Positions 1 to 64,000 of a stretch of DNA of 64,000 nucleotides are shown piece after piece. A program made the translations under genes and the position numbers. The DNA lies in contig NZ_AUNI01000017.1 of assembly GCF_000447795.1 (NCBI RefSeq), positions 124,001 through 188,000 of the forward strand, in the 5' to 3' direction. This DNA comes from Bacteriovorax sp. Seq25_V. Its GTDB lineage: Bacteria; Bdellovibrionota; Bacteriovoracia; Bacteriovoracales; Bacteriovoracaceae. Numbering within the stretch: position 1 is the stretch's first letter; each line of letters starts with the position of its first letter. Under the pieces are notes generated by a model. The model made no database searches. It was not told the DNA's origin and saw only the letters and a list, made by a program, of their open reading frames with translations.

Positions 1-48
1 TAAAAAATAACACAATAATACCAGAGCAAGACTGTACTTGTATTTCAC
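1..48 (-). CDS. N-terminal fragment of a probable exported protein
   Basis: The window edge cuts this gene. Reading the minus strand from a GTG at 48 gives 16 codons (MKYKYSLALVLLCYFL) that look like the basic start and hydrophobic core of a signal peptide. A TTG at 66-64 in the same frame is an alternative start. It would be the last visible gene of the minus-strand operon that starts at 2426. Function cannot be told from so little sequence. Confidence 0.4.
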   Translation of the reverse strand, partial: MKYKYSLALVLLCYFL

Positions 49-73
49 TCTTTTGACTAGTAGCAAGATGACA

Positions 74-760
74 CTACTTTAAATAATAATAATTTGGATC
101 GAGTGACCATCGATCAATAGAAAGGTTTTGATCTTCAACTCTATACTGCTCTAATTTGTGTTGCACTTCGTTGAGTCTAATTTTTAATCCTTCGTTATTA
201 CGTTGGATTTCGGTTTGATCGCTTTCAAGCTTAGCTAACTCTTCGCGCCATTCTGCTTGAAGTTTTTTCTGAAGAATTTCGTAACGAGTATTAACGCCGT
301 CGACTCGTTGCATATATGTTTCAATAATTTTATCATTTCTTTTAATCTTTGAATTTAACGCAAGACGTTTTTTAGCAAGAATTTCCACCAACTCTTTTCC
401 CATGGAAATATTATTTACTAAATCTTGTGATTGGAAATAATAATAACGCCCAACAGTAAAAGTTGTAAGCTTTGTGCAGTTAACATATTTTGGAACTTTT
501 AAAAGAATATACTCTGAAGATCTTCCAAGAACGATACCCTCACAACGGGCCTGCTTTTGGTGTTGAGTCCAAAATTCGACCTTATCAAGTTTATTTAGGT
601 ATTTTACGTTATCAAAATTTACTTTGAATTTAACAAGTCTTGCTTCTTCTGAATACGATGAGACTCGGCCAGTAAAATGACCAAGATCTTCGGGACTCGA
701 CATTTTTGTCCAGGCCTGAAGGTTGACTAAAAGAATCAGAAAAAACGTAGCTATTCTCAT
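74..760 (-). CDS. Exported coiled-coil protein, unknown function
   Basis: 228 residues. The first ~17 residues (MRIATFFLILLVNLQAW) form a Sec signal peptide. Residues ~25-110 look beta-rich with two cysteines (in QARCEG and YVNCTK) that could form a periplasmic disulfide. Residues ~120-210 are strongly charged and helical, predicted coiled coil. The protein ends in DPNYYYLK. I recognise no family. It lies 47 bases downstream of the exported methyltransferase on the same strand, so the two are probably co-transcribed. Confidence 0.75.
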   Translation of the reverse strand: MRIATFFLILLVNLQAWTKMSSPEDLGHFTGRVSSYSEEARLVKFKVNFDNVKYLNKLDKVEFWTQHQKQARCEGIVLGRSSEYILLKVPKYVNCTKLTTFTVGRYYYFQSQDLVNNISMGKELVEILAKKRLALNSKIKRNDKIIETYMQRVDGVNTRYEILQKKLQAEWREELAKLESDQTEIQRNNEGLKIRLNEVQHKLEQYRVEDQNLSIDRWSLDPNYYYLK

Positions 761-807
761 TAACTAAATTTTAATACGGATTCGAAAAATTTGCATTGCA
801 GAAAAAA

Positions 808-1479
808 CTACTCTTTTGGCTTTTGAACAATGATACTTGCCGTGAATTCACTACGGTGAAGTGGTTGTTCGTATTTTAGAATGTTAAATTTTGGAAAGAG
901 AGTTAGAAGCTCGTCATTCTTTAAAAGATAACTATCCTTTTCCTTCATTCCATTCATTTCTTTCTCTTTCAGAGTATAACCTTCAAAAACAAGAACTCCA
1001 CCGGGCTTGAGCCAGTCCATCAATTTTTTCACGATCTCTCTATCAACATAGTAGAAACAAATGATGGCATCAATTGAACCATTAGGAACATCGTAGTCAT
1101 TTACACTCTTATGAACTGTATCTATACGAACACCAAATTCGCGGGCAAGCATTCGGGCTTTTTTAATGGCCACATTACTAATATCGATTCCTGTTACCTT
1201 ATAACCTTTTGTTGCTAGGAAAACTGCATTTCGCCCTTCTCCCATTCCGATATCGAGAACTCTTGATCCATTTGGAATAAAGTCATAATTCTTTGCGAGA
1301 AATTTTGCAGGAGCCTTTCCATAGACATAATTATTTTGAGCGAATTTCTTATCCCAAAAACCTTTTGTTTCTCCTGTTCGTCTTGCACCTGTTAAAAGTT
1401 CAAAACGGCTTCCTGAAATATTTTCGCGGGCAAAGGAGCTAGAAATTAAAAGTAAGCATATAAAAAATTTATTAAACAT
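808..1479 (-). CDS. Class I SAM-dependent methyltransferase with a signal peptide
   Basis: 223 residues. A TehB/Methyltransf_11-like Rossmann methyltransferase: motif I VLDIGMGEGRNAVFLA (about residues 75-90), acidic end of strand 2 (VTGIDIS), motif IV-like IICFYYVD and post-motif LKPGGVLVFEGY. The N-terminal helix before motif I (FWDKKF..NNYVYGKAP) is usual for this family. Unusually, the protein begins MFNKFFICLLLISSSFA, a convincing signal peptide. The start is well fixed because its ATG overlaps the previous gene's stop in ATGTTTAA (1479-1472). The substrate is unknown. Export is inferred, and SAM is not normally available in the periplasm. Confidence 0.8.
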   Translation of the reverse strand: MFNKFFICLLLISSSFARENISGSRFELLTGARRTGETKGFWDKKFAQNNYVYGKAPAKFLAKNYDFIPNGSRVLDIGMGEGRNAVFLATKGYKVTGIDISNVAIKKARMLAREFGVRIDTVHKSVNDYDVPNGSIDAIICFYYVDREIVKKLMDWLKPGGVLVFEGYTLKEKEMNGMKEKDSYLLKNDELLTLFPKFNILKYEQPLHRSEFTASIIVQKPKE

Positions 1480-1960
1480 CGTCTTCGTCTTCGTGTTCTT
1501 GTAAAGTCAGGTTATCGTCAAACTGACTTTCTTCGATTTCAATATTTTCAGCTAGAGGAACTACAATGCTCTCCTCTTCATCTTCATCACCCATCTCTGC
1601 ATTGAGATACAAAGAAAGCATTTCGTACTTTGTTTCGATGTCACGTACTTGAAGTGAAACATTATCTCTCATTGTTGCGGGCATGTCTTCACTGTGATTG
1701 AGGTACCACTTGAGTTTTTCAACTTTCGTATAGAAATTATCTAAGGCGATTAGAACTTCTTCAGAGAGAAGTCTTAGTTGCTCGATTGTAATTGTATCAT
1801 AGAGGCATTTGAAAATATCTTTGAAGTGTTCTCTTGATCTTTTAAGAGAAAGAATTGTTAGATATTCTTTTTCTCTATGTTTAATTCTTTCAAATAATCT
1901 TTTTGAATCATTTCTAAGAATGACAAGCATTCTCAATGAATCATCTGATATCCCTCTCAT
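1472..1960 (-). CDS. Small helical protein with acidic tail, unknown
   Basis: 162 residues, no signal peptide, almost all predicted helix up to about residue 120. The last 40 residues are very acidic (DEDEEES..., EHEDEDDV). I recognise no family. It sits 13 bases downstream of the 1974-2426 gene, and its stop overlaps the start of the exported methyltransferase by 8 bases, so it belongs to the same operon. The acidic tail suggests a soluble cytoplasmic protein. Confidence 0.7.
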   Translation of the reverse strand: MRGISDDSLRMLVILRNDSKRLFERIKHREKEYLTILSLKRSREHFKDIFKCLYDTITIEQLRLLSEEVLIALDNFYTKVEKLKWYLNHSEDMPATMRDNVSLQVRDIETKYEMLSLYLNAEMGDEDEEESIVVPLAENIEIEESQFDDNLTLQEHEDEDDV

Positions 1961-1973
1961 CCCACTCTCTCTT

Positions 1974-2426
1974 TTAGACCGAAGGTAACTTCGCTCTTCT
2001 TCCCCCTGGCCATCTTTTTGAACCAGAAGTTAAATCTAGATAAATTTTGCGTCCGACAAGATCAACTGTTTGAAACATTGTCATTGGTAATCGCTCTTGG
2101 AAAACTCTCCCCTCTTTTAAAAGTTTAACTTCTTGAATAACTTCAAAAGAGCTCAACTCAAAGAGAGTAACTTTTCCAGTTCTCATCATATAATTTAAAT
2201 ATCTTTTTAGTAGTGATTTGTATTCTTTTAAAGAAGTAATATCTCTTACGATCGCAAGAACATATTGAGGTGAAGTAAAGCTCATCGTTTTAAAGTCTTC
2301 AACACTAATTGGAACTAATGTCATTCCGTATTGGCTGTAGACACGTGAGAGAGTTAGAAATTTTTCATCTAACTTTTTTTCAAACTGTAAATATAGAACG
2401 TATACACTTCCTTTCATACCATTCAT
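1974..2426 (-). CDS. Small protein of unknown function
   Basis: 150 residues, cytoplasmic by sequence (no signal peptide). The start MNGMKGSVYVLYLQFEKKL offers two ATGs (2426 and 2417). The middle (VEDFKTMSFTSPQYVLAIV) is mixed alpha/beta, and the C-terminus is basic (GSKRWPGGRRAKL). It is the first gene of the minus-strand operon running to the window edge. No obvious Shine-Dalgarno precedes it; a short inverted repeat (ATACC/GGTAT) overlaps the start. No family recognised. Confidence 0.65.
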   Translation of the reverse strand: MNGMKGSVYVLYLQFEKKLDEKFLTLSRVYSQYGMTLVPISVEDFKTMSFTSPQYVLAIVRDITSLKEYKSLLKRYLNYMMRTGKVTLFELSSFEVIQEVKLLKEGRVFQERLPMTMFQTVDLVGRKIYLDLTSGSKRWPGGRRAKLPSV

Positions 2427-2504
2427 ATCGGTATAAAGGAGAGCTAGGTTTTGAATATTAAGGGATTATGATTTAAATGGAAAAATGTGCCTAAAATAAA
2501 AAAA

Positions 2505-2560
2505 GAGACCGAGGACTTTAGTTTGTTTTGCATTCCAAGTTTGTAAAAGTCCTCGATCTC
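2505..2560 (-). terminator. Strong rho-independent terminator, minus strand
   Basis: Arms 2505-2519 and 2546-2560 pair over 15 bp around a 26-base loop. The single non-Watson-Crick pair is G-U in minus-strand RNA but C-A in plus-strand RNA, and a run of U (complement of 2498-2504) follows only on the minus strand. It therefore ends a minus-strand transcript entering from 2561-3000, where no convincing gene is present. Confidence 0.8.
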
Positions 2561-3214
2561 AATTCAATTCCTCAGGGTAAGTTAAGGGAGAGAGGGATGT
2601 CACCCCGAAGAATTTATTTATTAACTTCCTTGTATCTTCTAGGCCATCCGTGGCCAATAAAACTTTAGTGATTTAGTAAGGTGGAGAGAAAGGGAGCTTG
2701 AAGCACTGGCTTCAGACGCTGTTTCTTGAAATTTACAAGAAAGGTTAGAGGTAGGTTTAGTGAACGTTGAACAACGTGAACAAAGTGAAGTAGTAAACCC
2801 TACATTTTCTTGAACCTTCATGCTTCAAGCTCCTTTTGCCATCCATGACAATTGAACAATCTTCCTGCGTTCTTTGAGAAATCATCCTAACTTCTCGTCC
2901 GGGACTTCCGTGTCCCTTCTTGTAAATATACATTGCAGGTGACGTGCCAACTTTTGGATGCACGAGAACAGCTAGTTAGAGGCCTCGGTGTCAAAAAGCC
3001 ATGAGGTGGTCCTACGAAAATTCAATGGTCCTACAGAATTCTAATGAGTTACCAAAAAATCACCAGTGTCAAAAATGGATGGTCGTTTCAACTTTTTGAC
3101 TCCATGGCCATTTTGTTTAAACGCCGTCTGGCACGTATTTCCGACTAACACAAATGCTTATTTACCTGTTTAATAGTGATAGGAATTGTAATGAAAATTC
3201 CATGGAGGTTAACA
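2561..3214. other. Gene-poor, highly structured intergenic region
   Basis: About 650 bases with no convincing protein gene but many inverted repeats: GGCCA/TGGCC near 2642-2655, TGAAGC/GCTTCA at 2699-2714, TTTCTTG/CAAGAAA at 2722-2742, ACGTT/AACGT near 2764-2777, a 13-bp perfect pair 2693-2705 with 2821-2833, and GGGAC/GTCCC near 2900-2915. Direct repeats also occur (GTGTCAAAAA near 2989 and 3066; TGGTCCTAC near 3007 and 3025). Together with the minus-strand terminator at 2505-2560 this suggests a structured RNA or a regulated small mRNA on the minus strand. I could not match it to RNase P RNA, tmRNA, SRP RNA or 6S RNA by their conserved cores. Confidence 0.5.
2639..2821 (-). CDS. Possible 60-residue protein with sequestered start
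   Basis: Weak candidate. An ATG at 2821 has an AAGGAG Shine-Dalgarno 8 bases upstream and opens a 60-codon frame with a CSRC motif and a Ser/Ala-rich middle. The segment from the Shine-Dalgarno through the A of the ATG (2833-2821) is perfectly complementary over 13 bases to 2693-2705 inside the frame, so the start would be hidden in folded RNA. The frame resembles no protein I know and may just be open by chance over a structured RNA. Confidence 0.25.
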   Translation of the reverse strand: MKVQENVGFTTSLCSRCSTFTKPTSNLSCKFQETASEASASSSLSLHLTKSLKFYWPRMA

Positions 3215-4030
3215 ATGAAAAATTATATGATTGCCATCCTTTCGGCACTTATCACACTACCCACACTAGCAGCAGCACCTGCTTTACAAGACATTAAAGA
3301 AGATGACTTTAATAAGATAACAAAAGAATTCGCAGCAAACTTTGTACATACTACAGTAACGCCACCAAACTCTTTAGGTGCTTTGTTTGGATTTGAAGTG
3401 GGAGTTATTGGCGGGGTTACTCGTGCAAAGAATATTGAAACAATTTCTAAATCTATAAGTAGTAGCTCTGATCTGAAGTACCTACCGCATGCAGGAATTA
3501 TGGGACAAGTAACTATTCCATTTGGAATATCTTTCGAGGGTTCATTCTTTCCTGAGAAGAAATTTGGAGATGTGACGATTAATTCAATGTCGATGGCCGC
3601 AAAGTGGAATCTCACAGATTCAATCCTTCCTATTCCACTAATTGATATTGCTACAAGATTTCACTTTGGTTCAGGTGAAGTAAGTTATGCTACAAGTGAC
3701 TCCGTTTCTGATGTTCCTGTGAACTCAAAAGTATCAGTTGAAAGTTCTTCATATGGAGTTAATGCAAGTGTTGGTGCGAATTTACTTATTTTTAGACCAT
3801 ATATTGGAGCAGGTTATGTTTGGACTGATAATACAATGAAAGTTAACGCGACTTCAGGAACAATCTTTGATACTTCATTTACGTCTTCTAAAGAAGCAAA
3901 GAAAAAGCATAGTGGTTCTCACCTCTTTGCAGGTGGCCAGTTAAGTATCCTACTTTTAAAACTCGGTGTTGAGTATTCGAAAGTAATTGATGTGACGAAG
4001 TATACGATGAAACTGAGTTTGGCGTTTTAA
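3215..4030 (+). CDS. Outer-membrane beta-barrel protein (DUF6588-like)
   Basis: 271 residues from the ATG at 3215, chosen because a GGAGG lies 8 bases upstream and a clean signal peptide follows (MKNYMIAILSALITLPTLAAA). An upstream in-frame GTG at 3176 lacks both. The mature protein is made of alternating amphipathic strands (e.g. GIMGQVTIPFGISFEGSFFP, VNASVGANLLIFRPYIGAGY) and ends in LSLAF with a terminal Phe, as expected for a BAM-assembled barrel. General similarity to DUF6588-type barrels is from memory. Function unknown. It stands alone on the plus strand. Confidence 0.75.
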   Translation: MKNYMIAILSALITLPTLAAAPALQDIKEDDFNKITKEFAANFVHTTVTPPNSLGALFGFEVGVIGGVTRAKNIETISKSISSSSDLKYLPHAGIMGQVTIPFGISFEGSFFPEKKFGDVTINSMSMAAKWNLTDSILPIPLIDIATRFHFGSGEVSYATSDSVSDVPVNSKVSVESSSYGVNASVGANLLIFRPYIGAGYVWTDNTMKVNATSGTIFDTSFTSSKEAKKKHSGSHLFAGGQLSILLLKLGVEYSKVIDVTKYTMKLSLAF

Positions 4031-4049
4031 TAAGTAAAAATTTATATTA

Positions 4050-4089
4050 GATCTGACAGTTCTTCCTTTGTGGTTGTTTCTGTCAGATC
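4050..4089. repeat. Perfect 10-bp inverted repeat between convergent genes
   Basis: GATCTGACAG at 4050-4059 is mirrored by CTGTCAGATC at 4080-4089 with a 20-base loop, 20 bases after the stop of the beta-barrel gene. No T-run follows on either strand, so it is not a textbook terminator, though a 3'-end-stabilising hairpin is likely. The rest of 4090-4271 holds nothing I can identify. Confidence 0.5.
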
Positions 4090-4271
4090 AATCATCGACC
4101 TAGATACTCCCCATTACCTTCAATATTTAAAAGAATATCTGTCTTTGCAAAAAGAGGTAGAGTAAATAGAGTTATAAGTAATATTCTGATAATGATTTTT
4201 TTTCTTATTCACAGGTACACCTTATTGTCACTTCTAAAAAACAGCTCATTTCAGGATTAAATCTACGTATC

Positions 4272-5249
4272 TTACTTATTTGAATTAATTATCGAAATTG
4301 AAAATAACTCCCAATTCTTTACATTAAAAATGAAGGATATCTTCATTGTGGATGAAATAAGAGATACCATTTTTTTTCCATTATACGCCCCTATTCGACC
4401 TTCAAAGTTATAAATTTCGACATAAGTTGGAAATAGACATTTTGTTAATCTATAAATAAAATCATCTTTAGTCTTGATTTTATCAAAGAATAATTTCTTA
4501 TTCTTTGTTGAAAATATTCTTTCATGTACTAGCGCATCACTAGCGTCTCTCTCATTTCGCACTCTTTCATACAACTGCTCAAGTGTTGCCGTCTTTAAAA
4601 AATCTCTCAATTCAACTAAAGATTTATTCAGCGCCTTCATCTCATCATCTGAAAGATTCTCTTTTAAAATTGTCTCTGTATCTTTTTCAACGTATGCAGA
4701 TTCTTTCAAAATTTCTTTTAATTCAAAATAATAATTTTCGTTTGCAAATGTGTATCGTCCGACCTTTCCATTAAAAACTCTAACTCTCATGTCATAGGAG
4801 GTTCCTTCGTTACCACTATCGTCATAATCTGGCTTTCTTAATGGAAATGCTTCACATAGCCGACGTTGCTCATCTAAATCTCCATATGTACGAGCTTTGG
4901 AATTTACTTTGTCTACAGATGAATTTTCATCAATCAGAATACTCATTCCTCCCCAGACTTTCTCAAAGTGGCAACGCTTCTTACCGTTTAAAAACATTCC
5001 GTCCTTATTAATTTCTCCAATATGTAATCCCGTGACTTCTTTATTAGAATACAGTTTAATGAAAGGAATCTTTGAAGCATGAGGCTCTTTTCCTCCATCA
5101 AAAGATATTAACCAACTCTGCCCTCTATCCATTTCCTCTTGAGTAAAATATTTCTCTGCTCCATCCATATTCACAGGGATATCTGTCTTCGCTAAAACAG
5201 ACCATGAAAGTAAATATCCCAATAGACTCAATCTAAAAAGATTTCCCAA
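4272..5249 (-). CDS. Exported protein, downstream copy of a tandem paralogue pair
   Basis: 325 residues. It starts at a TTG (5249) with AGGAG a few bases upstream; the homologous TTG is used in the sister gene. Signal peptide MGNLFRLSLLGYLLSWSVLA is followed by a mature part with two conserved cysteines (CHFEKV, LCEAFPLR). A central helical block (KDTETILKENLSDDEMKALN onward) is almost identical to the neighbour at 5320-6279, while the C-terminal ~80 residues are quite different. I recognise no family. Tandem duplication with a diverging C-terminus suggests paralogues with different partners. Confidence 0.75.
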   Translation of the reverse strand: MGNLFRLSLLGYLLSWSVLAKTDIPVNMDGAEKYFTQEEMDRGQSWLISFDGGKEPHASKIPFIKLYSNKEVTGLHIGEINKDGMFLNGKKRCHFEKVWGGMSILIDENSSVDKVNSKARTYGDLDEQRRLCEAFPLRKPDYDDSGNEGTSYDMRVRVFNGKVGRYTFANENYYFELKEILKESAYVEKDTETILKENLSDDEMKALNKSLVELRDFLKTATLEQLYERVRNERDASDALVHERIFSTKNKKLFFDKIKTKDDFIYRLTKCLFPTYVEIYNFEGRIGAYNGKKMVSLISSTMKISFIFNVKNWELFSISIINSNK

Positions 5250-5319
5250 TAACGACTCCTAAATTCAGAACTGTCTCATTTTTTACGACATTAGATCTAT
5301 GGCAAAAATACTATTATGC

Positions 5320-6279
5320 TCATTTTAAAGTTGCGAGCTGGCTAACATTCCATCTTCCCTCAAAAAGCTGCATTCCCATATAAACACTATCCGATTCGAC
5401 AAAAAATGTTCTGTTACCTTTTAGAGTTGTGCCCACTCTCTTTCTTGGCAGCTTACAAAACTTTAAAAAAGTTACTTTAAAAACATCATTTATAAAATCC
5501 CCTCTACTTTTCACAAGTTTAAAGAATTCACTTTTGTTATTTGTATTAAAAATATTCTTATGGATTAATACATTATTACCATCCCTGCCGTTGAGTACCT
5601 TTTCGTACAACTGCTCAAGTGTTGCCGTTTTTAAAAATCCCCTTAGTTCTACCAAGGACTTGTTCAGCGCCTTCATCTCTTCATCTGAAAGATTTTCCTT
5701 CAAGATTGTCTCTGTATCTTTTTCTATCCGAGATGCCTCTTTCACCATATGATCAATTTTAAAATAGTATGGTGTTCCTTCATGATCATATGTTCCAACC
5801 TTTCCATCTGTTACATGAACTTCTAATTGATATTCCGACTTTTCAAGATCATACGATGATTCTAGATCTCTCCTCAAAGGGTATGATTCACACAAATGCT
5901 TTGTCTCCATACCAAAACTCTTTACAACATCCCAGTCCCCGTCTCTTAAAGGTTTCTCATCGATCAACAGACTTAGACCTCCATGGACCTTCTCAAAATG
6001 ACAGAGTTTTTTCCCTTTAAAGAAAAATCCATTCTCGCTGATTTCTCCAATTATTTTCCCATTCAAATCTTTAGTTTCATAAAGCTTCATTGGCAAAACT
6101 TTGGAAGCTCCATCTTTTTTATCTCCAGAAAAGTATATTTTCCATGTCAATGCCTGTTTCATCTCAAGAGGAGTAAAATATTTCTCTGTCCCATGCATAT
6201 TCACAGGGATACCTGTCTTCGCAAGCACAGACCATGAAAGTAAATATCCTAACAGGCTCAATCTAATAAGATTTTTCAA
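5320..6279 (-). CDS. Exported protein, upstream copy of a tandem paralogue pair
   Basis: 319 residues from the TTG at 6279. A longer frame opens at ATG 6297, but AGGGAG just upstream of the TTG and alignment with the sister gene (both then read M-x-N-L-x-R-L-S-L-L-G-Y) favour the TTG. Signal peptide as in the sister, then conserved blocks EKYFT, CHFEKVHGGLSLLIDE, LCESYPLRR and the near-identical helical block KDTETILKENLSDEEMKALN. The C-terminus (CKLPRKRVGTTLKGNRTFF) is distinct. It is separated from the downstream copy by 70 bases, probably one operon from the promoter at 6311-6338. Confidence 0.75.
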   Translation of the reverse strand: MKNLIRLSLLGYLLSWSVLAKTGIPVNMHGTEKYFTPLEMKQALTWKIYFSGDKKDGASKVLPMKLYETKDLNGKIIGEISENGFFFKGKKLCHFEKVHGGLSLLIDEKPLRDGDWDVVKSFGMETKHLCESYPLRRDLESSYDLEKSEYQLEVHVTDGKVGTYDHEGTPYYFKIDHMVKEASRIEKDTETILKENLSDEEMKALNKSLVELRGFLKTATLEQLYEKVLNGRDGNNVLIHKNIFNTNNKSEFFKLVKSRGDFINDVFKVTFLKFCKLPRKRVGTTLKGNRTFFVESDSVYMGMQLFEGRWNVSQLATLK

Positions 6280-6310
6280 TAACAACTCCCTAAACATAAA
6301 AACAGTTTAC

Positions 6311-6338
6311 ATTATAATCACTTTTATAACTTTCACAA
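6311..6338 (-). promoter_or_regulatory. Candidate sigma-70 promoter for the paralogue pair
   Basis: On the minus strand TTGTGA (complement of 6333-6338) and a perfect TATAAT (complement of 6311-6316) are 16 bases apart and lie just upstream of the 6279 start. Confidence 0.55.
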
Positions 6339-6462
6339 AGACGAATGACTAACTCATTCCGATAAAGGATATTCTTATGCATACTTCAAGTCAGATGGGA
6401 TTTTTTGAATAATTTTTCTTAACTTAAATGATTTTCAACTGGCAGATTTTTAGGAACAAAAA

Positions 6463-6488
6463 AAGGGCCACTTGATGGCCCTTGCTTT
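6463..6488 (-). terminator. Rho-independent terminator of lepB
   Basis: AAGGGCCA (6463-6470) pairs with TGGCCCTT (6476-6483) around a 5-base loop. On the minus strand it is followed by a T-run (complement of 6458-6464). It lies immediately after the lepB stop. Confidence 0.85.
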
Positions 6489-7244
6489 TTATAATTGTGT
6501 ACCGATTCTTGACGGTCTGAAATGGAACTTCTCTTGTGACCAAGGATAAACGAGAGACATCCACACCATGAATGCTCTACCTCTAATATTCTTAATTGGA
6601 ACAAATCCCCAAACTCTTGAATCACTTGAGTAATCTCTATTATCACCCATTACAAAAACATGCCCCTCAGGAACAGTGATTTTATCTTGTCCTAAGTGTC
6701 TAAAGAATGTTGGGTTCTCACCAATAACAAATTTCTTATCACCAAGTTGTTGCTCATAGAAAACCATATCTTTTGGGTCTTGACCTGGCTTCTCATCATA
6801 AAGCTCACGGTACTTGGCATCGTCTTCAATTTTTGTTTTCGTGATCTCCTGCCCATTGATAATAAGTGTATTATCGAAAACTTCAATTGTGTCACCTGGG
6901 AGACCAACAGTTCTTTTAACAAAAAGAATACTTGGATCAACAGGATATTCAAAAACTACAATATCACCACGAGCTGGAGCCTTTTGCTCACCACCAATAT
7001 ACATAGGATTAAAGAACTCAGAAAAAGGAACTTTAAACCCATAAGACATTTTACTAACTACAATTGAATCACCAATAGCATTGGTAGGAAGAAGTGATCC
7101 CGATGGAATATGGTAATGATCAATGAATGTCGATCTAAAACCAAAAACGATTAAAATAATATATGTCCAAGACCATAGCTCGTACTTAAACCATTCTTTT
7201 GAAAACATTGGATGTTTTACAACTTCTTTCTTACTACCAAACAT
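6489..7244 (-). CDS. lepB: Signal peptidase I
   Basis: 251 residues. Inner-membrane serine peptidase that removes Sec/Tat signal peptides on the periplasmic face. One N-terminal membrane segment (about residues 24-40), then box B HIPSGSLLPT with catalytic Ser50 (the usual Met after it is Leu here), box D FVKRTVGLPGD with the general base Lys110, and box E GDNRDYSSDSR.WGFVP. The length suits a single-anchor bacterial type. ATG 7244 has AAGGA upstream. It stands alone with its own terminator; the many exported proteins in this window would be its clients. Confidence 0.95.
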   Translation of the reverse strand: MFGSKKEVVKHPMFSKEWFKYELWSWTYIILIVFGFRSTFIDHYHIPSGSLLPTNAIGDSIVVSKMSYGFKVPFSEFFNPMYIGGEQKAPARGDIVVFEYPVDPSILFVKRTVGLPGDTIEVFDNTLIINGQEITKTKIEDDAKYRELYDEKPGQDPKDMVFYEQQLGDKKFVIGENPTFFRHLGQDKITVPEGHVFVMGDNRDYSSDSRVWGFVPIKNIRGRAFMVWMSLVYPWSQEKFHFRPSRIGTQL

Positions 7245-7315
7245 TTGTCGTCCTTTTCCTTATTTACGAAAGTATAATTTCACAAAAGCCAGAGGGGAAG
7301 ACTTATTGCGAAAAT

Positions 7316-7344
7316 TTGACAATAAATACGCGAGATCCTATCGT
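7316..7344 (+). promoter_or_regulatory. Candidate sigma-70 promoter
   Basis: A perfect TTGACA at 7316-7321, a 17-base spacer and TATCGT at 7339-7344, about 40 bases before the ATG of the cysteine-repeat protein. A strong TAAGGAG Shine-Dalgarno follows at 7371-7377. Confidence 0.5.
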
Positions 7345-7382
7345 TAAATAGAATATATTCACAACAATTTTAAGGAGATCAC

Positions 7383-7736
7383 ATGAAGTATCTAATCTTA
7401 ATGCTTTTAACGTCTGCGGCTTCTGCTGCGTACATGCCACCGTGCTACAATTACGAAGACAAAGTGTCATTCTCATACCAAGCTTGTATCAACAACAACT
7501 TCAGAGAAGCTGGCCGTGAACTTAATATCATTCCTTCATACTGTGCAAATTATGGTGACACAGTAAACTACAGTTACCTAAGCTGTGTTAATAACAACTT
7601 CCACCAAGCTGGACGAATTCTAGGAGCATATTACCCAAGCTGTTATAACTATGGTGACAAGCTTGATAGTAGCTTTGTGAACTGCGTGAATAACAATTTT
7701 AGGAATATGGACTGGGATTTACAAAGAAGAAGATAG
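7383..7736 (+). CDS. Small exported protein made of three cysteine repeats
   Basis: 117 residues. Signal peptide MKYLILMLLTSAASA is followed by three copies of a ~30-residue unit of the form C-x-N-Y-x-D-x6-7-Y/F-x2-C-x-N-N-N-F: CYNYEDKVSF..CINNNF, CANYGDTVNY..CVNNNF, CYNYGDKLDS..CVNNNF. Six cysteines, two per repeat, are ideal for three periplasmic or extracellular disulfides. The protein ends in a basic QRRR. A good promoter, a strong Shine-Dalgarno and its own terminator suggest high expression of a single gene. I know no named family for this repeat. Confidence 0.8.
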   Translation: MKYLILMLLTSAASAAYMPPCYNYEDKVSFSYQACINNNFREAGRELNIIPSYCANYGDTVNYSYLSCVNNNFHQAGRILGAYYPSCYNYGDKLDSSFVNCVNNNFRNMDWDLQRRR

Positions 7737-7745
7737 TTAAAATAC

Positions 7746-7771
7746 AAAAAGCACCATTCGGTGCTTTTTTT
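7746..7771 (+). terminator. Rho-independent terminator
   Basis: AAAAAGCACC (7746-7755), loop ATTC, GGTGCTTTTT (7760-7769) then more T. The A-rich left arm means it may also work on the minus strand. It lies just after the cysteine-repeat gene. Confidence 0.85.
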
Positions 7772-7889
7772 GTATAGGCCGCACTCATTAAGAGAACGGC
7801 CTGAGTTTGCTTATCAGCGGATATCAAGATTGATTGCTCCTTTGCCTTTTTCAAAATTTTCATTTCAAAAATGGGGAGCTAACACTGCG

Positions 7890-7914
7890 TCCAAAAGAGT
7901 GCCCTTAGGCACTC
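7890..7914 (-). terminator. Rho-independent terminator of groESL
   Basis: GAGTGCC (7897-7903), loop CTTA, GGCACTC (7908-7914), read on the minus strand and followed by TTTT (complement of 7893-7896). It sits 14 bases past the groEL stop. Confidence 0.75.
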
Positions 7915-7927
7915 ATTGCCGCAGTTT

Positions 7928-9589
<1,662 letters not shown>

Positions 9590-9601
9590 TTAATTTTTTA
9601 A

Positions 9602-9892
9602 TTACTTACTTAATACACCAAAAACATCACTTTCTTTCATGATGAGATATTCTTGACCTTCTAACTTAACTTCTGTTCCTGCATACTTTCCAAAAAGGAT
9701 TCTATCCCCAGCCTTTAGTGTAAGAGCTGAAAATGTTCCGTTATCTAGACGATAACCTTCTCCAACAGAAACAACTTCACCTTGTGATGGCTTCTCAGCG
9801 TGATTATCTGGGATAATGATTCCGCCAGCTGTTTTTGTCTCTTCTTCAAGTCTTTTAACTAGTACTCTGTCATGAAGTGGTTTAACTTGCAT
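9602..9892 (-). CDS. groES: Co-chaperonin GroES (Hsp10)
   Basis: 96 residues from the ATG at 9892 ([14 protein letters not shown]), chosen over an in-frame ATG at 9904 because GGAGG lies at the right distance and the protein then starts like other GroES. The mobile loop [20 protein letters not shown] that docks on GroEL, the roof loop (GEGYRLDNG) and the C-terminal [13 protein letters not shown] are all present. Caps the GroEL chamber. Confidence 0.97.
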
Positions 9893-9937
9893 AAATTCCT
9901 CCAAAGAAATTATTTATTCTAAAATTTAACTTGTCTG

Positions 9938-9966
9938 TAATTTGGTAGGTATCTAACCACTGTCAA
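9938..9966 (-). promoter_or_regulatory. Candidate groESL promoter
   Basis: On the minus strand a perfect TTGACA (complement of 9961-9966) is 17 bases from AAATTA (complement of 9938-9943). I see no CIRCE element (TTAGCACTC-N9-GAGTGCTAA) between here and groES, so control by HrcA at this operon is not supported. Confidence 0.5.
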
Positions 9967-10092
9967 GGTTGATAAGCAAAAATTTTCGAAAATATATTTT
10001 ATGCCCCGTATTATTTGAGAGTAAATTGTTGTAATCTTAGGTTTAATGATCCTAAAAATTATGGTATTCCAAGAAATAACTGGAAATAATCA

Positions 10093-11868
10093 ATGAAAAT
10101 TACTCAAAAACTAAGATTCTCTCTTATTGGTAAGTTCTTAAAGAACGAAATCACTGAGGAGAGAACATACCTAGTACTAACTATCATCGCTGGTATCGTT
10201 GGCGCATTGATCGCTGTAAGTATTGAGCACCTAGTCGAAATGCTGAGGCATTTACTTCATACAGATGGTACATTTACCTGGAAAAGTTTCGTCTTCGGGG
10301 GAATCGCAGTATTTATTTCAGGATGGATCACTACTCGCCTCTATCCTTGGACTGCGGGATCATCGGTGCCGAGTGTTAGAATCGCTCTCGCCGTATTCCA
10401 CGGAAAAATTGATTTAAAAAATACGATCGCAAAATATGTCACAACAATTCTCTCTCTTGGTGCAGGGATTTCTCTTGGACCAGAAGGACCAATCGTTTCT
10501 ATTGCCTCTGGAGCCGGTTCATTTCTTGGAACATTCTTTTCGATGTCTAAAAAGAGAGTTAAGGCCCTCGTTGCTGTTGGTTCTGCCGGCGGTATTGCTG
10601 CGGCCTTCAACACGCCAATCACGGCAGTAGTCTTTACCCTCGAAGAGGTTGTTGGAGACCTTAACGCAAAAATTCTTGGTTCGATTGTGATCGCAGCCGT
10701 TGTTGCATCAATCACTGCCCAGATGATTACGGGAAATAGCCCACTTTTTTCTCAACTACATTATAAGTTAGATGATCCAAAAGAGTTGATTTTCTATCTC
10801 GGTATCGGTCTTATCGCCGCCGTTGTTGGTCCACTTTGGATGAAGACAGTTATTAAACTTCGTGAATTCAACAAAACTAAAATGAAAAATCATAAGCTAA
10901 CTTTTATGATGATCGCCTTCGTCCTGGTTGGTTTAATGTCCCAAATTCACCCAGGAGTAATTGGAAGTGGACACGGGACAATTGAGAACACACTTCTCTC
11001 TTTGATTCTTGATCCAAAAGTTCTTGGAACTTTATTCATTTTAAAATTTGTATCTTCTGCTATTTGCTACTCTTCAGGAATTAGTGGGGGGCTTTTTCTT
11101 CCAACCCTTCTTATGGGTGCTACACTTGGAAGCTTCGTTGGAGCAGTCTCTTCAGAATTTTTTCAAAATGCAAATATTAGTGCTGGAGCTTATGCTCTAG
11201 TTGGAATGGGCGCTTTCTTTGCAGCCGTTATTCGCGCTCCATTTACTTCGATCATTATGGTTTTCGAGCTAACTCGTGACTACAATATTATTCTTCCTTT
11301 AATGATTGCAAGTATCGTCGCTTTTGTTCTCTCTTCAAGAATTGAAAAAGAATCTATATACGAACTAATCGCCGAGCAAGATGGTATTCACCTCCCAACA
11401 CGAGAAGATCATGAGACTCTTGAGCAAATGGTTGTTGAAGATGCCATGGTGACAGACCTCATCACTTATAATGCAAATCTGCAAATTAAAGAGGCTTACC
11501 AAATGAATCGCGGAAGCTTAATTTCAGGTTTTCCAATTCTAAGAAATGGTCGAGTTATCGGAATGGTCTCACGATCTGACATCAACACCGAAATGGCCAA
11601 AGGAAATGGCGAAAAGACAGTGGAACAAATTTGCGAGAAAAAGGTTATCAAGATCTATCCAGATCAGTCCCTGCTTGTGGCCTTCCACCGTCTCAAGAGA
11701 TTTCAGATTTCAAGACTCCCAGTTGTAAGTCGTCTTGATGATAAGCACTTAATTGGAATAATCACGGCTCAAGATATCATTAAAAACTTTGGTTACCAAA
11801 TCAAAGAAGAAGAAAAGAAAATTGATGATAATCTTGATACAATGGAACCACCAGTAAACCCTGTATAG
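10093..11868 (+). CDS. ClC-family chloride transporter with C-terminal CBS pair
   Basis: 591 residues. Integral inner-membrane ClC protein: selectivity-filter segment GSSVPSVR (89-96), GPEGP (129-133) with the gating glutamate Glu131, NTPITAVVFTLEEV (173-186) holding the acidic pair used by proton-coupled members, and SGGLFLPTLLMGATLG in the second half. The retained glutamates suggest a Cl-/H+ antiporter rather than a passive channel (inference). A cytoplasmic CBS-domain pair from about residue 440 (EDAMVTDLI..., ICEKKVIKI...) may sense adenine nucleotides. The TPR gene follows 16 bases later. Confidence 0.93.
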   Translation: MKITQKLRFSLIGKFLKNEITEERTYLVLTIIAGIVGALIAVSIEHLVEMLRHLLHTDGTFTWKSFVFGGIAVFISGWITTRLYPWTAGSSVPSVRIALAVFHGKIDLKNTIAKYVTTILSLGAGISLGPEGPIVSIASGAGSFLGTFFSMSKKRVKALVAVGSAGGIAAAFNTPITAVVFTLEEVVGDLNAKILGSIVIAAVVASITAQMITGNSPLFSQLHYKLDDPKELIFYLGIGLIAAVVGPLWMKTVIKLREFNKTKMKNHKLTFMMIAFVLVGLMSQIHPGVIGSGHGTIENTLLSLILDPKVLGTLFILKFVSSAICYSSGISGGLFLPTLLMGATLGSFVGAVSSEFFQNANISAGAYALVGMGAFFAAVIRAPFTSIIMVFELTRDYNIILPLMIASIVAFVLSSRIEKESIYELIAEQDGIHLPTREDHETLEQMVVEDAMVTDLITYNANLQIKEAYQMNRGSLISGFPILRNGRVIGMVSRSDINTEMAKGNGEKTVEQICEKKVIKIYPDQSLLVAFHRLKRFQISRLPVVSRLDDKHLIGIITAQDIIKNFGYQIKEEEKKIDDNLDTMEPPVNPV

Positions 11869-11884
11869 ATATTAAGGATAAGAC

Positions 11885-12640
11885 ATGAAGTCATTTAGCT
11901 TAGGATTAGCAGCTGGAATAATTTTAACATCTACTCTGTTTTTCTTCTTTGGTGAAGAAATTCACCACGGACACGAGCCAGTCTCAAGTAAAGATAAGGC
12001 ATTGATCGACGCTGTTATTGCACAAAATTCTATTCCAAATAAAGTTGTCGAAGCAAAAGAAGAAGCGGCAGTCGATGAAAGCATTAATAACCTTTTCAAT
12101 CGTGCCACAGCTTTAATGCCAGATAGGGCCAATGAAAATGAAATCGTCTCCCTACTAGAGGAAGCTCTGGCTAAAGATCCAAAGAGCGAAAAAATTCTCA
12201 CAAACCTTTCAAATTACCTGCTTTCAGTTGATAGAGCAGAAGAAGCGAAGAACCTTTTAATCTCTTGTGTGTCGCTCTACCCTACAAATCAACTTTGCAA
12301 TGGAAATTTAACTAATGTCTTCTTTAATACACCAGAAGCCATGAAGTATTTTGATCTTTGCTTAAAAAACACTCCTAACAACGCTCTTTGCAAGTACAAC
12401 CTGGCCGGCTTTCAATTTATGAAACATGACTATAAAAAGTCATACGCAAGCTTTAAGGAGCTTGAAGGTTACCTCGATAGCGATGAAGGGGGAATTCAAT
12501 TTGCGCGAGAGGATATCTATTTAAACATAGGATTAAATGCTAGAGAGCTTGGTCTTAAGAAAGAAGCAAGAAGCTATTTAGATAAGGCATGTTCGCTCGG
12601 ACAAGAAAGAGCTTGTACCGAGCTAGAAGCAACGAAATAA
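11885..12640 (+). CDS. Membrane-anchored TPR protein
   Basis: 251 residues. One N-terminal membrane segment or uncleaved signal (FSLGLAAGIILTSTLFFFF), a linker, then TPR-like helical repeats from about residue 70 to the end, with four to five cysteines in the later repeats. No catalytic motif. Probably co-transcribed with the ClC gene. Its stop codon lies inside the target duplication of the adjacent insertion sequence, so the insertion ends exactly at the gene's end and leaves the protein intact. Confidence 0.75.
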   Translation: MKSFSLGLAAGIILTSTLFFFFGEEIHHGHEPVSSKDKALIDAVIAQNSIPNKVVEAKEEAAVDESINNLFNRATALMPDRANENEIVSLLEEALAKDPKSEKILTNLSNYLLSVDRAEEAKNLLISCVSLYPTNQLCNGNLTNVFFNTPEAMKYFDLCLKNTPNNALCKYNLAGFQFMKHDYKKSYASFKELEGYLDSDEGGIQFAREDIYLNIGLNARELGLKKEARSYLDKACSLGQERACTELEATK

Positions 12641-12644
12641 TTAT
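12635..12644. repeat. Target-site duplication, left copy
   Basis: AAATAATTAT, repeated directly at 13684-13693 on the other side of the insertion sequence. It contains the TAA stop (12638-12640) of the TPR gene followed by TTA, the complement of a stop in the other direction. Confidence 0.85.
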
Positions 12645-12662
12645 AAACTGGTCCAGTAAAAT

Positions 12663-12684
12663 GGGGATAAAATATCCCCTTTTT
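12663..12684 (+). terminator. Terminator hairpin inside the left IS end
   Basis: GGGGATA (12663-12669), loop AAA, TATCCCC (12673-12679), then TTTTT. The left arm is the inner part of the terminal repeat. It would stop transcription entering from the TPR gene and so shield the transposase from read-through, and it gives the TPR gene a terminator. Confidence 0.75.
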
Positions 12685-12755
12685 ATATTCAATTTTTGAA
12701 TTTATGTATTTTTTCGGCCTTTAATTTAAACTATTTATAAGATTAGAACATTGGC

Positions 12756-13670
12756 ATGACTTGCACAAAGCTGGTCATGATATACCACTGCCCAAATTTA
12801 GACTGCCATTCAACAACCAAAAATAGATTAATCTCGAAAGATGGATTCTTTTTTCGACGAAGTGATTCGAGAAAAATTCAACGTTTTGTCTGTAAAACCT
12901 GTGGAAGAAAATTTTCTCGGGCAACCTCAACTCTTGAAAAGTATCAGAAAAAAAGAAGGATCAATAGAAGACTATTTCTTGATCTGGCTACAAACAATTC
13001 AATGAGATCATGCGGTCGAAAGTATAAAGTTAATTACAAGACGATTCAAAGTCGTGTTAATTATTTTGCACTTAAAGCTAGAAAGGCCCAAAAGAAATTC
13101 CTTAAAAAGCTAGAGAAGTCAAAAGTTCAAGCGATGCAATTTGATGATTTAATTACAATCGAACATACAAAGATGAAGCCTCTATCTATTACAATAGCAG
13201 TCGATAAGAAGCGCCGATTTGTCCTTGCTGCAGAGGTTTCAAGGATTCCCGCTTTTGGTTTACTCGCTGAAAAATCGCGCAAGAAATATGGATATCGAAA
13301 AAATGATCATGAAAGAGGGTTAGAAAGTGTATTTGAGAAAATTAAAAATATTATCGATCAAGATGCAACTATTCAATCAGATGAGCACCAAGCATATCCA
13401 AAATTTGTGAGAAAATATTTTCCATTAGCAGAATATAAAAGATACAAAGGTGGCAGGGGTTGCGTTGCCGGTCAGGGGGAACTTAAGAAACTTCGCTTTG
13501 ATCCTCTTTTTACACTGAATCATACATGCGCGATGTTTAGATCAAATATAAATCGACTTGCGAGAAAAAGTTGGTGTACGACAAAGAGAGTCGACATGCT
13601 TCAGAAGCATGTCGATATTTTTATAAGCTACTTTAATTTAATATACTTGAAAGGAGCTATCCCCATTTAA
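12756..13670 (+). CDS. IS1-like DDE transposase
   Basis: 304 residues. N-terminal zinc-binding segment typical of IS1 proteins (YHCPNLDC ... FVCKTCGRKFS), a helix-turn-helix-like stretch (NNSMRSCGRKYKVNYKTI), then a DDE-type core: MQFDDLITIEHTK, TIQSDEHQAYPK and a conserved C-terminal block DPLFTLNHTCAMFRSNINRL and SWCTTKR. Unlike classical IS1 it is a single uninterrupted frame with no InsA/InsB frameshift. ATG 12756 lacks a good Shine-Dalgarno; ATG 12777 is an alternative start. Exact IS family assignment is tentative. Confidence 0.85.
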   Translation: MTCTKLVMIYHCPNLDCHSTTKNRLISKDGFFFRRSDSRKIQRFVCKTCGRKFSRATSTLEKYQKKRRINRRLFLDLATNNSMRSCGRKYKVNYKTIQSRVNYFALKARKAQKKFLKKLEKSKVQAMQFDDLITIEHTKMKPLSITIAVDKKRRFVLAAEVSRIPAFGLLAEKSRKKYGYRKNDHERGLESVFEKIKNIIDQDATIQSDEHQAYPKFVRKYFPLAEYKRYKGGRGCVAGQGELKKLRFDPLFTLNHTCAMFRSNINRLARKSWCTTKRVDMLQKHVDIFISYFNLIYLKGAIPI

Positions 13671-13683
13671 CTGGAGCAGTTTA

Positions 13684-13693
13684 AAATAATTAT
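13684..13693. repeat. Target-site duplication, right copy
   Basis: AAATAATTAT identical to 12635-12644. It contains TTA (13690-13692), the stop codon of polA on the minus strand. Confidence 0.85.
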
Positions 13694-16362
13694 TTTAAAT
13701 CATACCAGTTAACTCCAAACCCCATATCAACTTTGAGTGGGACTTTGAGTTTAACAACATTTTCCATTCCCTCGCGAACGATTGTTTTCATCTGCTCAAA
13801 TTCGTTTTCAGGAACTTCAAAGATAAGTTCATCGTGTACTTGAAGTAACATTTTTGACTTCAGCCCACGACTCTTCAGCTCTTTATTAATATTGATCATC
13901 GCACACTTAATAATGTCAGCAGCAGTTCCTTGCATTGGACTGTTAATTGCCATTCTTTCAGCATTTGCTTTGATTGTTCTATTATTTGAATTGATGTCAT
14001 GAAGAAAACGTTTTCTACCATAAAGAGTGATCGAGTAACCTGTCTTCTCAGCATCTTCTTTTAAACCATCTAGAAGTCCTTTAATCTTAGAAAATCTCTC
14101 AAAATACTTTTCAATATATTCTTTCGCGTCTTTACGAGAAATTTTTAATGCTTGCGACAGACCAAAAGAAGATTGTCCATACATAAGACCGAAGTTTACG
14201 GCCTTAGCCTTCCCTCTTTCTTCTGAAGTAATTTTCTCCAAAGGATGCCCAGAGATTTCAGATGCCGTTTGTGCGTGAATGTCTTTATTCTCATTAAATG
14301 CCTGAATCATTGTCGGATCTTCAGCATAGTGGGCAAGAATTCTTAGCTCTACCTGAGAATAATCGGCAGCGAGAAGAAGATTCCCTGGACCTGCGATAAA
14401 TGCTTTACGTACCAGACGTCCAGTCTCTGAACGAATTGGAATATTTTGTAGGTTAGGATTCACTGAAGATAAACGACCTGTCTGAGCAACGTGCTGATTA
14501 AATGTCGTATGAATCTTTCCAGTCTTCGCATTTACAAGCTCAGGAAGTGCCTTTACATAAGTCGAAAGAATCTTTCCTAGCTCACGGTATTGAAGAATTA
14601 ATCCCGGCACTTCGTTGATATTCATATCTCTAAGTTCTTCAAGAACTGAAGAGTCTGTCGAAAACCCTGTTTTAGTCTTCTTCACAACCGGAAATGAAAG
14701 TTCTGTAAAAAGAAATTCTCCAACTTGTTTTGGAGAATTAATATTTACAACTTCTTTACTATAAGTATTGATTTTATTTTGAATTGACTCAAGTTTAGAC
14801 TCAAGATCTTTTTCTAGTTCCTTTAGGAAGTTGATATTTAAACGAATACCTTCAAATTCCATCTCGCTTAGAATTGGAGTCAGTTGACTATCAATATCTG
14901 TAAAGACACCAAGAAGTTCTTTTTCTCTAAGTTCTTTTTCAAGGTCAACACCAAGTCTATGAACCGCAATCGCTCGGTAACCACTATAAAGAGAAGCTTC
15001 TTCATTTTCGATATCTGTAACGAAATCAACTTTCTTTTCAAGTTTTGGAAGAGTTACATTTACTGAGGCTGCAAGATTTTCAATATTGTGAGATGTTCCC
15101 ACATCCGCAACGAAGTGTGCTTGAACAACATCAAAAGAAGTCGCTTTGAATTCAATTCCTTCTTTTAAGCTGTAAGAATAATCACGCTTAGAGTGTTCTG
15201 TATAAATTACTTTTGCTTCATTTTCCCAAGTAAGCCTTACAAGCTCAGCTCTATTAGACTCAGTTACTTTGATAAAATGCGCTGACTTTCCATCAAATGA
15301 AAAACTATATGCAATCAAATTTCTTGCGTGAATATCTTCTGAATCAAATTCTGTTTGAATTGAGAATTTCTCACTCTCTGTTAATAACTTTTTAAGTTCT
15401 GAATATTTTTCATCGTTATCAACAATTGTAACCGAAAAGCTAGGTGCAGCAGGCATTCCACCTTCTCCGTCTCCAGCATCCGCTTGTGCAAGTTGATACT
15501 TGAGATCATCCATTCTCTTGATCATTGTATTGAAACCAAGTTCTTTTAAGAAAGAAATCAAAGAATCACTTGGATAGAAAGTTGTTTTAGTATCATCAGC
15601 TGTTACACCTAGATCAACAGTCGTCACGATCTTAACAAGCTCTTTTGAAAGGATGGCGCTATCAACATATTCAGTAAAAGCAGTTACAAGTTTTTTACCT
15701 TTGAATGTATCTTTCATCTCGATACATTTTTCTAGAGTCTCATGTTCCTCAAGAAGCTTTGCTGCTCCCTTTGGACCAATTCCTCTCATTCCTGGAATGT
15801 TATCTGATGTATCACCAATGATAGCAAGGTAGTCAACGATCTGATCTGGGCGAACACCCATTTTTGCAAAAACAGCTTTTGCATCGTAAATAACATCCTT
15901 CATGGTATCGAGCATTTTTACTTTATCATCAACAAATTGCATAAGGTCCTTATCGCCCGAAGCAATAAGTACTTCATCAAATTGATCCTTCCACTGCATT
16001 ACTGCAGAACCAATAATATCATCGGCCTCATACTTATCATCAGCCACGTTTACCAGTCCCATCTCATCCACAAGTCTCTTAATTAAACCAAATTGTGGAA
16101 CAAGCTCTTCAGGTGGTTCAGAACGATTTGCTTTATACTCTGAATACATCTCATTTCTAAATGAGCCTCCGGCCGTATCGCGAGCAAGAAGGACGTGCGT
16201 TGGTCTATACTGTGATAACAATTTTAAAAACATTGAAAGCACACCATGAACAGCGTTCACAGGTGTTCCATCAGGTGCGTGCAATGGCCTCACAGCAAAA
16301 AAGGCCCTAAATATAAAATTGGAAACATCGACGATAATTAATTTTTTCTTCGCAGTAGACAT
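13690..16362 (-). CDS. polA: DNA polymerase I
   Basis: 890 residues. Replication and repair polymerase that removes primers. The 5'-3' exonuclease domain (about 1-290: IVDVSNFIFRAFFA, YEADDIIGS, IIGDTSDNIPGMRGIGPKGA) is intact. The polymerase domain has motif A (LLAADYSQVELRILAHYAED), motif B (RGKAKAVNFGLMYGQSSFGL) and motif C (LLQVHDELIFEVP). The central 3'-5' exonuclease domain is present in size but its catalytic residues look lost: FSIQTEFDSED replaces the usual D-x-E site, and no Y-x3-D motif III is seen, as in non-proofreading relatives. GGAG precedes ATG 16362. Confidence 0.96.
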   Translation of the reverse strand: MSTAKKKLIIVDVSNFIFRAFFAVRPLHAPDGTPVNAVHGVLSMFLKLLSQYRPTHVLLARDTAGGSFRNEMYSEYKANRSEPPEELVPQFGLIKRLVDEMGLVNVADDKYEADDIIGSAVMQWKDQFDEVLIASGDKDLMQFVDDKVKMLDTMKDVIYDAKAVFAKMGVRPDQIVDYLAIIGDTSDNIPGMRGIGPKGAAKLLEEHETLEKCIEMKDTFKGKKLVTAFTEYVDSAILSKELVKIVTTVDLGVTADDTKTTFYPSDSLISFLKELGFNTMIKRMDDLKYQLAQADAGDGEGGMPAAPSFSVTIVDNDEKYSELKKLLTESEKFSIQTEFDSEDIHARNLIAYSFSFDGKSAHFIKVTESNRAELVRLTWENEAKVIYTEHSKRDYSYSLKEGIEFKATSFDVVQAHFVADVGTSHNIENLAASVNVTLPKLEKKVDFVTDIENEEASLYSGYRAIAVHRLGVDLEKELREKELLGVFTDIDSQLTPILSEMEFEGIRLNINFLKELEKDLESKLESIQNKINTYSKEVVNINSPKQVGEFLFTELSFPVVKKTKTGFSTDSSVLEELRDMNINEVPGLILQYRELGKILSTYVKALPELVNAKTGKIHTTFNQHVAQTGRLSSVNPNLQNIPIRSETGRLVRKAFIAGPGNLLLAADYSQVELRILAHYAEDPTMIQAFNENKDIHAQTASEISGHPLEKITSEERGKAKAVNFGLMYGQSSFGLSQALKISRKDAKEYIEKYFERFSKIKGLLDGLKEDAEKTGYSITLYGRKRFLHDINSNNRTIKANAERMAINSPMQGTAADIIKCAMININKELKSRGLKSKMLLQVHDELIFEVPENEFEQMKTIVREGMENVVKLKVPLKVDMGFGVNWYDLK

Positions 16363-16438
16363 GCAATAAACTCCATGGTTGAATCCACTAATCTACCCCT
16401 AAATGCCCTAATCTGACAAAGGGCGATTGGTCTAAATT

Positions 16439-16903
16439 ATGGATAATAATGTAAAGAAACAGAAATACGAACTACTAGTTAAGCAAATCGCTGCGACACT
16501 AAGCGGTGAAACAAATGATATCGCAAAAATGGCGACAATTTCTTGTATGCTTAAACAAGAATTTCCATATTACTACTGGTGTGGTTTCTACATTGTTGAC
16601 GCGAATAAACCTCAAGAACTGGTAATTGGACCTTACCAAGGGACACTTGGATGTCTTAGGATTCCATTTGGAAAAGGCGTCTGCGGAGCTGCTGCAGCCA
16701 CCCTAGAGACGCAGATAGTTGAAGATGTCCACCAAATCCAAAATCACATCGCATGCGATAGCGCGAGTAACTCTGAAATTGTGGTACCTGTTTATTCAGA
16801 CAATAAGCTCATTGCCGTCTTCGATGTCGATAGTACTGAATACGCTGCTTTTAACGAGATAGATAAAGATTATCTAGAACAAATTCTAAATAGTTCGTTC
16901 TAA
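16439..16903 (+). CDS. msrC: Free methionine-(R)-sulfoxide reductase (GAF-type)
   Basis: 154 residues, one GAF domain. Reduces free Met-R-sulfoxide, recycled by thioredoxin. The three cysteines of the family are present as Cys72 (LGCLRIPFGKG), Cys82 (VCGAAAATLETQ) and Cys106 (HIACDSASNSEIVVP), with the same 10 and 24 residue spacing as E. coli Cys84/94/118. A thioredoxin gene lies nearby at 17553. The stop overlaps the convergent RDD gene by 4 bases. Confidence 0.93.
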   Translation: MDNNVKKQKYELLVKQIAATLSGETNDIAKMATISCMLKQEFPYYYWCGFYIVDANKPQELVIGPYQGTLGCLRIPFGKGVCGAAAATLETQIVEDVHQIQNHIACDSASNSEIVVPVYSDNKLIAVFDVDSTEYAAFNEIDKDYLEQILNSSF

Positions 16904-17391
16904 ATTTTTTCACCTTCAAACCAAGATGTCTTACGCTTCTTTATTTGCAGAAGTGTCCCATCATTGGCCATGACCGTTGTATCGGCCATTACATCACCAA
17001 GACGGTGCCCAGAGTCTAGTTTATAGAGTAAATAAACTTCTAGAGCAATAAATGGAACTCCAATAACAATTGCAATTAACCATCCAAAGAATGGAATAAC
17101 CGCAAAAATGAGTGGAATAATAATTGGTAGATTTCTAACGAAAGATTGTTTAACGGAACAAGGCGTTCCATCCTCAAGTGAGATTACAGAAAAGCCTATA
17201 AACTTCTTCCCTACTGATTGCCCATTTTGGATAGCATCTGCAACAGACATATAAGCAATAGAAATGATAATTCCAATTGGATAGAAGAAAATCGACAGAA
17301 CTAAGACAATAAATAGATCGATCGCCTTGGCCATCAGCCTAGAGAAACGGGCAACTTTAATTGCGGATTCTAATAAATATTTTCTATCCAT
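16900..17391 (-). CDS. RDD-family membrane protein
   Basis: 163 residues, about three membrane segments. Start of the domain FSRLMAKAIDLFIVL carries the Arg...Asp pair, and GQSVGKKFIGFSVIS and GHRLGDVMADTTVM are the other family signatures. RDD proteins are inner-membrane proteins of mostly unknown role, some linked to ion exchange. No clear Shine-Dalgarno. Convergent with msrC. Confidence 0.85.
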   Translation of the reverse strand: MDRKYLLESAIKVARFSRLMAKAIDLFIVLVLSIFFYPIGIIISIAYMSVADAIQNGQSVGKKFIGFSVISLEDGTPCSVKQSFVRNLPIIIPLIFAVIPFFGWLIAIVIGVPFIALEVYLLYKLDSGHRLGDVMADTTVMANDGTLLQIKKRKTSWFEGEKI

Positions 17392-17462
17392 AGTTCTATT
17401 CTAACCTATCGTATTATCAAATACATGGGGAACATTTTGCACAGCAAATAAATCACCTAGAT

Positions 17463-17476
17463 TTGACATAGATCAA
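17463..17476. promoter_or_regulatory. FNR/CRP-like palindrome upstream of trxA
   Basis: TTGACATAGATCAA resembles the FNR consensus TTGAT-N4-ATCAA with one difference. A possible promoter downstream is TTGAAA (17487-17492) with TATAGC (17509-17514). The TTGACA also matches a -35 box by itself but has no good -10 at 16-18 bases, which makes an operator reading more likely. Confidence 0.35.
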
Positions 17477-17552
17477 ACTATACAATTTGAAAGCTGTGTT
17501 ATATTAATTATAGCATAAAATATAAAAATAAGGGTCACGCCTTGGAGGAAAT

Positions 17553-17876
17553 ATGAGTGCAGTAGGTAAAACAGATAAAGCAAATTTTGAATCAGATGTT
17601 CTTAAGTCAGGGAAACCTGTACTAGTAGATTTCTGGGCAGAATGGTGTGGACCTTGTCGTACACTAGGACCAGTTCTAGATGAAGTTGCTGGTGAATTAG
17701 GTGAAAAAGCTACAATCCTAAAAGTTAACGTTGATGAAAACGGTGAGCTTGCTCAGCAATATGGTATTCGTGGTATCCCAACAATGATCTTCTTCAAAGA
17801 TGGTCAAGCAGCTAAAACTCTTGTTGGAGTTCAACCAAAAGAAGAAATCAAAAAATCACTTGAAGAACTAGCATAA
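17553..17876 (+). CDS. trxA: Thioredoxin
   Basis: 107 residues, cytoplasmic disulfide reductase. Active site FWAEWCGPCRTLGP with Cys32/Cys35, the cis-Pro loop RGIPTMIFF and the family fold length. GGAGGA precedes the ATG. It is followed by its own terminator, so it is monocistronic. Likely electron donor for the msrC product nearby and for other reductases. Confidence 0.97.
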   Translation: MSAVGKTDKANFESDVLKSGKPVLVDFWAEWCGPCRTLGPVLDEVAGELGEKATILKVNVDENGELAQQYGIRGIPTMIFFKDGQAAKTLVGVQPKEEIKKSLEELA

Positions 17877-17887
17877 TTTATATCTTG

Positions 17888-17911
17888 AAAGGCCTCGAAA
17901 GAGGCCTTTTT
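17888..17911 (+). terminator. Rho-independent terminator of trxA
   Basis: AAAGGCCTC (17888-17896), GAAA tetraloop, GAGGCCTTT (17901-17909), then T. Perfect 9-bp stem. Confidence 0.92.
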
Positions 17912-17925
17912 GCCAAGGAGAGGCA

Positions 17926-18507
17926 ATGTCTGACTTTATAAAAGACGCATTTACATCAGCGCAATCAACACTTGAATCTTTTTTAGCAAATCCAAAAAAT
18001 ATCGATACAATGAGCGACTCAATCAATGAAATGGTCTCGGCCATCAAAGGCGGAGGAAGAGTAATTAGTTGCGGTAACGGTGGATCAATGTGCGATGCTA
18101 TGCACTTTGCAGAAGAGTTAACTGGAAGATTTAGAAAAGATAGACCAGCACTTTCTGCGGTTGCAATTGCAGACCCAAGCCATATTACTTGTGTTGCGAA
18201 TGATTATGGCTTTGAATATATTTTTTCAAAATATGTTGAAGCACATGGAAGAAATGGAGATGTTCTTTTAGCAATCTCGACTTCTGGAAATTCACCAAAC
18301 TGTATTGAAGCTGTAAAATCGGCTAAAGCAAAAGGGATGAAAATTGTCGGCCTTCTTGGAAAAGGTGGCGGACTAATGAAAGATATGGTGGACTTCCCTA
18401 TCATTATCGATGCAACTGTTTCTGATCGAATTCAAGAAATGCATATTAAGATTATTCATACTTTCATCGAAGGTATTGAACGCCAAATTTTCCCTCAGAA
18501 TTACTAA
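17926..18507 (+). CDS. gmhA: Phosphoheptose isomerase (sedoheptulose-7-phosphate isomerase)
   Basis: 193 residues, one SIS domain. First step of ADP-heptose synthesis for the LPS inner core. Signatures: VISCGNGGSMCDAMHFAEEL, LSAVAIADPSHITCVAND, LAISTSGNSPN and RIQEMHIKIIHTFIEGIE, which carries the conserved Gln, Glu and His active-site positions. AAGGAG precedes ATG 17926. It shares the window with a GT9-type heptosyltransferase-like gene at 47489, so a heptose-containing core is plausible. Confidence 0.93.
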   Translation: MSDFIKDAFTSAQSTLESFLANPKNIDTMSDSINEMVSAIKGGGRVISCGNGGSMCDAMHFAEELTGRFRKDRPALSAVAIADPSHITCVANDYGFEYIFSKYVEAHGRNGDVLLAISTSGNSPNCIEAVKSAKAKGMKIVGLLGKGGGLMKDMVDFPIIIDATVSDRIQEMHIKIIHTFIEGIERQIFPQNY

Positions 18508-18522
18508 ATACAAATTGCCACG

Positions 18523-18546
18523 AAGGCCGCTCCAATGCGGCCTTTT
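18523..18546 (+). terminator. Rho-independent terminator of gmhA
   Basis: AAGGCCGC (18523-18530), loop TCCAAT, GCGGCCTT (18537-18544) and T. Perfect 8-bp stem. Confidence 0.9.
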
Positions 18547-18648
18547 ATATTAACCGGCAGAGATTTCCACATTTTAAAAATTTCAAACAGTTATATATAA
18601 ATCCATTAAAATAGAATTATAAAAACTATTCTAATTAAGGAGAGATAT

Positions 18649-19302
18649 ATGGAAGGTAATACTTTAGGTACAGTCAACACGATTGCCGCTTTTTTCCAAG
18701 GCGGAGGAATGTTCATGTGGGTTATTCTTTTTATTTGGGCAGTTGGAATCGCAATTTCCCTAGAAAGATTTTTTAAACTAAGTTTTAAATTTGACGTTGA
18801 TGGAGCATCATTCATGAATGAACTTCAAAGATATGTTCTAGCAAATGACATCCAAGGAGCTATCAGAGTTTGTTCAGGTTCTGTAGCAGCTCTTCCAAGA
18901 GTTCTTAAAAGTGGTCTTAAAAGAGCAACAAGTACACCAGAGCAAATTCAAAATGCTATCGATGCAACTGCACTTGAAGTGATTCCAAAAGTTGAACTAA
19001 GACTTAACTACCTTCAAATGATTGCAAACATCTCAACTTTATTTGGACTACTTGGAACAATCCAAGGTCTGATTGAATCATTCTCTGCAGTAGCAGCAGC
19101 TGATCCAGCACAAAAAGCAGAACTTCTTGCTACAGGGATTTCTAAAGCGATGAACACAACGTTCCTAGGACTTCTAGTAGCAATCACAATTATGATGGTT
19201 CACACATTCCTAAGCTCTAAGTCAGAGAAAATCATTAATGAGATTGATGAATTTTCAGTAAAGCTTATGGACCTACTTACAACAAAGAAAGAGAAAAACT
19301 AA
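18649..19302 (+). CDS. MotA/TolQ/ExbB-type proton-channel protein (AglR-like)
   Basis: 217 residues. Three membrane segments: about 20-40 (MFMWVILFIWAVGIAISLERF), 125-150 (YLQMIANISTLFGLLGTIQG) and 165-190 (NTTFLGLLVAITIMMVHTFL). The conserved TolQ-family pattern around the second and third helices is clear (TLFGLLGTIQGLIESF, ISKAMNTTFLGLLVAI). It pairs with two ExbD/TolR-type proteins right after it, one large and two small subunits, as in Myxococcus AglRQS. AAGGAG precedes ATG 18649. Its role in gliding is an inference from the facing operon. Confidence 0.88.
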   Translation: MEGNTLGTVNTIAAFFQGGGMFMWVILFIWAVGIAISLERFFKLSFKFDVDGASFMNELQRYVLANDIQGAIRVCSGSVAALPRVLKSGLKRATSTPEQIQNAIDATALEVIPKVELRLNYLQMIANISTLFGLLGTIQGLIESFSAVAAADPAQKAELLATGISKAMNTTFLGLLVAITIMMVHTFLSSKSEKIINEIDEFSVKLMDLLTTKKEKN

Positions 19303-19325
19303 TAGCTCTTTATCGTTGAGGAAAA

Positions 19326-19856
19326 ATGTACAGAAAACCAAGTAGAAAACATAAATCAAAGAATATGACTAAACCGAATCTAATTCCTATTTTAGATTCG
19401 GTCTTCATTTTCATCTTCTTTCTTCTGATGTCAGCTAACTTCGTTAAGATTTTTGAAATCTCTAGTGATGTTCCAATTATCTCTGACCAAGAACCACCAA
19501 AAGAAAAGAAAGATGCACTCAATCTATCATTAAAAATTTACGCAAGTTCTATCACCCTTCACTCAGGAAACAATGAGAGAACAATTTTTAAAGTTGGTAA
19601 GGATGAAAATGGTGACTACGACCTTTACAAGTTAAGAGAGAAGTTAATTCAAATTAAGAAATCTCACTCAGACGAAGATACAGTAATCTTTATGCCAAAA
19701 GCTGATATCGACTACGAAACACTTGTAAAAATCATGGATACAGTTAGAGATCTGAAAGACACTGATCCAGAGATCTGGACAAAAACAAAAGCTGGTGATG
19801 ATAAGAAAGTGACTAAACTTTTCAACAACATCATCTTTGGTGATACACAAAGTTAG
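19326..19856 (+). CDS. ExbD/TolR-family protein, first of two
   Basis: 176 residues. Basic N-terminus, then one membrane helix beginning NLIPILDSVFIFIFFLLMSA that carries the proton-accepting Asp conserved in ExbD/TolR/AglQ/AglS, followed by a periplasmic domain with the usual late helix (VIFMPKADIDYETLVKIMDT). 23 bases after the TolQ-like gene. Expected to form the stator with it and with the next gene. Confidence 0.85.
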   Translation: MYRKPSRKHKSKNMTKPNLIPILDSVFIFIFFLLMSANFVKIFEISSDVPIISDQEPPKEKKDALNLSLKIYASSITLHSGNNERTIFKVGKDENGDYDLYKLREKLIQIKKSHSDEDTVIFMPKADIDYETLVKIMDTVRDLKDTDPEIWTKTKAGDDKKVTKLFNNIIFGDTQS

Positions 19857-19864
19857 GAATAAAT

Positions 19865-20377
19865 ATGAGAAAAGGTTCAATTCGATTCAGAGGAGTCAGA
19901 AAGAAGCGTGAGGTTATCGATATCGATATCACTTCCCTACTCGACATTCTCGTAATCCTTCTAGTTTTTCTTTTAAGAAGCTATGACTCAGCTGGTGTGA
20001 TTCTCAATATCCCGAAAGATATTGTTATTCCAACATCACAATCTAGCTCTTTAAATAACAATGGTGTTGTTGTTCAAGTCTCTCCCAAAAATATTTGGGT
20101 TGATGATAAAGAAGTTGTTAACAACGAGACGACATCGAAGATCTATTCCGCAGACAGACGCTTAATACTACCTCTGTACAATGAGTTAGTATCTAAGAAA
20201 AACGAAGTTCAAAGAATTGCAAAAACAACTCCTAATGCTGACAAGTTCTCCGGTGTTGTTAATCTTGTTATTGATAAAACTGTTAAATACTCCTACATAA
20301 AGAAGCTAATGCACACCTGTGCTGAGGCTGGGTTTCAAAAGTATAAATTTGTCGTTATGGGACAAGAACAAATGTAA
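19865..20377 (+). CDS. ExbD/TolR-family protein, second of two
   Basis: 170 residues. N-terminal IDIDITSLLDILVILLVFLL gives the single membrane helix with the conserved Asp. The periplasmic part includes VVVQVSPKNIWVDDKEV, typical of the family, and a long central insertion. 8 bases after the first ExbD-like gene. The stop codon lies inside the terminator stem. Confidence 0.85.
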   Translation: MRKGSIRFRGVRKKREVIDIDITSLLDILVILLVFLLRSYDSAGVILNIPKDIVIPTSQSSSLNNNGVVVQVSPKNIWVDDKEVVNNETTSKIYSADRRLILPLYNELVSKKNEVQRIAKTTPNADKFSGVVNLVIDKTVKYSYIKKLMHTCAEAGFQKYKFVVMGQEQM

Positions 20378-20400
20378 GGCCAAGAAATTGGCCTTTTTTT
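20376..20400 (+). terminator. Rho-independent terminator of the motor operon
   Basis: AAGGCCAA (20376-20383), GAAA tetraloop, TTGGCCTT (20388-20395), then five T. Perfect stem overlapping the stop codon of the second ExbD-like gene. Confidence 0.9.
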
Positions 20401-20404
20401 ATAT

Positions 20405-21658
20405 CTAAAAGAATCTTGTTAATGAAAAACTAACCTCATCATCTTTTTCAAGAACATAGAGACCTAGTTTATCATTACTGTCATGTGTGAAAGTTCTAAT
20501 ACCTGTTTTAAATTTCCAAAAATCGTTTAAACGCTGTTCGTATGTTAGAAAAAATAACATTTCATTTTTTCTTTGCAGGTCATAGAAAACACCGAAACGA
20601 AATTCCTTCCCATAAGCATCATTTAAAGAAAGACGATGTCCAAGGAAGAGATCATTTTGAAAAACAGAAAGCTCCTCTCTCTTGTGACTACTATCATCCG
20701 CAAATACGGCCTGGTATTCGGTAAAGAAAGTTGAATCCCACCCATTATCCCATGTCTTTGAGTACTCATGTCCTATAGCAATCGTTTTCTGATCCTTAAA
20801 TCCAACAAAGCCACCAGTAGAAAGAACAAATTTCTCAGACTTCTTAAATTTTGAGCCCAAGAACTCTAACTTAAATGTACTATCATCCACAAATAACGTT
20901 GAGGCCATTCCGTAATCAAGAACCTCTCCGTAATATGCAGCTAAATTCCCATAAGGAATTGCTCCGAGAGTTGGATTGATAGTATATGCATGATACCCAA
21001 GCAGTGGGCGATTTCTGTCGATATGATTTAGGGCAAATAGGTGAAAATCAAAATCACCAATTTGTTTCTGCAAAGAGATTCCATATTGATGAGATTCTTT
21101 TTTCTCAGTTAAGTTATTTCCATCAAAATGATAAGACTTTTCAGGACGTACTCCATCAGTAATTCTTGTAGACTTAGTTGGATAAAAGCTTTTTTCAAAA
21201 AATGGGAAATAAAAAAGTTTAAGATCACCGAGTAAAGACTTGAAAGAATAAGAAAGAGTTAACTCCCCCTTTTTATCAAAATCTTCAAGGTCACCGTCAA
21301 AATAGCGAGAATTAACAATATTTGCAGGATGAAATGCTTCCATTTTACTCCAAGTAAAGACCTGGTATCCTGCGGTATAAGAATTACCAAAAAAATCGGT
21401 ACTCTTATAATATAGCTCATTAAAGTTAATGTATGAGTTATCTCGACTCGTCTGGTTTACCTTACCAACGATATCCACATAAAAATTACCACCAAGAAAC
21501 GCAGAAGAGTCCTGCACCTGAAATGATGAGAAAGCCATTTGATTATCTTGAGACGACTTCTCATGAATGTAACGGGTAAAATTAAAGCCTATCTCTCCAC
21601 GAGAATCTGCTAAGACAGGACCAGCAATTAGTGAAGCAACAACAATAAGACGTTTCAT
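20405..21658 (-). CDS. Outer-membrane beta-barrel, porin-like (DUF1302-like)
   Basis: 417 residues. Signal peptide MKRLIVVASLIAGPVLA, then alternating aromatic-rich strands throughout and a C-terminal Phe (SFSLTRFF). The start shares one base with the stop of the LolA-like gene (TAATG), so the two are coupled. Pairs of a DUF1302-type barrel with a LolA-like DUF occur in other bacteria, often next to RND-type lipid transporters; no such transporter is seen here. It is the last gene of the eight-gene operon from 30464. Confidence 0.75.
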   Translation of the reverse strand: MKRLIVVASLIAGPVLADSRGEIGFNFTRYIHEKSSQDNQMAFSSFQVQDSSAFLGGNFYVDIVGKVNQTSRDNSYINFNELYYKSTDFFGNSYTAGYQVFTWSKMEAFHPANIVNSRYFDGDLEDFDKKGELTLSYSFKSLLGDLKLFYFPFFEKSFYPTKSTRITDGVRPEKSYHFDGNNLTEKKESHQYGISLQKQIGDFDFHLFALNHIDRNRPLLGYHAYTINPTLGAIPYGNLAAYYGEVLDYGMASTLFVDDSTFKLEFLGSKFKKSEKFVLSTGGFVGFKDQKTIAIGHEYSKTWDNGWDSTFFTEYQAVFADDSSHKREELSVFQNDLFLGHRLSLNDAYGKEFRFGVFYDLQRKNEMLFFLTYEQRLNDFWKFKTGIRTFTHDSNDKLGLYVLEKDDEVSFSLTRFF

Positions 21659-22416
21659 TATCTTAATGCATCCTTCGTAAAAATCCCTTCAGAGAGTTTC
21701 ACACCAAGCTTTCTATTTTCCCAAATAAAAATAGACTGTTTTTTATTTTGAACATTATTCATTTCGATCTGATTTGGGCGGTAAATCGTCTTTTTACCAA
21801 CTTTATAGGCTTTAATATCCGAAAATTTTCCGATCTTAACTAATTCATTACGCTTATTGTAATACTCTGACTTAATAGTTGTGAGATATTTTTCAGAGAC
21901 ATAAAGGATAACCTTACTGTAAGAGCTATTACCTTTCGCCACTCTTTCAAGAACCCAAACTTTTTGCTTATCTAACTTTTCTTCTCTTAAAAAATTGAAA
22001 GTATATTTCTCTATAGCCTGACCGCCAAGATCTTCAAAAGAAAACTCACTCCCCATAAACGAACTTCCCTTCGTCTTTGAGTTGATTCTTTTTACTCGCT
22101 TAAGAGATGGAAGAAATAACCACTGGTCATCGTCATCATCTTGCTTTGCCCAAGTCAGAAGCTTTGTACCTTTCACATCTAGTGGTTTTACAAAGTTCAT
22201 AATTGTTCGGTCCATATCTTTAAGCTCTATTGAACTTCCTTCCATTTCTCTTTCGATTTGCTTTCCTGAAGAGTCAATTAACACTAACTTCATACTTGAA
22301 GTTTCTCCGACATAGCCATCGTTTGCAAGATCCATCTTCTTTGCAATTTCTAAACCCTTCTCCATTGAGGCCAAGGACATAATAGAGAACAAACAACATG
22401 CAATAAACTTTTTCAT
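21658..22416 (-). CDS. Outer-membrane lipoprotein-sorting (LolA-like) periplasmic protein
   Basis: 252 residues. Signal peptide MKKFIACCLFSIMSLAS, then a LolA/LolB-like half-barrel of the PF17131 type: MKLVLIDSSGKQIEREME, KPLDVKGTKLLTWAK, WLFLPSLKRVKRINSKTKGS, GSEFSFEDLG, and late KSEYYNKRNELVKIGKF. Expected to bind lipid or a lipoprotein acyl chain in the periplasm. It is coupled to the barrel downstream and lies 6 bases after the FHA protein gene. Confidence 0.82.
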   Translation of the reverse strand: MKKFIACCLFSIMSLASMEKGLEIAKKMDLANDGYVGETSSMKLVLIDSSGKQIEREMEGSSIELKDMDRTIMNFVKPLDVKGTKLLTWAKQDDDDDQWLFLPSLKRVKRINSKTKGSSFMGSEFSFEDLGGQAIEKYTFNFLREEKLDKQKVWVLERVAKGNSSYSKVILYVSEKYLTTIKSEYYNKRNELVKIGKFSDIKAYKVGKKTIYRPNQIEMNNVQNKKQSIFIWENRKLGVKLSEGIFTKDALR

Positions 22417-22422
22417 ATAAAC

Positions 22423-24354
22423 CTACATCTGCTTCGCTTGAATATTTAGTGGTGTATTTACTGCAACTTCACCACCACCTTTTGGTTGTGGAAACTGAAT
22501 TGTCTTTAAGTGATTAACAACACAATCTCTTGTTGCTTTCGGCAACGATGATCCTTTGGAAGAAGCTGATGCCTTTGTTACGTGCCCCGAAGGCCCAATC
22601 ACGAAATTAAGCATCAACACACCCTCAACAGCAGCTTGCCTAACATCAAGCTCTTTTTGTTGACAGTACTGAAACTGTGGTGCGTTTTCCAGTAGAATTC
22701 TATAGATATCATTTCTATCGATTGACCCAAGAATAACTTCTTTATATGGAACTCCGGCAATATAAACTTGTTTTTTCTGCACAAGACCATCAGTTCCATA
22801 ACTAGACTCTAGAGTTCCTCTAGTTCTACTTGTAAGCGATCCTACACTGGCATCAACATTTGCCTTTTCGATTTGCGCTGAAGAATTCGAAGCAATAGCA
22901 TTATTATCCTGAAATGATACTGCTGCTCCTCCTGTATTTGTTGATGAACTTAGAGATCCACCCTTTGCCATTAAACTTGAAATTGATGAGCTAAAGTCAG
23001 CTGACTTATAAGTATCAACATTCCCTTTAAAGTTCTTATTGGCGACGTTTGTTCTCGTTGTAGTTTTAGCCGTAGTTTTTCCAGGTTTACCAGCAGACTT
23101 CTTTGTCTGTGTAACTTTAGTCACATTATTTTTTGGTCCTTTAACTGGATTTCCTTTCTTTGGAGTGTTTGCATTATTATTCTTAGCAGTAACATCTCCC
23201 TTACTCTTAACCTCTTTCTGGGCAGTCTCTTTAACTGCAACCTTAGGCTTTTCAGGAGTTTTCTTTACAACTTCTTTTTCCTTAACGATTTCTTTAACAA
23301 CTTCATTTTGTTTAGAAACTCTAAGTTTCTTTGGCTTATATAAAATTGTCGCAATTCTTTCAGGAACTTTCTCTTTTTCAAGTTCAGGGTCAACTTCAAA
23401 CATACTCATGAATGAAACGAAACCAGTAACAAAAATCAAACATAGAAGTAAGTACTTCTTAAATTCTGTATCTCTTCTTAAAATTGGAGCTGACTTAACA
23501 AATGGAGGGGCTTCATCACCGCGAACAAAGATTCGAATATCACCATTTTCAAACAAGTGAATATCATCACCACCTAAGACCATACTATCTGACTTATCAT
23601 CTGAAAATTTCTTGTGTTCAAACCCTGGGATTGTATGAAGAAATACTTCGCTACCTTTAATGTCAACAATCGGTAACTTCTCATCTTTACCTAGATATGG
23701 GAACTCAATATCTTGTAACTTCTTTGCAACACCAGCAAGGTGATAGCGACCATTCTCCATTGAAAGATAGTCAACTGAAAGAACTTTGTTTTTAAAAAGT
23801 ATAACTACTTCAGCGGCTTTCTTCCCAACTGTGTATTTAAAAATTGGATATATTTCATCTTGATCTTCAAAAATATATTCACTGAACATAAATGCAGGAT
23901 CAGCTTCCAAAGGATGATTTTCATCATACTCAACTTCTACTTCTTTATTCAAAACCCTAACAGGCATAGTCGGCAATGGTTTATTGAAGTTTTCAGAAAC
24001 AACTGGAGCCTCTGCGATCACTGGAGCAGTTGGAGGAAGTGGTGGATTTGGTAGCTTTTTGCTGGCTGCAACTTCAAAAGAAAACACTCTGTTTCCTATT
24101 GAGATTTGGTCACCCTCTTTAATTGAAGTAGCAACAACGTCCTGGCCATTCACTTTAACAATTGAACTTGGTGCAAGATTATATAGTTTCCAATCATTAT
24201 TAACATTTTCGAGTAAACAATGGATTGGTTCGACATTCCCCTTTCTAAGTTGAATATCAGCAGTATCTCCTGAACCAATAATCAATCTCTTCTTTACAGG
24301 AATTCTTAATGCTCGACTTCCATCATTTAGTTGAAACGATTTATTCTCATTCAC
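22423..24354 (-). CDS. FHA domain, membrane helix and AgmX/PglI C-terminal (TonB-like) protein
   Basis: 643 residues. FHA domain at about 20-95 (RLIIGSGDTADIQL, IHCLLEN, VNGQ), cytoplasmic linker with a second folded region (about 155-285), one membrane helix at 300-319, a periplasmic Lys/Pro/Thr-rich spacer (about 325-440) and a C-terminal AgmX/PglI domain (about 545-643: FQYCQQKELDV, GVLMLNFVIGPSGHV, RDCVVNHLKTIQFPQPKGGG) with two cysteines. This layout is that of gliding-machine proteins which cross the inner membrane and contact the TolQ/R-type motor. Phosphothreonine sensing by the FHA domain is inferred. Confidence 0.9.
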   Translation of the reverse strand: MNENKSFQLNDGSRALRIPVKKRLIIGSGDTADIQLRKGNVEPIHCLLENVNNDWKLYNLAPSSIVKVNGQDVVATSIKEGDQISIGNRVFSFEVAASKKLPNPPLPPTAPVIAEAPVVSENFNKPLPTMPVRVLNKEVEVEYDENHPLEADPAFMFSEYIFEDQDEIYPIFKYTVGKKAAEVVILFKNKVLSVDYLSMENGRYHLAGVAKKLQDIEFPYLGKDEKLPIVDIKGSEVFLHTIPGFEHKKFSDDKSDSMVLGGDDIHLFENGDIRIFVRGDEAPPFVKSAPILRRDTEFKKYLLLCLIFVTGFVSFMSMFEVDPELEKEKVPERIATILYKPKKLRVSKQNEVVKEIVKEKEVVKKTPEKPKVAVKETAQKEVKSKGDVTAKNNNANTPKKGNPVKGPKNNVTKVTQTKKSAGKPGKTTAKTTTRTNVANKNFKGNVDTYKSADFSSSISSLMAKGGSLSSSTNTGGAAVSFQDNNAIASNSSAQIEKANVDASVGSLTSRTRGTLESSYGTDGLVQKKQVYIAGVPYKEVILGSIDRNDIYRILLENAPQFQYCQQKELDVRQAAVEGVLMLNFVIGPSGHVTKASASSKGSSLPKATRDCVVNHLKTIQFPQPKGGGEVAVNTPLNIQAKQM

Positions 24355-24366
24355 ATGAGGCTCCTA

Positions 24367-24612
24367 TTAACGAATCTTCTCAAGCCCTCTCATCATTTCG
24401 AAATGAAAATTTGGCTTTGAAGGTAATTTATTTTTAAATTTTCTTAAATATCTTTCTGAAACAGTAATTTCTCCAGGGGCACCGAGTTCCCCTTCAACCT
24501 TAATTTCACCAAGGTTAATTTCTTCGTATTTTTTATATTTATAGATAACTTTTTCTTGTGAAAAAGCTGATACAGAAAAAATGAATGTTGCTACTACTAA
24601 TAAGAATCTCAT
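24367..24612 (-). CDS. Small periplasmic protein in the Agl/Glt-like operon
   Basis: 81 residues. Signal peptide MRFLLVVATFIFSVSAFS, then KYKKYEEINLGEIKVEGELG and APGEITVSERYLRKFKNKL. It starts one base after the stop of the TPR lipoprotein and lies 12 bases before the FHA protein. The position and the EINLGEIKVEG-type segment suggest a small conserved component of this machine. No named family. Confidence 0.72.
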   Translation of the reverse strand: MRFLLVVATFIFSVSAFSQEKVIYKYKKYEEINLGEIKVEGELGAPGEITVSERYLRKFKNKLPSKPNFHFEMMRGLEKIR

Positions 24613-24613
24613 T

Positions 24614-25504
24614 TTAAAGCCTCATAATTGTATTCATAATATCGCTTTGTTTCTTCGATAAATTTTGACCACGTAAATAATCAGATACTTTTTCTACATT
24701 CTTACTTCCTGCTAGCTTATAGCTATATAGAAGTGCTAAAGAAAAATCGATTCGAGACAATTGGTCACTAGGAACCTTAGCAAGATAGTTAAGTGCACCC
24801 TGTGCATCTTTTTTATAAAGTTCAACATAAGCAAGTGATAGAAGAACATCCTTATCCTTAGCATCACTTCTTAAAACTCTTGCAAGCATTCCGTTAGCCT
24901 TGTCGAGAAGACCATATTTAATATAAACATTTGCAAGGTTATACATTGGTGTTTTTGCAGAATTTTTGACATTCAAAGCTTGTTTAAAAGCTGCAACTGC
25001 TTTCTCATCTTTTCCTTCACGTAAGTAAACAACACCAAGATTATTCAAAGCTGGCAAGTAGTCCTTATCTAGCGAGATTGCCTTATTAAAAAATACTTTT
25101 GCGCGTCGATATTCGCCATTTTTTAAGTAGCAAGAAGCTAACTGGTTCCAATATGAAGGATTCGCTTTATATTTTGGATAAAGCTTATCAAGCATATCCA
25201 TTCCCTCTTGAGTTTTTCCAAGATAGCAAAGTCCAGAGACTCCAGTCATTTTCTCATCAAGCTCTTTTATTTTTCCAGAGTCTACTTTTGCAAGAGTCTC
25301 ATCTTTAAGGGCATCATCAACAAGATCACCAATTACATGATAATCTCCTCTCTCATTATATCTTATTTGCTGAACTGGTTTAAAATCATCATTAGTAAGA
25401 CTATCTAGCTCAAGCTGTAACTCAGACTTCGTTAGCTCTTTTTCAGTTTGTGAAGATGAACAAGAAACTAGAAATAGCATTGCTAGTAGTAGTGTAAATT
25501 TCAT
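24614..25504 (-). CDS. TPR lipoprotein (GltE/AglT-like)
   Basis: 297 residues from ATG 25504, one base after the upstream stop. A longer frame to 25603 would overlap that gene and lose the signal. The N-terminus MKFTLLLAMLFLVSCSSS is a lipoprotein signal with lipidated Cys15. Then at least four TPR units (e.g. PSYWNQLASCYLKNGEYRRA, LPALNNLGVVYLREGKDEKA). Resembles the TPR lipoproteins of myxobacterial gliding clusters in layout. Most likely anchored in the outer or inner membrane facing the periplasm. Confidence 0.83.
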   Translation of the reverse strand: MKFTLLLAMLFLVSCSSSQTEKELTKSELQLELDSLTNDDFKPVQQIRYNERGDYHVIGDLVDDALKDETLAKVDSGKIKELDEKMTGVSGLCYLGKTQEGMDMLDKLYPKYKANPSYWNQLASCYLKNGEYRRAKVFFNKAISLDKDYLPALNNLGVVYLREGKDEKAVAAFKQALNVKNSAKTPMYNLANVYIKYGLLDKANGMLARVLRSDAKDKDVLLSLAYVELYKKDAQGALNYLAKVPSDQLSRIDFSLALLYSYKLAGSKNVEKVSDYLRGQNLSKKQSDIMNTIMRL

Positions 25505-25505
25505 C

Positions 25506-28340
25506 TTATAACCCTCTCTTATCCATAAGAACGCTCTCATTATCGTGGTAGAAATCAACTGAATTTCGTGCCCTTGCCCCATATGTTTTAGAAAGTACCT
25601 CATTCTTTAAGACTTGCTCTGCAAGTTCTTTTTCAAATTCAAAGGCTTTCCCTTTCAAAGGAGTAATCAATGGCGCCATACCTTTTTTAAACGATGCTAA
25701 AAATTCTGGCTCCTTATTATCTGGAACAAAATTTTCAATTTCCGTTGCAATATCTGTATAAGCTTTAATTAGAATTTCATATGTCTGAACAGTCCCCTCT
25801 CCAGAACCAACAGCTAGTACACGTGCAGCAAGACCAGTTAATTGATTTAACATTCCTAATTTCTTTTTAAGTAATTGGTTATATTTGTCGACTGGAAATA
25901 CTAATTTAATACTAGATATAGAATCCGCTAATCTCTTAACAGACTTAATTTCTTGAAGTGCATAAAAGTCAAAACCATCAACACCAATTAGAGATTTATT
26001 TTTAACTCTCTTGTAATTTGCATAGAAACGCTTAACAAGATCAGATGGTCCCGTACTTCCTCTTTCCTCGAAAAGCATCAAAAGAGATCCTAAGTTCCTA
26101 GTGAGAACTGTACTATCATTTGAATACTTATCTAACTGGTAATACATTGCGACCGCTTGCTCTATAGCTTTAACTTCAATGTAATAATCGAACAACTGTC
26201 CTGCAATCATTGACCTAGTCTTGTTATCTATCGAGCATTTTTCAGTGCTTCTTAGATAATTTGTCAGAGAAGGTTCCTTACCAGAAGCGATCCCCATAAT
26301 CAGGTAATTATTTATCAACTCGTATTTTTGTGAGTTTTTAACTGAGCAAGTTTTATTAAGAATATCCTCAGTAACCTTTAGACCTTCATCAAAACGTTGA
26401 CGTAAATATAATTCTTTAGTCATTAATGAGAATGAATCCATGTACTTTGTAACTTCGCTAACAGTCATCTCGCTAATCGCTCTTTGCGCCCATTGTGACA
26501 TAAGCTTCATGTTACCACTCTCATAGAATAGTACTGCGATATTGTAAGCTGCGTTTCTCTTCGCCTCAGCTGAAGTGCTTTTCTCTTGATAAATAGTTAA
26601 ATAGCCTTTTAAAGCATAAACTTTATCACCCTTACTATTTGCCTTTTGAACATTTTCAAATTGAGTAAGAAGTACAATTTTATTTAGGCCATCGACGAAT
26701 CCTCTTCTTAGTGGAACATTTAATGTTTTAAGTTGCTCAACAAATGAAAATAGTTCCTCTCTATTGTTTTGCTTCTTATGAAGATCAACAATACGCCCAA
26801 TCATCGCCTCATTCTTATTAATATTTTTTGGAAAGATTTTCACGTACTGAAAGAAGACTTGCATAGCCCCCTTAACATCACCCTTTTCATCAATTAAATA
26901 AGAAAATAATTTCTCGACGGCCTTACCTTTCTTATCGATATTTGATTCAAGTTTGATGTAATCAAGGTAGATTTTTTCAAAATATTTTTCTCTAGTAACC
27001 TTCTTAACACCTTTCGCATTAATAGCGATAAGCATTCCAACGAGAGACCTTTGATAAAATTTAGAACTTTCATTCCCAATACTTCTAACAGCATCGTATT
27101 CAACAAGAGCATTATCGAAGTCATTCGCGGCATAAAGTGCTTCAGCTGCATAGAAGTGAGATTGCTCTGTTAACTTTGGATCTATCGCTTTTGCTGCGTA
27201 ATAAAGATCCTTCGTTTGCCCTGATTTTTCCTTCATTACAGACGGTCGACTCTTATTATGACTCAGCCCTAATTCTTTCTGCAATAATGCTGCACGCTTA
27301 GTGATATAAAACAAAGCTTCTTTTGTCTGTTCAGCACTTAGCTTTTCTTTAAGCTTCACAACTTCATTAGCGTACTGGACGAATGCATCATTTCTATTGT
27401 ATTTGTCATAGATACTCAAAAGCTCAAGAAGTGACTTAATCTTATATTCATCACCTGTTCCATTAAATGCACTCTTAAACATATTTAAAGACTCAGAATA
27501 TTTCTGCTTATCTTTTAACTGCATTCCCATTTCATAGAAATTTTTAGAGAGATCTCCACCAATTGTCTTATAAAAAGAGCTTGCGGCCTTTACATTTCCA
27601 CTATCTGCGTAGAAATATCCAAGATCTCTTTGAGCGGCCTCACCTTTATCTACAAATTTTGAGTTCTTACTTAATTCAAAAACAGTTTTCATCTGAGAGA
27701 TTGCCGTCTTCTTATTATTTACTCTAAAATTTGACCATGAGAGATTGTATAAGTATCTTGTGTACCACTTATCATCACGTATTTGTCTAATAACTGAATC
27801 GTAATATCCCTTTGCTCGTTTAAAATCACCTTCAGAGTAATATATATCCCCTAGAGCAAGTCTAGACTTAATATTTGCAGGACTTCCTGTTTTCGTTCTC
27901 TTAATGGCATTCACAAATAGAGCTTTAGACTTTTTCATATTTTGATTTTCTTTCTCATTGAAAGCTAAAATATAATATACATCTCCAATCCCTTTAAAAT
28001 TTTTAAAGCGCTTTAAAATGAACAAACCTGTTTCTTGAGCTTTTGAGAAATATGACTGAGACTGTCCGTAGAATTTCTTCTTATTTATGTTACGTCTTTC
28101 TTCCAACGACTTACTAAAAAAACTCTGATTTTCAGAATCTCTAATTACTCTTGCTTTCTCAAGATATAGCTCAGCGATACGAAGTAAAATTTCCGGATCT
28201 CTATTATTTGATACCCTACTCATTCGAGATAACTCAGAGAGCTCCATATCAATTACTGAAATAATTTTTGCATTTCTATCATCGCTGGCACTAACTGTTA
28301 AAGTCAGAACGAGTAAAATGATGACTTGTAAAAACTTCAT
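25506..28340 (-). CDS. Large exported TPR protein (GltD/AgmU-like)
   Basis: 944 residues. Signal peptide MKFLQVIILLVLTLTVSAS and then TPR-like helical repeats along nearly the whole length (e.g. NIKSRLALGDIYYSEGDFKR, KYSESLNMFKSAFNG, SHFYAAEALYAANDFDNALV). A periplasmic scaffold is likely. The start shares a base with the previous stop (TAATG at 28342-28338). Size, repeats and position between a TPR exported protein and a TPR lipoprotein match AgmU-type proteins in organisation; homology itself needs a profile search. Confidence 0.8.
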   Translation of the reverse strand: MKFLQVIILLVLTLTVSASDDRNAKIISVIDMELSELSRMSRVSNNRDPEILLRIAELYLEKARVIRDSENQSFFSKSLEERRNINKKKFYGQSQSYFSKAQETGLFILKRFKNFKGIGDVYYILAFNEKENQNMKKSKALFVNAIKRTKTGSPANIKSRLALGDIYYSEGDFKRAKGYYDSVIRQIRDDKWYTRYLYNLSWSNFRVNNKKTAISQMKTVFELSKNSKFVDKGEAAQRDLGYFYADSGNVKAASSFYKTIGGDLSKNFYEMGMQLKDKQKYSESLNMFKSAFNGTGDEYKIKSLLELLSIYDKYNRNDAFVQYANEVVKLKEKLSAEQTKEALFYITKRAALLQKELGLSHNKSRPSVMKEKSGQTKDLYYAAKAIDPKLTEQSHFYAAEALYAANDFDNALVEYDAVRSIGNESSKFYQRSLVGMLIAINAKGVKKVTREKYFEKIYLDYIKLESNIDKKGKAVEKLFSYLIDEKGDVKGAMQVFFQYVKIFPKNINKNEAMIGRIVDLHKKQNNREELFSFVEQLKTLNVPLRRGFVDGLNKIVLLTQFENVQKANSKGDKVYALKGYLTIYQEKSTSAEAKRNAAYNIAVLFYESGNMKLMSQWAQRAISEMTVSEVTKYMDSFSLMTKELYLRQRFDEGLKVTEDILNKTCSVKNSQKYELINNYLIMGIASGKEPSLTNYLRSTEKCSIDNKTRSMIAGQLFDYYIEVKAIEQAVAMYYQLDKYSNDSTVLTRNLGSLLMLFEERGSTGPSDLVKRFYANYKRVKNKSLIGVDGFDFYALQEIKSVKRLADSISSIKLVFPVDKYNQLLKKKLGMLNQLTGLAARVLAVGSGEGTVQTYEILIKAYTDIATEIENFVPDNKEPEFLASFKKGMAPLITPLKGKAFEFEKELAEQVLKNEVLSKTYGARARNSVDFYHDNESVLMDKRGL

Positions 28341-29743
28341 TAATTACACTCCGATTTCAAAGCGAAAACATAGTCTCCAAGCTCATCGGCCCAGAACTCA
28401 CCATTAAATGTCCAAAAGTATTGTTTTTCATTTCTCTTCAGATACTTCACATCTCCCCTAACCGAAGATAATTCTGTATTTGAATACAGTAGGCTCTTTC
28501 TCTTGTTTAAGATTTCAAGTTTAATATAACTCATTCCCATGAACGCTTTATTAAGCTCTGCAAGAGAGATTCTAAGATTCTTCTTAACGTATGACCCTAT
28601 AAGTCTTTGCTGTAGGACAAGCGAGTCCTTTAGATTATTAGCAAGAACTTTTGCTAATCTCTTATTCGAAATAGTTTTAATTTGGTCTAATTCATTCTTT
28701 CCGTTAGAGTAACTCTCAATAAGGTTAAGAAATGCAGGGTCTTTCATTGTCGATGCAAGAAGTTCATTAACAAGATCCACTGAAAATTTTCTTCCTTGGA
28801 TATAGTTATTTATTAGCAAGAAAAAGAATTTCAAATCTTTATTATTCTTAGAGATTAATGTATCAAGCTTTCCTGTATCCTTTTCGTATTTAGAATAAAA
28901 GTTTTCAACAACTTTGGTAGCATCGTCGTAAAGACACATTTTAAGATATGACATTGACCTTAGAACATCGATTTCAGGATTGAAGATATACTGAAGAACT
29001 GGCGCATTGTATGTTACAAGCTTTCCAAGTGTTCTATTATAATCTTCCTTGTAAAAACTATTCCATGCCTCTTCCACTAGAATTTCTGGCCAAACATATG
29101 ATTTTTTATCAAGATCGAGATAAGCCAGTTCAGCTTTATCATATTGTTTTACAGAATAATAAGTTCTCGCAAGGCCAACGATACAAGTGTCCCTATTGAT
29201 AAGTAGCTGTCTCTTCTTTTGAAGTGTTTCAGCTCTTCCAAGTTGAGAGTTTGATTCCTTAATACATCTATCAAATGTATTAATTGCACTTTGCCCACTT
29301 TCCCTCAAAGAAAATACCATTGCCTCTAGTTGCAGAGCAAATGGTTTCACTGGGTGATCAGAGGGAATCGCTCCTCTCAACACTTTTAAAACGTCATCAT
29401 ACTTTCTCTTTCTTAAAAGCTTTTTAGCAAGGAGATACTTCAATGTTGGAGAAGATGATCTTTCTAAATATTCCTCAGGAAGGAGTACGAATTGTCTATC
29501 CCCAACATGTGAGATTACTTCTTCTAATAAAGAATCAAATTTCGCTCTATCAACTTTTGAAGAAGAGACAAGATATTCTTTAATATAAGGTACAGAAGTG
29601 TGAAATAACTTCTGACTTACAAGTTCTTTTATAATCGCAGGATATCTATCAACATGATTTCCCCTAGCTGTTAAATTGGTCCAAATAGAATCAATCGAAA
29701 AGCTATTTAATGATAAAAGACTTAGCAATAATATTTTTTTCAT
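28340..29743 (-). CDS. Exported TPR-containing protein of the same operon
   Basis: 467 residues from ATG 29743 (AGGA upstream; signal peptide MKKILLLSLLSLNSFS). An upstream in-frame start at 29770 gives no clean signal peptide. The mature protein is helical with TPR-like units (SPTLKYLLAKKLLRKRKYDD, IVGLARTYYSVKQYDKAELA). Its start overlaps the barrel gene stop by a few bases and its stop overlaps the next start, so it is tightly coupled. A periplasmic partner of the large TPR protein is likely. Confidence 0.78.
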   Translation of the reverse strand: MKKILLLSLLSLNSFSIDSIWTNLTARGNHVDRYPAIIKELVSQKLFHTSVPYIKEYLVSSSKVDRAKFDSLLEEVISHVGDRQFVLLPEEYLERSSSPTLKYLLAKKLLRKRKYDDVLKVLRGAIPSDHPVKPFALQLEAMVFSLRESGQSAINTFDRCIKESNSQLGRAETLQKKRQLLINRDTCIVGLARTYYSVKQYDKAELAYLDLDKKSYVWPEILVEEAWNSFYKEDYNRTLGKLVTYNAPVLQYIFNPEIDVLRSMSYLKMCLYDDATKVVENFYSKYEKDTGKLDTLISKNNKDLKFFFLLINNYIQGRKFSVDLVNELLASTMKDPAFLNLIESYSNGKNELDQIKTISNKRLAKVLANNLKDSLVLQQRLIGSYVKKNLRISLAELNKAFMGMSYIKLEILNKRKSLLYSNTELSSVRGDVKYLKRNEKQYFWTFNGEFWADELGDYVFALKSECN

Positions 29744-29753
29744 TTCAAGCTTC

Positions 29754-30464
29754 CTAGATATCAATTCCAATCGCGAGCGTCATATCAATATTTTCATACC
29801 AAGCATCACCAGTTGCATTTGCAATCGCTTTCTTCGCTTGATAGTGAACACCATTGATATCAAATCTAACATTCCATGTTTCATTAACAAAAAACTTTGT
29901 CCCAAAGTTCCAAATAACTCCAGAGTGTGTTTCTGTTACATCTGCAGCTGTTGAATCGAAGTCATCAAATTGTGCTCTATTATTTGTTTCTTCAAGCGTC
30001 ACTGCTCCAAGACCAAAAATAAAATCAAGATAGATGATTGAGTTAAATGTATTTATTTTTGTATAGAATGGAGCCCATAAAAGCATTGCCCCGTAATAAC
30101 CATCAACGATCCTTCTAAATGGAATTGTCCCAGAGCCACTCCCAGAGCTTCTTACAGAGGCTGCAGTATCATTTTCAGAACCACTGTTTTTAGAATATAT
30201 CCCTTCAAAGCCAAACTCTTCAGTGAAGAAATAACCAAAGCGTCCTTGGATTGCTGAAGCATCAACAAAAGCTCCAGAGGTTGTTTTTCCATATCCAGCA
30301 CTTAAAGAGAAGCGACCCTTCTTTTTAAATTTACGGTTTTGTAAAACGTAAACTTCTTTATCTTTGTCGAGCCAAGAGAAATCATATAAGTCAGACTCTG
30401 CTCCCCAAACAAATGAACACGTAAGTAATAATGATAATTTTAAAAATTTTCTAACCATAGACAA
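29754..30464 (-). CDS. Outer-membrane beta-barrel of the myxobacterial OMP type (GltA/B-like)
   Basis: 236 residues. Signal peptide MSMVRKFLKLSLLLTCSFVWG, then LDKDKEVYVLQNRKFKKKGR and FSLSAGYGKTTSGAFVDASA, the hallmark start of the barrel family found next to gliding genes in deltaproteobacteria and relatives. Barrel strands continue to the end. A Ser/Gly-rich loop (VRSSGSGSG) probably lies outside the cell. First gene of the minus-strand operon that runs to 20405. Confidence 0.82.
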   Translation of the reverse strand: MSMVRKFLKLSLLLTCSFVWGAESDLYDFSWLDKDKEVYVLQNRKFKKKGRFSLSAGYGKTTSGAFVDASAIQGRFGYFFTEEFGFEGIYSKNSGSENDTAASVRSSGSGSGTIPFRRIVDGYYGAMLLWAPFYTKINTFNSIIYLDFIFGLGAVTLEETNNRAQFDDFDSTAADVTETHSGVIWNFGTKFFVNETWNVRFDINGVHYQAKKAIANATGDAWYENIDMTLAIGIDI

Positions 30465-30529
30465 AGCTTCCTGCTATTCAAATACCTAGATTTACACAAG
30501 GTTATTTTATCATAAACAGGAAGTTTTAA

Positions 30530-33500
30530 TTATTGCGTCACCTGGTGGCACAAATTTCCGTACTCACACACAGTGCAATGGTTTATTTTATTTGCGGAAA
30601 AGTCTGACAATTTTTGCCAGGTTTTAAATAATTCAGAGCGAATTTCTCCTAGAGATAAAGTTCTCTCCTCTATTTTCTTCAGATCAAGAGCTAAAATCTT
30701 AAGTGTAATATTTTTTTGATCATTTAAGTCGTGTATTTGTTGTAAACCGTGTGCATAACACATTAGCTGAAAGAAATATGTTTCGAGATCAGTTGAATCA
30801 ATTACTCCAGTTTTAAAATCCCAAATTTCTGTAAGTTCGCCGTCTTTCTCAATATAAAGATCAGAAATACCTGTCATCATTTGTCCAAAAAGTGAAAACT
30901 TCATTTCTTCCTCAGATCGAAGTTCGCATCCACTATTTTTAAGCTCTGTTAATATTGGATGAATCCAGTCAATGACATCTTTATACTTACTTGAATACTC
31001 TTTACCTTTAATAATATTCTCAATCTGATAATGGATCTCAATACCACGATCCTTGTCTGAAATTCCAATTTTTGAGGGTATTTCAATTTCATTCTCAGAA
31101 GCAAACTCTTTCCATTGCTCATCAAATTTCAACAACTGCTTTAAAAAGAATTTTCTCGAGCATTGAGCAAGAGTTGCAAGTTTTGTCACAGATAATTCAG
31201 AAATTAATCCTATTAAATTTTCACTTCCCAAGGAAACGCCGAGATCATCTTTAAAATATAGTGGGGTTGCATCAATACTCCCCTCACCTAGAACGTCCTG
31301 ATTTGTTTCTATCTCGATATCGGCCGAATCAAACTTTCTAAGACCACATATCCAACTACTTTTAGAAAGAGATACCAATTTATTATTAAAAGAAAGATCA
31401 CACCAAGTTATCGACTTCACTGCCCTAGTACAGGCTACATAGAAAAGGCGTTTTGATTCAGCGAATTCTTTTAAATTCGACACCAAATTTTCGTAGATAA
31501 ATAGTGGTGACTTATAAAGTTTCTTACGGTGAAGATTAGAACTCCAGCGAAAAGACCCAGGGAGCTTCCCTAGAGTTTCAAGATTTGGCATTGTCTTGCC
31601 ATTATTATGAATTCCACCAAGAAAGACATAATCAAACTGTAAACCTTTAGACGCGTGAGTAGTCATAATCTTTACTCGCGAATTTGTCCCCGAGTAAAAT
31701 TTTGTAGAATAATTCTCAGAATCAAATTTCTTAATATAATCCCAAATGCTATCGATATTTCCATTATTAATATCTATTGCCTCATCTACTTTTGCAGAAT
31801 TCTGTTTAAATAGGGAATTTGCTATTCCTAACTTGAATATAAGTTTATAGAAGATAAGCTTGATTCCAACAGTCTCTACTTCGTTTGCAAATTTCAAAAA
31901 AGTCTCTTCAGAGATTGTCTCAACTTGAATATTGTAATGAGATAACACACCTTCTATATAAAAATTTAAATACTTTAAACTAGACTCAATCTTTTCATCT
32001 AGTTTGTATGAAATTAGTGCATCGATTAACGCCCTAAAAATAATAAAGATCGGATCTTCCTTAAAAGGAATCTTTACCTGTGCTTCAAATGGAATATTAT
32101 TTTCAAGTAGCTCTTGTATCAAGAACTTACTTGGGCCAAGATTTCGGTAAAGAACACATACATCTCCCGAGCCTTCCTCAAGTTTCTTTTGTATTTCTTT
32201 ACGAATGTATCGACCTTCAACAACTCCAATCTCTCCTGACGAAATTCTTTTTATCTCTTCATCAGTTACATCAACCACAATACGTTCAATACTCCCCTGA
32301 CCACCTTCTTTTGTATCCGGATATGTTTGGGCATCTACTTTCACAGTAAAGTTATCAGCCCCCTCAAAGTCCTTCCCCATTGGAAAAAGCGTTGCGAATA
32401 AATCATTATTGAACTTTACAACGGTTTCTTCTGAACGATAATTATTTGTCATTGAGAGACTTAGTGGAATCTTCTTAGATGTCTCGATGAATACACCAAG
32501 CTCTCCACCACGAAATCCATAAATCGCTTGTTTCTTGTCCCCAACGCAAAATAGTTTCTCAAATTTTCCCTGTAAGCAAGATGTAATAATCTCATATTGA
32601 ATATGAGAGGTATCTTGATACTCATCGACAATAAAGTACTCATACTTCTTTGCAATTTCTTCACATACAGACTTATCAAAACTCACTGTTTGATAAACAA
32701 GGTATTCTAAATCAGAAAAACTTAATCCCTCGTACTTATAATAAGCCTCATCTACAAAACTAAACAAAGACTTCAGTGTCGAAAACCAAGTCTGATAATC
32801 AGCTTGATTATTAAAGTAATAGTCAAAATCTTCTTCGTTTTTCTTGGCAAATTCTCTTATTGCTTTTAATGAATCTAATTCTTCTTTTACTTCTGCAATT
32901 TTTGGCGGCATTACACGGCCAGCTTCTTGATAGGCAAGAATAATCGTTTTTAATGAGCTCCAAGAGAGATCACCTTTAACAGTGTTTGCACGCTGAACAA
33001 GCTTATACCAATTTTTATCTGAGTACTTGTCATCATACTCGCTCAAGTCAAATTGACTCTCCCAAGATTCAAGCACCCCTTCGATCTGTAATACTTCTTT
33101 AAAATATTGTTGTTCATCAAGTATATCGTGCTCTTTTTCTAGACTGCTTGCCCATTCAGCACGTAACTCTGGAGAAGAAAAGATTTTAATCATTGCATCT
33201 GTGATTGATTGAAAATTTTTAACAAATATTTCACGATTTTGAAGATCCTGATTATTTTCAAACCATTTCTCAACGAGCTTTGCAACCTTCAAGTCAATTT
33301 GAGCCTGATCGACAAGATTTATTTCACTTGGAACATTTTTAATTAATCCACTCTTAATAAGCTTTAGACAAAATCCGTGAATTGTTGAAACATTAATAAA
33401 CTTCAAACAATCATAAACTAACGAATGAGGATAATCTTCAAGTCCCTCAAATTTACGATATAGTCTCACCTTTAGTTCTTTGGCCGCTTCATTAGTAAAC

Positions 33501-33715
33501 GTCATCAGAACAATCTTAGAAAGATATGTTTGTAACTCTAACTGCAAAGCTCTTTCATTACTTATAAGCGATGACTTCGTTTTAAAAAAGTCATCGATGA
33601 GAAATTTAATATGCTCGATAAGAACAAAAGTTTTTCCTGAACCAGCTCCAGCGTTTAATAAAACTCCACCATGATGTTGTATAGCTTTTAGCTGTTCACT
33701 ATTAGCGTTACTCAT
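30530..33715 (-). CDS. AddA-like UvrD helicase with C-terminal nuclease domain
   Basis: 1061 residues from ATG 33715 (GAAGGAG just upstream; in ATGAGTAA with the previous stop). SF1A helicase: Walker A LLNAGAGSGKTFVLI, motif Ia MTFTNEAAKEL, motif II EYFIVDEYQDTS, motif III FCVGDKKQAIYGFRGGE, motif IV NYRSEETV, motif V IMTTHASKGLQFDYVF, motif VI LFYVACTRA. C-terminal PD-(D/E)xK nuclease: GISDLYIE, IWDFKTG, FFQLMCYAHGLQ. It ends NHCTVCEYGNLC. With the AddB-like neighbour it should process double-strand DNA ends for RecA. Family versus RecB is not settled, but the partner points to AddA. Confidence 0.88.
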   Translation of the reverse strand: MSNANSEQLKAIQHHGGVLLNAGAGSGKTFVLIEHIKFLIDDFFKTKSSLISNERALQLELQTYLSKIVLMTFTNEAAKELKVRLYRKFEGLEDYPHSLVYDCLKFINVSTIHGFCLKLIKSGLIKNVPSEINLVDQAQIDLKVAKLVEKWFENNQDLQNREIFVKNFQSITDAMIKIFSSPELRAEWASSLEKEHDILDEQQYFKEVLQIEGVLESWESQFDLSEYDDKYSDKNWYKLVQRANTVKGDLSWSSLKTIILAYQEAGRVMPPKIAEVKEELDSLKAIREFAKKNEEDFDYYFNNQADYQTWFSTLKSLFSFVDEAYYKYEGLSFSDLEYLVYQTVSFDKSVCEEIAKKYEYFIVDEYQDTSHIQYEIITSCLQGKFEKLFCVGDKKQAIYGFRGGELGVFIETSKKIPLSLSMTNNYRSEETVVKFNNDLFATLFPMGKDFEGADNFTVKVDAQTYPDTKEGGQGSIERIVVDVTDEEIKRISSGEIGVVEGRYIRKEIQKKLEEGSGDVCVLYRNLGPSKFLIQELLENNIPFEAQVKIPFKEDPIFIIFRALIDALISYKLDEKIESSLKYLNFYIEGVLSHYNIQVETISEETFLKFANEVETVGIKLIFYKLIFKLGIANSLFKQNSAKVDEAIDINNGNIDSIWDYIKKFDSENYSTKFYSGTNSRVKIMTTHASKGLQFDYVFLGGIHNNGKTMPNLETLGKLPGSFRWSSNLHRKKLYKSPLFIYENLVSNLKEFAESKRLFYVACTRAVKSITWCDLSFNNKLVSLSKSSWICGLRKFDSADIEIETNQDVLGEGSIDATPLYFKDDLGVSLGSENLIGLISELSVTKLATLAQCSRKFFLKQLLKFDEQWKEFASENEIEIPSKIGISDKDRGIEIHYQIENIIKGKEYSSKYKDVIDWIHPILTELKNSGCELRSEEEMKFSLFGQMMTGISDLYIEKDGELTEIWDFKTGVIDSTDLETYFFQLMCYAHGLQQIHDLNDQKNITLKILALDLKKIEERTLSLGEIRSELFKTWQKLSDFSANKINHCTVCEYGNLCHQVTQ

Positions 33716-36002
33716 CACTATCTCCTTCAACACCATTTTTTGGACATATCGAATTAGCTAAACAATATGAACATACCCCAGCAGAAGCCGGAGCAATATC
33801 AAATGTTCTATCATTTCTAATTTTCTCAGTTAACTCTTCTAGAAACACTTTAAAGTCCACAATTTTTTGATCCAGCTCTTCATGAGTAGTGTTTTTAGTT
33901 TCGGGAATAAGAGATGAGTCAGTGTTTGAGACGATCAAAGATTCCGTCAAATCTGATAAATTAATATAACCAACGGCAAGAATCTGATCACCACGTTTTT
34001 TTAAAGCATGGGCATAAAACCAAAGTTGGATCTTTTCTACATCGCTCAAACTCTTAAATGAAGGTATGCTTGATTTAGATCTTTTAAAGTCGAATATATA
34101 GCTTCCATGTGGCGTTCTAATAACAAGGTCAATCTTACCCGTATAATTATCGTCTATTTTCTTAATTGGGAATTCGAAATCCAATACAAAACCATCGAGC
34201 TTCTTAATTGCAATTAAGTAAGTTGAAATCGGAGTAGTTAGACCTACTATTTCTGCGAGAACTTTCTCTCTCATGGTTTTCTTTGGGGCGATTCGATATT
34301 CCGCAAGCTTCGTTTTTAAAATACTTTCGGCACATGATTTAAATAGATTCTCATCATACTCATCATATTCAGTAACATACTTTTCGATCAGTTCGTGCTC
34401 ACAAACCCCAATTACATCAGGGGTAATTGTTTCACTGCCTTTTACTCGTAAATCTAATTTTTCAATATATGAGTAATAGTACTTGCGCGGACAATCCATA
34501 TAATTTTGAAAGGCCGTTGCAGATTTTGGAATTTCCTTATTTTCAACATCAAGTTGGGCAATCATGGCCGCTCTTCTCTCTGCGGGTGAGATCGCTGACT
34601 CTTCTGTCTTTAAGTCCTTGTGAAAATCTTCCCACTCAACACTATTTTCAAATGCGCCATCTTCAATAACCATAAGGTGGCCATCAGAGAGATACCCCGC
34701 CAGTAAACTCTGAACATTCAATAGTGGGAAATGCTGAGACTGAACTGGTCCATAAGAGACAAGAACTCTCATTATTTCTGGACTATACTTCACTGTATTT
34801 TGATAACTTGAGATTGTATCCTTATCGATATAAACATAACTGGAAGCATAGTTCTTTTTTAAATTTAATAGATCTGCCGTTAAGACTTTTTGCTCTTCTC
34901 TTTCTGCTAGAGACAATAATGAAACACGTGGAAGATCCAGAATCAACTTCTCACTTAAACAAAGAAGATCATCAAGTACAAGCTTCTCATTTATTGTCGA
35001 TAATTCTTGAAATTCAACGACAAGTTCTTTCAACTGAATTAACACTTTTAATTGAACAATATCATTACTTCTAAAAGCTTTTTGTGTTGCTTGTGCTACA
35101 TACTCTAAAATATTTTCTAGATTAGTCTCTCTAAGCTCATCAAAAATTATATTTCTCTTGGCCAAGAACAAATCAAAATTTGTTTTTAAATGTGTTTTAT
35201 TAGAAACTAAACTATTAATACGTAGAATATCTGTTGCGTCCCCAAGATAGAACGTATTCTTATAACCACTTTCAACTAATGAACTTAAATATTTTGTGAT
35301 TCGACCTTCCGGTATCGTCACTGTATTTGCAAATAATTCTTTTTTGTCATCTGACTTTTTTACATCACTCTCTGTAGATAACCACGTTGGCCAATCGAAG
35401 TTATTACACTGAGACATTACTTCCTTATTAATCGGAATATAAACATTTACATGGTTTGAGATTACTTTAACCAAGTCCAGCTGATTAGCATTCAAATGAT
35501 CAAAGCCCCAAAATAAAACATCACTTTGAAGCTTTGCTTCATCGATTAAATGATATGATTTTTGCTCGTCTACAATATTACTCGACTCGATATATTTCCA
35601 AAAGAGTTCAAGTCCATTGTACTCAGCCTCAGTAATATATGCCTTTATCTCATCGAAAATATCAGTCGATACTGAGAAGCTTCGAATATCTGTAAACAAA
35701 TCATAGCAGTGGCGAAACTCACTGTAGCTATGAGAAATCTTCATTTTCCAAAGAGTCCAAAACTCCATAAGTAATCGAGACTTCGAACTTATTTTATCTT
35801 CATACTCCTCAATGAGATTTGAAGAGATATAATTACTAATTGTTGTAACAGAAATTTTATTTCCAAGCCCCGAGTCGATGAGGATTTCCCTGAAGATATC
35901 GGCTTTCGCAGGACTTGGGCAAATTGCTGTTATTTGATTAGTTATATTAATTTCTTTTAGACAATCCTCTAACGCGGAGTCATATAACAATACATCTAAC
36001 AT
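33708..36002 (-). CDS. AddB-like helicase-nuclease subunit with Fe-S motif
   Basis: 764 residues. The N-terminal two thirds are divergent with no functional Walker A (AICPSPAKADIFREI at that place), as in inactivated AddB/RexB helicase domains. The C-terminal third is a PDDEXK_1 nuclease: GVCEHELIEKY, GKIDLVI (Asp625), FDFKRSK (Asp638, Lys640), IQLWFYAHAL. Four cysteines, Cys504 (MDCPRKYYY) and Cys744/747/753 (CSYCLANSICP), match the Fe-S cluster arrangement that brackets the AddB nuclease. Overlaps the AddA-like gene by 8 bases. The length is shorter than Bacillus AddB. Confidence 0.85.
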   Translation of the reverse strand: MLDVLLYDSALEDCLKEINITNQITAICPSPAKADIFREILIDSGLGNKISVTTISNYISSNLIEEYEDKISSKSRLLMEFWTLWKMKISHSYSEFRHCYDLFTDIRSFSVSTDIFDEIKAYITEAEYNGLELFWKYIESSNIVDEQKSYHLIDEAKLQSDVLFWGFDHLNANQLDLVKVISNHVNVYIPINKEVMSQCNNFDWPTWLSTESDVKKSDDKKELFANTVTIPEGRITKYLSSLVESGYKNTFYLGDATDILRINSLVSNKTHLKTNFDLFLAKRNIIFDELRETNLENILEYVAQATQKAFRSNDIVQLKVLIQLKELVVEFQELSTINEKLVLDDLLCLSEKLILDLPRVSLLSLAEREEQKVLTADLLNLKKNYASSYVYIDKDTISSYQNTVKYSPEIMRVLVSYGPVQSQHFPLLNVQSLLAGYLSDGHLMVIEDGAFENSVEWEDFHKDLKTEESAISPAERRAAMIAQLDVENKEIPKSATAFQNYMDCPRKYYYSYIEKLDLRVKGSETITPDVIGVCEHELIEKYVTEYDEYDENLFKSCAESILKTKLAEYRIAPKKTMREKVLAEIVGLTTPISTYLIAIKKLDGFVLDFEFPIKKIDDNYTGKIDLVIRTPHGSYIFDFKRSKSSIPSFKSLSDVEKIQLWFYAHALKKRGDQILAVGYINLSDLTESLIVSNTDSSLIPETKNTTHEELDQKIVDFKVFLEELTEKIRNDRTFDIAPASAGVCSYCLANSICPKNGVEGDSDE

Positions 36003-36069
36003 CTATTTTCCAAGGTGACACATTTCAGTCATTATTGTATATCCTATTCTTTGAAAGGAGAAATAGTTC

Positions 36070-36924
36070 ATGCTACCACAAAGTCGTTTATATAATTTCA
36101 TTGATTCTGAAAATGGTTTTACAATTTCGTTCCTCGAGGGACAAAAAGTTATCCAAGAGCTTGCGATGATACATGACGTCAAGGGTAATGGGTTCAGTTT
36201 CTTCCGTGACAGTGTTCTTTCTGGCCTTCAGCTAATCAACTACCTTAAGCCAGGAGAAAACTTTGGATTTTTCATCGATTCTGAAGAACCATATTTCCGT
36301 TTAAAAATTGAAATGAACTTTGATGGCTATATGAGAACACTTCTTCTTCCGGCAAACTTTGAAGAAAACCCGAAGACATTTTCTGGGAACGTAAGACTTG
36401 TTAAGCTTATGCCAAATAGTCACACGCCATACCAATCAATTATTGCTGTAAAAAATAAATCACTTAAAGAGATTGTTAATGATGTATTAAAAGATTCATA
36501 TCAGATGAATTCTAAAGTTATTATCTCTGATGACTCTGATCAATCAGTTCTAATTTCAAGACTTCCAGATCTTAATGTTAATAAAAAAGAAACTACAGAG
36601 CGAATCAGTCTTGAAGACTACAGCAATTCAATCAAGGATCACCTTACTAATTTCCTAAAAGACGGTGAAACTGATTACGAAAAAATCACAACAGAATTTA
36701 AAAAAATAAAATTCGAACTTCTAACTTCAAAAGATATTGAATTCAAATGCAACTGCTCGAGAGAAAGAATGCTAACTGGTGTCGCAAGTGTTGCCAGAGG
36801 GACAACACTTAACGATCTATTCGACGGCAAGAAAAGTCTAGAAGCAAAGTGTGACTACTGTAATACAAACTACCTCATCACTTACGAAGAAATAGAAGAG
36901 ATCCTTAAAATCTCAAAGCAATAA
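36070..36924 (+). CDS. hslO: Redox-regulated chaperone Hsp33
   Basis: 284 residues. Holdase activated by oxidation with unfolding. The C-terminal zinc switch has CxC at Cys227/Cys229 (FKCNCSRERM) and CxxC at Cys261/Cys264 (KCDYCNTNY), the diagnostic pattern. The N-terminal domain fits the family less obviously by eye. A strong AAGGAG precedes the ATG. Its stop abuts the stop of the convergent lipoprotein gene with no base between. Confidence 0.9.
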   Translation: MLPQSRLYNFIDSENGFTISFLEGQKVIQELAMIHDVKGNGFSFFRDSVLSGLQLINYLKPGENFGFFIDSEEPYFRLKIEMNFDGYMRTLLLPANFEENPKTFSGNVRLVKLMPNSHTPYQSIIAVKNKSLKEIVNDVLKDSYQMNSKVIISDDSDQSVLISRLPDLNVNKKETTERISLEDYSNSIKDHLTNFLKDGETDYEKITTEFKKIKFELLTSKDIEFKCNCSRERMLTGVASVARGTTLNDLFDGKKSLEAKCDYCNTNYLITYEEIEEILKISKQ

Positions 36925-37842
36925 CTAAAGTCCCTCTACAAGAGGGATTGAAGTTTTCTGAGATTTCCAGAAAAACCTTTTAAACATATCGTATTCATTA
37001 AATTGGCCACAGAAGTTTTCAGCAAGTGGCCCATTTGCCCACACTGGAGATAAATCAGCACTCGTTGGTACTCCAGAAACAACAATTGTCGTTTGAGGGT
37101 TTGCGATTGAAAAGTCATGCACCAAATAAAAAAGGAAGCGGTTTAAGTTTTCAATATACTGAGTTTTTTCCACTCCAGGTTTTAGTAAGTCAAAATCACG
37201 AATAACAACTAATTTTTTACTCGTCTGCGACATCGACTTCCAAATATGGTCGAAATTATCTTTTACTGTTGAAAAACATTTCCCATTTGAACAACTCTCA
37301 TCTTTATATTTTAAACCAGTCAGATATGAACGAGATTTTTCAAAATGAAAGCTCTCCCCTTCAAAAGCTTTTGCATCTCTCGATACAAATAATCTCGTCT
37401 TATAAAATAAACGTGGATTACAACTTAGCGCCTCATCCAAAAATTTATCATTTCCACGATGGTAGAGTGCTGTGGAAAATCCGATATCATTCAATACATC
37501 CCAAACCCTTGGGTCTTGATATTTTTCGCACGACTTTTCACTACGAGGATAACCAGAAATCTGCGAAACTAGAGAATCTTCAATCCTCGGCTCCATCTCA
37601 AAATGATTAAACTTCCACATTTTTCCAAAGCAAGCGAAGAATTCTGTGGCAACTTTCTTCGTCGCCTCAGGACCTCGATACTTCAAAAAGGAAAACGATT
37701 CCTCTTTCAGGCCCGGAATTTGAACAACAACCATCCTTTCAGGACTCTGGTTGAATCGGTGCTCAGTAAGATTAATTGTGGGTACTTTTGTACAAGAAGT
37801 AAGTAAAAGTGCCGCTAGTACTAGTTTTTTGGCGATGTTCAT
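36925..37842 (-). CDS. Lipoprotein of unknown function
   Basis: 305 residues. The N-terminus MNIAKKLVLAALLLTSCTKV is a lipoprotein signal with lipidated Cys17. The mature part has several cysteines (FFACFG, KSCEKY, LSCNPR, ESCSNGKCF, NFCGQF). Segments such as RMVVVQIPGLKEESF, TALYHRGN, KLVVIRDFDLL and TTIVVSGVPTSAD hint at an alkaline-phosphatase/sulfatase-like fold, but I see no clear metal-binding set, so this is only a suggestion. Convergent with hslO. Confidence 0.65.
   Translation of the reverse strand: MNIAKKLVLAALLLTSCTKVPTINLTEHRFNQSPERMVVVQIPGLKEESFSFLKYRGPEATKKVATEFFACFGKMWKFNHFEMEPRIEDSLVSQISGYPRSEKSCEKYQDPRVWDVLNDIGFSTALYHRGNDKFLDEALSCNPRLFYKTRLFVSRDAKAFEGESFHFEKSRSYLTGLKYKDESCSNGKCFSTVKDNFDHIWKSMSQTSKKLVVIRDFDLLKPGVEKTQYIENLNRFLFYLVHDFSIANPQTTIVVSGVPTSADLSPVWANGPLAENFCGQFNEYDMFKRFFWKSQKTSIPLVEGL
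36931..36947 (+). terminator. Possible hslO terminator inside the opposite gene
   Basis: TCCCTC (36931-36936), loop of 5, GAGGGA (36942-36947), followed by TTGAAGTTTTC. It lies 7 bases after the hslO stop, within the last codons of the convergent lipoprotein gene. The T-run is interrupted, so efficiency is uncertain. Confidence 0.4.
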
Positions 37843-37900
37843 TAAGATCTCTTTTAAAATTCCGACTATGTTACTAATTATACAAGAATTTTACTTCTTA

Positions 37901-37960
37901 ATATCTTATTAAATATGTAAGATATAAGGAAAAATATATTTAAATCTACGTTATATCTTA
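37901..37960. promoter_or_regulatory. Repeated palindromic half-sites upstream of the Fe-S oxidoreductase
   Basis: ATATCTTA (37901-37908), nine bases, TAAGATATAA (37918-37927), 23 bases, TTATATCTTA (37951-37960). The first pair is an 8-9-8 palindrome and the second pair a perfect 10-bp inverted repeat, all 50-110 bases before the ATG at 38014. This looks like an operator set for a dimeric repressor, though the region is very AT-rich. Confidence 0.4.
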
Positions 37961-38013
37961 TAGAATAATAAAGATAAGACAAATAAACAAATTCATACAT
38001 GTGAGGGCAAATC

Positions 38014-40044
38014 ATGAGTGGAGAAATCGCGAACCTTGCGACGCGTGAGATCTTTTGGAATATTCCATCAGAATTCAAAGTTGCAATGTACCTATTATTT
38101 TTTACGTCTCTGTTTTTTCTATGCAAGGGGCTAAACAAGAAAATTTTATTCATCACAAATGGTGAAGGAATTAAAGGACTAAAAAAAGTTCTTCCAGAAA
38201 AATTAAACTGGTCTGCTTTTTTTAAGACTCTTTTCTTAACAGGAAAGGTTCCAAGATTTAAGAACGTGGCAATTTTCCACGGATTAATTTTTTGGGGGTT
38301 CTTTATTCTTTGGATCGCAACTGATCTTGTTGCTGTTCATGCCGACACTCCTTTTAAAATATACAAAGGAAATGTGTATATCGTTATATCTTTCCTCGCA
38401 GATATTGCAGGTCTAATGGTCCTGACAGGTCTAGCACTTGCTTACAAGAGAAGATATATCGACAAGCCTGCTTACTTAGAAGCAACAAATCCAAAACAAG
38501 AGCTTTTCATGTACGCGATGCTTGCGGGTCTAGTTATCATTGGTTACCTTATTGAAGGTGTAAGAATCATGGGAACAGGAATGCCAGTTGGTGAAGCGAC
38601 ATGGTCACCTGTCGGATGGTTTCTAGCGACAATTTTTTCTAAAATTTCTTTAAGTGATCAAGTCTGGGGAAATACTTACAGAACACTTTGGTTCTTACAC
38701 ATGGCCCACACAATGGCTTTTGTTGCATCAATTGGTTACTCAAAATTTTCACACATTTTCTTCCTACCATTTGCGGCTCTCGTTACTCCAGTTAGAAGAG
38801 GTGCAGTAGTTAATCCAATCGATTTTGAAAATCTTCCAGAAGATGTTGAAACATTTGGTCTAGGTAAACTTTCAGAACTAACAATGAAGAACAAACTTGA
38901 TCTTTCAACATGTGTTGAATGTGGTCGTTGTACTCAAGTTTGTCCAGCTAATGGAGCAGGAAAAATTCTTGATCCAAAGAAAATTATTACAAAAGCAAGA
39001 GACTTTGCTTATGAGACAGCGGCCAAAGGCGAAGCAGATGCTGATCTTTGGGAAAATCCACTATACGCTTCAAACGAGCTTGATGCATGTACGACATGTG
39101 GAGCTTGTATGGAAGAATGTCCTGCAAATATCGAGCACGTAAATATCATTATGGAAGCCAAGAGATATAAAGTTCTAACTCTTGGAGACATTCCAGCGGA
39201 CGCTGCAACTGCAGTAAACAAAATCAAGGTTAACGGAAATCCATGGGGTATCACTCAAGATGATAGATTCAAGTGGGCCGATGGACTTGATGTTCCAGTA
39301 ATTGAAGCAGGTAAAAAAGTTGATTACCTTTACTACGTAGGTTGTGCAGGATCTTATGATGCTTCTAACCAGCAAGTTGTTAAAGATACAATCAAACTTC
39401 TAAAGAAAGCAGGCGTAAGCTTTGCTGTTATGGGAAAAACTGAGAAGTGTAACGGTGACCCGATTAGAAGATTTGGTGACGAGTACTCATTCTATGAAGT
39501 TGCCATCGAAAATATTGCGAATATGAGACAATATGACTTTGGAAAAGTTGTTACTCACTGTCCACACTGTTTACATACAATTGGTAAAGAGTATGGAAAG
39601 TTTGAAGATGGAGCTTTTGAAACAGTTCACCACACTGAACTTCTAGCTGATCTTCTAAGGAGTGGACAACTAAAACCAGAAAGAAAAGTAGAAGAAAACC
39701 TTACTTTCCACGATCCATGTTACTTAGGACGTCACCATGGTGAGTACAATGCTCCAAGAGAAATCCTTGAAGCTTCAGGTGTTCAGATCAAGGAAATGGA
39801 GAAATCTAAGGATTCGGCCCTGTGCTGCGGTATGGGTGGGGGAAACATGTGGTACGAACTTCCAGAGGGAGACCACCTTGTTGAAAATAGACTCGCTCAT
39901 GTTGGAGAAAAGAAGGTTGAAAAGTTGGCGACAGCTTGTTCTTTCTGTATGATTAACTTTAAAGGTGGAGTTAGTGATAAAACAGGAACAGAGAACCTTG
40001 AAATTGAAGACGTTGCATCGATTCTTGCTAAAACTATTGATTAG
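38014..40044 (+). CDS. Membrane-bound CCG-domain Fe-S oxidoreductase
   Basis: 676 residues. The N-terminal ~260 residues contain several membrane helices of the NarI/HdrE-like type. Then two 4Fe-4S motifs from residue 300 (CVECGRCTQVCP) and 359 (CTTCGACMEECP), then two CCG domains: YYVGCAGSYD...KCNGDPIRR...HCPHC and FHDPCYLGRHHGEY...CCGMGGGNMW. Proteins of this build pass electrons between quinone and soluble carriers, often electron-transferring flavoprotein from fatty-acid oxidation; that role is inferred. A GAGGG Shine-Dalgarno is present. Confidence 0.88.
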   Translation: MSGEIANLATREIFWNIPSEFKVAMYLLFFTSLFFLCKGLNKKILFITNGEGIKGLKKVLPEKLNWSAFFKTLFLTGKVPRFKNVAIFHGLIFWGFFILWIATDLVAVHADTPFKIYKGNVYIVISFLADIAGLMVLTGLALAYKRRYIDKPAYLEATNPKQELFMYAMLAGLVIIGYLIEGVRIMGTGMPVGEATWSPVGWFLATIFSKISLSDQVWGNTYRTLWFLHMAHTMAFVASIGYSKFSHIFFLPFAALVTPVRRGAVVNPIDFENLPEDVETFGLGKLSELTMKNKLDLSTCVECGRCTQVCPANGAGKILDPKKIITKARDFAYETAAKGEADADLWENPLYASNELDACTTCGACMEECPANIEHVNIIMEAKRYKVLTLGDIPADAATAVNKIKVNGNPWGITQDDRFKWADGLDVPVIEAGKKVDYLYYVGCAGSYDASNQQVVKDTIKLLKKAGVSFAVMGKTEKCNGDPIRRFGDEYSFYEVAIENIANMRQYDFGKVVTHCPHCLHTIGKEYGKFEDGAFETVHHTELLADLLRSGQLKPERKVEENLTFHDPCYLGRHHGEYNAPREILEASGVQIKEMEKSKDSALCCGMGGGNMWYELPEGDHLVENRLAHVGEKKVEKLATACSFCMINFKGGVSDKTGTENLEIEDVASILAKTID

Positions 40045-41938
40045 TTTTTATATTTCTGGCCAGGCGAATTTCGCTTGGTCAGAATCTTTCTTTTCTAATA
40101 ATTCCATTCTCCTCTCTTTTGAAAATCTCGTAAAAAACACTATTTTAAAAACAAAGAAATTAACATCTGAGGAAAACTCTTCTTCAATATTAAATAATGC
40201 TAATGAAATTTCTTCAATTGAGTTAACACCTGCACAAATAGAAAACCTCATCATTCTTGCACCAGAAAGTTACTCTGAATTATTTATGTCTAATTCATGT
40301 TCTCTCTATGTCTTTTTAAAAGAAGGTGTTCAGTTTCTAAATGATATTGATCTCAAAGCACTAGAAGTAAATATTAAGTATGCAAATGGTAAGAAAGAAC
40401 AAAAGAAGATTTCGAGGGAGCTTTTCTCAACACTCTACTTTAAACATAAGTGCTCAAAGCAAAATGACTACTTCTCGCTAACGAGTACAGAGAGACTCAA
40501 GAAGACACTTGAGAGAGAAAAGATTGAACTTCCATACGATGATGAAAGTTGTAAAGCAGCGCTTGAGAACTGGAAAACCAAGTTAATCACCCCTCACCTA
40601 TGCGCTAAGATCTGGAAAGTAAATGATTCAAAATCCAAAAGAGCAATTTTAAAGAGCCAATCAAATATAGAGATTGCTCAAAGAGCAGCCCTTAATGAAG
40701 CGATCAGAACAGGGGATGCCATCGAAGAAAGCTTTAATGATGTAGAATATACTTTTCTCAATAAGTTCTGTGGTAAGATGCATTCAAAGAGCCTCTTTTG
40801 CTCAAATTATGGAACAAATGAGATTTGGAAACTGGTCGAGAATTTCCAAGCTCCAGAATATAAGCTCTCTTGGAAGTGCAAGGTACTTACAGGTAAAGAC
40901 AAGCTAACGAGACCTGAGCTTCTTAGCTGCATGAGTAAACTTAGAAATACTCCAACAATCTGTGAAACAAATGGTTCTTTCCCAGGAGAAGTACTTCTTC
41001 CGATGCCTAATTGTGCACAGATTTCAGAAGCGCTTGTTTTAAGTAAACTTAAAACTGATTATCATGATTGTCCTACAACAATCTCCAACACTGGTATTGT
41101 GACGGCATATAGAATCATGAAACATTTTGGAAAGATTACAAAAGAAGTAGAAATTAATGATTGTGTATTTCCATCATATGCAAGTATCTTCGATATTTTT
41201 AAAGAATCTAAAGAGGAATCTAAATGGCCTCTTAGTCTTTGCTATATTGATCCCGTAACAAAGAAAGAAGTATGTGAACTCTATGTTCCAGGAAACCATC
41301 CCTCTTACAGCCTGTCTCAAAATAATGTTATTACGAGTATTCTATACAAATCAAGACTAAGCCCAACGAGAACAAAATGCTCTGTTGTTAGCAGTGATGA
41401 ATATAAACCTTCAAGACTCAAATTTAGATCTGGCTGCTGGATTATTCCAAGCGAAGAGTCTTGTACCTCTGAAAAGTGCACGATGAGAATCATCTTCGAT
41501 GGCAAAGAAGCGCTAAATATTTACACAAGAGGAGAACTAAATTTTCCTTTTGAAAAGCTAAAGTACAATACGACGATGCGCTCATTGCTACAAATGATTG
41601 AAGAAACAAAACAGATTCAAATACAAGAAATACAATCCCTCACTAGTGCTAAATTTTTCCTGACTAAAAAGAAGGAAGGTATAATTGCAGGTCAAGGCTG
41701 TGCTCAGGATCTTTATCCGCAATTCTTCATATCTGAATACCCTAATCAGTGTACTCCTCTGCCTTTTATTGTAGATGGAGTAAAAGAACTAGATGGGAAA
41801 ACTTATTTCGTGACAAGAACTGGTCTTGATGATGTTCATTCTCCAAGAATCGTTCCTTGGACAAATATACTGAGTGCAGTGGCAAGACACTCAAAATTAC
41901 ACCCATTAAAGTTATGGAGTTTCTATGGTCTTAACTAG
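40025..41938 (+). CDS. Exported cysteine-rich protein, unknown function
   Basis: About 637 residues from the TTG at 40025, which would give the signal LLKLLISFYISGQANFAWS. The frame stays open up to a GTG at 39965, inside the Fe-S oxidoreductase gene, so the start is uncertain. The mature protein carries about 23 cysteines spread evenly (e.g. NSCSLYVF, ESCKAAL, FCGKMHSKSLFCSN, GCWIIPSEESCTSEKC), fitting an extracytoplasmic disulfide-rich protein. No family recognised. Its stop overlaps the next start by 14 bases. It heads a three-gene exported operon. Confidence 0.7.
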   Translation: MLKLLISFYISGQANFAWSESFFSNNSILLSFENLVKNTILKTKKLTSEENSSSILNNANEISSIELTPAQIENLIILAPESYSELFMSNSCSLYVFLKEGVQFLNDIDLKALEVNIKYANGKKEQKKISRELFSTLYFKHKCSKQNDYFSLTSTERLKKTLEREKIELPYDDESCKAALENWKTKLITPHLCAKIWKVNDSKSKRAILKSQSNIEIAQRAALNEAIRTGDAIEESFNDVEYTFLNKFCGKMHSKSLFCSNYGTNEIWKLVENFQAPEYKLSWKCKVLTGKDKLTRPELLSCMSKLRNTPTICETNGSFPGEVLLPMPNCAQISEALVLSKLKTDYHDCPTTISNTGIVTAYRIMKHFGKITKEVEINDCVFPSYASIFDIFKESKEESKWPLSLCYIDPVTKKEVCELYVPGNHPSYSLSQNNVITSILYKSRLSPTRTKCSVVSSDEYKPSRLKFRSGCWIIPSEESCTSEKCTMRIIFDGKEALNIYTRGELNFPFEKLKYNTTMRSLLQMIEETKQIQIQEIQSLTSAKFFLTKKKEGIIAGQGCAQDLYPQFFISEYPNQCTPLPFIVDGVKELDGKTYFVTRTGLDDVHSPRIVPWTNILSAVARHSKLHPLKLWSFYGLN

Positions 41939-42977
41939 ATTTTCACTCTCCATACTTTTATCAATGAGTATTCAAGCGAAGTCTTTACTTCTCGAATATA
42001 CAGCAAAGCAAAATATTTTTAATATCAAATACTCTGCGAAAAAAAATGATACAACATTCTACCTTAAGGGAAGTGACACGCTCGCTTTGTCGACAAATTA
42101 TAAGGCATTCGAAATTCTAAAGAACAAAGACATAAGTGAGTTTGGAGTAATTAAAAATAGTAAGTCTTCAACTTACCTCATTTACTCTTTCCCAAATCAA
42201 TTTGAGAAACTAACTCCTCTTGCATCTGGGACAATTTATTATTTTAACTCAGAAACGAAAAAACTGCTTTCTCTTGGTTCAGGCATTCAGCCTAAATTTA
42301 GTGCAGATGGAAACTTCATTAGCTACTTTCATCCAGAATCTAATCGAATTATTTTTAGAAAAATACTAAACATAGATAATCAACTCGAGATAAAACTAAA
42401 TTCTAAAATTGTGAATTTTAGACCACAGGTTGAAATCATTGACGAAAATAATATTTATTATACAGATAGAAGTAATGAGAACTTTGAGGGACTAATAAAA
42501 CTCGATTTCCCTTCACAAAAACGTGTTGTTCTCACTAAAGCTGAATCTATTCAAACAAAATATGAGATATGCCGCAATGACAACGGTATTAATGTTCTAG
42601 AGACAAACTATGACAAGAAAGGCTACACATTCATTTATAACTTAGCCTTAAACGAGATGGACATTGCAAAAAGGAATTTTCTTTTTGATTCAAAGTCTGG
42701 CTCTGCAACTCAATTAACTTGTACAAATAATGAATTGTTTTTTATCAAGTACTTTGGAGATAACTCTGAATACTCAGAATTATTCATGTTCGACCTGGCC
42801 CAGAAAAAAGCATATATAATTTCCGACCTAGATTTCGTGACAAATTATTTTAAATTTGAAGATAATATCTATATTCCATTTAGAAGAAGTATTTATGCTA
42901 CTCAAGACAAAGAAAAAAACTGGTTAATTTCAAAAGAGTTCAAAGAGACTTTAACAGATGAGGTCAGTACTAAATGA
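41925..42977 (+). CDS. Exported beta-propeller-like (TolB-type) protein
   Basis: 350 residues. Signal peptide MVLTRFSLSILLSMSIQAKS. The mature part is made of beta-strand repeats with TolB/WD40-like phrases (GIQPKFSADGNFISYFHPES, IDENNIYYTDRSNENFEGLI, NNELFFIKYFGDNSEYSELF). It is not the housekeeping TolB, as no Tol-Pal genes are near. Overlaps both neighbours (14 and 4 bases), so it is translationally coupled in the operon. Confidence 0.68.
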   Translation: MVLTRFSLSILLSMSIQAKSLLLEYTAKQNIFNIKYSAKKNDTTFYLKGSDTLALSTNYKAFEILKNKDISEFGVIKNSKSSTYLIYSFPNQFEKLTPLASGTIYYFNSETKKLLSLGSGIQPKFSADGNFISYFHPESNRIIFRKILNIDNQLEIKLNSKIVNFRPQVEIIDENNIYYTDRSNENFEGLIKLDFPSQKRVVLTKAESIQTKYEICRNDNGINVLETNYDKKGYTFIYNLALNEMDIAKRNFLFDSKSGSATQLTCTNNELFFIKYFGDNSEYSELFMFDLAQKKAYIISDLDFVTNYFKFEDNIYIPFRRSIYATQDKEKNWLISKEFKETLTDEVSTK

Positions 42978-43852
42978 AGTATCTAATTTCACTCCTCTTC
43001 TTTTTAAATGTTAATGCGATTGATGTGAAGATCACAAAACTTCCTAAATTGACGAGTAATCTTCTCAAAGAAATTTGCTTTGAAAATCAATTAGCCGATA
43101 GAGATATCGACAGCTATAACTTGATCTTCTCTCAATACACTAGTGATCTGACGTTTCTTGATAATCTTTTATTAAAAAGTATTTTAATAAAATCATCAGA
43201 CCTAAAAAAATCATATAAAATGATCGACCAAAAACTTTTTGACCTTGCAAGAGACAGAATCAACCAGATACCAAGCTCAAAAATATTTACCAAGACAATA
43301 TACCAATCTTTTCTAAATGATTTGGGTGAACTTCTAACGGATCCTGAATATAGAAACTTTGTTCTTCTATACAAGCAAAATCAGAGGATAAATACTAATA
43401 GTCTTAAAACTTTCGAAAATAAAATCAGGATGCTAACTCCATGGCTAAGGTTAATTCTCGAGTCCACTCCTGAAGAGTTTACAAAATCAATCAATGAAAT
43501 AAATTTATCTCTTCTTGAAAGAATCAAGAAGGCTTCGGGATTTATTACACGAACAAGCGAGATTAAAAACCTCACAAAAGAAAAGTTCATTGAGAAAATC
43601 GATCAAGGGCTAGAGAAAGCGAAAGAAGAAATCGCTGGCCTTGCTTTTGAAGTCGCTCCAGCACCGAATCCGAACTATGTTCCACCAAAGGAATTACCAC
43701 AAGGTGTTGACGACTGGATTCCTGTAGATGATTCAATTATTGAAGATGGGCTTCCACTTACTAAGGACCGATTATTCCCTGAGCCAGACCCCGACTACGT
43801 TCCTCCAAAAGTACTGCCAAAACCTGTTGATAAATGGGGTGATCAAGACTAG
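42974..43852 (+). CDS. Exported helical protein with C-terminal Pro-rich repeats
   Basis: 292 residues. Signal peptide MKYLISLLFFLNVNA. Residues ~20-225 are helical and charged. The C-terminal 65 residues hold two copies of an acidic, Pro-rich repeat: PNPNYVPPKELPQGVDDW and PDPDYVPPKVLPKPVDKW, joined by a DDS..EDGLP linker. Such Tyr/Pro repeats could bind peptidoglycan or a partner protein (speculative). Starts in ATGA with the previous stop. Last gene of the exported operon. Confidence 0.7.
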   Translation: MKYLISLLFFLNVNAIDVKITKLPKLTSNLLKEICFENQLADRDIDSYNLIFSQYTSDLTFLDNLLLKSILIKSSDLKKSYKMIDQKLFDLARDRINQIPSSKIFTKTIYQSFLNDLGELLTDPEYRNFVLLYKQNQRINTNSLKTFENKIRMLTPWLRLILESTPEEFTKSINEINLSLLERIKKASGFITRTSEIKNLTKEKFIEKIDQGLEKAKEEIAGLAFEVAPAPNPNYVPPKELPQGVDDWIPVDDSIIEDGLPLTKDRLFPEPDPDYVPPKVLPKPVDKWGDQD

Positions 43853-43934
43853 AACGCACACCGTCAAAGCTAGTCGATCCTATCTATTTGTGTTATAAAA
43901 TTATATCAATTTTAGACAAAAATAGAGGAACGAA

Positions 43935-46589
43935 ATGAATCACGAACTGGCGAAAACTTACGAACCAAAAGATGTAGAACAAAAGTGGTATCAAGTTTGG
44001 GAAAAAGGTAATTACTTTGCCCCACGAAAAGGTAAAAAAGCTGAGAGCTTCTGCATTATCGTCCCTCCTCCAAACGTCACAGGAAAACTGCATGCTGGTC
44101 ATGCTCTCGATATTACAACACAAGATGCTCTAATTCGTTTCAAAAGAATGAAGGGTTTTCAAACTCTTTTTCAACCAGGTCTCGATCACGCAGGTATTGC
44201 AACTCAATCAAAAGTTGAACAACTTGTTTGGGACGAAAGTAAAAAGACAAGACATGATTTTACTCGTGAAGAATTTCTAGAAAAGATCTGGGCGTGGAAG
44301 AACGAATACGGTGATTTTATCATCAACCAACAAAAGGCCATGGGAGCATCAGCAGACTGGTCAAGACTTATGTTTACAATGGACCCAGAAGCGAATGAAG
44401 CCGTTAGAAAAGCATTCGTTACAATGTACAATGAAAAACTGATTTATCAATCAGACTATATCATCAATTGGGATCCTGTTTTACAATCAGCAATCTCAGA
44501 TGCTGAAGTTGATCACAAAGAAGTTCAAGGAGCCTTTTATCATATCCACTATAAAGTAAAGGGAGAAGACACTCTTCTTGAAGTTGCAACGACAAGACCT
44601 GAGACTCTACTTGGAGATACTGCCGTCGCTGTTAATCCAAATGATGAAAGATTCTCACACCTAATTGGTAAAACTGCGATCGTTCCAATTTGTAATCGTG
44701 AAGTGCCAATCATTGGCGACGAGCACGTTGATATGGAAAAAGGAACTGGTTGCCTTAAAGTTACACCTGGTCACGACTTCAATGACTTTGAAATTGGAAA
44801 GAGACATAATCTTCCAATCATCAATATTTTAAACAAAGATGGAACTCTTAACGAAACAGCTCTTGAGTTCCAAGGTCTTACTTGCAAGAAAGCCAGAAAG
44901 CTTGTGGTTGAAAAACTGGAAGAGCTAGGACAGTTTGTAAAAGAAGAGAAACATGTACATCAAGTTGGGCATGGAGAAAGATCTGGTGCTGTTATTGAGC
45001 CACTTGTTTCAAAACAGTGGTTTGTTGATGTCAAAGATATGGCGAAAGAAGCCGTTGATGCTGTTGAAACTGACAAGACTGTTTTCTACCCTAAAGGATG
45101 GGAGAACACATACTTCTCTTGGATGAGAGAACCAAAGAACTGGTGTATTTCAAGACAACTTTGGTGGGGACATAGAATCCCAGTATTCACTTGTACAACA
45201 TGTCAGCATGAATGGGCAGATGAAGAACTCGCGCCAGCAGCATGTCCAAAATGTTCTGCAACAACTCTAGAACAAGATCCAGATGTACTGGATACATGGT
45301 TCTCGTCTGGTTTATGGCCAATGTCGACACTTGGATGGCCAAATAAAGAAAGAATGATCGAAAGACAATTTAAGGACTTCTATCCAAACTCAGTTCTTGT
45401 AACTGGTTTTGATATCATCTTCTTCTGGGTAGCAAGAATGATGATGATGGGACTTAAATTTGAAAATCAAATTCCATTCGATAAAGTTTATATTCACGCC
45501 ATTGTAAGAGATAAGCTTGGAAGAAAAATGAGTAAATCTCTTAATAACGGAATTGATCCAATTGATATGATCGAGCAGTATGGTGCTGATGCTTTTAGAT
45601 TCACTCTAGCAGCTGGCTCTGGTTACAACAGAAATATCAATCTCGATCCAGAAAGAATTGGTGGCTATAGAAACTTCATCAATAAAATTTGGAATGCTTA
45701 TAGATTTATTCAACCACACCTTGAGGCCGGTTCGAATGAGCTTCCAACAAACCTTGACTCTGAAGAGAAATGGATCCTATCTGAGCTTAACGACACTGCT
45801 AAGATCATGAATGAATCGATTGAAGAGTTTAGATTTGATGACTCTTGCCAGGCTATTTACTCTTTTGTTTATGACAGCTTCTGCTCTTGGTTTATTGAGC
45901 TTTCAAAAAATATTCTAAGTGGTAATGATCAAGCGGCAAGAGCAAAGAGAGTAACGGTACTTAAATACTGTTTTAAGAAAATTGTAGCTCTTCTCCACCC
46001 AGTAACTCCGTACATCACAGAGGAGCTATGGACGCACTTAAAAGATGAAAGCGAAGACTTACTGATCATCCAAGAATACCCAGAGTTTGATACTGCCCTT
46101 CACTTCCCTCTTGAACAAGAGCGTATGAATAAGCTTATTGAAATTGTTTCAAATACAAGATTCTTAAGGCAATCTGTTAACATCAAGCCAAAGGAAGAGA
46201 TTTCACTAAACCTATTTACTGACGATCAAGATGTTGTCGCATTTATTAATGAGTCAATGACTGGTGTTAAAGAGCTTACAAGATCTAAAGAAGTAATCAT
46301 TAAGCCAAGATCAGCTGATAAGCCTGGTAAAGCTATTGTTAAAGCAACTGCGCATACTGAAATCTTTATACCACTTGAAGGTGTTATTGATCTTTCAGAG
46401 CAGGTTTCAAGACTTGAGAAAGAACTTTCTAAAGTTGAGAAAGAGTACGACAAAGTTGCTAAAAAACTTAATAACGAAAAGTTCATGGCAAATGCTCCTC
46501 AGGAAGTTAGAAATGAAGTTCAAGGCAAGGCCTCAGAGTTTGAAGCCCAAATGAACTCAATCAAAGAAAATATTCAAATGTTCAAATAA
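43935..46589 (+). CDS. valS: Valyl-tRNA synthetase
   Basis: 884 residues. Class I synthetase: PPPNVTGKLHAGHALD contains the HIGH-type motif, GRKMSKSLNNGIDP is the KMSKS loop, GDTAVAVNPNDERF belongs to the editing domain, and the C-terminal coiled-coil arm (SEQVSRLEKELSKVEKEYDK) is characteristic of ValRS. A zinc-type cysteine set CTTCQHEW...CPKCSATT lies in the insert. I see no T-box upstream. Full length. Confidence 0.97.
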   Translation: MNHELAKTYEPKDVEQKWYQVWEKGNYFAPRKGKKAESFCIIVPPPNVTGKLHAGHALDITTQDALIRFKRMKGFQTLFQPGLDHAGIATQSKVEQLVWDESKKTRHDFTREEFLEKIWAWKNEYGDFIINQQKAMGASADWSRLMFTMDPEANEAVRKAFVTMYNEKLIYQSDYIINWDPVLQSAISDAEVDHKEVQGAFYHIHYKVKGEDTLLEVATTRPETLLGDTAVAVNPNDERFSHLIGKTAIVPICNREVPIIGDEHVDMEKGTGCLKVTPGHDFNDFEIGKRHNLPIINILNKDGTLNETALEFQGLTCKKARKLVVEKLEELGQFVKEEKHVHQVGHGERSGAVIEPLVSKQWFVDVKDMAKEAVDAVETDKTVFYPKGWENTYFSWMREPKNWCISRQLWWGHRIPVFTCTTCQHEWADEELAPAACPKCSATTLEQDPDVLDTWFSSGLWPMSTLGWPNKERMIERQFKDFYPNSVLVTGFDIIFFWVARMMMMGLKFENQIPFDKVYIHAIVRDKLGRKMSKSLNNGIDPIDMIEQYGADAFRFTLAAGSGYNRNINLDPERIGGYRNFINKIWNAYRFIQPHLEAGSNELPTNLDSEEKWILSELNDTAKIMNESIEEFRFDDSCQAIYSFVYDSFCSWFIELSKNILSGNDQAARAKRVTVLKYCFKKIVALLHPVTPYITEELWTHLKDESEDLLIIQEYPEFDTALHFPLEQERMNKLIEIVSNTRFLRQSVNIKPKEEISLNLFTDDQDVVAFINESMTGVKELTRSKEVIIKPRSADKPGKAIVKATAHTEIFIPLEGVIDLSEQVSRLEKELSKVEKEYDKVAKKLNNEKFMANAPQEVRNEVQGKASEFEAQMNSIKENIQMFK

Positions 46590-46597
46590 TTTTTTTA

Positions 46598-46632
46598 AAG
46601 CTATCAGTTTACAAAATGTAGACTGGTAGCTT
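46598..46632 (+). terminator. Probable valS terminator hairpin
   Basis: AAGCTATCAGT (46598-46608) pairs with ACTGGTAGCTT (46622-46632), 11 bp with one non-canonical pair and a 13-base loop, 9 bases after the valS stop. A run of six T lies before the stem rather than after it; CTTTC follows. Weak as an intrinsic terminator on the plus strand. Confidence 0.45.
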
Positions 46633-46780
46633 CTTTCAAATCTTATCCACAAACTTTCCTAAAAATTACGAATACTTGTAAGTAATTGTCAGTTTTAATC
46701 GCAAGAAAATATCTATAGTATTTAAGTACAACATTTTTTTGAATTGAGGACGGATTCTCTCTTAAAATCAAGGATGATTT

Positions 46781-46861
46781 ATGTATCATTTACACGGAAG
46801 TGAATGGTTATGTATGGCGTATGCCCTAAAACCTTCGCGTCTATGGGCATACGTCATATAA
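46781..46861 (+). CDS. Possible 26-residue peptide with overlapping hairpin
   Basis: ATG 46781 has AAGGA 8-9 bases upstream and opens 26 codons (MYHLHGSEWLC...RLWAYVI) with two Trp. Codons 11-26 coincide with a long hairpin: 46813-46826 pairs with 46845-46858 over 14 bp, the one odd pair being G-U in plus-strand RNA but A-C in minus-strand RNA. That suggests the plus strand is the functional RNA. There is no plus-strand gene close downstream to be attenuated, so it may be a small RNA or peptide. The rest of 46633-46780 shows nothing recognisable. Confidence 0.25.
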   Translation: MYHLHGSEWLCMAYALKPSRLWAYVI

Positions 46862-46894
46862 ACCTCTCGACAAAATTTCAAATAAAATTATTTT

Positions 46895-47434
46895 TTACAA
46901 CTCAAAGCAGATAAGATCTTCTTGTAACGTGCGGTCTCCGACTTCTATCATTTGAGACTTGATAAATTCACCACCTTGCCTAAGGTAGAAATCACGAAAT
47001 GGATTAGCTGCTAAAACACAGACATAAAAAGCTTTAATTCCATGTTTTTTAAACTCACTTTTAACAGCATCAAGAAGTGCTTTACCGATACCTTGCCCAT
47101 GATATTTTTTTAACAGATATAAGGCATAGACTTCGCCCTCAATCCCGTGCTCATGTTCTCTTGCTATACCGTAATCGCAAAAGCCAATAACATCACCATC
47201 ACTACCTGTAATCACGAAGGTACCGGACTTCTTCTCTTTGCGCGGGATAAAGCGGGCCCACATTTGTGCACGATCGGAGTATTTCAATGAATAAAGATAA
47301 CTTTCTGAAACGATATTTTTATAGGTTTCCCACCAGCTATCAACGTGAACCCTGGCAAGACTAATGATATCCTCGAAGGTAGCTTGTCGAATTTTAGAGG
47401 TATCAATGGATGGTGGTATTTGGTCAGACCTCAT
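46895..47434 (-). CDS. GNAT-family N-acetyltransferase
   Basis: 179 residues. The acetyl-CoA-binding motif A region is clear: VYALYLLKKYHGQGIGKALL (about residues 99-118), with the preceding strand and the later VLAANPFRDFYLRQGGEF. N-terminal IRQATFEDIISLARVHVDSW is typical of the subfamily. Substrate unknown. It stands alone. Confidence 0.88.
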   Translation of the reverse strand: MRSDQIPPSIDTSKIRQATFEDIISLARVHVDSWWETYKNIVSESYLYSLKYSDRAQMWARFIPRKEKKSGTFVITGSDGDVIGFCDYGIAREHEHGIEGEVYALYLLKKYHGQGIGKALLDAVKSEFKKHGIKAFYVCVLAANPFRDFYLRQGGEFIKSQMIEVGDRTLQEDLICFEL

Positions 47435-47488
47435 ACTATAAGGTTATCAATATTCCTTATTTGAGACAAGAGGGTAAATATCAGTTAT

Positions 47489-48445
47489 CTACGAAGGTTC
47501 AAGTCTTAGAGAATAGAAGTTTATAATATAATCATAGACTTCAGATATAACTCGCAGATTTTTAACCTCATCAATTCCATATTGTACTAAATCAATACCT
47601 TCATATTTAAGAATCATCAATGAGCTATCCACGTAACCACAAGGAGAAAGATTAAAACCCATTTCCTTAACCAGTAGGGCTCGACATCCTTTGAGATGAG
47701 CTAGTTGTGTAAAGAGTAGATTTGAAGAGATAAAAAGATCGAAAGTCTCTAGTTTTGAGATAATTTCATCTTCATGCGACTGAAAAAACAAGCCCATTGC
47801 TTTCAATTTTTTAATAATTTCTCGATCATCTTCTTCTAAAGCTTCTTCTAAATGAGCTGGAACATAGAAGTATTTCTCAACTTCATCAAAGGTTGAAACC
47901 AAAGCTTCAATTCTCTCCAGGTAAAGTTCCTCATTAAAACGAGTTAAGTCCACACAGATTTTTTGATATTCTTTCTTTGTATCTGCTATCATCTTGATTG
48001 GTTTTGAATTTTTTAATTCTTCAACAAACTTTAGCACTGATAATTTCTTCTCGTCAGGAAATAGTCCTGAAAATGACTCCATTGAATGAGTATAGAAGTA
48101 GCTTTTAGGTCCGCCTGCAAGACCAATACGCTTCTTTGCTTTAAATGCCAGTCCAATAAAGGCTGAATGAAAGTCATTCACGTAGTCAATAAAATAATCA
48201 ACATTGAAGACGTCATGAAGATTAGCTGCAAAATGATGTACTCCAAAAACGCTCTTCTCTTTCTCTTCAGGAATATTAAAAATATTGATCCTTTCCTTAA
48301 ACCAGAAAGAATTATAAACACTCTTTTCATCGAGAATTAAATTTACTCGATTATCATTTTGAATTGTCACAATAGTCTCTAAAAGTGGTAATATCGCAAC
48401 CATCTCTTCTTCTGTACCATGTAGTCTAATCAAAAAATTAAGCAT
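47489..48445 (-). CDS. GT9-like heptosyltransferase-family protein (divergent)
   Basis: 318 residues from ATG 48445, which overlaps the previous stop in ATGCTTAA. Start MLNFLIRLHGTEEEMVAILP resembles the beginning of GT9 heptosyltransferases (normally with a GDVVLTTP-like loop, here altered). RIGLAGGPKSYFYTHSM and C-terminal FDLFISSNLLFTQLAHLKGC correspond to the acceptor and ADP-sugar half-domains. The altered N-terminal loop makes activity uncertain. Probably LPS core or related glycan assembly, coupled to the EI24 protein. Confidence 0.55.
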   Translation of the reverse strand: MLNFLIRLHGTEEEMVAILPLLETIVTIQNDNRVNLILDEKSVYNSFWFKERINIFNIPEEKEKSVFGVHHFAANLHDVFNVDYFIDYVNDFHSAFIGLAFKAKKRIGLAGGPKSYFYTHSMESFSGLFPDEKKLSVLKFVEELKNSKPIKMIADTKKEYQKICVDLTRFNEELYLERIEALVSTFDEVEKYFYVPAHLEEALEEDDREIIKKLKAMGLFFQSHEDEIISKLETFDLFISSNLLFTQLAHLKGCRALLVKEMGFNLSPCGYVDSSLMILKYEGIDLVQYGIDEVKNLRVISEVYDYIINFYSLRLEPS

Positions 48446-49145
48446 TCTTCTGATCCAATTCACAGTATATCACTGTGAAGAACACCACCGCAAAAGGCAG
48501 AAAAAATAAGTTTAAAACGGGTATCGAAATCAAAAACATAAATAAGATTCCTCCAAGAAGGTAGGATAAAAATCCATGTCTCATATTTTGAAAACAAAGT
48601 CCAAATTCCAAATTATTTCTACTCCAAGAGTAGTCGATAAATGATATTGCGAGAATAAGGGCCCCTAGTAAGAAACTCACTGGAGGAAAGATAAAACCAA
48701 TAATGATGTTGATAACTGATAAAAATATTACAAATGCAACTTTCTTTGCTTCGTTTTTAAAAACTTTTGGAAGCCCCTTCCAAAAGCCTTCTGAGTCCTT
48801 TGTTTCAATTGATGGTCGATAGATTTTCTCTACTCTTGAGCTAATTAAATCATTAAATGGAGCTGCAATAACGGATACGAAAATAAAGAATGTCCAATTT
48901 ACTAAAACTGCGAACATTATAGAAATTAATGAAAAAAGCAATGTACTGACCCAACCCTCAACTTGGAACTTTTCAGCAAGATACTGCTCTCCTAATTTGA
49001 AAAGGTCTCCAAAAATATAACTTCCTAAGAAGTAATAACAAATAAACCCAATAACAACTGGGATAACACTAATCATGATAATTTTCTTATCCGATTTCAT
49101 AATGTCTAAGGACTTAAAAAATAAATATGGAACTTTTAAAAACAT
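48438..49145 (-). CDS. EI24/CysZ-family membrane protein
   Basis: 235 residues from ATG 49145 (AGAGGAG just upstream; TTG 49157 overlapping the previous stop is an alternative). Four or more membrane segments; the family phrase FFIFVSVIAAPFNDLISSRVEKIY after the second helix and FIDYSWSRNNLEFGLCFQNM later are diagnostic for EI24. CysZ members carry sulfate, but no cys genes are near, so the substrate is unknown. Confidence 0.85.
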   Translation of the reverse strand: MFLKVPYLFFKSLDIMKSDKKIIMISVIPVVIGFICYYFLGSYIFGDLFKLGEQYLAEKFQVEGWVSTLLFSLISIMFAVLVNWTFFIFVSVIAAPFNDLISSRVEKIYRPSIETKDSEGFWKGLPKVFKNEAKKVAFVIFLSVINIIIGFIFPPVSFLLGALILAISFIDYSWSRNNLEFGLCFQNMRHGFLSYLLGGILFMFLISIPVLNLFFLPFAVVFFTVIYCELDQKNA

Positions 49146-49153
49146 ATCTCCTC

Positions 49154-49546
49154 TCAAATTATAAATTTAAATCTTTCTAGTTTCGTAAAGTCTTCAAAAT
49201 TTGGCTTATCAGGAATAGCTTTAACAATCTCTTTTAGCTTGCCCCACTGTAATTTATCTTCCAAGACTTTTGACTCGACGTAATTATTCTCTATAAAATC
49301 AATCTTTCTCTTCGCTTTATTTATCATACCGCTGGCACCTGCCATATTGCGATCTTCGAGATGATAAAGTGATGTCGCAATTTGAATAACAACCCAAAAA
49401 ACATATCGAGCGTTATCCCCAATATGATCCATCCACAAATCTTCGACCTCTTCATGGCATAACCAGTAATCACCACTATTAAAAAGCTTCAGTCCTGGTA
49501 TCAGTAAGTCATAATGCTCTTGCGTAAATCGGCCAAATTCTTCCAT
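49154..49546 (-). CDS. DUF309 family protein
   Basis: 130 residues from ATG 49546 (GTG 49555 is also in frame). DUF309 signature: LFNSGDYWLCHEEVEDLWMD, with the H-E-x2-E motif, followed by a YVFWVVIQIATSLYHLEDRN helix and GASGMINKAKRKI. A small helical protein of unknown biochemical role. First gene of a three-gene operon with the EI24 and GT9-like genes. Confidence 0.85.
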   Translation of the reverse strand: MEEFGRFTQEHYDLLIPGLKLFNSGDYWLCHEEVEDLWMDHIGDNARYVFWVVIQIATSLYHLEDRNMAGASGMINKAKRKIDFIENNYVESKVLEDKLQWGKLKEIVKAIPDKPNFEDFTKLERFKFII

Positions 49547-49723
49547 TGCTCTCACTTATATTTACTATTTTACAGGAACACCTACTTTTCGGTGTTCCTG
49601 ATATAAATCTTAATGCTTTAACCTTAATATTTTCAGAGACTTAAGTCCACTAAATGACGCATCTTTGAATGACTAAACCACTTGAAAATTGATATTCTTC
49701 AGCTGCAAATTAGGAGTAAATTA

Positions 49724-50851
49724 ATGAATAAAGAATTAGTACCAGATTACTTAAAAGAACTGCAAACATATCAGGCCGGGAAGCCTATTGATGAAGTTGC
49801 GCGCGAGAAAGGCCTAACAAAAATTAGCAAACTTGCCAGCAACGAAAATCCACTTGGTCCATCTCCATTTGCAATTAGAGAAATGACAAAAGGTCTCTGG
49901 GACCTTCACCGCTATCCAGACATGCATGCTTTTGCACTCAAATCAAAACTTGCTGAAATGTATAACCTAAAAAGAGAAAATATTATTTTAGGAAATGGTT
50001 CCGAAGGAATCATGGGTTATATTGCTCGTGCTTTTTTAAGACCAGGTGATGAAGTTCTAACTTGTGAAAATACATTTATTGGTTTCTACATTCTTGCAAG
50101 ATCAGCAGGTGCAAAATTAAAACTTGTACCCCTTGATGACTCATACCGCTTTAATGTCGCAGCACTTGCTCAAAATATAACTGAGAATACAAAAGTTATC
50201 TATATTGCAAATCCAAATAATCCTACAGGTACTTATATCTCTAAAGAAGAATTCGATTTTCTTATGAGACACGTTCCAAAACATGTTCTCGTCATACTTG
50301 ATGAGGCATACTTTGAATTTGCTATTGGACAACAGGACTATCCAGATTCAATGGATTACCGTTACGATAACGTTCTAACTCTAAGAACATTTTCAAAGGC
50401 CTACGGACTCTCTGGAATCCGTGTAGGTTATGGATTTGCTCATGAAGAACTTATCTCGTACCTCACTAAAGTAAAACTTCCATTCGAACCAAACCTTATT
50501 GGGCAACTTGGAGCCGTTGGAGCTCTTGAAGATCAGCCACACCTTGAGAGAACTCTTAAAAATAACAACAAGAGATATGATGAACTATTTGCATATCTTA
50601 CTGAAAAAGGTTTTAAGCCAATTCCATCAGTTACTAATTTCGTGACAATTAAGACAGGAAGCTCTGAAGCGTCTGACCATCTCTTTCAAGCCCTACTTAA
50701 TCACGGTGTCATCATTCGTCCACTTAAGGCCAATGAGATGCCAGATTTTGTACGAATTAGTATTGGAACAAAAGAAGAAATGGGTCACTTCTATGAAGCC
50801 ATGGAAGCAATCATACCTGAATTTATGAAACTCTACGGGAGTCAATTATGA
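49724..50851 (+). CDS. HisC-family aminotransferase, probably aromatic
   Basis: 375 residues from ATG 49724 (AGGAG 7 bases upstream; the frame extends to 49682 without support). PLP fold-type I: ASNENPLGPSP, GNGSEGIMGYIARAFL, ANPNNPTGTYIS, DEAYFEFA, and RTFSKAYGLSGIRVGYG with the Schiff-base Lys. By sequence it is a histidinol-phosphate aminotransferase homologue, but it is coupled (ATGA) to a fumarylacetoacetase-like gene and a homogentisate dioxygenase gene, and no other his gene is near. I infer it transaminates tyrosine/phenylalanine as the first step of the pathway. Confidence 0.85.
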   Translation: MNKELVPDYLKELQTYQAGKPIDEVAREKGLTKISKLASNENPLGPSPFAIREMTKGLWDLHRYPDMHAFALKSKLAEMYNLKRENIILGNGSEGIMGYIARAFLRPGDEVLTCENTFIGFYILARSAGAKLKLVPLDDSYRFNVAALAQNITENTKVIYIANPNNPTGTYISKEEFDFLMRHVPKHVLVILDEAYFEFAIGQQDYPDSMDYRYDNVLTLRTFSKAYGLSGIRVGYGFAHEELISYLTKVKLPFEPNLIGQLGAVGALEDQPHLERTLKNNNKRYDELFAYLTEKGFKPIPSVTNFVTIKTGSSEASDHLFQALLNHGVIIRPLKANEMPDFVRISIGTKEEMGHFYEAMEAIIPEFMKLYGSQL

Positions 50852-51870
50852 AAATATGTCGCTATATCCACAACTCAAACATTCGCCCAGAACCACGCCT
50901 TGGTATTTTAACTGATGATGGTCGTGTGATTGATGCTAACTATGTTTGGGCCTGTGACTATGAAAGAGAAGGGAAGTACAATTTCTGGGAACGTGCTAAT
51001 TACACATGCCCTTCAAGTCTTTCTCAAATTTTAAAACTCAAAGATGATCCGATTGATTTTCTAAGTGAAACTTATGGACTTTTCCTATTCCTCGAAAAAG
51101 TTGGCGACCTTGAATTAAGAGATGGAACTCCAATCGTTTTTGATTTTGAAAATACAGGAGAGGTAAAACTATCATCCCCAATAGATAAGATTACAACTTA
51201 TCGAGACTTCTATGCACATGAAAAGCATGTTCAAAAAGGCTTCGAAAAGCGCGGAGAAAAAATTCCGGATGCATGGTACGAAATACCAGCCTACTACAAG
51301 GGACCAACTCATGGTTTTATTGGACCAGAAGAGGAAGTTCTCTGGCCAAGTTATACAAATATTCTCGACTACGAACTTGAGCTTGCTATGGTTGTAGGAA
51401 AAGAAGGAAAGAATATTAAACCTGAAGATGCAGCTTCTCACATTTTTGGCTTCACAATACTTAATGATATCTCAGCTCGAGATATTCAAAAGAAGGAAAT
51501 GGCAATCAGACTCGGACCAGCAAAAGGCAAGGACTTCTGTTCTGTTATTGGGCCTGTTATTGTTACTTTCGACGAATTTGACTTCATTGAGCCAAACTTA
51601 GAAATGAAAGCAATTGTAAACGGAGAAGAGTGGTCTCACGGCTTCTCGGGTGATTCGCATTTTTCATGGGCACAAATGATCACTCATGTTTCACAAGATG
51701 AGTGGGTACTGCCTGGTGATGTATTTGGAAGTGGAACAGTTGGTACAGGTTGTGGGCTCGAACTTGATAAGTGGATTCAGCCTGGAGATACGATTGAATT
51801 GCAAGTTGAAAAAATTGGAAACTTAATCAATAAAATTGGAAACAAGGGAAATGGTAATGGAAAATTTTAG
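50848..51870 (+). CDS. Fumarylacetoacetate hydrolase family protein
   Basis: 340 residues. FAH fold with the metal site in DYELELAMVVGKEGKNI (two Glu) and LNDISARDIQ (Asp), and RLGPAKGKDFCSVIGPVIV. The catalytic His region is YRDFYAHEKHVQKGF. Cleaves fumarylacetoacetate to fumarate and acetoacetate, the final step of tyrosine degradation. ATGA overlap with the aminotransferase and a 14-base overlap with the dioxygenase. The context makes the FAH assignment firmer than for a lone family member. Confidence 0.88.
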   Translation: MKICRYIHNSNIRPEPRLGILTDDGRVIDANYVWACDYEREGKYNFWERANYTCPSSLSQILKLKDDPIDFLSETYGLFLFLEKVGDLELRDGTPIVFDFENTGEVKLSSPIDKITTYRDFYAHEKHVQKGFEKRGEKIPDAWYEIPAYYKGPTHGFIGPEEEVLWPSYTNILDYELELAMVVGKEGKNIKPEDAASHIFGFTILNDISARDIQKKEMAIRLGPAKGKDFCSVIGPVIVTFDEFDFIEPNLEMKAIVNGEEWSHGFSGDSHFSWAQMITHVSQDEWVLPGDVFGSGTVGTGCGLELDKWIQPGDTIELQVEKIGNLINKIGNKGNGNGKF

Positions 51871-52945
51871 AGCTAGTGGAACATACACAAAGCAAGCTCA
51901 TGTGGATATCCCAGAAGGACTTTACGAAGAGGAGCATGGACGTAAGGGCTTCTTTGGAAGAGTAAGCCACCTTTATCATGAAAACCCACCAGTTAATTGG
52001 ACTAATATTGAAGGTGAGCTTAAGCCGAGGGCATTACCTCCTCTATTTTCTCATAATGATATCAAAGAAGGCTATAAAGAGATTTTAAAGAATGCTGACT
52101 GCATTGTCAGTCTAGGCTACTTCACTAAAACAAAACGTATGTTTTTTAGGAATGCTGATTTTGATGAGCTTTTCTTTATCCATGATGGTTCAGGAAGAAT
52201 TGAATCAATCTACGGTCACCTTAATTTCTCTAAAGGTGATTACATCGTCATGCCTCGTGGGACAACATATAAATTTTTCTATGAAACAAAGTCAAAAATT
52301 CTTAAGATAGAATCAGCATCTGAATTTGAAGAGCCATCAAGGGGAATTCTCGGACCAAACGCTCTTTATGATCAAACGGCAAAAGTTTATCCAGAAGCAG
52401 CAGTAGGCTCTGAAACAGATCTTGATGAGTATGTTGTAAGAATTAAAAGACTTGGAGAAATAACAAAAGTTACTTATCCATTTAATCCTCTTGATGTAAA
52501 GGGTTGGAAGGGTTCTGTATATCCATGGAAAATTTCTATCTATGACTACTGCCCTATTATGAGTCATCGTTATCATATTCCTCCATCTGGTCATACAACT
52601 TTTGTCGCAAAGAACTTTGTAATTTGTTCTTTCGTTGAGAGACCTCTTGAAGATAAGAAACATAAAGTATTGAAAGTCCCTTTCTATCATTCAAATATTG
52701 ATTACGATGAAGTTCTTTTCTATCACCAAGGTAATTTCTTTAGTCGTGATAATATCGATGCAGGAGCTTTAACTTTCCACCCACAAGGGATTCACCATGG
52801 GCCTCATCCAAAGGCTTTTAAAGCTGGTGATGACAAATTATACACTGATGAATACGCAGTAATGATCGACACGAGATACCCATTAAAACCAACAGAATGG
52901 TTTTCAAGTGTTGAAAATAAAAATTACTGGAAAAGCTGGATGTAG
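51857..52945 (+). CDS. hmgA: Homogentisate 1,2-dioxygenase
   Basis: 362 residues from ATG 51857 (AAGGG 8 bases upstream; ATG 51851 also possible). Cupin-type iron dioxygenase that opens the homogentisate ring to maleylacetoacetate. Visible signatures: GFFGRVSHLYHENPP at the N-terminus, KGDYIVMPRGTTYKF, PWKISIYDYCPIMSHRYHIP, and the iron-site region FHPQGIHHGPHPKAF. It is somewhat shorter than the mammalian enzyme. 4-hydroxyphenylpyruvate dioxygenase, the preceding enzyme, is not in this window. Confidence 0.9.
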   Translation: MENFRASGTYTKQAHVDIPEGLYEEEHGRKGFFGRVSHLYHENPPVNWTNIEGELKPRALPPLFSHNDIKEGYKEILKNADCIVSLGYFTKTKRMFFRNADFDELFFIHDGSGRIESIYGHLNFSKGDYIVMPRGTTYKFFYETKSKILKIESASEFEEPSRGILGPNALYDQTAKVYPEAAVGSETDLDEYVVRIKRLGEITKVTYPFNPLDVKGWKGSVYPWKISIYDYCPIMSHRYHIPPSGHTTFVAKNFVICSFVERPLEDKKHKVLKVPFYHSNIDYDEVLFYHQGNFFSRDNIDAGALTFHPQGIHHGPHPKAFKAGDDKLYTDEYAVMIDTRYPLKPTEWFSSVENKNYWKSWM

Positions 52946-52953
52946 GAGAAACG

Positions 52954-53580
52954 ATGCTAAGCTTTGATACAAATAAAACATTTCAAGAAAACTATAAATT
53001 CCTTATTGGCTCAATATTACCAAGACCAATAGCAGTTGTTTCGACAATAAATGAAGATGGAAGCAATAATGTTGCTCCTTTCTCTTTCTTTACAGCTGTT
53101 AGTGCCAAGCCAATGATCGTTGCTTTTTCTCCAATGATTAAAAGTTCGACAGGAGAAATGAAAGATACTCCAAGAAATATCTTTAGAGAGAAAGAGTTTG
53201 TGATTAGCTTTGTTACTGAAGATATCATTGCGAAAATTAACTCTTGTTCTCAAGAATTACCATATGGAGCAGATGAGTTTATTCACTCAGGGCTAACACC
53301 AATTGATTCAGAAATTGTAAAAGCCAAGCGAGTTAAAGAAAGCCCAATTCATTTTGAATGCATCTACAGAGATCATATTAGCTACGGTGACCAACCAGGA
53401 TGTGGTCAAATTATCACAGGTGAAGTTGTGAAAGTTCACATCAATGAAGAACTTTATGACCAAGGTAGAGTTAGCACAGACGCATTTAAACCGGTTGGTA
53501 GAGGTGCTGGAAATGACTGGATACTTTGTGACAATCGAGTTGAACTGGACAGGCTAATGGCCGCTCAAATCCAAAAATAG
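52954..53580 (+). CDS. Flavin reductase-like FMN-binding protein
   Basis: 208 residues. LIGSILPRPIAVVSTINEDG and NNVAPFSFFTAVSAKPMIVA are the hallmark of the flavin-reductase-like split beta-barrel. FREKEFVISFV and GCGQIITGEVVKVHI follow. Eight bases after the dioxygenase gene with AGGAG, so last of the homogentisate operon. It may reduce flavin or protect from quinonoid by-products; its exact role in the pathway is unknown. Confidence 0.85.
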   Translation: MLSFDTNKTFQENYKFLIGSILPRPIAVVSTINEDGSNNVAPFSFFTAVSAKPMIVAFSPMIKSSTGEMKDTPRNIFREKEFVISFVTEDIIAKINSCSQELPYGADEFIHSGLTPIDSEIVKAKRVKESPIHFECIYRDHISYGDQPGCGQIITGEVVKVHINEELYDQGRVSTDAFKPVGRGAGNDWILCDNRVELDRLMAAQIQK

Positions 53581-53600
53581 TCGCCTTTAATTAGGCGACT
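53579..53600. terminator. Bidirectional terminator between convergent genes
   Basis: AGTCGCCT (53579-53586), loop TTAATT, AGGCGACT (53593-53600), perfect 8 bp, including the stop of the flavin reductase-like gene and the stop region of the response regulator. On the minus strand it is followed by ATTTTTGG; on the plus strand by TGCTTTTG. Confidence 0.7.
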
Positions 53601-53980
53601 TGCTTTTGAATCTCTTTAACAACCTGACCAATCTTAAGCTTAAGATCATCAATCTTGAATGGCTTCGCTAAGAAATGATTTGTAAAATTCTTCGCTTCAG
53701 AAATATTCTCAGGAGTGAAACCACCAGAAATAATGATTATTTTTGTACGAGAGAAGTTTGCCTCGTCACTTAAGTGGTTTAACACCTCAAGCCCGTCGAG
53801 CTTTGGCATCGATAAATCAAGTAATACAATATCAAATTTTTGATTTGTAAGCTTTCTCATAGCATCTTGGCCATCATATGAGCAAAGTACTGATTTAAAT
53901 ACTGGAAATTGCTTCAGCGTCTCAGCAATCATGTCCGTTAGTTTTCTCTCGTCATCTACGACTAATACACTTAAGCTCAT
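53591..53980 (-). CDS. CheY-like single-domain response regulator
   Basis: 129 residues from ATG 53980 (GAGGA upstream; ATG 53992 is in frame). Receiver domain only: acidic pocket Asp9/Asp10 (VVDDERK), phospho-acceptor Asp55 (VLLDLSMP), Ser85 (IIISGG) and Lys106 (FLAKPF). No output domain, so it acts through protein contact or in a phosphorelay. No histidine kinase gene is adjacent. Confidence 0.92.
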   Translation of the reverse strand: MSLSVLVVDDERKLTDMIAETLKQFPVFKSVLCSYDGQDAMRKLTNQKFDIVLLDLSMPKLDGLEVLNHLSDEANFSRTKIIIISGGFTPENISEAKNFTNHFLAKPFKIDDLKLKIGQVVKEIQKQVA

Positions 53981-54091
53981 ATTTTTCCTCAAATCTAAAT
54001 ACTTATATTATTAATATATTACGAAAGATTCGGGATTATACTGAAGTTAATTTTATCTAATTTTTCTTAAACTGATTGATTTCGAGAGGTT

Positions 54092-54118
54092 GCCCCAGAC
54101 CCAGAAAAGGTCTGAGGC
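54092..54118 (-). terminator. Possible tig terminator hairpin
   Basis: GCCCCAGACC (54092-54101) and GGTCTGAGGC (54109-54118). The one odd pair is G-U in minus-strand RNA and C-A in plus-strand RNA, pointing to the minus strand, 10 bases after the tig stop. The T-run after it is poor. Confidence 0.4.
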
Positions 54119-54127
54119 GTATACTTT

Positions 54128-55411
54128 TTATTTAATTTTAACGTCTTCTGCCAACTTCTTAAATGTTTTCTCTTCTCTGATTGCATACATAAGATTCGAC
54201 TTCATTTTCTCATCTTTCATGTAGAATTCTTTAACTTGTTCAGGTTGAAGCCCTGTTAACTTAGCAGACTCTTCAATCTTAACATCTAGATCAGCATCAG
54301 TTGCTTCAATGTTATATTTCTTAGCTAGTGTATCTAGGATTAGACCAGACTTAACTTGGAAGATTGCTTTTGTTGTAAGGTCAGATGCCCACTTAGAGAA
54401 ATACTCTCCTAACATATCTTCAGAGAAACCTTGTGACTTAAGATTATTTGAAAGATCTTGCTTTAAGTAGTTTTCTTGTTGAACAACCATTGCCTTTGGA
54501 ACTTCAAAAGAATTTTCTTCGATTAGTTTTTCAAGGATTTCTTGATTTAACTTTTCTTCTACTTGTCTTTCTTTTTGCTTTGTTAGATTTTCTTTTGTCT
54601 TTGTTTGGAAATCAGCAACAGACTCGAAACCTAATTCTTTAGCCATTTCATCATTAAACTCTGGGTAAGATCTTTCTTTAATCTCTAATAGTTCAACATG
54701 AAACTTAACTTGTGCTTCTTTAAGGTCTGCAACGTGGTAGTCAGCTGGGAAAGTTAACTCAATAGTCTTCTTATCACCTTTCTTAAGACCGATCATTCCA
54801 TCTTCAAATCCTGGAATAAATTGTCCAGAACCGATTTCAAGAAGGTACTCTTCACCCTTCATATTTTCTGGTTTTTCACCATCAGCTTTTTCACCTTCAA
54901 AGTTAAAAACAGCGAATTGTCCTTTTGCAAGTTTTGCTTTTGCATCAGCAACTTCTTTCATTTCAGCTTTTGGCGCTAAGTAGTTTTTCTTAACGTTTTC
55001 AACTTCTTCTTCTTTAACTTCTACTGAATCTTTCTTAAAAGAAAGCTTTGAGTAATCTTTAAGTTCAACAGTTGGGAATACTTCAACAACGGCATCAAAA
55101 CTTACCGATTTACCTTGGTCATACTTAACGTTTTCAAGAGCTGGGTAACCAACCATTCTTACGTCTTCTTTATTAACCGCTTCAAAAAGTTCTTTTTGTA
55201 GAAAGTTATTTAGAGCATCAGACTCAACTTGTGGACGGTATAGTTTTTCAACCATAGCCACTGGAGCTTTACCTTTTCTAAATCCTTTAATATTTACTGT
55301 TTTCTGCTTTTGCTTAAGCGCAACTTTGATTTGTTCTGTTAAATCAAGGTTATCGAATGTAAAAACAAATTTCTTAGTGCATCCATTAACATTTTCAACT
55401 TTATAAGCCAT
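54128..55411 (-). CDS. tig: Trigger factor
   Basis: 427 residues. Ribosome-associated chaperone and peptidyl-prolyl isomerase. The N-terminal ribosome-binding loop KGFRKGKAPVAMVEK (signature GFRxGKxP) is present. The FKBP-type domain at about 160-250 (GEEYLLEIGSGQFIPGFEDG, MIGLKKGDKKTIELTFPADY) and the long helical C-terminal arms follow. Standing alone on the minus strand; clpP/clpX are not adjacent here. Confidence 0.96.
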   Translation of the reverse strand: MAYKVENVNGCTKKFVFTFDNLDLTEQIKVALKQKQKTVNIKGFRKGKAPVAMVEKLYRPQVESDALNNFLQKELFEAVNKEDVRMVGYPALENVKYDQGKSVSFDAVVEVFPTVELKDYSKLSFKKDSVEVKEEEVENVKKNYLAPKAEMKEVADAKAKLAKGQFAVFNFEGEKADGEKPENMKGEEYLLEIGSGQFIPGFEDGMIGLKKGDKKTIELTFPADYHVADLKEAQVKFHVELLEIKERSYPEFNDEMAKELGFESVADFQTKTKENLTKQKERQVEEKLNQEILEKLIEENSFEVPKAMVVQQENYLKQDLSNNLKSQGFSEDMLGEYFSKWASDLTTKAIFQVKSGLILDTLAKKYNIEATDADLDVKIEESAKLTGLQPEQVKEFYMKDEKMKSNLMYAIREEKTFKKLAEDVKIK

Positions 55412-55500
55412 TACACTGTCCTTTCTTGCATTGCTTCATTTTTAAAAATAATCTCTGAAAAACTATCGAAAAAAGCGATGAAAGTCAATGAAAAGCAATT

Positions 55501-56268
55501 TTAATAGCTAACTTGGACTAAATATAAACCCTGTGGAGGAGCCGTTGGTGCAAATTTCTGAGTACTTTGTATGGCCATATAATCTCTCAAATCCTCAATA
55601 GATTTTTTTGACGAACCCACCGACCAAACACTGGCCATAATTAAGCGAACCATCTGCTTTAAAAAACCATTTCCTTTTATTTTTAAAACAAAAGTATTCT
55701 CTGGAAAATCAAAGATGTGGTGTGAAACCTTTTCGACTCGACACTCTGTAATCGTTCTGACTGTTGATTTCACAGGAGTCCCAACTGTTCTAAAGTTTTC
55801 AAAATCATGTTCACCAATAAATAATGAACATGCTTGATTCATAAGTTCCAAATCAAGTTCCTGATTCAAAAAAGTTAATAGCTCTTGATAGTGAGGACTA
55901 ATGTCTTTAGAAGTTGAAAAATAGTAGTGATATTCTTTTTCGATAGCATCAAAAACAGGATTGAAGTCTTCGCTAGCAACTTCAACTTCCTTAAGTTTAA
56001 TATCTGCATGAATGAGTGAGTTAATCGCTTTCTTAAACGCTGAGGACTCAATTCTAAGGGGTGTAGCAATACGAATAGCTTGCCCCAAAGCATGAACACC
56101 CGTATCCGTTCTTCCGGAGCCTATTATTTGAATATCACTGATCTTACAATTTGAAATTTTAGCGACAACTTTTTCAATCTCACCCTGGATAGAGATTTGA
56201 TCGGGTTGCTTTTGCCAACCCGAAAACTGTGTCCCTTTATAAGAAACGATTGCTTTATAGAAGTTCAA
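55501..56268 (-). CDS. truA: tRNA pseudouridine(38-40) synthase
   Basis: 255 residues from a TTG at 56268, which makes the protein begin MNFYKAIVSYKGTQFSGWQ as other TruA do; in-frame ATGs at 56313 and 56334 would add residues that lie over the neighbour gene. Catalytic Asp55 is in GSGRTDTGVHALGQ, and FVLKIKGNGFLKQMVRLIM is the C-terminal signature. Overlaps the upstream gene by 14 bases. Last gene of the large minus-strand cluster. Confidence 0.9.
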   Translation of the reverse strand: MNFYKAIVSYKGTQFSGWQKQPDQISIQGEIEKVVAKISNCKISDIQIIGSGRTDTGVHALGQAIRIATPLRIESSAFKKAINSLIHADIKLKEVEVASEDFNPVFDAIEKEYHYYFSTSKDISPHYQELLTFLNQELDLELMNQACSLFIGEHDFENFRTVGTPVKSTVRTITECRVEKVSHHIFDFPENTFVLKIKGNGFLKQMVRLIMASVWSVGSSKKSIEDLRDYMAIQSTQKFAPTAPPQGLYLVQVSY

Positions 56269-57202
56269 ACTTGAACCCAAGTCCAAAAGAAGTGCCAGAG
56301 ATACCAAATTCATCTGACTTACTATTTGAAGCATCCATCATTCTTCCCGTGAATGCTAAGGAAAAATCTGATACTTCACTATTCGTTTTTAAATAATTTG
56401 CCCATGAAGGAAACATCTGGGAAAGAGATAACTCAAGACTAGCTTCAGCCGCATACCCAGTTAGTACCTGACGAATATTTTTATCGTCATCCTCTTCACC
56501 TCTATCAGAACGATTTTGTATTACACCAACTGCAAGTCCACCCGCTGCAACACTAACTCCAACATAGCGGCCAAGATTCAATTTTGACCCTAGCATAAAA
56601 TCAATAGGTAAAAGCCAAAGATTAAAACTTGTTTCACTTAATGAGCCATCATCAATAAAGCGTCCCCTACCAGTGTTGTAAGATAAACCAGTATTAGTCT
56701 TCCAATAGAAATCAAAAGCTCCACGGTAAAACATCTTCTGGTATGAAAGTAGAAAATAACCACTCTGCCCTGATTTTGCAGAGTTTTCATTTCTAAATGT
56801 TTTTTCAAAAACATCACCTTTTGAATTATACGTGAAAGTATCGTAGAGATATGTAAACGTTAGCGCTGAATCAGCTTTTTGGAAAAGCTCGAGTGCTAAT
56901 TCTGAATTTTTAAATTCAAGATAATTTTCATTACCTTCTTTTGGAACATCGTACTTCTCTGTCCATTCATCACTTGCTCCAACAGGAACTCCCATTCCAT
57001 CAGAACTTAAACCTTCTTTCTCAACAAGGTTTTCTTTAATTCCATTTTCCAAATAAGGCGATGTCGCCTCTAAATCAGAGTTCTCATATGGCGATTCAGT
57101 AATCTGCCCTGGAAGGTTTTGTTCAGCATCTGTCTCAGCAAAAACTGAGAAAGAAACAAAAAGTGTAATTAATAGAAGTAAATTCTTCTTACTCTTCTTC
57201 AT
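56255..57202 (-). CDS. Exported, probable outer-membrane protein, unknown
   Basis: 315 residues from ATG 57202 (ATG 57217 in frame). Signal peptide MKKSKKNLLLLITLFVSFSVFA, then an acidic low-complexity linker (about 25-85), then barrel-like strands (GAFDFYWKTNTGLSYNTGRG, YVGVSVAAGGLAVGVIQNRS, SGTSFGLGFKFELL). It overlaps pssA and truA, an odd place for a barrel, so coupling may only reflect compaction. Confidence 0.7.
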   Translation of the reverse strand: MKKSKKNLLLLITLFVSFSVFAETDAEQNLPGQITESPYENSDLEATSPYLENGIKENLVEKEGLSSDGMGVPVGASDEWTEKYDVPKEGNENYLEFKNSELALELFQKADSALTFTYLYDTFTYNSKGDVFEKTFRNENSAKSGQSGYFLLSYQKMFYRGAFDFYWKTNTGLSYNTGRGRFIDDGSLSETSFNLWLLPIDFMLGSKLNLGRYVGVSVAAGGLAVGVIQNRSDRGEEDDDKNIRQVLTGYAAEASLELSLSQMFPSWANYLKTNSEVSDFSLAFTGRMMDASNSKSDEFGISGTSFGLGFKFELL

Positions 57203-57935
57203 CCTCATTCCAATCAAAGATATGTGACATCTCTTTGCGTTTTACAAAAGCGTATACTAAACATGATAGTACATAAACAACCATAACACAAAGAATCATA
57301 AACTGCTCATGAAGTAAAATGAGAGCAAAAGTTAGAAAAATCAACGCAAGAACTTTCCTTTTATTCTTCTTCACAAATTCAGAATCTTTGAAAGAGGCAA
57401 AAGGAATACTTGAGATCATCAAAAAACTAAAAAATAAAGAATAGAAAATTGCAATATACTGCGAGTATGGACCAAAATCCAACTCCGTCGCGCAGAGAAC
57501 AAATCCAATTACAGCAAGAGCAGCACCAGGAATTGGCAAACCTTGAAAATAGTCAGATGAAATTTTATCAATATTAGCATTAAACCTTGCAAGCCTTAAA
57601 GCTCCACAAAGAAGGTATATAAAGGAAATAACGAGTCCTACTCTACCTAGACTAACAAAGAACTTCATGTAGAGAAGAAGTGCTGGAGCCATTCCAAATG
57701 AAATAACATCACTAATAGAATCAAACTGCTCCCCAAAAGCCGATTGAGTACCAGTAAGTCTTGCAACTCTCCCGTCAACCATATCAAAAATAGCCCCTAA
57801 AAGAAGAATCATTGATCCAATATAAAACTGGCCTCTAATTGCAAATATAATGGAACTAAAACCACATGCCATATTAAGGGCGGTAAAAGTGTTTGGTAAA
57901 AAGAATGCTATTCTCTTTGGTCCTTGGATAATCAT
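57189..57935 (-). CDS. pssA: CDP-diacylglycerol-serine O-phosphatidyltransferase
   Basis: 248 residues, multi-pass inner-membrane enzyme that makes phosphatidylserine from CDP-diacylglycerol. The CDP-alcohol phosphatidyltransferase motif D-x2-D-G-x2-A-R-x8-G-x3-D-x3-D is complete, starting FDMVDGRVARLTGTQ. Start PNTFTALNMACGFSSI is typical of PssA. ATGA overlap with the Psd-like gene upstream, the usual partner. Confidence 0.93.
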   Translation of the reverse strand: MIIQGPKRIAFFLPNTFTALNMACGFSSIIFAIRGQFYIGSMILLLGAIFDMVDGRVARLTGTQSAFGEQFDSISDVISFGMAPALLLYMKFFVSLGRVGLVISFIYLLCGALRLARFNANIDKISSDYFQGLPIPGAALAVIGFVLCATELDFGPYSQYIAIFYSLFFSFLMISSIPFASFKDSEFVKKNKRKVLALIFLTFALILLHEQFMILCVMVVYVLSCLVYAFVKRKEMSHIFDWNEDEEE

Positions 57936-58570
57936 TTATTTTCCTCTTCATTAAAACGAGCAACAATTGTCTCAGTCGATACAACTCTACTTCCATCAGC
58001 TACTTCAACATCAAAGCTTTTTGGTAATATAATCTTAGTGATTCCACCAAAGGGAAAGAAGCCAATAGAGGACTGTCTTCTTCCTCGATCTCCAGGAAGA
58101 ACAACTAGGTCAGCAACCTTTCCAGTAAAGTAACGTATAAAATTTAAAGTTATAACTCTATTTTTTTTATCTTTAAGCTCAAGCACAATTCCACGCTCTG
58201 GCACAAAATCAGCATCTGACGAAAAACGATAAAGATACGAATCTTTATTCATAATAAGGTTTTTAATCTCACATGTAATCGGCAAGTAAATTCCAAAGTT
58301 ATCAATAAAAGAAGTTCTAATTGTCACAACTTTTGAATCTTCTTCTTCTTTTATTGCAACAACTTTCCCACTAATTGGTGCATACACTGTCCCAAGTGTG
58401 GTGATTTGATCTTCATGATCAAAAACGATCTTCTTTCTATAGAAAAAGAAATGTGCCGCAAGAATTAATGCAGTTACTAGGAATAATAGAAAACTACCTA
58501 TCACGAGAAAGAAAAGAAGTGCTGTTACATAGTAGAACATTGCTGTTCGCGACATATATGATAATTTCAT
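57932..58570 (-). CDS. Phosphatidylserine decarboxylase-like protein lacking catalytic residues
   Basis: 212 residues. Two N-terminal membrane segments and a short-type Psd domain (YAPISGKVVAIKEEEDSK, RFSSDADFVPERGIVLEL, DLVVLPGDRGRRQSSIGF, DVEVADGSRVVSTETIVA). The position coupled to pssA is that of psd. But the autocleavage site, normally F-G-S, reads FPFGGITK here (Gly176 for Ser), and the usual VHVNR-type His segment reads FGIYLPIT. Self-cleavage to a pyruvoyl enzyme therefore looks impossible. Either an inactive relative or a changed mechanism. ATG 58555 is an alternative start. Confidence 0.75.
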   Translation of the reverse strand: MKLSYMSRTAMFYYVTALLFFLVIGSFLLFLVTALILAAHFFFYRKKIVFDHEDQITTLGTVYAPISGKVVAIKEEEDSKVVTIRTSFIDNFGIYLPITCEIKNLIMNKDSYLYRFSSDADFVPERGIVLELKDKKNRVITLNFIRYFTGKVADLVVLPGDRGRRQSSIGFFPFGGITKIILPKSFDVEVADGSRVVSTETIVARFNEEENK

Positions 58571-58601
58571 TCAAAGAAATTACCAATATCTTCCTAGATT
58601 G

Positions 58602-59201
58602 TCATTTGCTGCTTTTACTAAATTCAACTTCAACAGGTCGAAAATAGAAAGGCTTTTGACGCATATCGGCTTCAACTACAAACTTGAATACTTTAGAGCA
58701 AGACTTTTCAAGAAGTGCAACTGAATCAAAAGCGTTCTCAATTCCCTTCGTCCCCTGTCCAAATGTAACGAGCCTAGAGTTTGCCCCAACATAATCCTCA
58801 AGAAACTCTTGAGCTGAAACGAGTTTCTCATCTCCCACAGGAGTGCGAACATAAGTTTCACTCTTAAAAGCCGGATAGAACCAATAATCCCACTCTACGC
58901 AAAGAAGTTCACAAAATAAATGAGAAGGAAAACTATAGATTTTCTTTCCCTCAAGCTCCAGTATTTGGTTAATCCCTTCAGAGACTCTCATGCCCGTATA
59001 AGAGCCTGGACCAGAGATCGTGAAATATGCAGCAATATCTGAAACAGACAAACCATGCTTGGTAAGCAAAGCATGGATTTCTCCGTGTATAATTTCCGAA
59101 GTTCTCTTTGTTTCAATAAAGAGCTTCTCAACCCATTCGTAATTCGAGTCAAGAAGTCCAATCGTTAAATTATTTGTCGTATCAAGATATAAGTAGTTCA
59201 T
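58602..59201 (-). CDS. tsaB: tRNA threonylcarbamoyladenosine complex subunit TsaB
   Basis: 199 residues. ASKHA-type fold; partner of TsaD/TsaE in making t6A37. Start YLYLDTTNNLTIGLLDSN, then GPGSYTGMRVSEGINQIL (the TsaB signature GPGSFTGLR with Tyr and Met). The C-terminal half is less typical. Its start shares one base with the rseP stop (TAATG). Confidence 0.9.
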   Translation of the reverse strand: MNYLYLDTTNNLTIGLLDSNYEWVEKLFIETKRTSEIIHGEIHALLTKHGLSVSDIAAYFTISGPGSYTGMRVSEGINQILELEGKKIYSFPSHLFCELLCVEWDYWFYPAFKSETYVRTPVGDEKLVSAQEFLEDYVGANSRLVTFGQGTKGIENAFDSVALLEKSCSKVFKFVVEADMRQKPFYFRPVEVEFSKSSK

Positions 59202-60757
59202 TATAAAAATCTGATAAAGTCGTTAAATAAAGCTCCGACCATTAAGAGCAGTAGAAGTGATAACCCAAATTGCTGAGCAATTTCAAGCTTTCTTCTTGAA
59301 AGTGGTCCACCATTAACTACTTCGAGGATAATAAACATAATATGGCCACCATCAAGAACAGGGATTGGAAATAAATTAATTACTCCCAAGTTCACAGAGA
59401 TTAATGCCATCAACTGAAAGAAGTACGACATACTTGTATTAAATGAGTCAGATGCAACTTTTCCAATAGCAAGCGGTCCACCAATATTCTTAAAAGAGGT
59501 CTCAGCGAAAATAAGCTTCTTAAATCCTTCTAGGGTTTTCTTAATACTTTCAATTGTACGAGAAAAACTCTTCTTCACAGCATGACCAAACGATAGCGGT
59601 TCAGTGTTTACATACTTACCACCAACATACATACCAGATGAGTAAACCCCAATTAACTTAACTGTCGCCCCAGAGATAGTTTTGACTTCAGGGACAATAG
59701 TTTTTTTCAAGGTTTCACCATCTCTGATAACCTCAACCTCAACACCACTACTATCAGAATCCTGAACAAGCTTTCTTAGAGATTCAAAACTTAAGACAGT
59801 TACACCACGAACCCTCTTAATAATGTCCCCAGATTTTAGCCCCGCTTTATCCGCTGGCGAATTCATATTCACACTCTTCACTACGAGGTCAACAGGAAAT
59901 AAATTTTGATTCACCACCGACTCATGGATTGAAACTCCAGAGTGATTAAACTCCACAGCAGGAACAGAAACATCAAGTTCTGGCTCATTTTCTAAAACAG
60001 ATTGTGTCGATAATTTATGTAAGTATATTTTCCCACTCGAAAGCTCAAGCTCTTCTAATGATGTAGACCAATCAATTGAAGATTGATCAGTTGAGAGTCC
60101 ATAATACTCTCCAGCAGCAGACTTAAGAACTGGCTTTATCAAAAGTGGTGGATACTCCGCCATTTTTTCAAAAAACTCATCTGCAGTTAAATCAAGATTA
60201 ACAATGACAGGTGTTCCTAATCTCGAAACCTCAAGTGTCCTGATCTTTCCATCAGACTCAAGTAAGATGTCACTTGGAGAAGATATCACATTTTCGTTAA
60301 CTTTCTTTAACACATCACCAGATCTTAACCCAAGCTTATAAAACTCAGAGCTAATTTCAATATTACCCATTTTAATTTCAGGAACTTTTTCGCCTGTAAC
60401 AAATAGTGTGAAAAAAATAAAAAATGCAAGAATAAAATTTGCAAGTGGTCCACCAAAGACAATCCAAAATCGTGCCATCTTACTCTTAAAAACAAAGCTA
60501 TATCTTCTTAAGTTCTCTGGAACATCTTTACTATTTAATGGGTCATCGCCAAACATCTTCACATATCCACCAAGTGGAATGAGCGAAATAGCATACTCCG
60601 TGAAACCTTTTTTAAATTTTAAGATTTTTGGTCCAAATCCAATTGAAAATACTTCAACTCGTACCCCAAAAAGTCTTGCAAACAAAAAGTGTCCAAGCTC
60701 GTGAAAGAAAACCAATGGACCTAAGAATAAAATAAATATTGCAATTTTTTCTAACAT
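59201..60757 (-). CDS. rseP: RIP metalloprotease RseP (site-2 protease)
   Basis: 518 residues, longer than E. coli (450). Membrane zinc protease: His19-Glu20-x2-His23 in VFFHELGHFLFARLFGV, and the third ligand region NLFPIPVLDGGHI near residue 470. Two PDZ-like domains lie between (about 120-220 and 290-390; the second with VKSVNMNSPADKAGLKSGD). Cuts membrane anti-sigma factors and remnant signal peptides. Ten bases after cdsA. Confidence 0.95.
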   Translation of the reverse strand: MLEKIAIFILFLGPLVFFHELGHFLFARLFGVRVEVFSIGFGPKILKFKKGFTEYAISLIPLGGYVKMFGDDPLNSKDVPENLRRYSFVFKSKMARFWIVFGGPLANFILAFFIFFTLFVTGEKVPEIKMGNIEISSEFYKLGLRSGDVLKKVNENVISSPSDILLESDGKIRTLEVSRLGTPVIVNLDLTADEFFEKMAEYPPLLIKPVLKSAAGEYYGLSTDQSSIDWSTSLEELELSSGKIYLHKLSTQSVLENEPELDVSVPAVEFNHSGVSIHESVVNQNLFPVDLVVKSVNMNSPADKAGLKSGDIIKRVRGVTVLSFESLRKLVQDSDSSGVEVEVIRDGETLKKTIVPEVKTISGATVKLIGVYSSGMYVGGKYVNTEPLSFGHAVKKSFSRTIESIKKTLEGFKKLIFAETSFKNIGGPLAIGKVASDSFNTSMSYFFQLMALISVNLGVINLFPIPVLDGGHIMFIILEVVNGGPLSRRKLEIAQQFGLSLLLLLMVGALFNDFIRFL

Positions 60758-60767
60758 AATTTCTTCC

Positions 60768-61589
60768 TTAAAAATTAATGTAATTCATAAATGTCGCATA
60801 AAAAGGTGCGACAAAAATTAAACTATCAATACGATCATACACTCCACCATGTCCAGGTATAAGTGATGAACTATCTTTGATTCCAAACTGTCTTTTGAAT
60901 TTTGATTGTACAAGATCACCAATCTGAGAAAGTAATCCAAATACAACAAATAGAGCTAGATATTTAACTCCATTAAAGCTGACGAGTAAGTTCCAAGCAA
61001 CCGTTCCAACGATACCAGAAAATAAGGCTCCGCCAACAAGACCTTCAATTGTTTTATTTGGACTAACCGATGGCCATAACTTGTGCTTGCCAAAGTTCTT
61101 TCCAAAAAACCATGCCCCAGTATCCATACCAAAATTAATAAGCATCAGTACGACAATAACTTGGATCCACTTTCCGTAGAAAAGTAAGGAAGCAAGGGAT
61201 GCCATTGGAAATAAGCAAAATAGCGCTACGACAAACGGGAATTTAGAAAGAATATCTTTAACAAAACCTGACTCCATTTTTGTCCCAAATAGGTAAAAGA
61301 GCATAAATGAATTTAACAATAACCCAGCATTAACGAGCATATAATTAAGGTCAAAACTTTTATCGACAATATTGAGATATACAAAAGGAGCAACAAAGAT
61401 TAACTGAGTAACAAGGTAGCTAACCGAAAATCTTTTCTTTTTAATAAAATTGCAAAAGAGTTCATCCACGCAAATCATCCCTACTACAGCTAGGAAAATA
61501 ATAGTTTGGAACAAACCTGAATATATTATCGAGCAAACAATCGCAGCTAAAACAAGCGCTGAAACTATTCGCTGTTGTGTATTAGTCAT
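60768..61589 (-). CDS. cdsA: Phosphatidate cytidylyltransferase
   Basis: 273 residues from ATG 61589, 13 bases after the uppS stop; the open frame runs back to 61697 over uppS without a plausible start. Multi-pass membrane enzyme making CDP-diacylglycerol for PssA. Signatures: MDTGAWFFGKNFGKHKLW, SVSPNKTIEGLVGG, and the C-terminal CDS block SSSLIPGHGGVYDRIDSLIF. The dxr gene often found between cdsA and rseP is absent here. Confidence 0.95.
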   Translation of the reverse strand: MTNTQQRIVSALVLAAIVCSIIYSGLFQTIIFLAVVGMICVDELFCNFIKKKRFSVSYLVTQLIFVAPFVYLNIVDKSFDLNYMLVNAGLLLNSFMLFYLFGTKMESGFVKDILSKFPFVVALFCLFPMASLASLLFYGKWIQVIVVLMLINFGMDTGAWFFGKNFGKHKLWPSVSPNKTIEGLVGGALFSGIVGTVAWNLLVSFNGVKYLALFVVFGLLSQIGDLVQSKFKRQFGIKDSSSLIPGHGGVYDRIDSLIFVAPFYATFMNYINF

Positions 61590-61602
61590 TAATTTCTCAC
61601 TT

Positions 61603-62355
61603 TTAGTAGAGACTATGGTTAGACTTTGCCAAGCATTTCGTCGATTCAAGACTTTCAGCTTCTTCAATAGCTCCAAATCTTCTCTCACGGCACTCAACTG
61701 TTTTTAATATATTGATAAACTCTTCTTCACTAAATTCTGGCCACTTTGTCTGAGTAAAAAACAACTCGGCGTAAGCAATTTGCCATAGAAGAAAATTCGA
61801 TACTCTTTGATCACCGCCAGTTCTAATTAGAAGATCAATATCTCCTACTTCCGGATGATATAAAGACTTAGAAATTGATTCCTCACTAACTTCCTTACCT
61901 TCTGAAATTAATTTATTCACAGCCCTTACAATTTCATCTCTCCCGCCGTAGCCAAAAGCAAATGATAACTTAAGCCCCTCAAAACTCTCAGTAAGTTCTT
62001 CAAGATCTTTAACTAGCTTAATTGTCGCTGGAGGAAGTTTTGAAATATCTCCAATTACTTTGAATTGGATTCTATTTGTAATAATTCTTTCTCTTTCTTT
62101 AAGAAGAAATTTTTTTAAAAGTTTAAATAACGTTTTGACTTCGAACTCTGGACGACTCCAGTTTTCTGTAGAAAATGCGTATAATGTTAAGGACCTTAAT
62201 CCAACATCATCAGCGGCTTCGACAATATTTGAGACGATCGAGCTCCCTCTGATGTGACCCCAGACTCTTTCATGGGCACGTTGCTTTGCCCATCGACCGT
62301 TGCCATCCATTACGATGGCAACATTCTTAATTTTGTCGACTTTAAAATCAATCAT
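61603..62355 (-). CDS. uppS: Undecaprenyl diphosphate synthase
   Basis: 250 residues. Cis-prenyltransferase that makes the lipid carrier for peptidoglycan and O-antigen. Motif VAIVMDGNGRWAKQR with Asp17, LTLYAFSTENWSRP, FGYGGRDEIVRA, and LLIRTGGDQRVSNFLLWQIA followed by YAELFFTQTKWPEF. The length is normal. 6 bases after frr. Confidence 0.96.
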   Translation of the reverse strand: MIDFKVDKIKNVAIVMDGNGRWAKQRAHERVWGHIRGSSIVSNIVEAADDVGLRSLTLYAFSTENWSRPEFEVKTLFKLLKKFLLKERERIITNRIQFKVIGDISKLPPATIKLVKDLEELTESFEGLKLSFAFGYGGRDEIVRAVNKLISEGKEVSEESISKSLYHPEVGDIDLLIRTGGDQRVSNFLLWQIAYAELFFTQTKWPEFSEEEFINILKTVECRERRFGAIEEAESLESTKCLAKSNHSLY

Positions 62356-62361
62356 ATCTGA

Positions 62362-62919
62362 TTAAACTGTAAGAACTTCTTTTTCTTTAGTTTCAATAAC
62401 CTTATCAACGTCTTTGATAAAGCTATCTGTAATTGTTTGAATTTCTGCTTGAAATTTTTTAGAATCATCTTCAGAGATCTCTTTATTCTTTTCAGATTTT
62501 TTAACCTGATCATTTCCATCTCTTCTGATATTTCTAATTGCGATCTTCGCATCTTCTCCAAGCTTTTTAATTTCTTTAACTTGTTCCTTTCTTCTTTCCT
62601 CAGTTAGCGCAGGAAATTGAATACGAATTAAGTTACCATCGTTTGATGGATTTAAACCAAGATTTGCATTAATAATTGATTTTTCAATTTCTGGAATTAA
62701 TGTTTTATCAAATGGTTGAATCTGCAGAAGTCTAGCTTCTGGAGTTGAAATTTGTCCAACTTGCTTAACTGGAGTTGGAGAACCGTAGTAATCAACCATA
62801 ACACCATCAAGAACATTAGCAGATGCTCTACCTGTTCTAACTTTTGATAATTGATTTTTTAAAGATTCAATAGATTTAGACATTCCACGATCTAATTCTT
62901 GTTTTATTCCTTCAATCAT
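62362..62919 (-). CDS. frr: Ribosome recycling factor
   Basis: 185 residues, the family length. Splits the 70S ribosome after termination with EF-G. Typical segments: LSKVRTGRASANVLDGVMVD, YYGSPTPVKQVGQISTPEAR, IQPFDKTLIPEIEKSIINAN, LTEERRKEQVK, NIRRDGNDQVKKSEK. 15 bases after pyrH. Confidence 0.97.
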   Translation of the reverse strand: MIEGIKQELDRGMSKSIESLKNQLSKVRTGRASANVLDGVMVDYYGSPTPVKQVGQISTPEARLLQIQPFDKTLIPEIEKSIINANLGLNPSNDGNLIRIQFPALTEERRKEQVKEIKKLGEDAKIAIRNIRRDGNDQVKKSEKNKEISEDDSKKFQAEIQTITDSFIKDVDKVIETKEKEVLTV

Positions 62920-62934
62920 TTTATTACCTCGTAC

Positions 62935-63642
62935 TTATTTAAAAACTCTAGTTCCAATTTTATCACCAGATACTGCTCTCGCTATATTACCCTTTTCAAA
63001 CATATTGAAAACGATAATCTCCATAGCATTATCCATACATAAAGAAATTGCAGCAGAGTCCATTACTCCAATTCCTCTATTTAGAACATCAATATACTCT
63101 AATTCTTCGAATTTGACAGCATCTTCATGCTTCATTGGATCTTTATCATAGATTCCGTCAACTTTAGTAGCCTTGAAAATAACATCTGCGTCAATTTCAT
63201 TAGCCCTAAGAGCTGCCGCCGTATCAGTTGTAAAATATGGATTCCCTGTACCTGCAGCAAAAATCACGATTCTCTTTTTCTCAAGATGTCTCACTGCACG
63301 TCTTCTAATATATGACTCACAAACTTCTGGCATTGTAATAGCTGACAGAACTCTCGTGTATAGCCCGCGTCTCTCAAGACTATCCTGAAGAGCGAGTGAA
63401 TTGATAATCGTTGCCATCATCCCCATGTGATCAGATGTCGTTCTATCCATTCCCTTTGTTGTTCCCGCAACTCCTCGGTGAATATTTCCACCACCAATTA
63501 CGATAGCAACCTCTACACCCATTGCGCTTAGATCTGCAATTTCACCTGAAATCTGAGAAAGAACTTCAGGACAAACACCGTGCCCCTTCTCTCCCGCTAA
63601 AGCTTCCCCTGACAATTTTAATAAAATTCTCTTATATTTCAT
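62935..63642 (-). CDS. pyrH: Uridylate kinase
   Basis: 235 residues. Amino-acid-kinase fold; phosphorylates UMP to UDP. Signatures: [78 protein letters not shown]. It is first in the run pyrH-frr-uppS-cdsA and is separated from tsf by a terminator, as in E. coli. Confidence 0.97.
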
Positions 63643-63670
63643 TGATCCCTCTCAAGTCTTTATTTCAGGC

Positions 63671-63698
63671 AAAAAAAAGGGGCTTTAAAAAGCCCCTT
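63671..63698 (-). terminator. Rho-independent terminator of tsf
   Basis: AAGGGGCT on the minus strand pairs with AGCCCCTT (arms 63677-63684 and 63691-63698) and is followed by a long T-run (complement of 63671-63678). It lies just after the tsf stop and before pyrH. Confidence 0.9.
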
Positions 63699-63716
63699 AA
63701 TTTATATAATAATTTT

Positions 63717-64000
63717 TTATTGCTTAGCAGTTAGCTTTGCAACTTCGTCTGCTAGATTGTCTTCTTTCTTCTCAACACCTTCACCTAGGTTAAGTTTATT
63801 GAAAGATTTAACAGAAATCGTAGCACCTGTATTCTTAGCAACTTCAGCTATTAGCTTAGAAATTGAAAGATCTGGGTTCTTAACGAATGTTTGCTCAAGA
63901 AGACAAACTTCTTTTGCAAGCTTAGCAAGTTTACCTTCAACGATTTTACCAATCATTGCTTCCGGCTTACCTTCTTCTTTAAGTTGAGCTGTATAAACTT
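63717..64000 (-). CDS. tsf: Elongation factor Ts, C-terminal part
   Basis: 94 codons of the 3' end; the gene runs off the window edge. Nucleotide exchange factor for EF-Tu. QLKEEGKPEAMIGKIVEGKL and CLLEQTFVKNPDLSISKLIA are the conserved EF-Ts C-terminal block. It lies upstream of pyrH as in the usual rpsB-tsf-pyrH order. Start not visible. Confidence 0.95.
   Translation of the reverse strand, partial: VYTAQLKEEGKPEAMIGKIVEGKLAKLAKEVCLLEQTFVKNPDLSISKLIAEVAKNTGATISVKSFNKLNLGEGVEKKEDNLADEVAKLTAKQ

Follow-up and report, generated by a model that had tools for sequence, protein, structure and literature searches.

A predicted Agl/Glt-type trans-envelope machine followed by a LolA-like/barrel pair in Bacteriovorax sp. 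Seq25_V

The locus described here lies in a 64,000-nucleotide stretch of Bacteriovorax DNA (the window), taken from contig 17 of a 3.45-Mb genome (G000). Its reading as an Agl/Glt-type machine, apparently complete and well-formed and of a kind known since 2011, is strongly supported by the comparisons of sequences and gene order presented below. With a probability of roughly 0.7, the machine would transmit proton-driven force across the envelope and so serve the attachment of the cell to surfaces or its movement, and a LolA-like protein and an outer-membrane barrel would be an accessory surface-delivery module added to it. This addition appears specific to the genus, and the literature searched contained no earlier description of it.

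The means by which Bdellovibrio and related bacteria glide and take hold of prey have yet to be settled (PMC13104615), and the four overlapping agl/glt sets of B. bacteriovorus blur the genetics. In a genus with a single Agl-type motor, one clean deletion could test the role of the machine in attachment, invasion or gliding. Additionally, the built-in LolA-like/barrel pair points to a connection, open to testing, between the machine and the delivery of surface lipids or lipoproteins.

Layout of the locus and identity of its proteins

The initial annotation had placed one TolQ-type and two ExbD-type proteins on the plus strand (18649-20377), facing an eight-gene minus-strand operon, and had likened this set to the gliding machinery of Myxococcus. 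All open reading frames were recovered at the coordinates it gave, and the eight genes (30458-20405) are indeed tightly packed, with overlaps or short gaps. Read in the direction of transcription, they encode a GltA/B-type barrel, GltC, GltD, the GltE lipoprotein, GltF, GltG, a LolA-like protein and a 417-aa barrel. Signal peptides led us to correct three starts, namely those of the GltA/B-type barrel (30464 moved to 30458), the GltC-type protein (29743) and the GltE-type lipoprotein (25504), the last of which then precedes a lipobox, LVSC. The gap between the two operons measures 27 bases and holds a terminator-like hairpin, recognised by pattern only. On the outside, the locus is flanked by a helicase/nuclease on one side and by thioredoxin and SIS genes on the other, a setting common to many family members. 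The features are as follows.

18649..19302, plus strand: AglR-type TolQ/ExbB proton-channel subunit, 217 aa (PF01618, profile match, tree)
19326..19856, plus strand: AglQ-type ExbD subunit, 176 aa (PF02472, profile match, transmembrane Asp24)
19865..20377, plus strand: AglS-type ExbD subunit, 170 aa, counterpart of Bd0838 (PF02472, profile match, transmembrane Asp27)
20376..20395, plus strand: terminator-like hairpin between the convergent operons, 8-bp stem followed by a T run (pattern only)
20405..21658, minus strand: 417-aa outer-membrane beta-barrel (family alignment with near-invariant C-terminal Phe)
21658..22416, minus strand: LolA-like periplasmic carrier, 252 aa (PF17131)
22423..24354, minus strand: GltG-type protein, 643 aa, with degenerate FHA domain, one transmembrane helix and a periplasmic AgmX/PglI (TonB-like) tail (NF033768, profile match)
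24367..24612, minus strand: GltF-type small exported protein, 81 aa (profile match, conserved residues)
24614..25504, minus strand: GltE-type TPR lipoprotein, 296 aa from the ATG before the lipobox (profile match, lipobox LVSC)
25506..28340, minus strand: GltD-type exported TPR protein, 944 aa (profile match)
28340..29743, minus strand: GltC-type exported TPR protein (NF033756, profile match)
29754..30458, minus strand: GltA/GltB-type outer-membrane barrel, about 234 aa (TIGR04565, profile match)

The composition of the motor was borne out by Pfam, where the large subunit matched the MotA/ExbB family (PF01618, E 8e-27) and both small subunits matched the ExbD family (PF02472, E 3e-14 for the AglQ-type and 1e-14 for the AglS-type protein). 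Residues of the predicted proton channel are intact: both ExbD-type subunits keep an invariant transmembrane Asp (Asp24 and Asp27, respectively), and the transmembrane Thr residues of the AglR-type subunit are likewise invariant in the family set, with conservation of the Thr-containing motifs.

To compare the whole locus with that of a better known relative, we built profiles from up to eleven family loci together with the window and aligned them to profiles of a B. bacteriovorus-type cluster (locus L089 and its relatives). Nine of the eleven window proteins matched this cluster one-to-one and in collinear order. In detail, the profile-profile matches reached 100% for the AglR-type subunit (209 columns, 39% identity), 98.4% and 99.5% for the AglQ- and AglS-type subunits, 99.8% for GltC (376 columns), 100% for the 944-residue GltD (864 columns, 18% identity), 99.8% for the GltE lipoprotein, 95.5% for GltF (75 columns) and 100% for GltG (601 columns), while the GltA/B-type barrel matched the two barrels of the cluster at 99.7% and 99.2%. 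Off-diagonal pairs were close to zero; the exceptions were cross-matches among TPR proteins, those linking the two barrels and weak ones between the ExbD proteins. Thus, what had been described as an exported TPR protein, a 944-residue TPR protein and a TPR lipoprotein correspond to GltC, GltD and GltE, and the 81-residue periplasmic protein is of GltF type, sharing the invariant residues G41, P46, F69 and E72 with 33 GltF-type proteins of Bdellovibrionota.

The comparison with Myxococcus was carried out using NCBIfam models and the literature rather than direct alignment of Myxococcus sequences. The first barrel is of the myxobacterial type, as had been proposed (TIGR04565, 84 bits, above the cut-off of 60). 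The protein described as combining an FHA domain, a membrane helix and an AgmX/PglI region is of GltG type, its tail matching NF033768 at 57 bits (cut-off 40). Its FHA domain carries Ser where the canonical GR motif has Arg, so that phosphopeptide binding is doubtful. The GltC model (NF033756, 124 bits, E 7e-36) and the GltG model (85 bits, E 4e-24) were also matched, at scores below their full-length equivalog cut-offs of 450 and 650 bits, respectively; the two proteins are therefore homologues and not equivalogs by NCBI's standard. The proposed likeness to the Myxococcus machinery consequently stands as regards the Agl/Glt type, given the nine one-to-one matches and the AglR tree described below. 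It does not extend to GltJ, for which the best match in the whole genome scored 21 bits (cut-off 450). Among the operon proteins, none was recognised as GltH, GltI, GltK or CglB. As Bdellovibrio is likewise reported to lack GltH, I, J and K (Luciano 2011, PMC3169522), coupling in the myxobacterial style would be absent or different here.

The polarity GTPase MglA is encoded in the genome and was found with a protein query, being 76% identical to the protein of a family relative (G008). An early view that MglA was missing from the genus had come from a miss with PF00025 and was overturned by this query. In the relative (locus L259), the gene follows those of a 168-residue protein and recR, and the same arrangement has been reported in Bacteriovorax marinus (PMC3983030). 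On this basis the genome, which is not that of a Bdellovibrio, comes from a genus of a family that probably includes Halobacteriovorax.

GltC-type genes are present in 178 of 192 Bdellovibrionota genomes. Within the family, most genomes hold at least two GltC matches, and each of the three sampled genomes from the window's genus holds one. Two sets could be fetched from seven family relatives, and in five of these (G008, G050, G093, G129 and G164) each set has an AglRQS-type motor. The window genome contains a second, divergent transducer set that is motor-less (G000:C9:370196-374085). The stretch between gltG and the motor varies among the family relatives, some having FeoB there and others small membrane proteins, a small lipoprotein or a long exported protein, while in still others it holds nothing long.

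The LolA-like protein and the 417-aa barrel

The two genes that close the operon had been counted but left undescribed in the initial annotation. The first encodes a LolA-like protein (PF17131, E 1e-53), the only PF17131 match in the genome, with PDB relatives 3bk5, 9tp6 and 4z48. The second encodes the 417-aa barrel, whose family alignment shows a near-invariant C-terminal Phe, as in outer-membrane barrels. Weak OprD, Wzi and DUF1302 matches were obtained in relatives, that to DUF1302 in one of them; a PDB profile search with the barrel family returned no convincing match, and single-sequence structure prediction gave a mean pLDDT of 33. In the profile-profile alignment, neither protein had a partner in the Bdellovibrio cluster.

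Only 6 bases separate the stop of gltG from the LolA-like gene, which overlaps the start of the barrel gene with its stop. The LolA-like gene follows gltG in all six genus genomes examined (G000, G141, G045, G192, G193 and G194), and the barrel follows it in the five whose contig reaches that far. In other members of the family and of the phylum, the pair lies apart from glt genes, often adjoining or fused to an MMPL/RND exporter. Among twenty such loci, picked from the matches rather than at random, an RND-size gene lies beside or near the pair in ten, the LolA domain forms the end of an RND-size protein in four, and neither applies in six. Three of the RND-size proteins were scanned with Pfam, and all were MMPL, including one of the fused form. 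The locus itself has no RND gene, and the genome holds two MMPL-type RND genes, on contigs C11 and C8, that are unlinked to it. The idea that the pair had lost its RND partner entirely was ruled out by these two remaining genes.

Proposed mechanism and alternative readings

By homology and given the intact channel residues, the AglR-AglQ-AglS complex would use the flow of protons across the inner membrane. By analogy with M. xanthus, this motor would move the GltG-type protein, whose TonB-like tail is predicted to reach into the periplasm, and force would then be passed via GltF, GltD, GltC and the GltE lipoprotein to the outer-membrane barrel. Most likely the machine moves or tensions surface adhesion sites when the cell attaches to a surface or to prey, and it may do so in gliding as well. 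Disruption of the B. bacteriovorus gene Bd0838, annotated as AglS, by a transposon abolished prey attachment, killing and rounding (PMC6561027), which makes a surface motor that serves in attaching to prey plausible by analogy. As the least certain step, production of the machine would probably go together with transfer of a lipid or a lipoprotein, by the LolA-like carrier and the 417-aa barrel, to the cell surface or outer membrane.

Several other readings were weighed against this one. One is a generic Tol-Pal or TonB-ExbBD energiser, an outcome that the initial annotation had named as contrary to its own reading; in its favour, TolQ scores highest among the named NCBIfam models matched by the large subunit. 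However, its 65 bits fall far below the cut-off of 221, and ExbB scores 31 bits (cut-off 206). The genome holds five MotA/ExbB matches, and those outside the window belong to flagellar MotA, to separate Tol-Pal and ExbBD sets and to one further MotA/ExbB-type pair, so that the window motor is the only Agl-type motor found in the genome. In the tree, AglR clusters with Agl-type proteins and apart from the genome's own TolQ and ExbB, with a support of 92/93 that lies below the program's own threshold. Taken together, a generic energiser is hardly credible. Absence of the operon partners from gliding relatives, also considered at the outset, was not what we found, as the partners are present in Bdellovibrio. 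Of more weight is a gliding motor proper, with complexes that travel along the cell and propel it as in M. xanthus. Luciano 2011 considers any bacterium with AglRQS and GltA-G a potential glider, and Bdellovibrio glides (PMC3169522); here MglA is present and so are counterparts of all these proteins, with one GltA/B-type barrel instead of two. Yet GltJ was not found, paralogous sets in M. xanthus serve other tasks such as spore-coat assembly by Nfs (PMC3858216), and the aglQ gene of B. bacteriovorus that is reported to be surface-induced, bd1480, belongs to a cluster other than Bd0828-0838. We thus regard gliding in this strict sense as a tentative reading, with the odds somewhat against it. 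An envelope transporter resembling Agl-Nfs, which moves a surface polymer and is not a machine for motility or attachment, seems unlikely. It would fit the barrel-C-D-E-F-G order, which is that of nfsA-H, and AglRQS is known to drive Nfs in moving spore-coat polymer (PMC3858216), but no polysaccharide export genes were recognised beside the operon, where the neighbours are a DNA-repair helicase/nuclease, thioredoxin and a SIS-domain protein.

Regarding the LolA-like/barrel pair, opinion can be evenly divided on whether it has anything to do with the Glt machine at all: the pair may have arrived in the operon by chance and still serve an RND exporter encoded elsewhere. Its company of RND-size genes in many relatives, its unlinked state in others and the two MMPL-type genes kept in this genome speak for such a linkage by chance, whereas the arrangement conserved in all six genomes of the genus, the 6-base gap after gltG and the overlapping LolA/barrel junction speak against it. 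A more far-reaching proposal, in which the pair is now part of the Agl/Glt machine and the Agl motor, replacing an RND pump or acting alongside one, drives or positions the delivery of a lipid or lipoprotein adhesin to the cell surface, as a hybrid of force transducer and exporter, strikes us as quite improbable. Under this remote reading, the single motor may also drive the motor-less transducer set on C9. The remaining unlinked RND genes count against the accessory role of the pair, which may serve them instead.

Comparison with known systems

B. bacteriovorus has four agl/glt operons, Bd0412-0420, Bd0828-0838, Bd1473-1483 and Bd2368-2377 (PMC2797640), which fit the four loci that we found near 0.41, 0.80, 1.55 and 2.44 Mb in a Bdellovibrio-type genome (G048). 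Only one of these, L089, matches all nine profiles. Its AglR and the one in B. bacteriovorus strain kdesi are almost the same in sequence, and by position and order, rather than by locus tags, L089 would be Bd0828-0838. At the level of single proteins, GltD, E, F and G favour this cluster, the barrel, GltC and both ExbD proteins score higher against the 1.55-Mb cluster (Bd1473-1483), and the AglR tree joins the window clade to neither. The apparent closeness to Bd0828-0838 over Bd1473-1483 is thus a matter of gene order and content. The barrel, GltC-G and AglR, Q and S correspond one-to-one and in the same order in both loci. There, however, the motor genes come after gltG and share its strand, whereas in the window the motor is inverted and faces the operon; Bd0828-0838 has two GltA/B-type barrels in place of one and no LolA-like/barrel pair, and sequence identity is low (17-39%).

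The pair itself has a parallel in AmeABCD of Castellaniella, in which the HAE3 RND exporter AmeD has an outer-membrane barrel and a LolA-superfamily protein as partners (PMC6394551). These two components resemble the last two genes of the window operon. Unlike AmeABCD, the window locus has no RND gene, and the DUF1302 similarity of the barrel family is weak and confined to one relative.

GltG or NfsG is the point at which the AglRQS proton motor of M. xanthus meets the envelope complex, with force transmission through GltG established or proposed; the outcome is gliding in the case of Glt and transport of the spore coat in that of Nfs (PMC3169522, PMC3858216). The group B core of Luciano 2011, which comprises AglR, Q, S and GltC, D, E and G (PMC3169522), is represented in the window by the three motor subunits and the four Glt homologues in one cluster, together with the group A genes for GltF and a GltA/B barrel, of which M. 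xanthus has two. Compared with the Agl-Glt machine of M. xanthus, encoded in the G1, G2 and M1 clusters, the likeness covers AglRQS, GltC-G and the GltA/B-type barrel, with similar protein sizes and domain layout (Luciano 2011, Table 1); the difference lies in GltH-K as described above. The M. xanthus nfsA-H genes have the same barrel-C-D-E-F-G order in a single cluster and likewise work with the Agl motor, but the nfs cluster is without motor genes of its own, whereas the window locus carries its motor.

Glt-like gene sets and motor genes

A compact set of genes showing weak, collinear matches to Glt-type proteins was detected in the genome of Seq25_V (G000) outside the window, and no motor genes were found within this set:

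G000:C9:370196-374085, minus strand, compact Glt-like gene set (loci L246 and L247)

The set encodes a 197-aa barrel, proteins of 178, 617 and 90 aa and a 256-aa transmembrane protein. E values were 1e-5 against Glt barrels, 6e-5 against GltD-like, 3e-4 against GltC-like and 0.004 against GltG-type proteins. The set is possibly a second transducer that uses the one Agl-type motor of this genome. Additionally, a fifth MotA/ExbB-type protein is encoded in G000:

G000:C20:240411-243740, MotA/ExbB-type protein of 252 aa, with a 296-aa partner encoded after it (locus L005)

In other families of the phylum, four loci (L096, L100, L103 and L105) carry the window-type barrel-GltC-GltD-GltF-GltG set, and motor genes were absent from the stretches examined there, some of which are cut by contig ends. 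Genomes of this kind harbor AglRQS-type genes elsewhere, alongside a different set.

GltC-type and GltG-type proteins

The GltC-type genes at G074:C29:16893-18320 and G132:C27:8090-9502 each carry one reported in-frame TAG stop, and these may be sequencing errors or pseudogenes. In the FHA domain of the GltG-type protein (window 22423-24354), residue 28 is Ser, this position being Arg in 4 of 11 family members. The same region scored slightly higher as a YscD-type cytoplasmic domain than as FHA.

Large proteins ending in a LolA-like domain

In relatives, some proteins of roughly 1010-1080 aa carry a LolA-like domain at the C-terminus:

L148:5477-8608, LolA-like fusion protein; others at L155, L157 and L158

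The L148 protein was the one checked among these four, and its N-terminal part is an MMPL/RND transporter; carrier and pump are thus fused in this protein.
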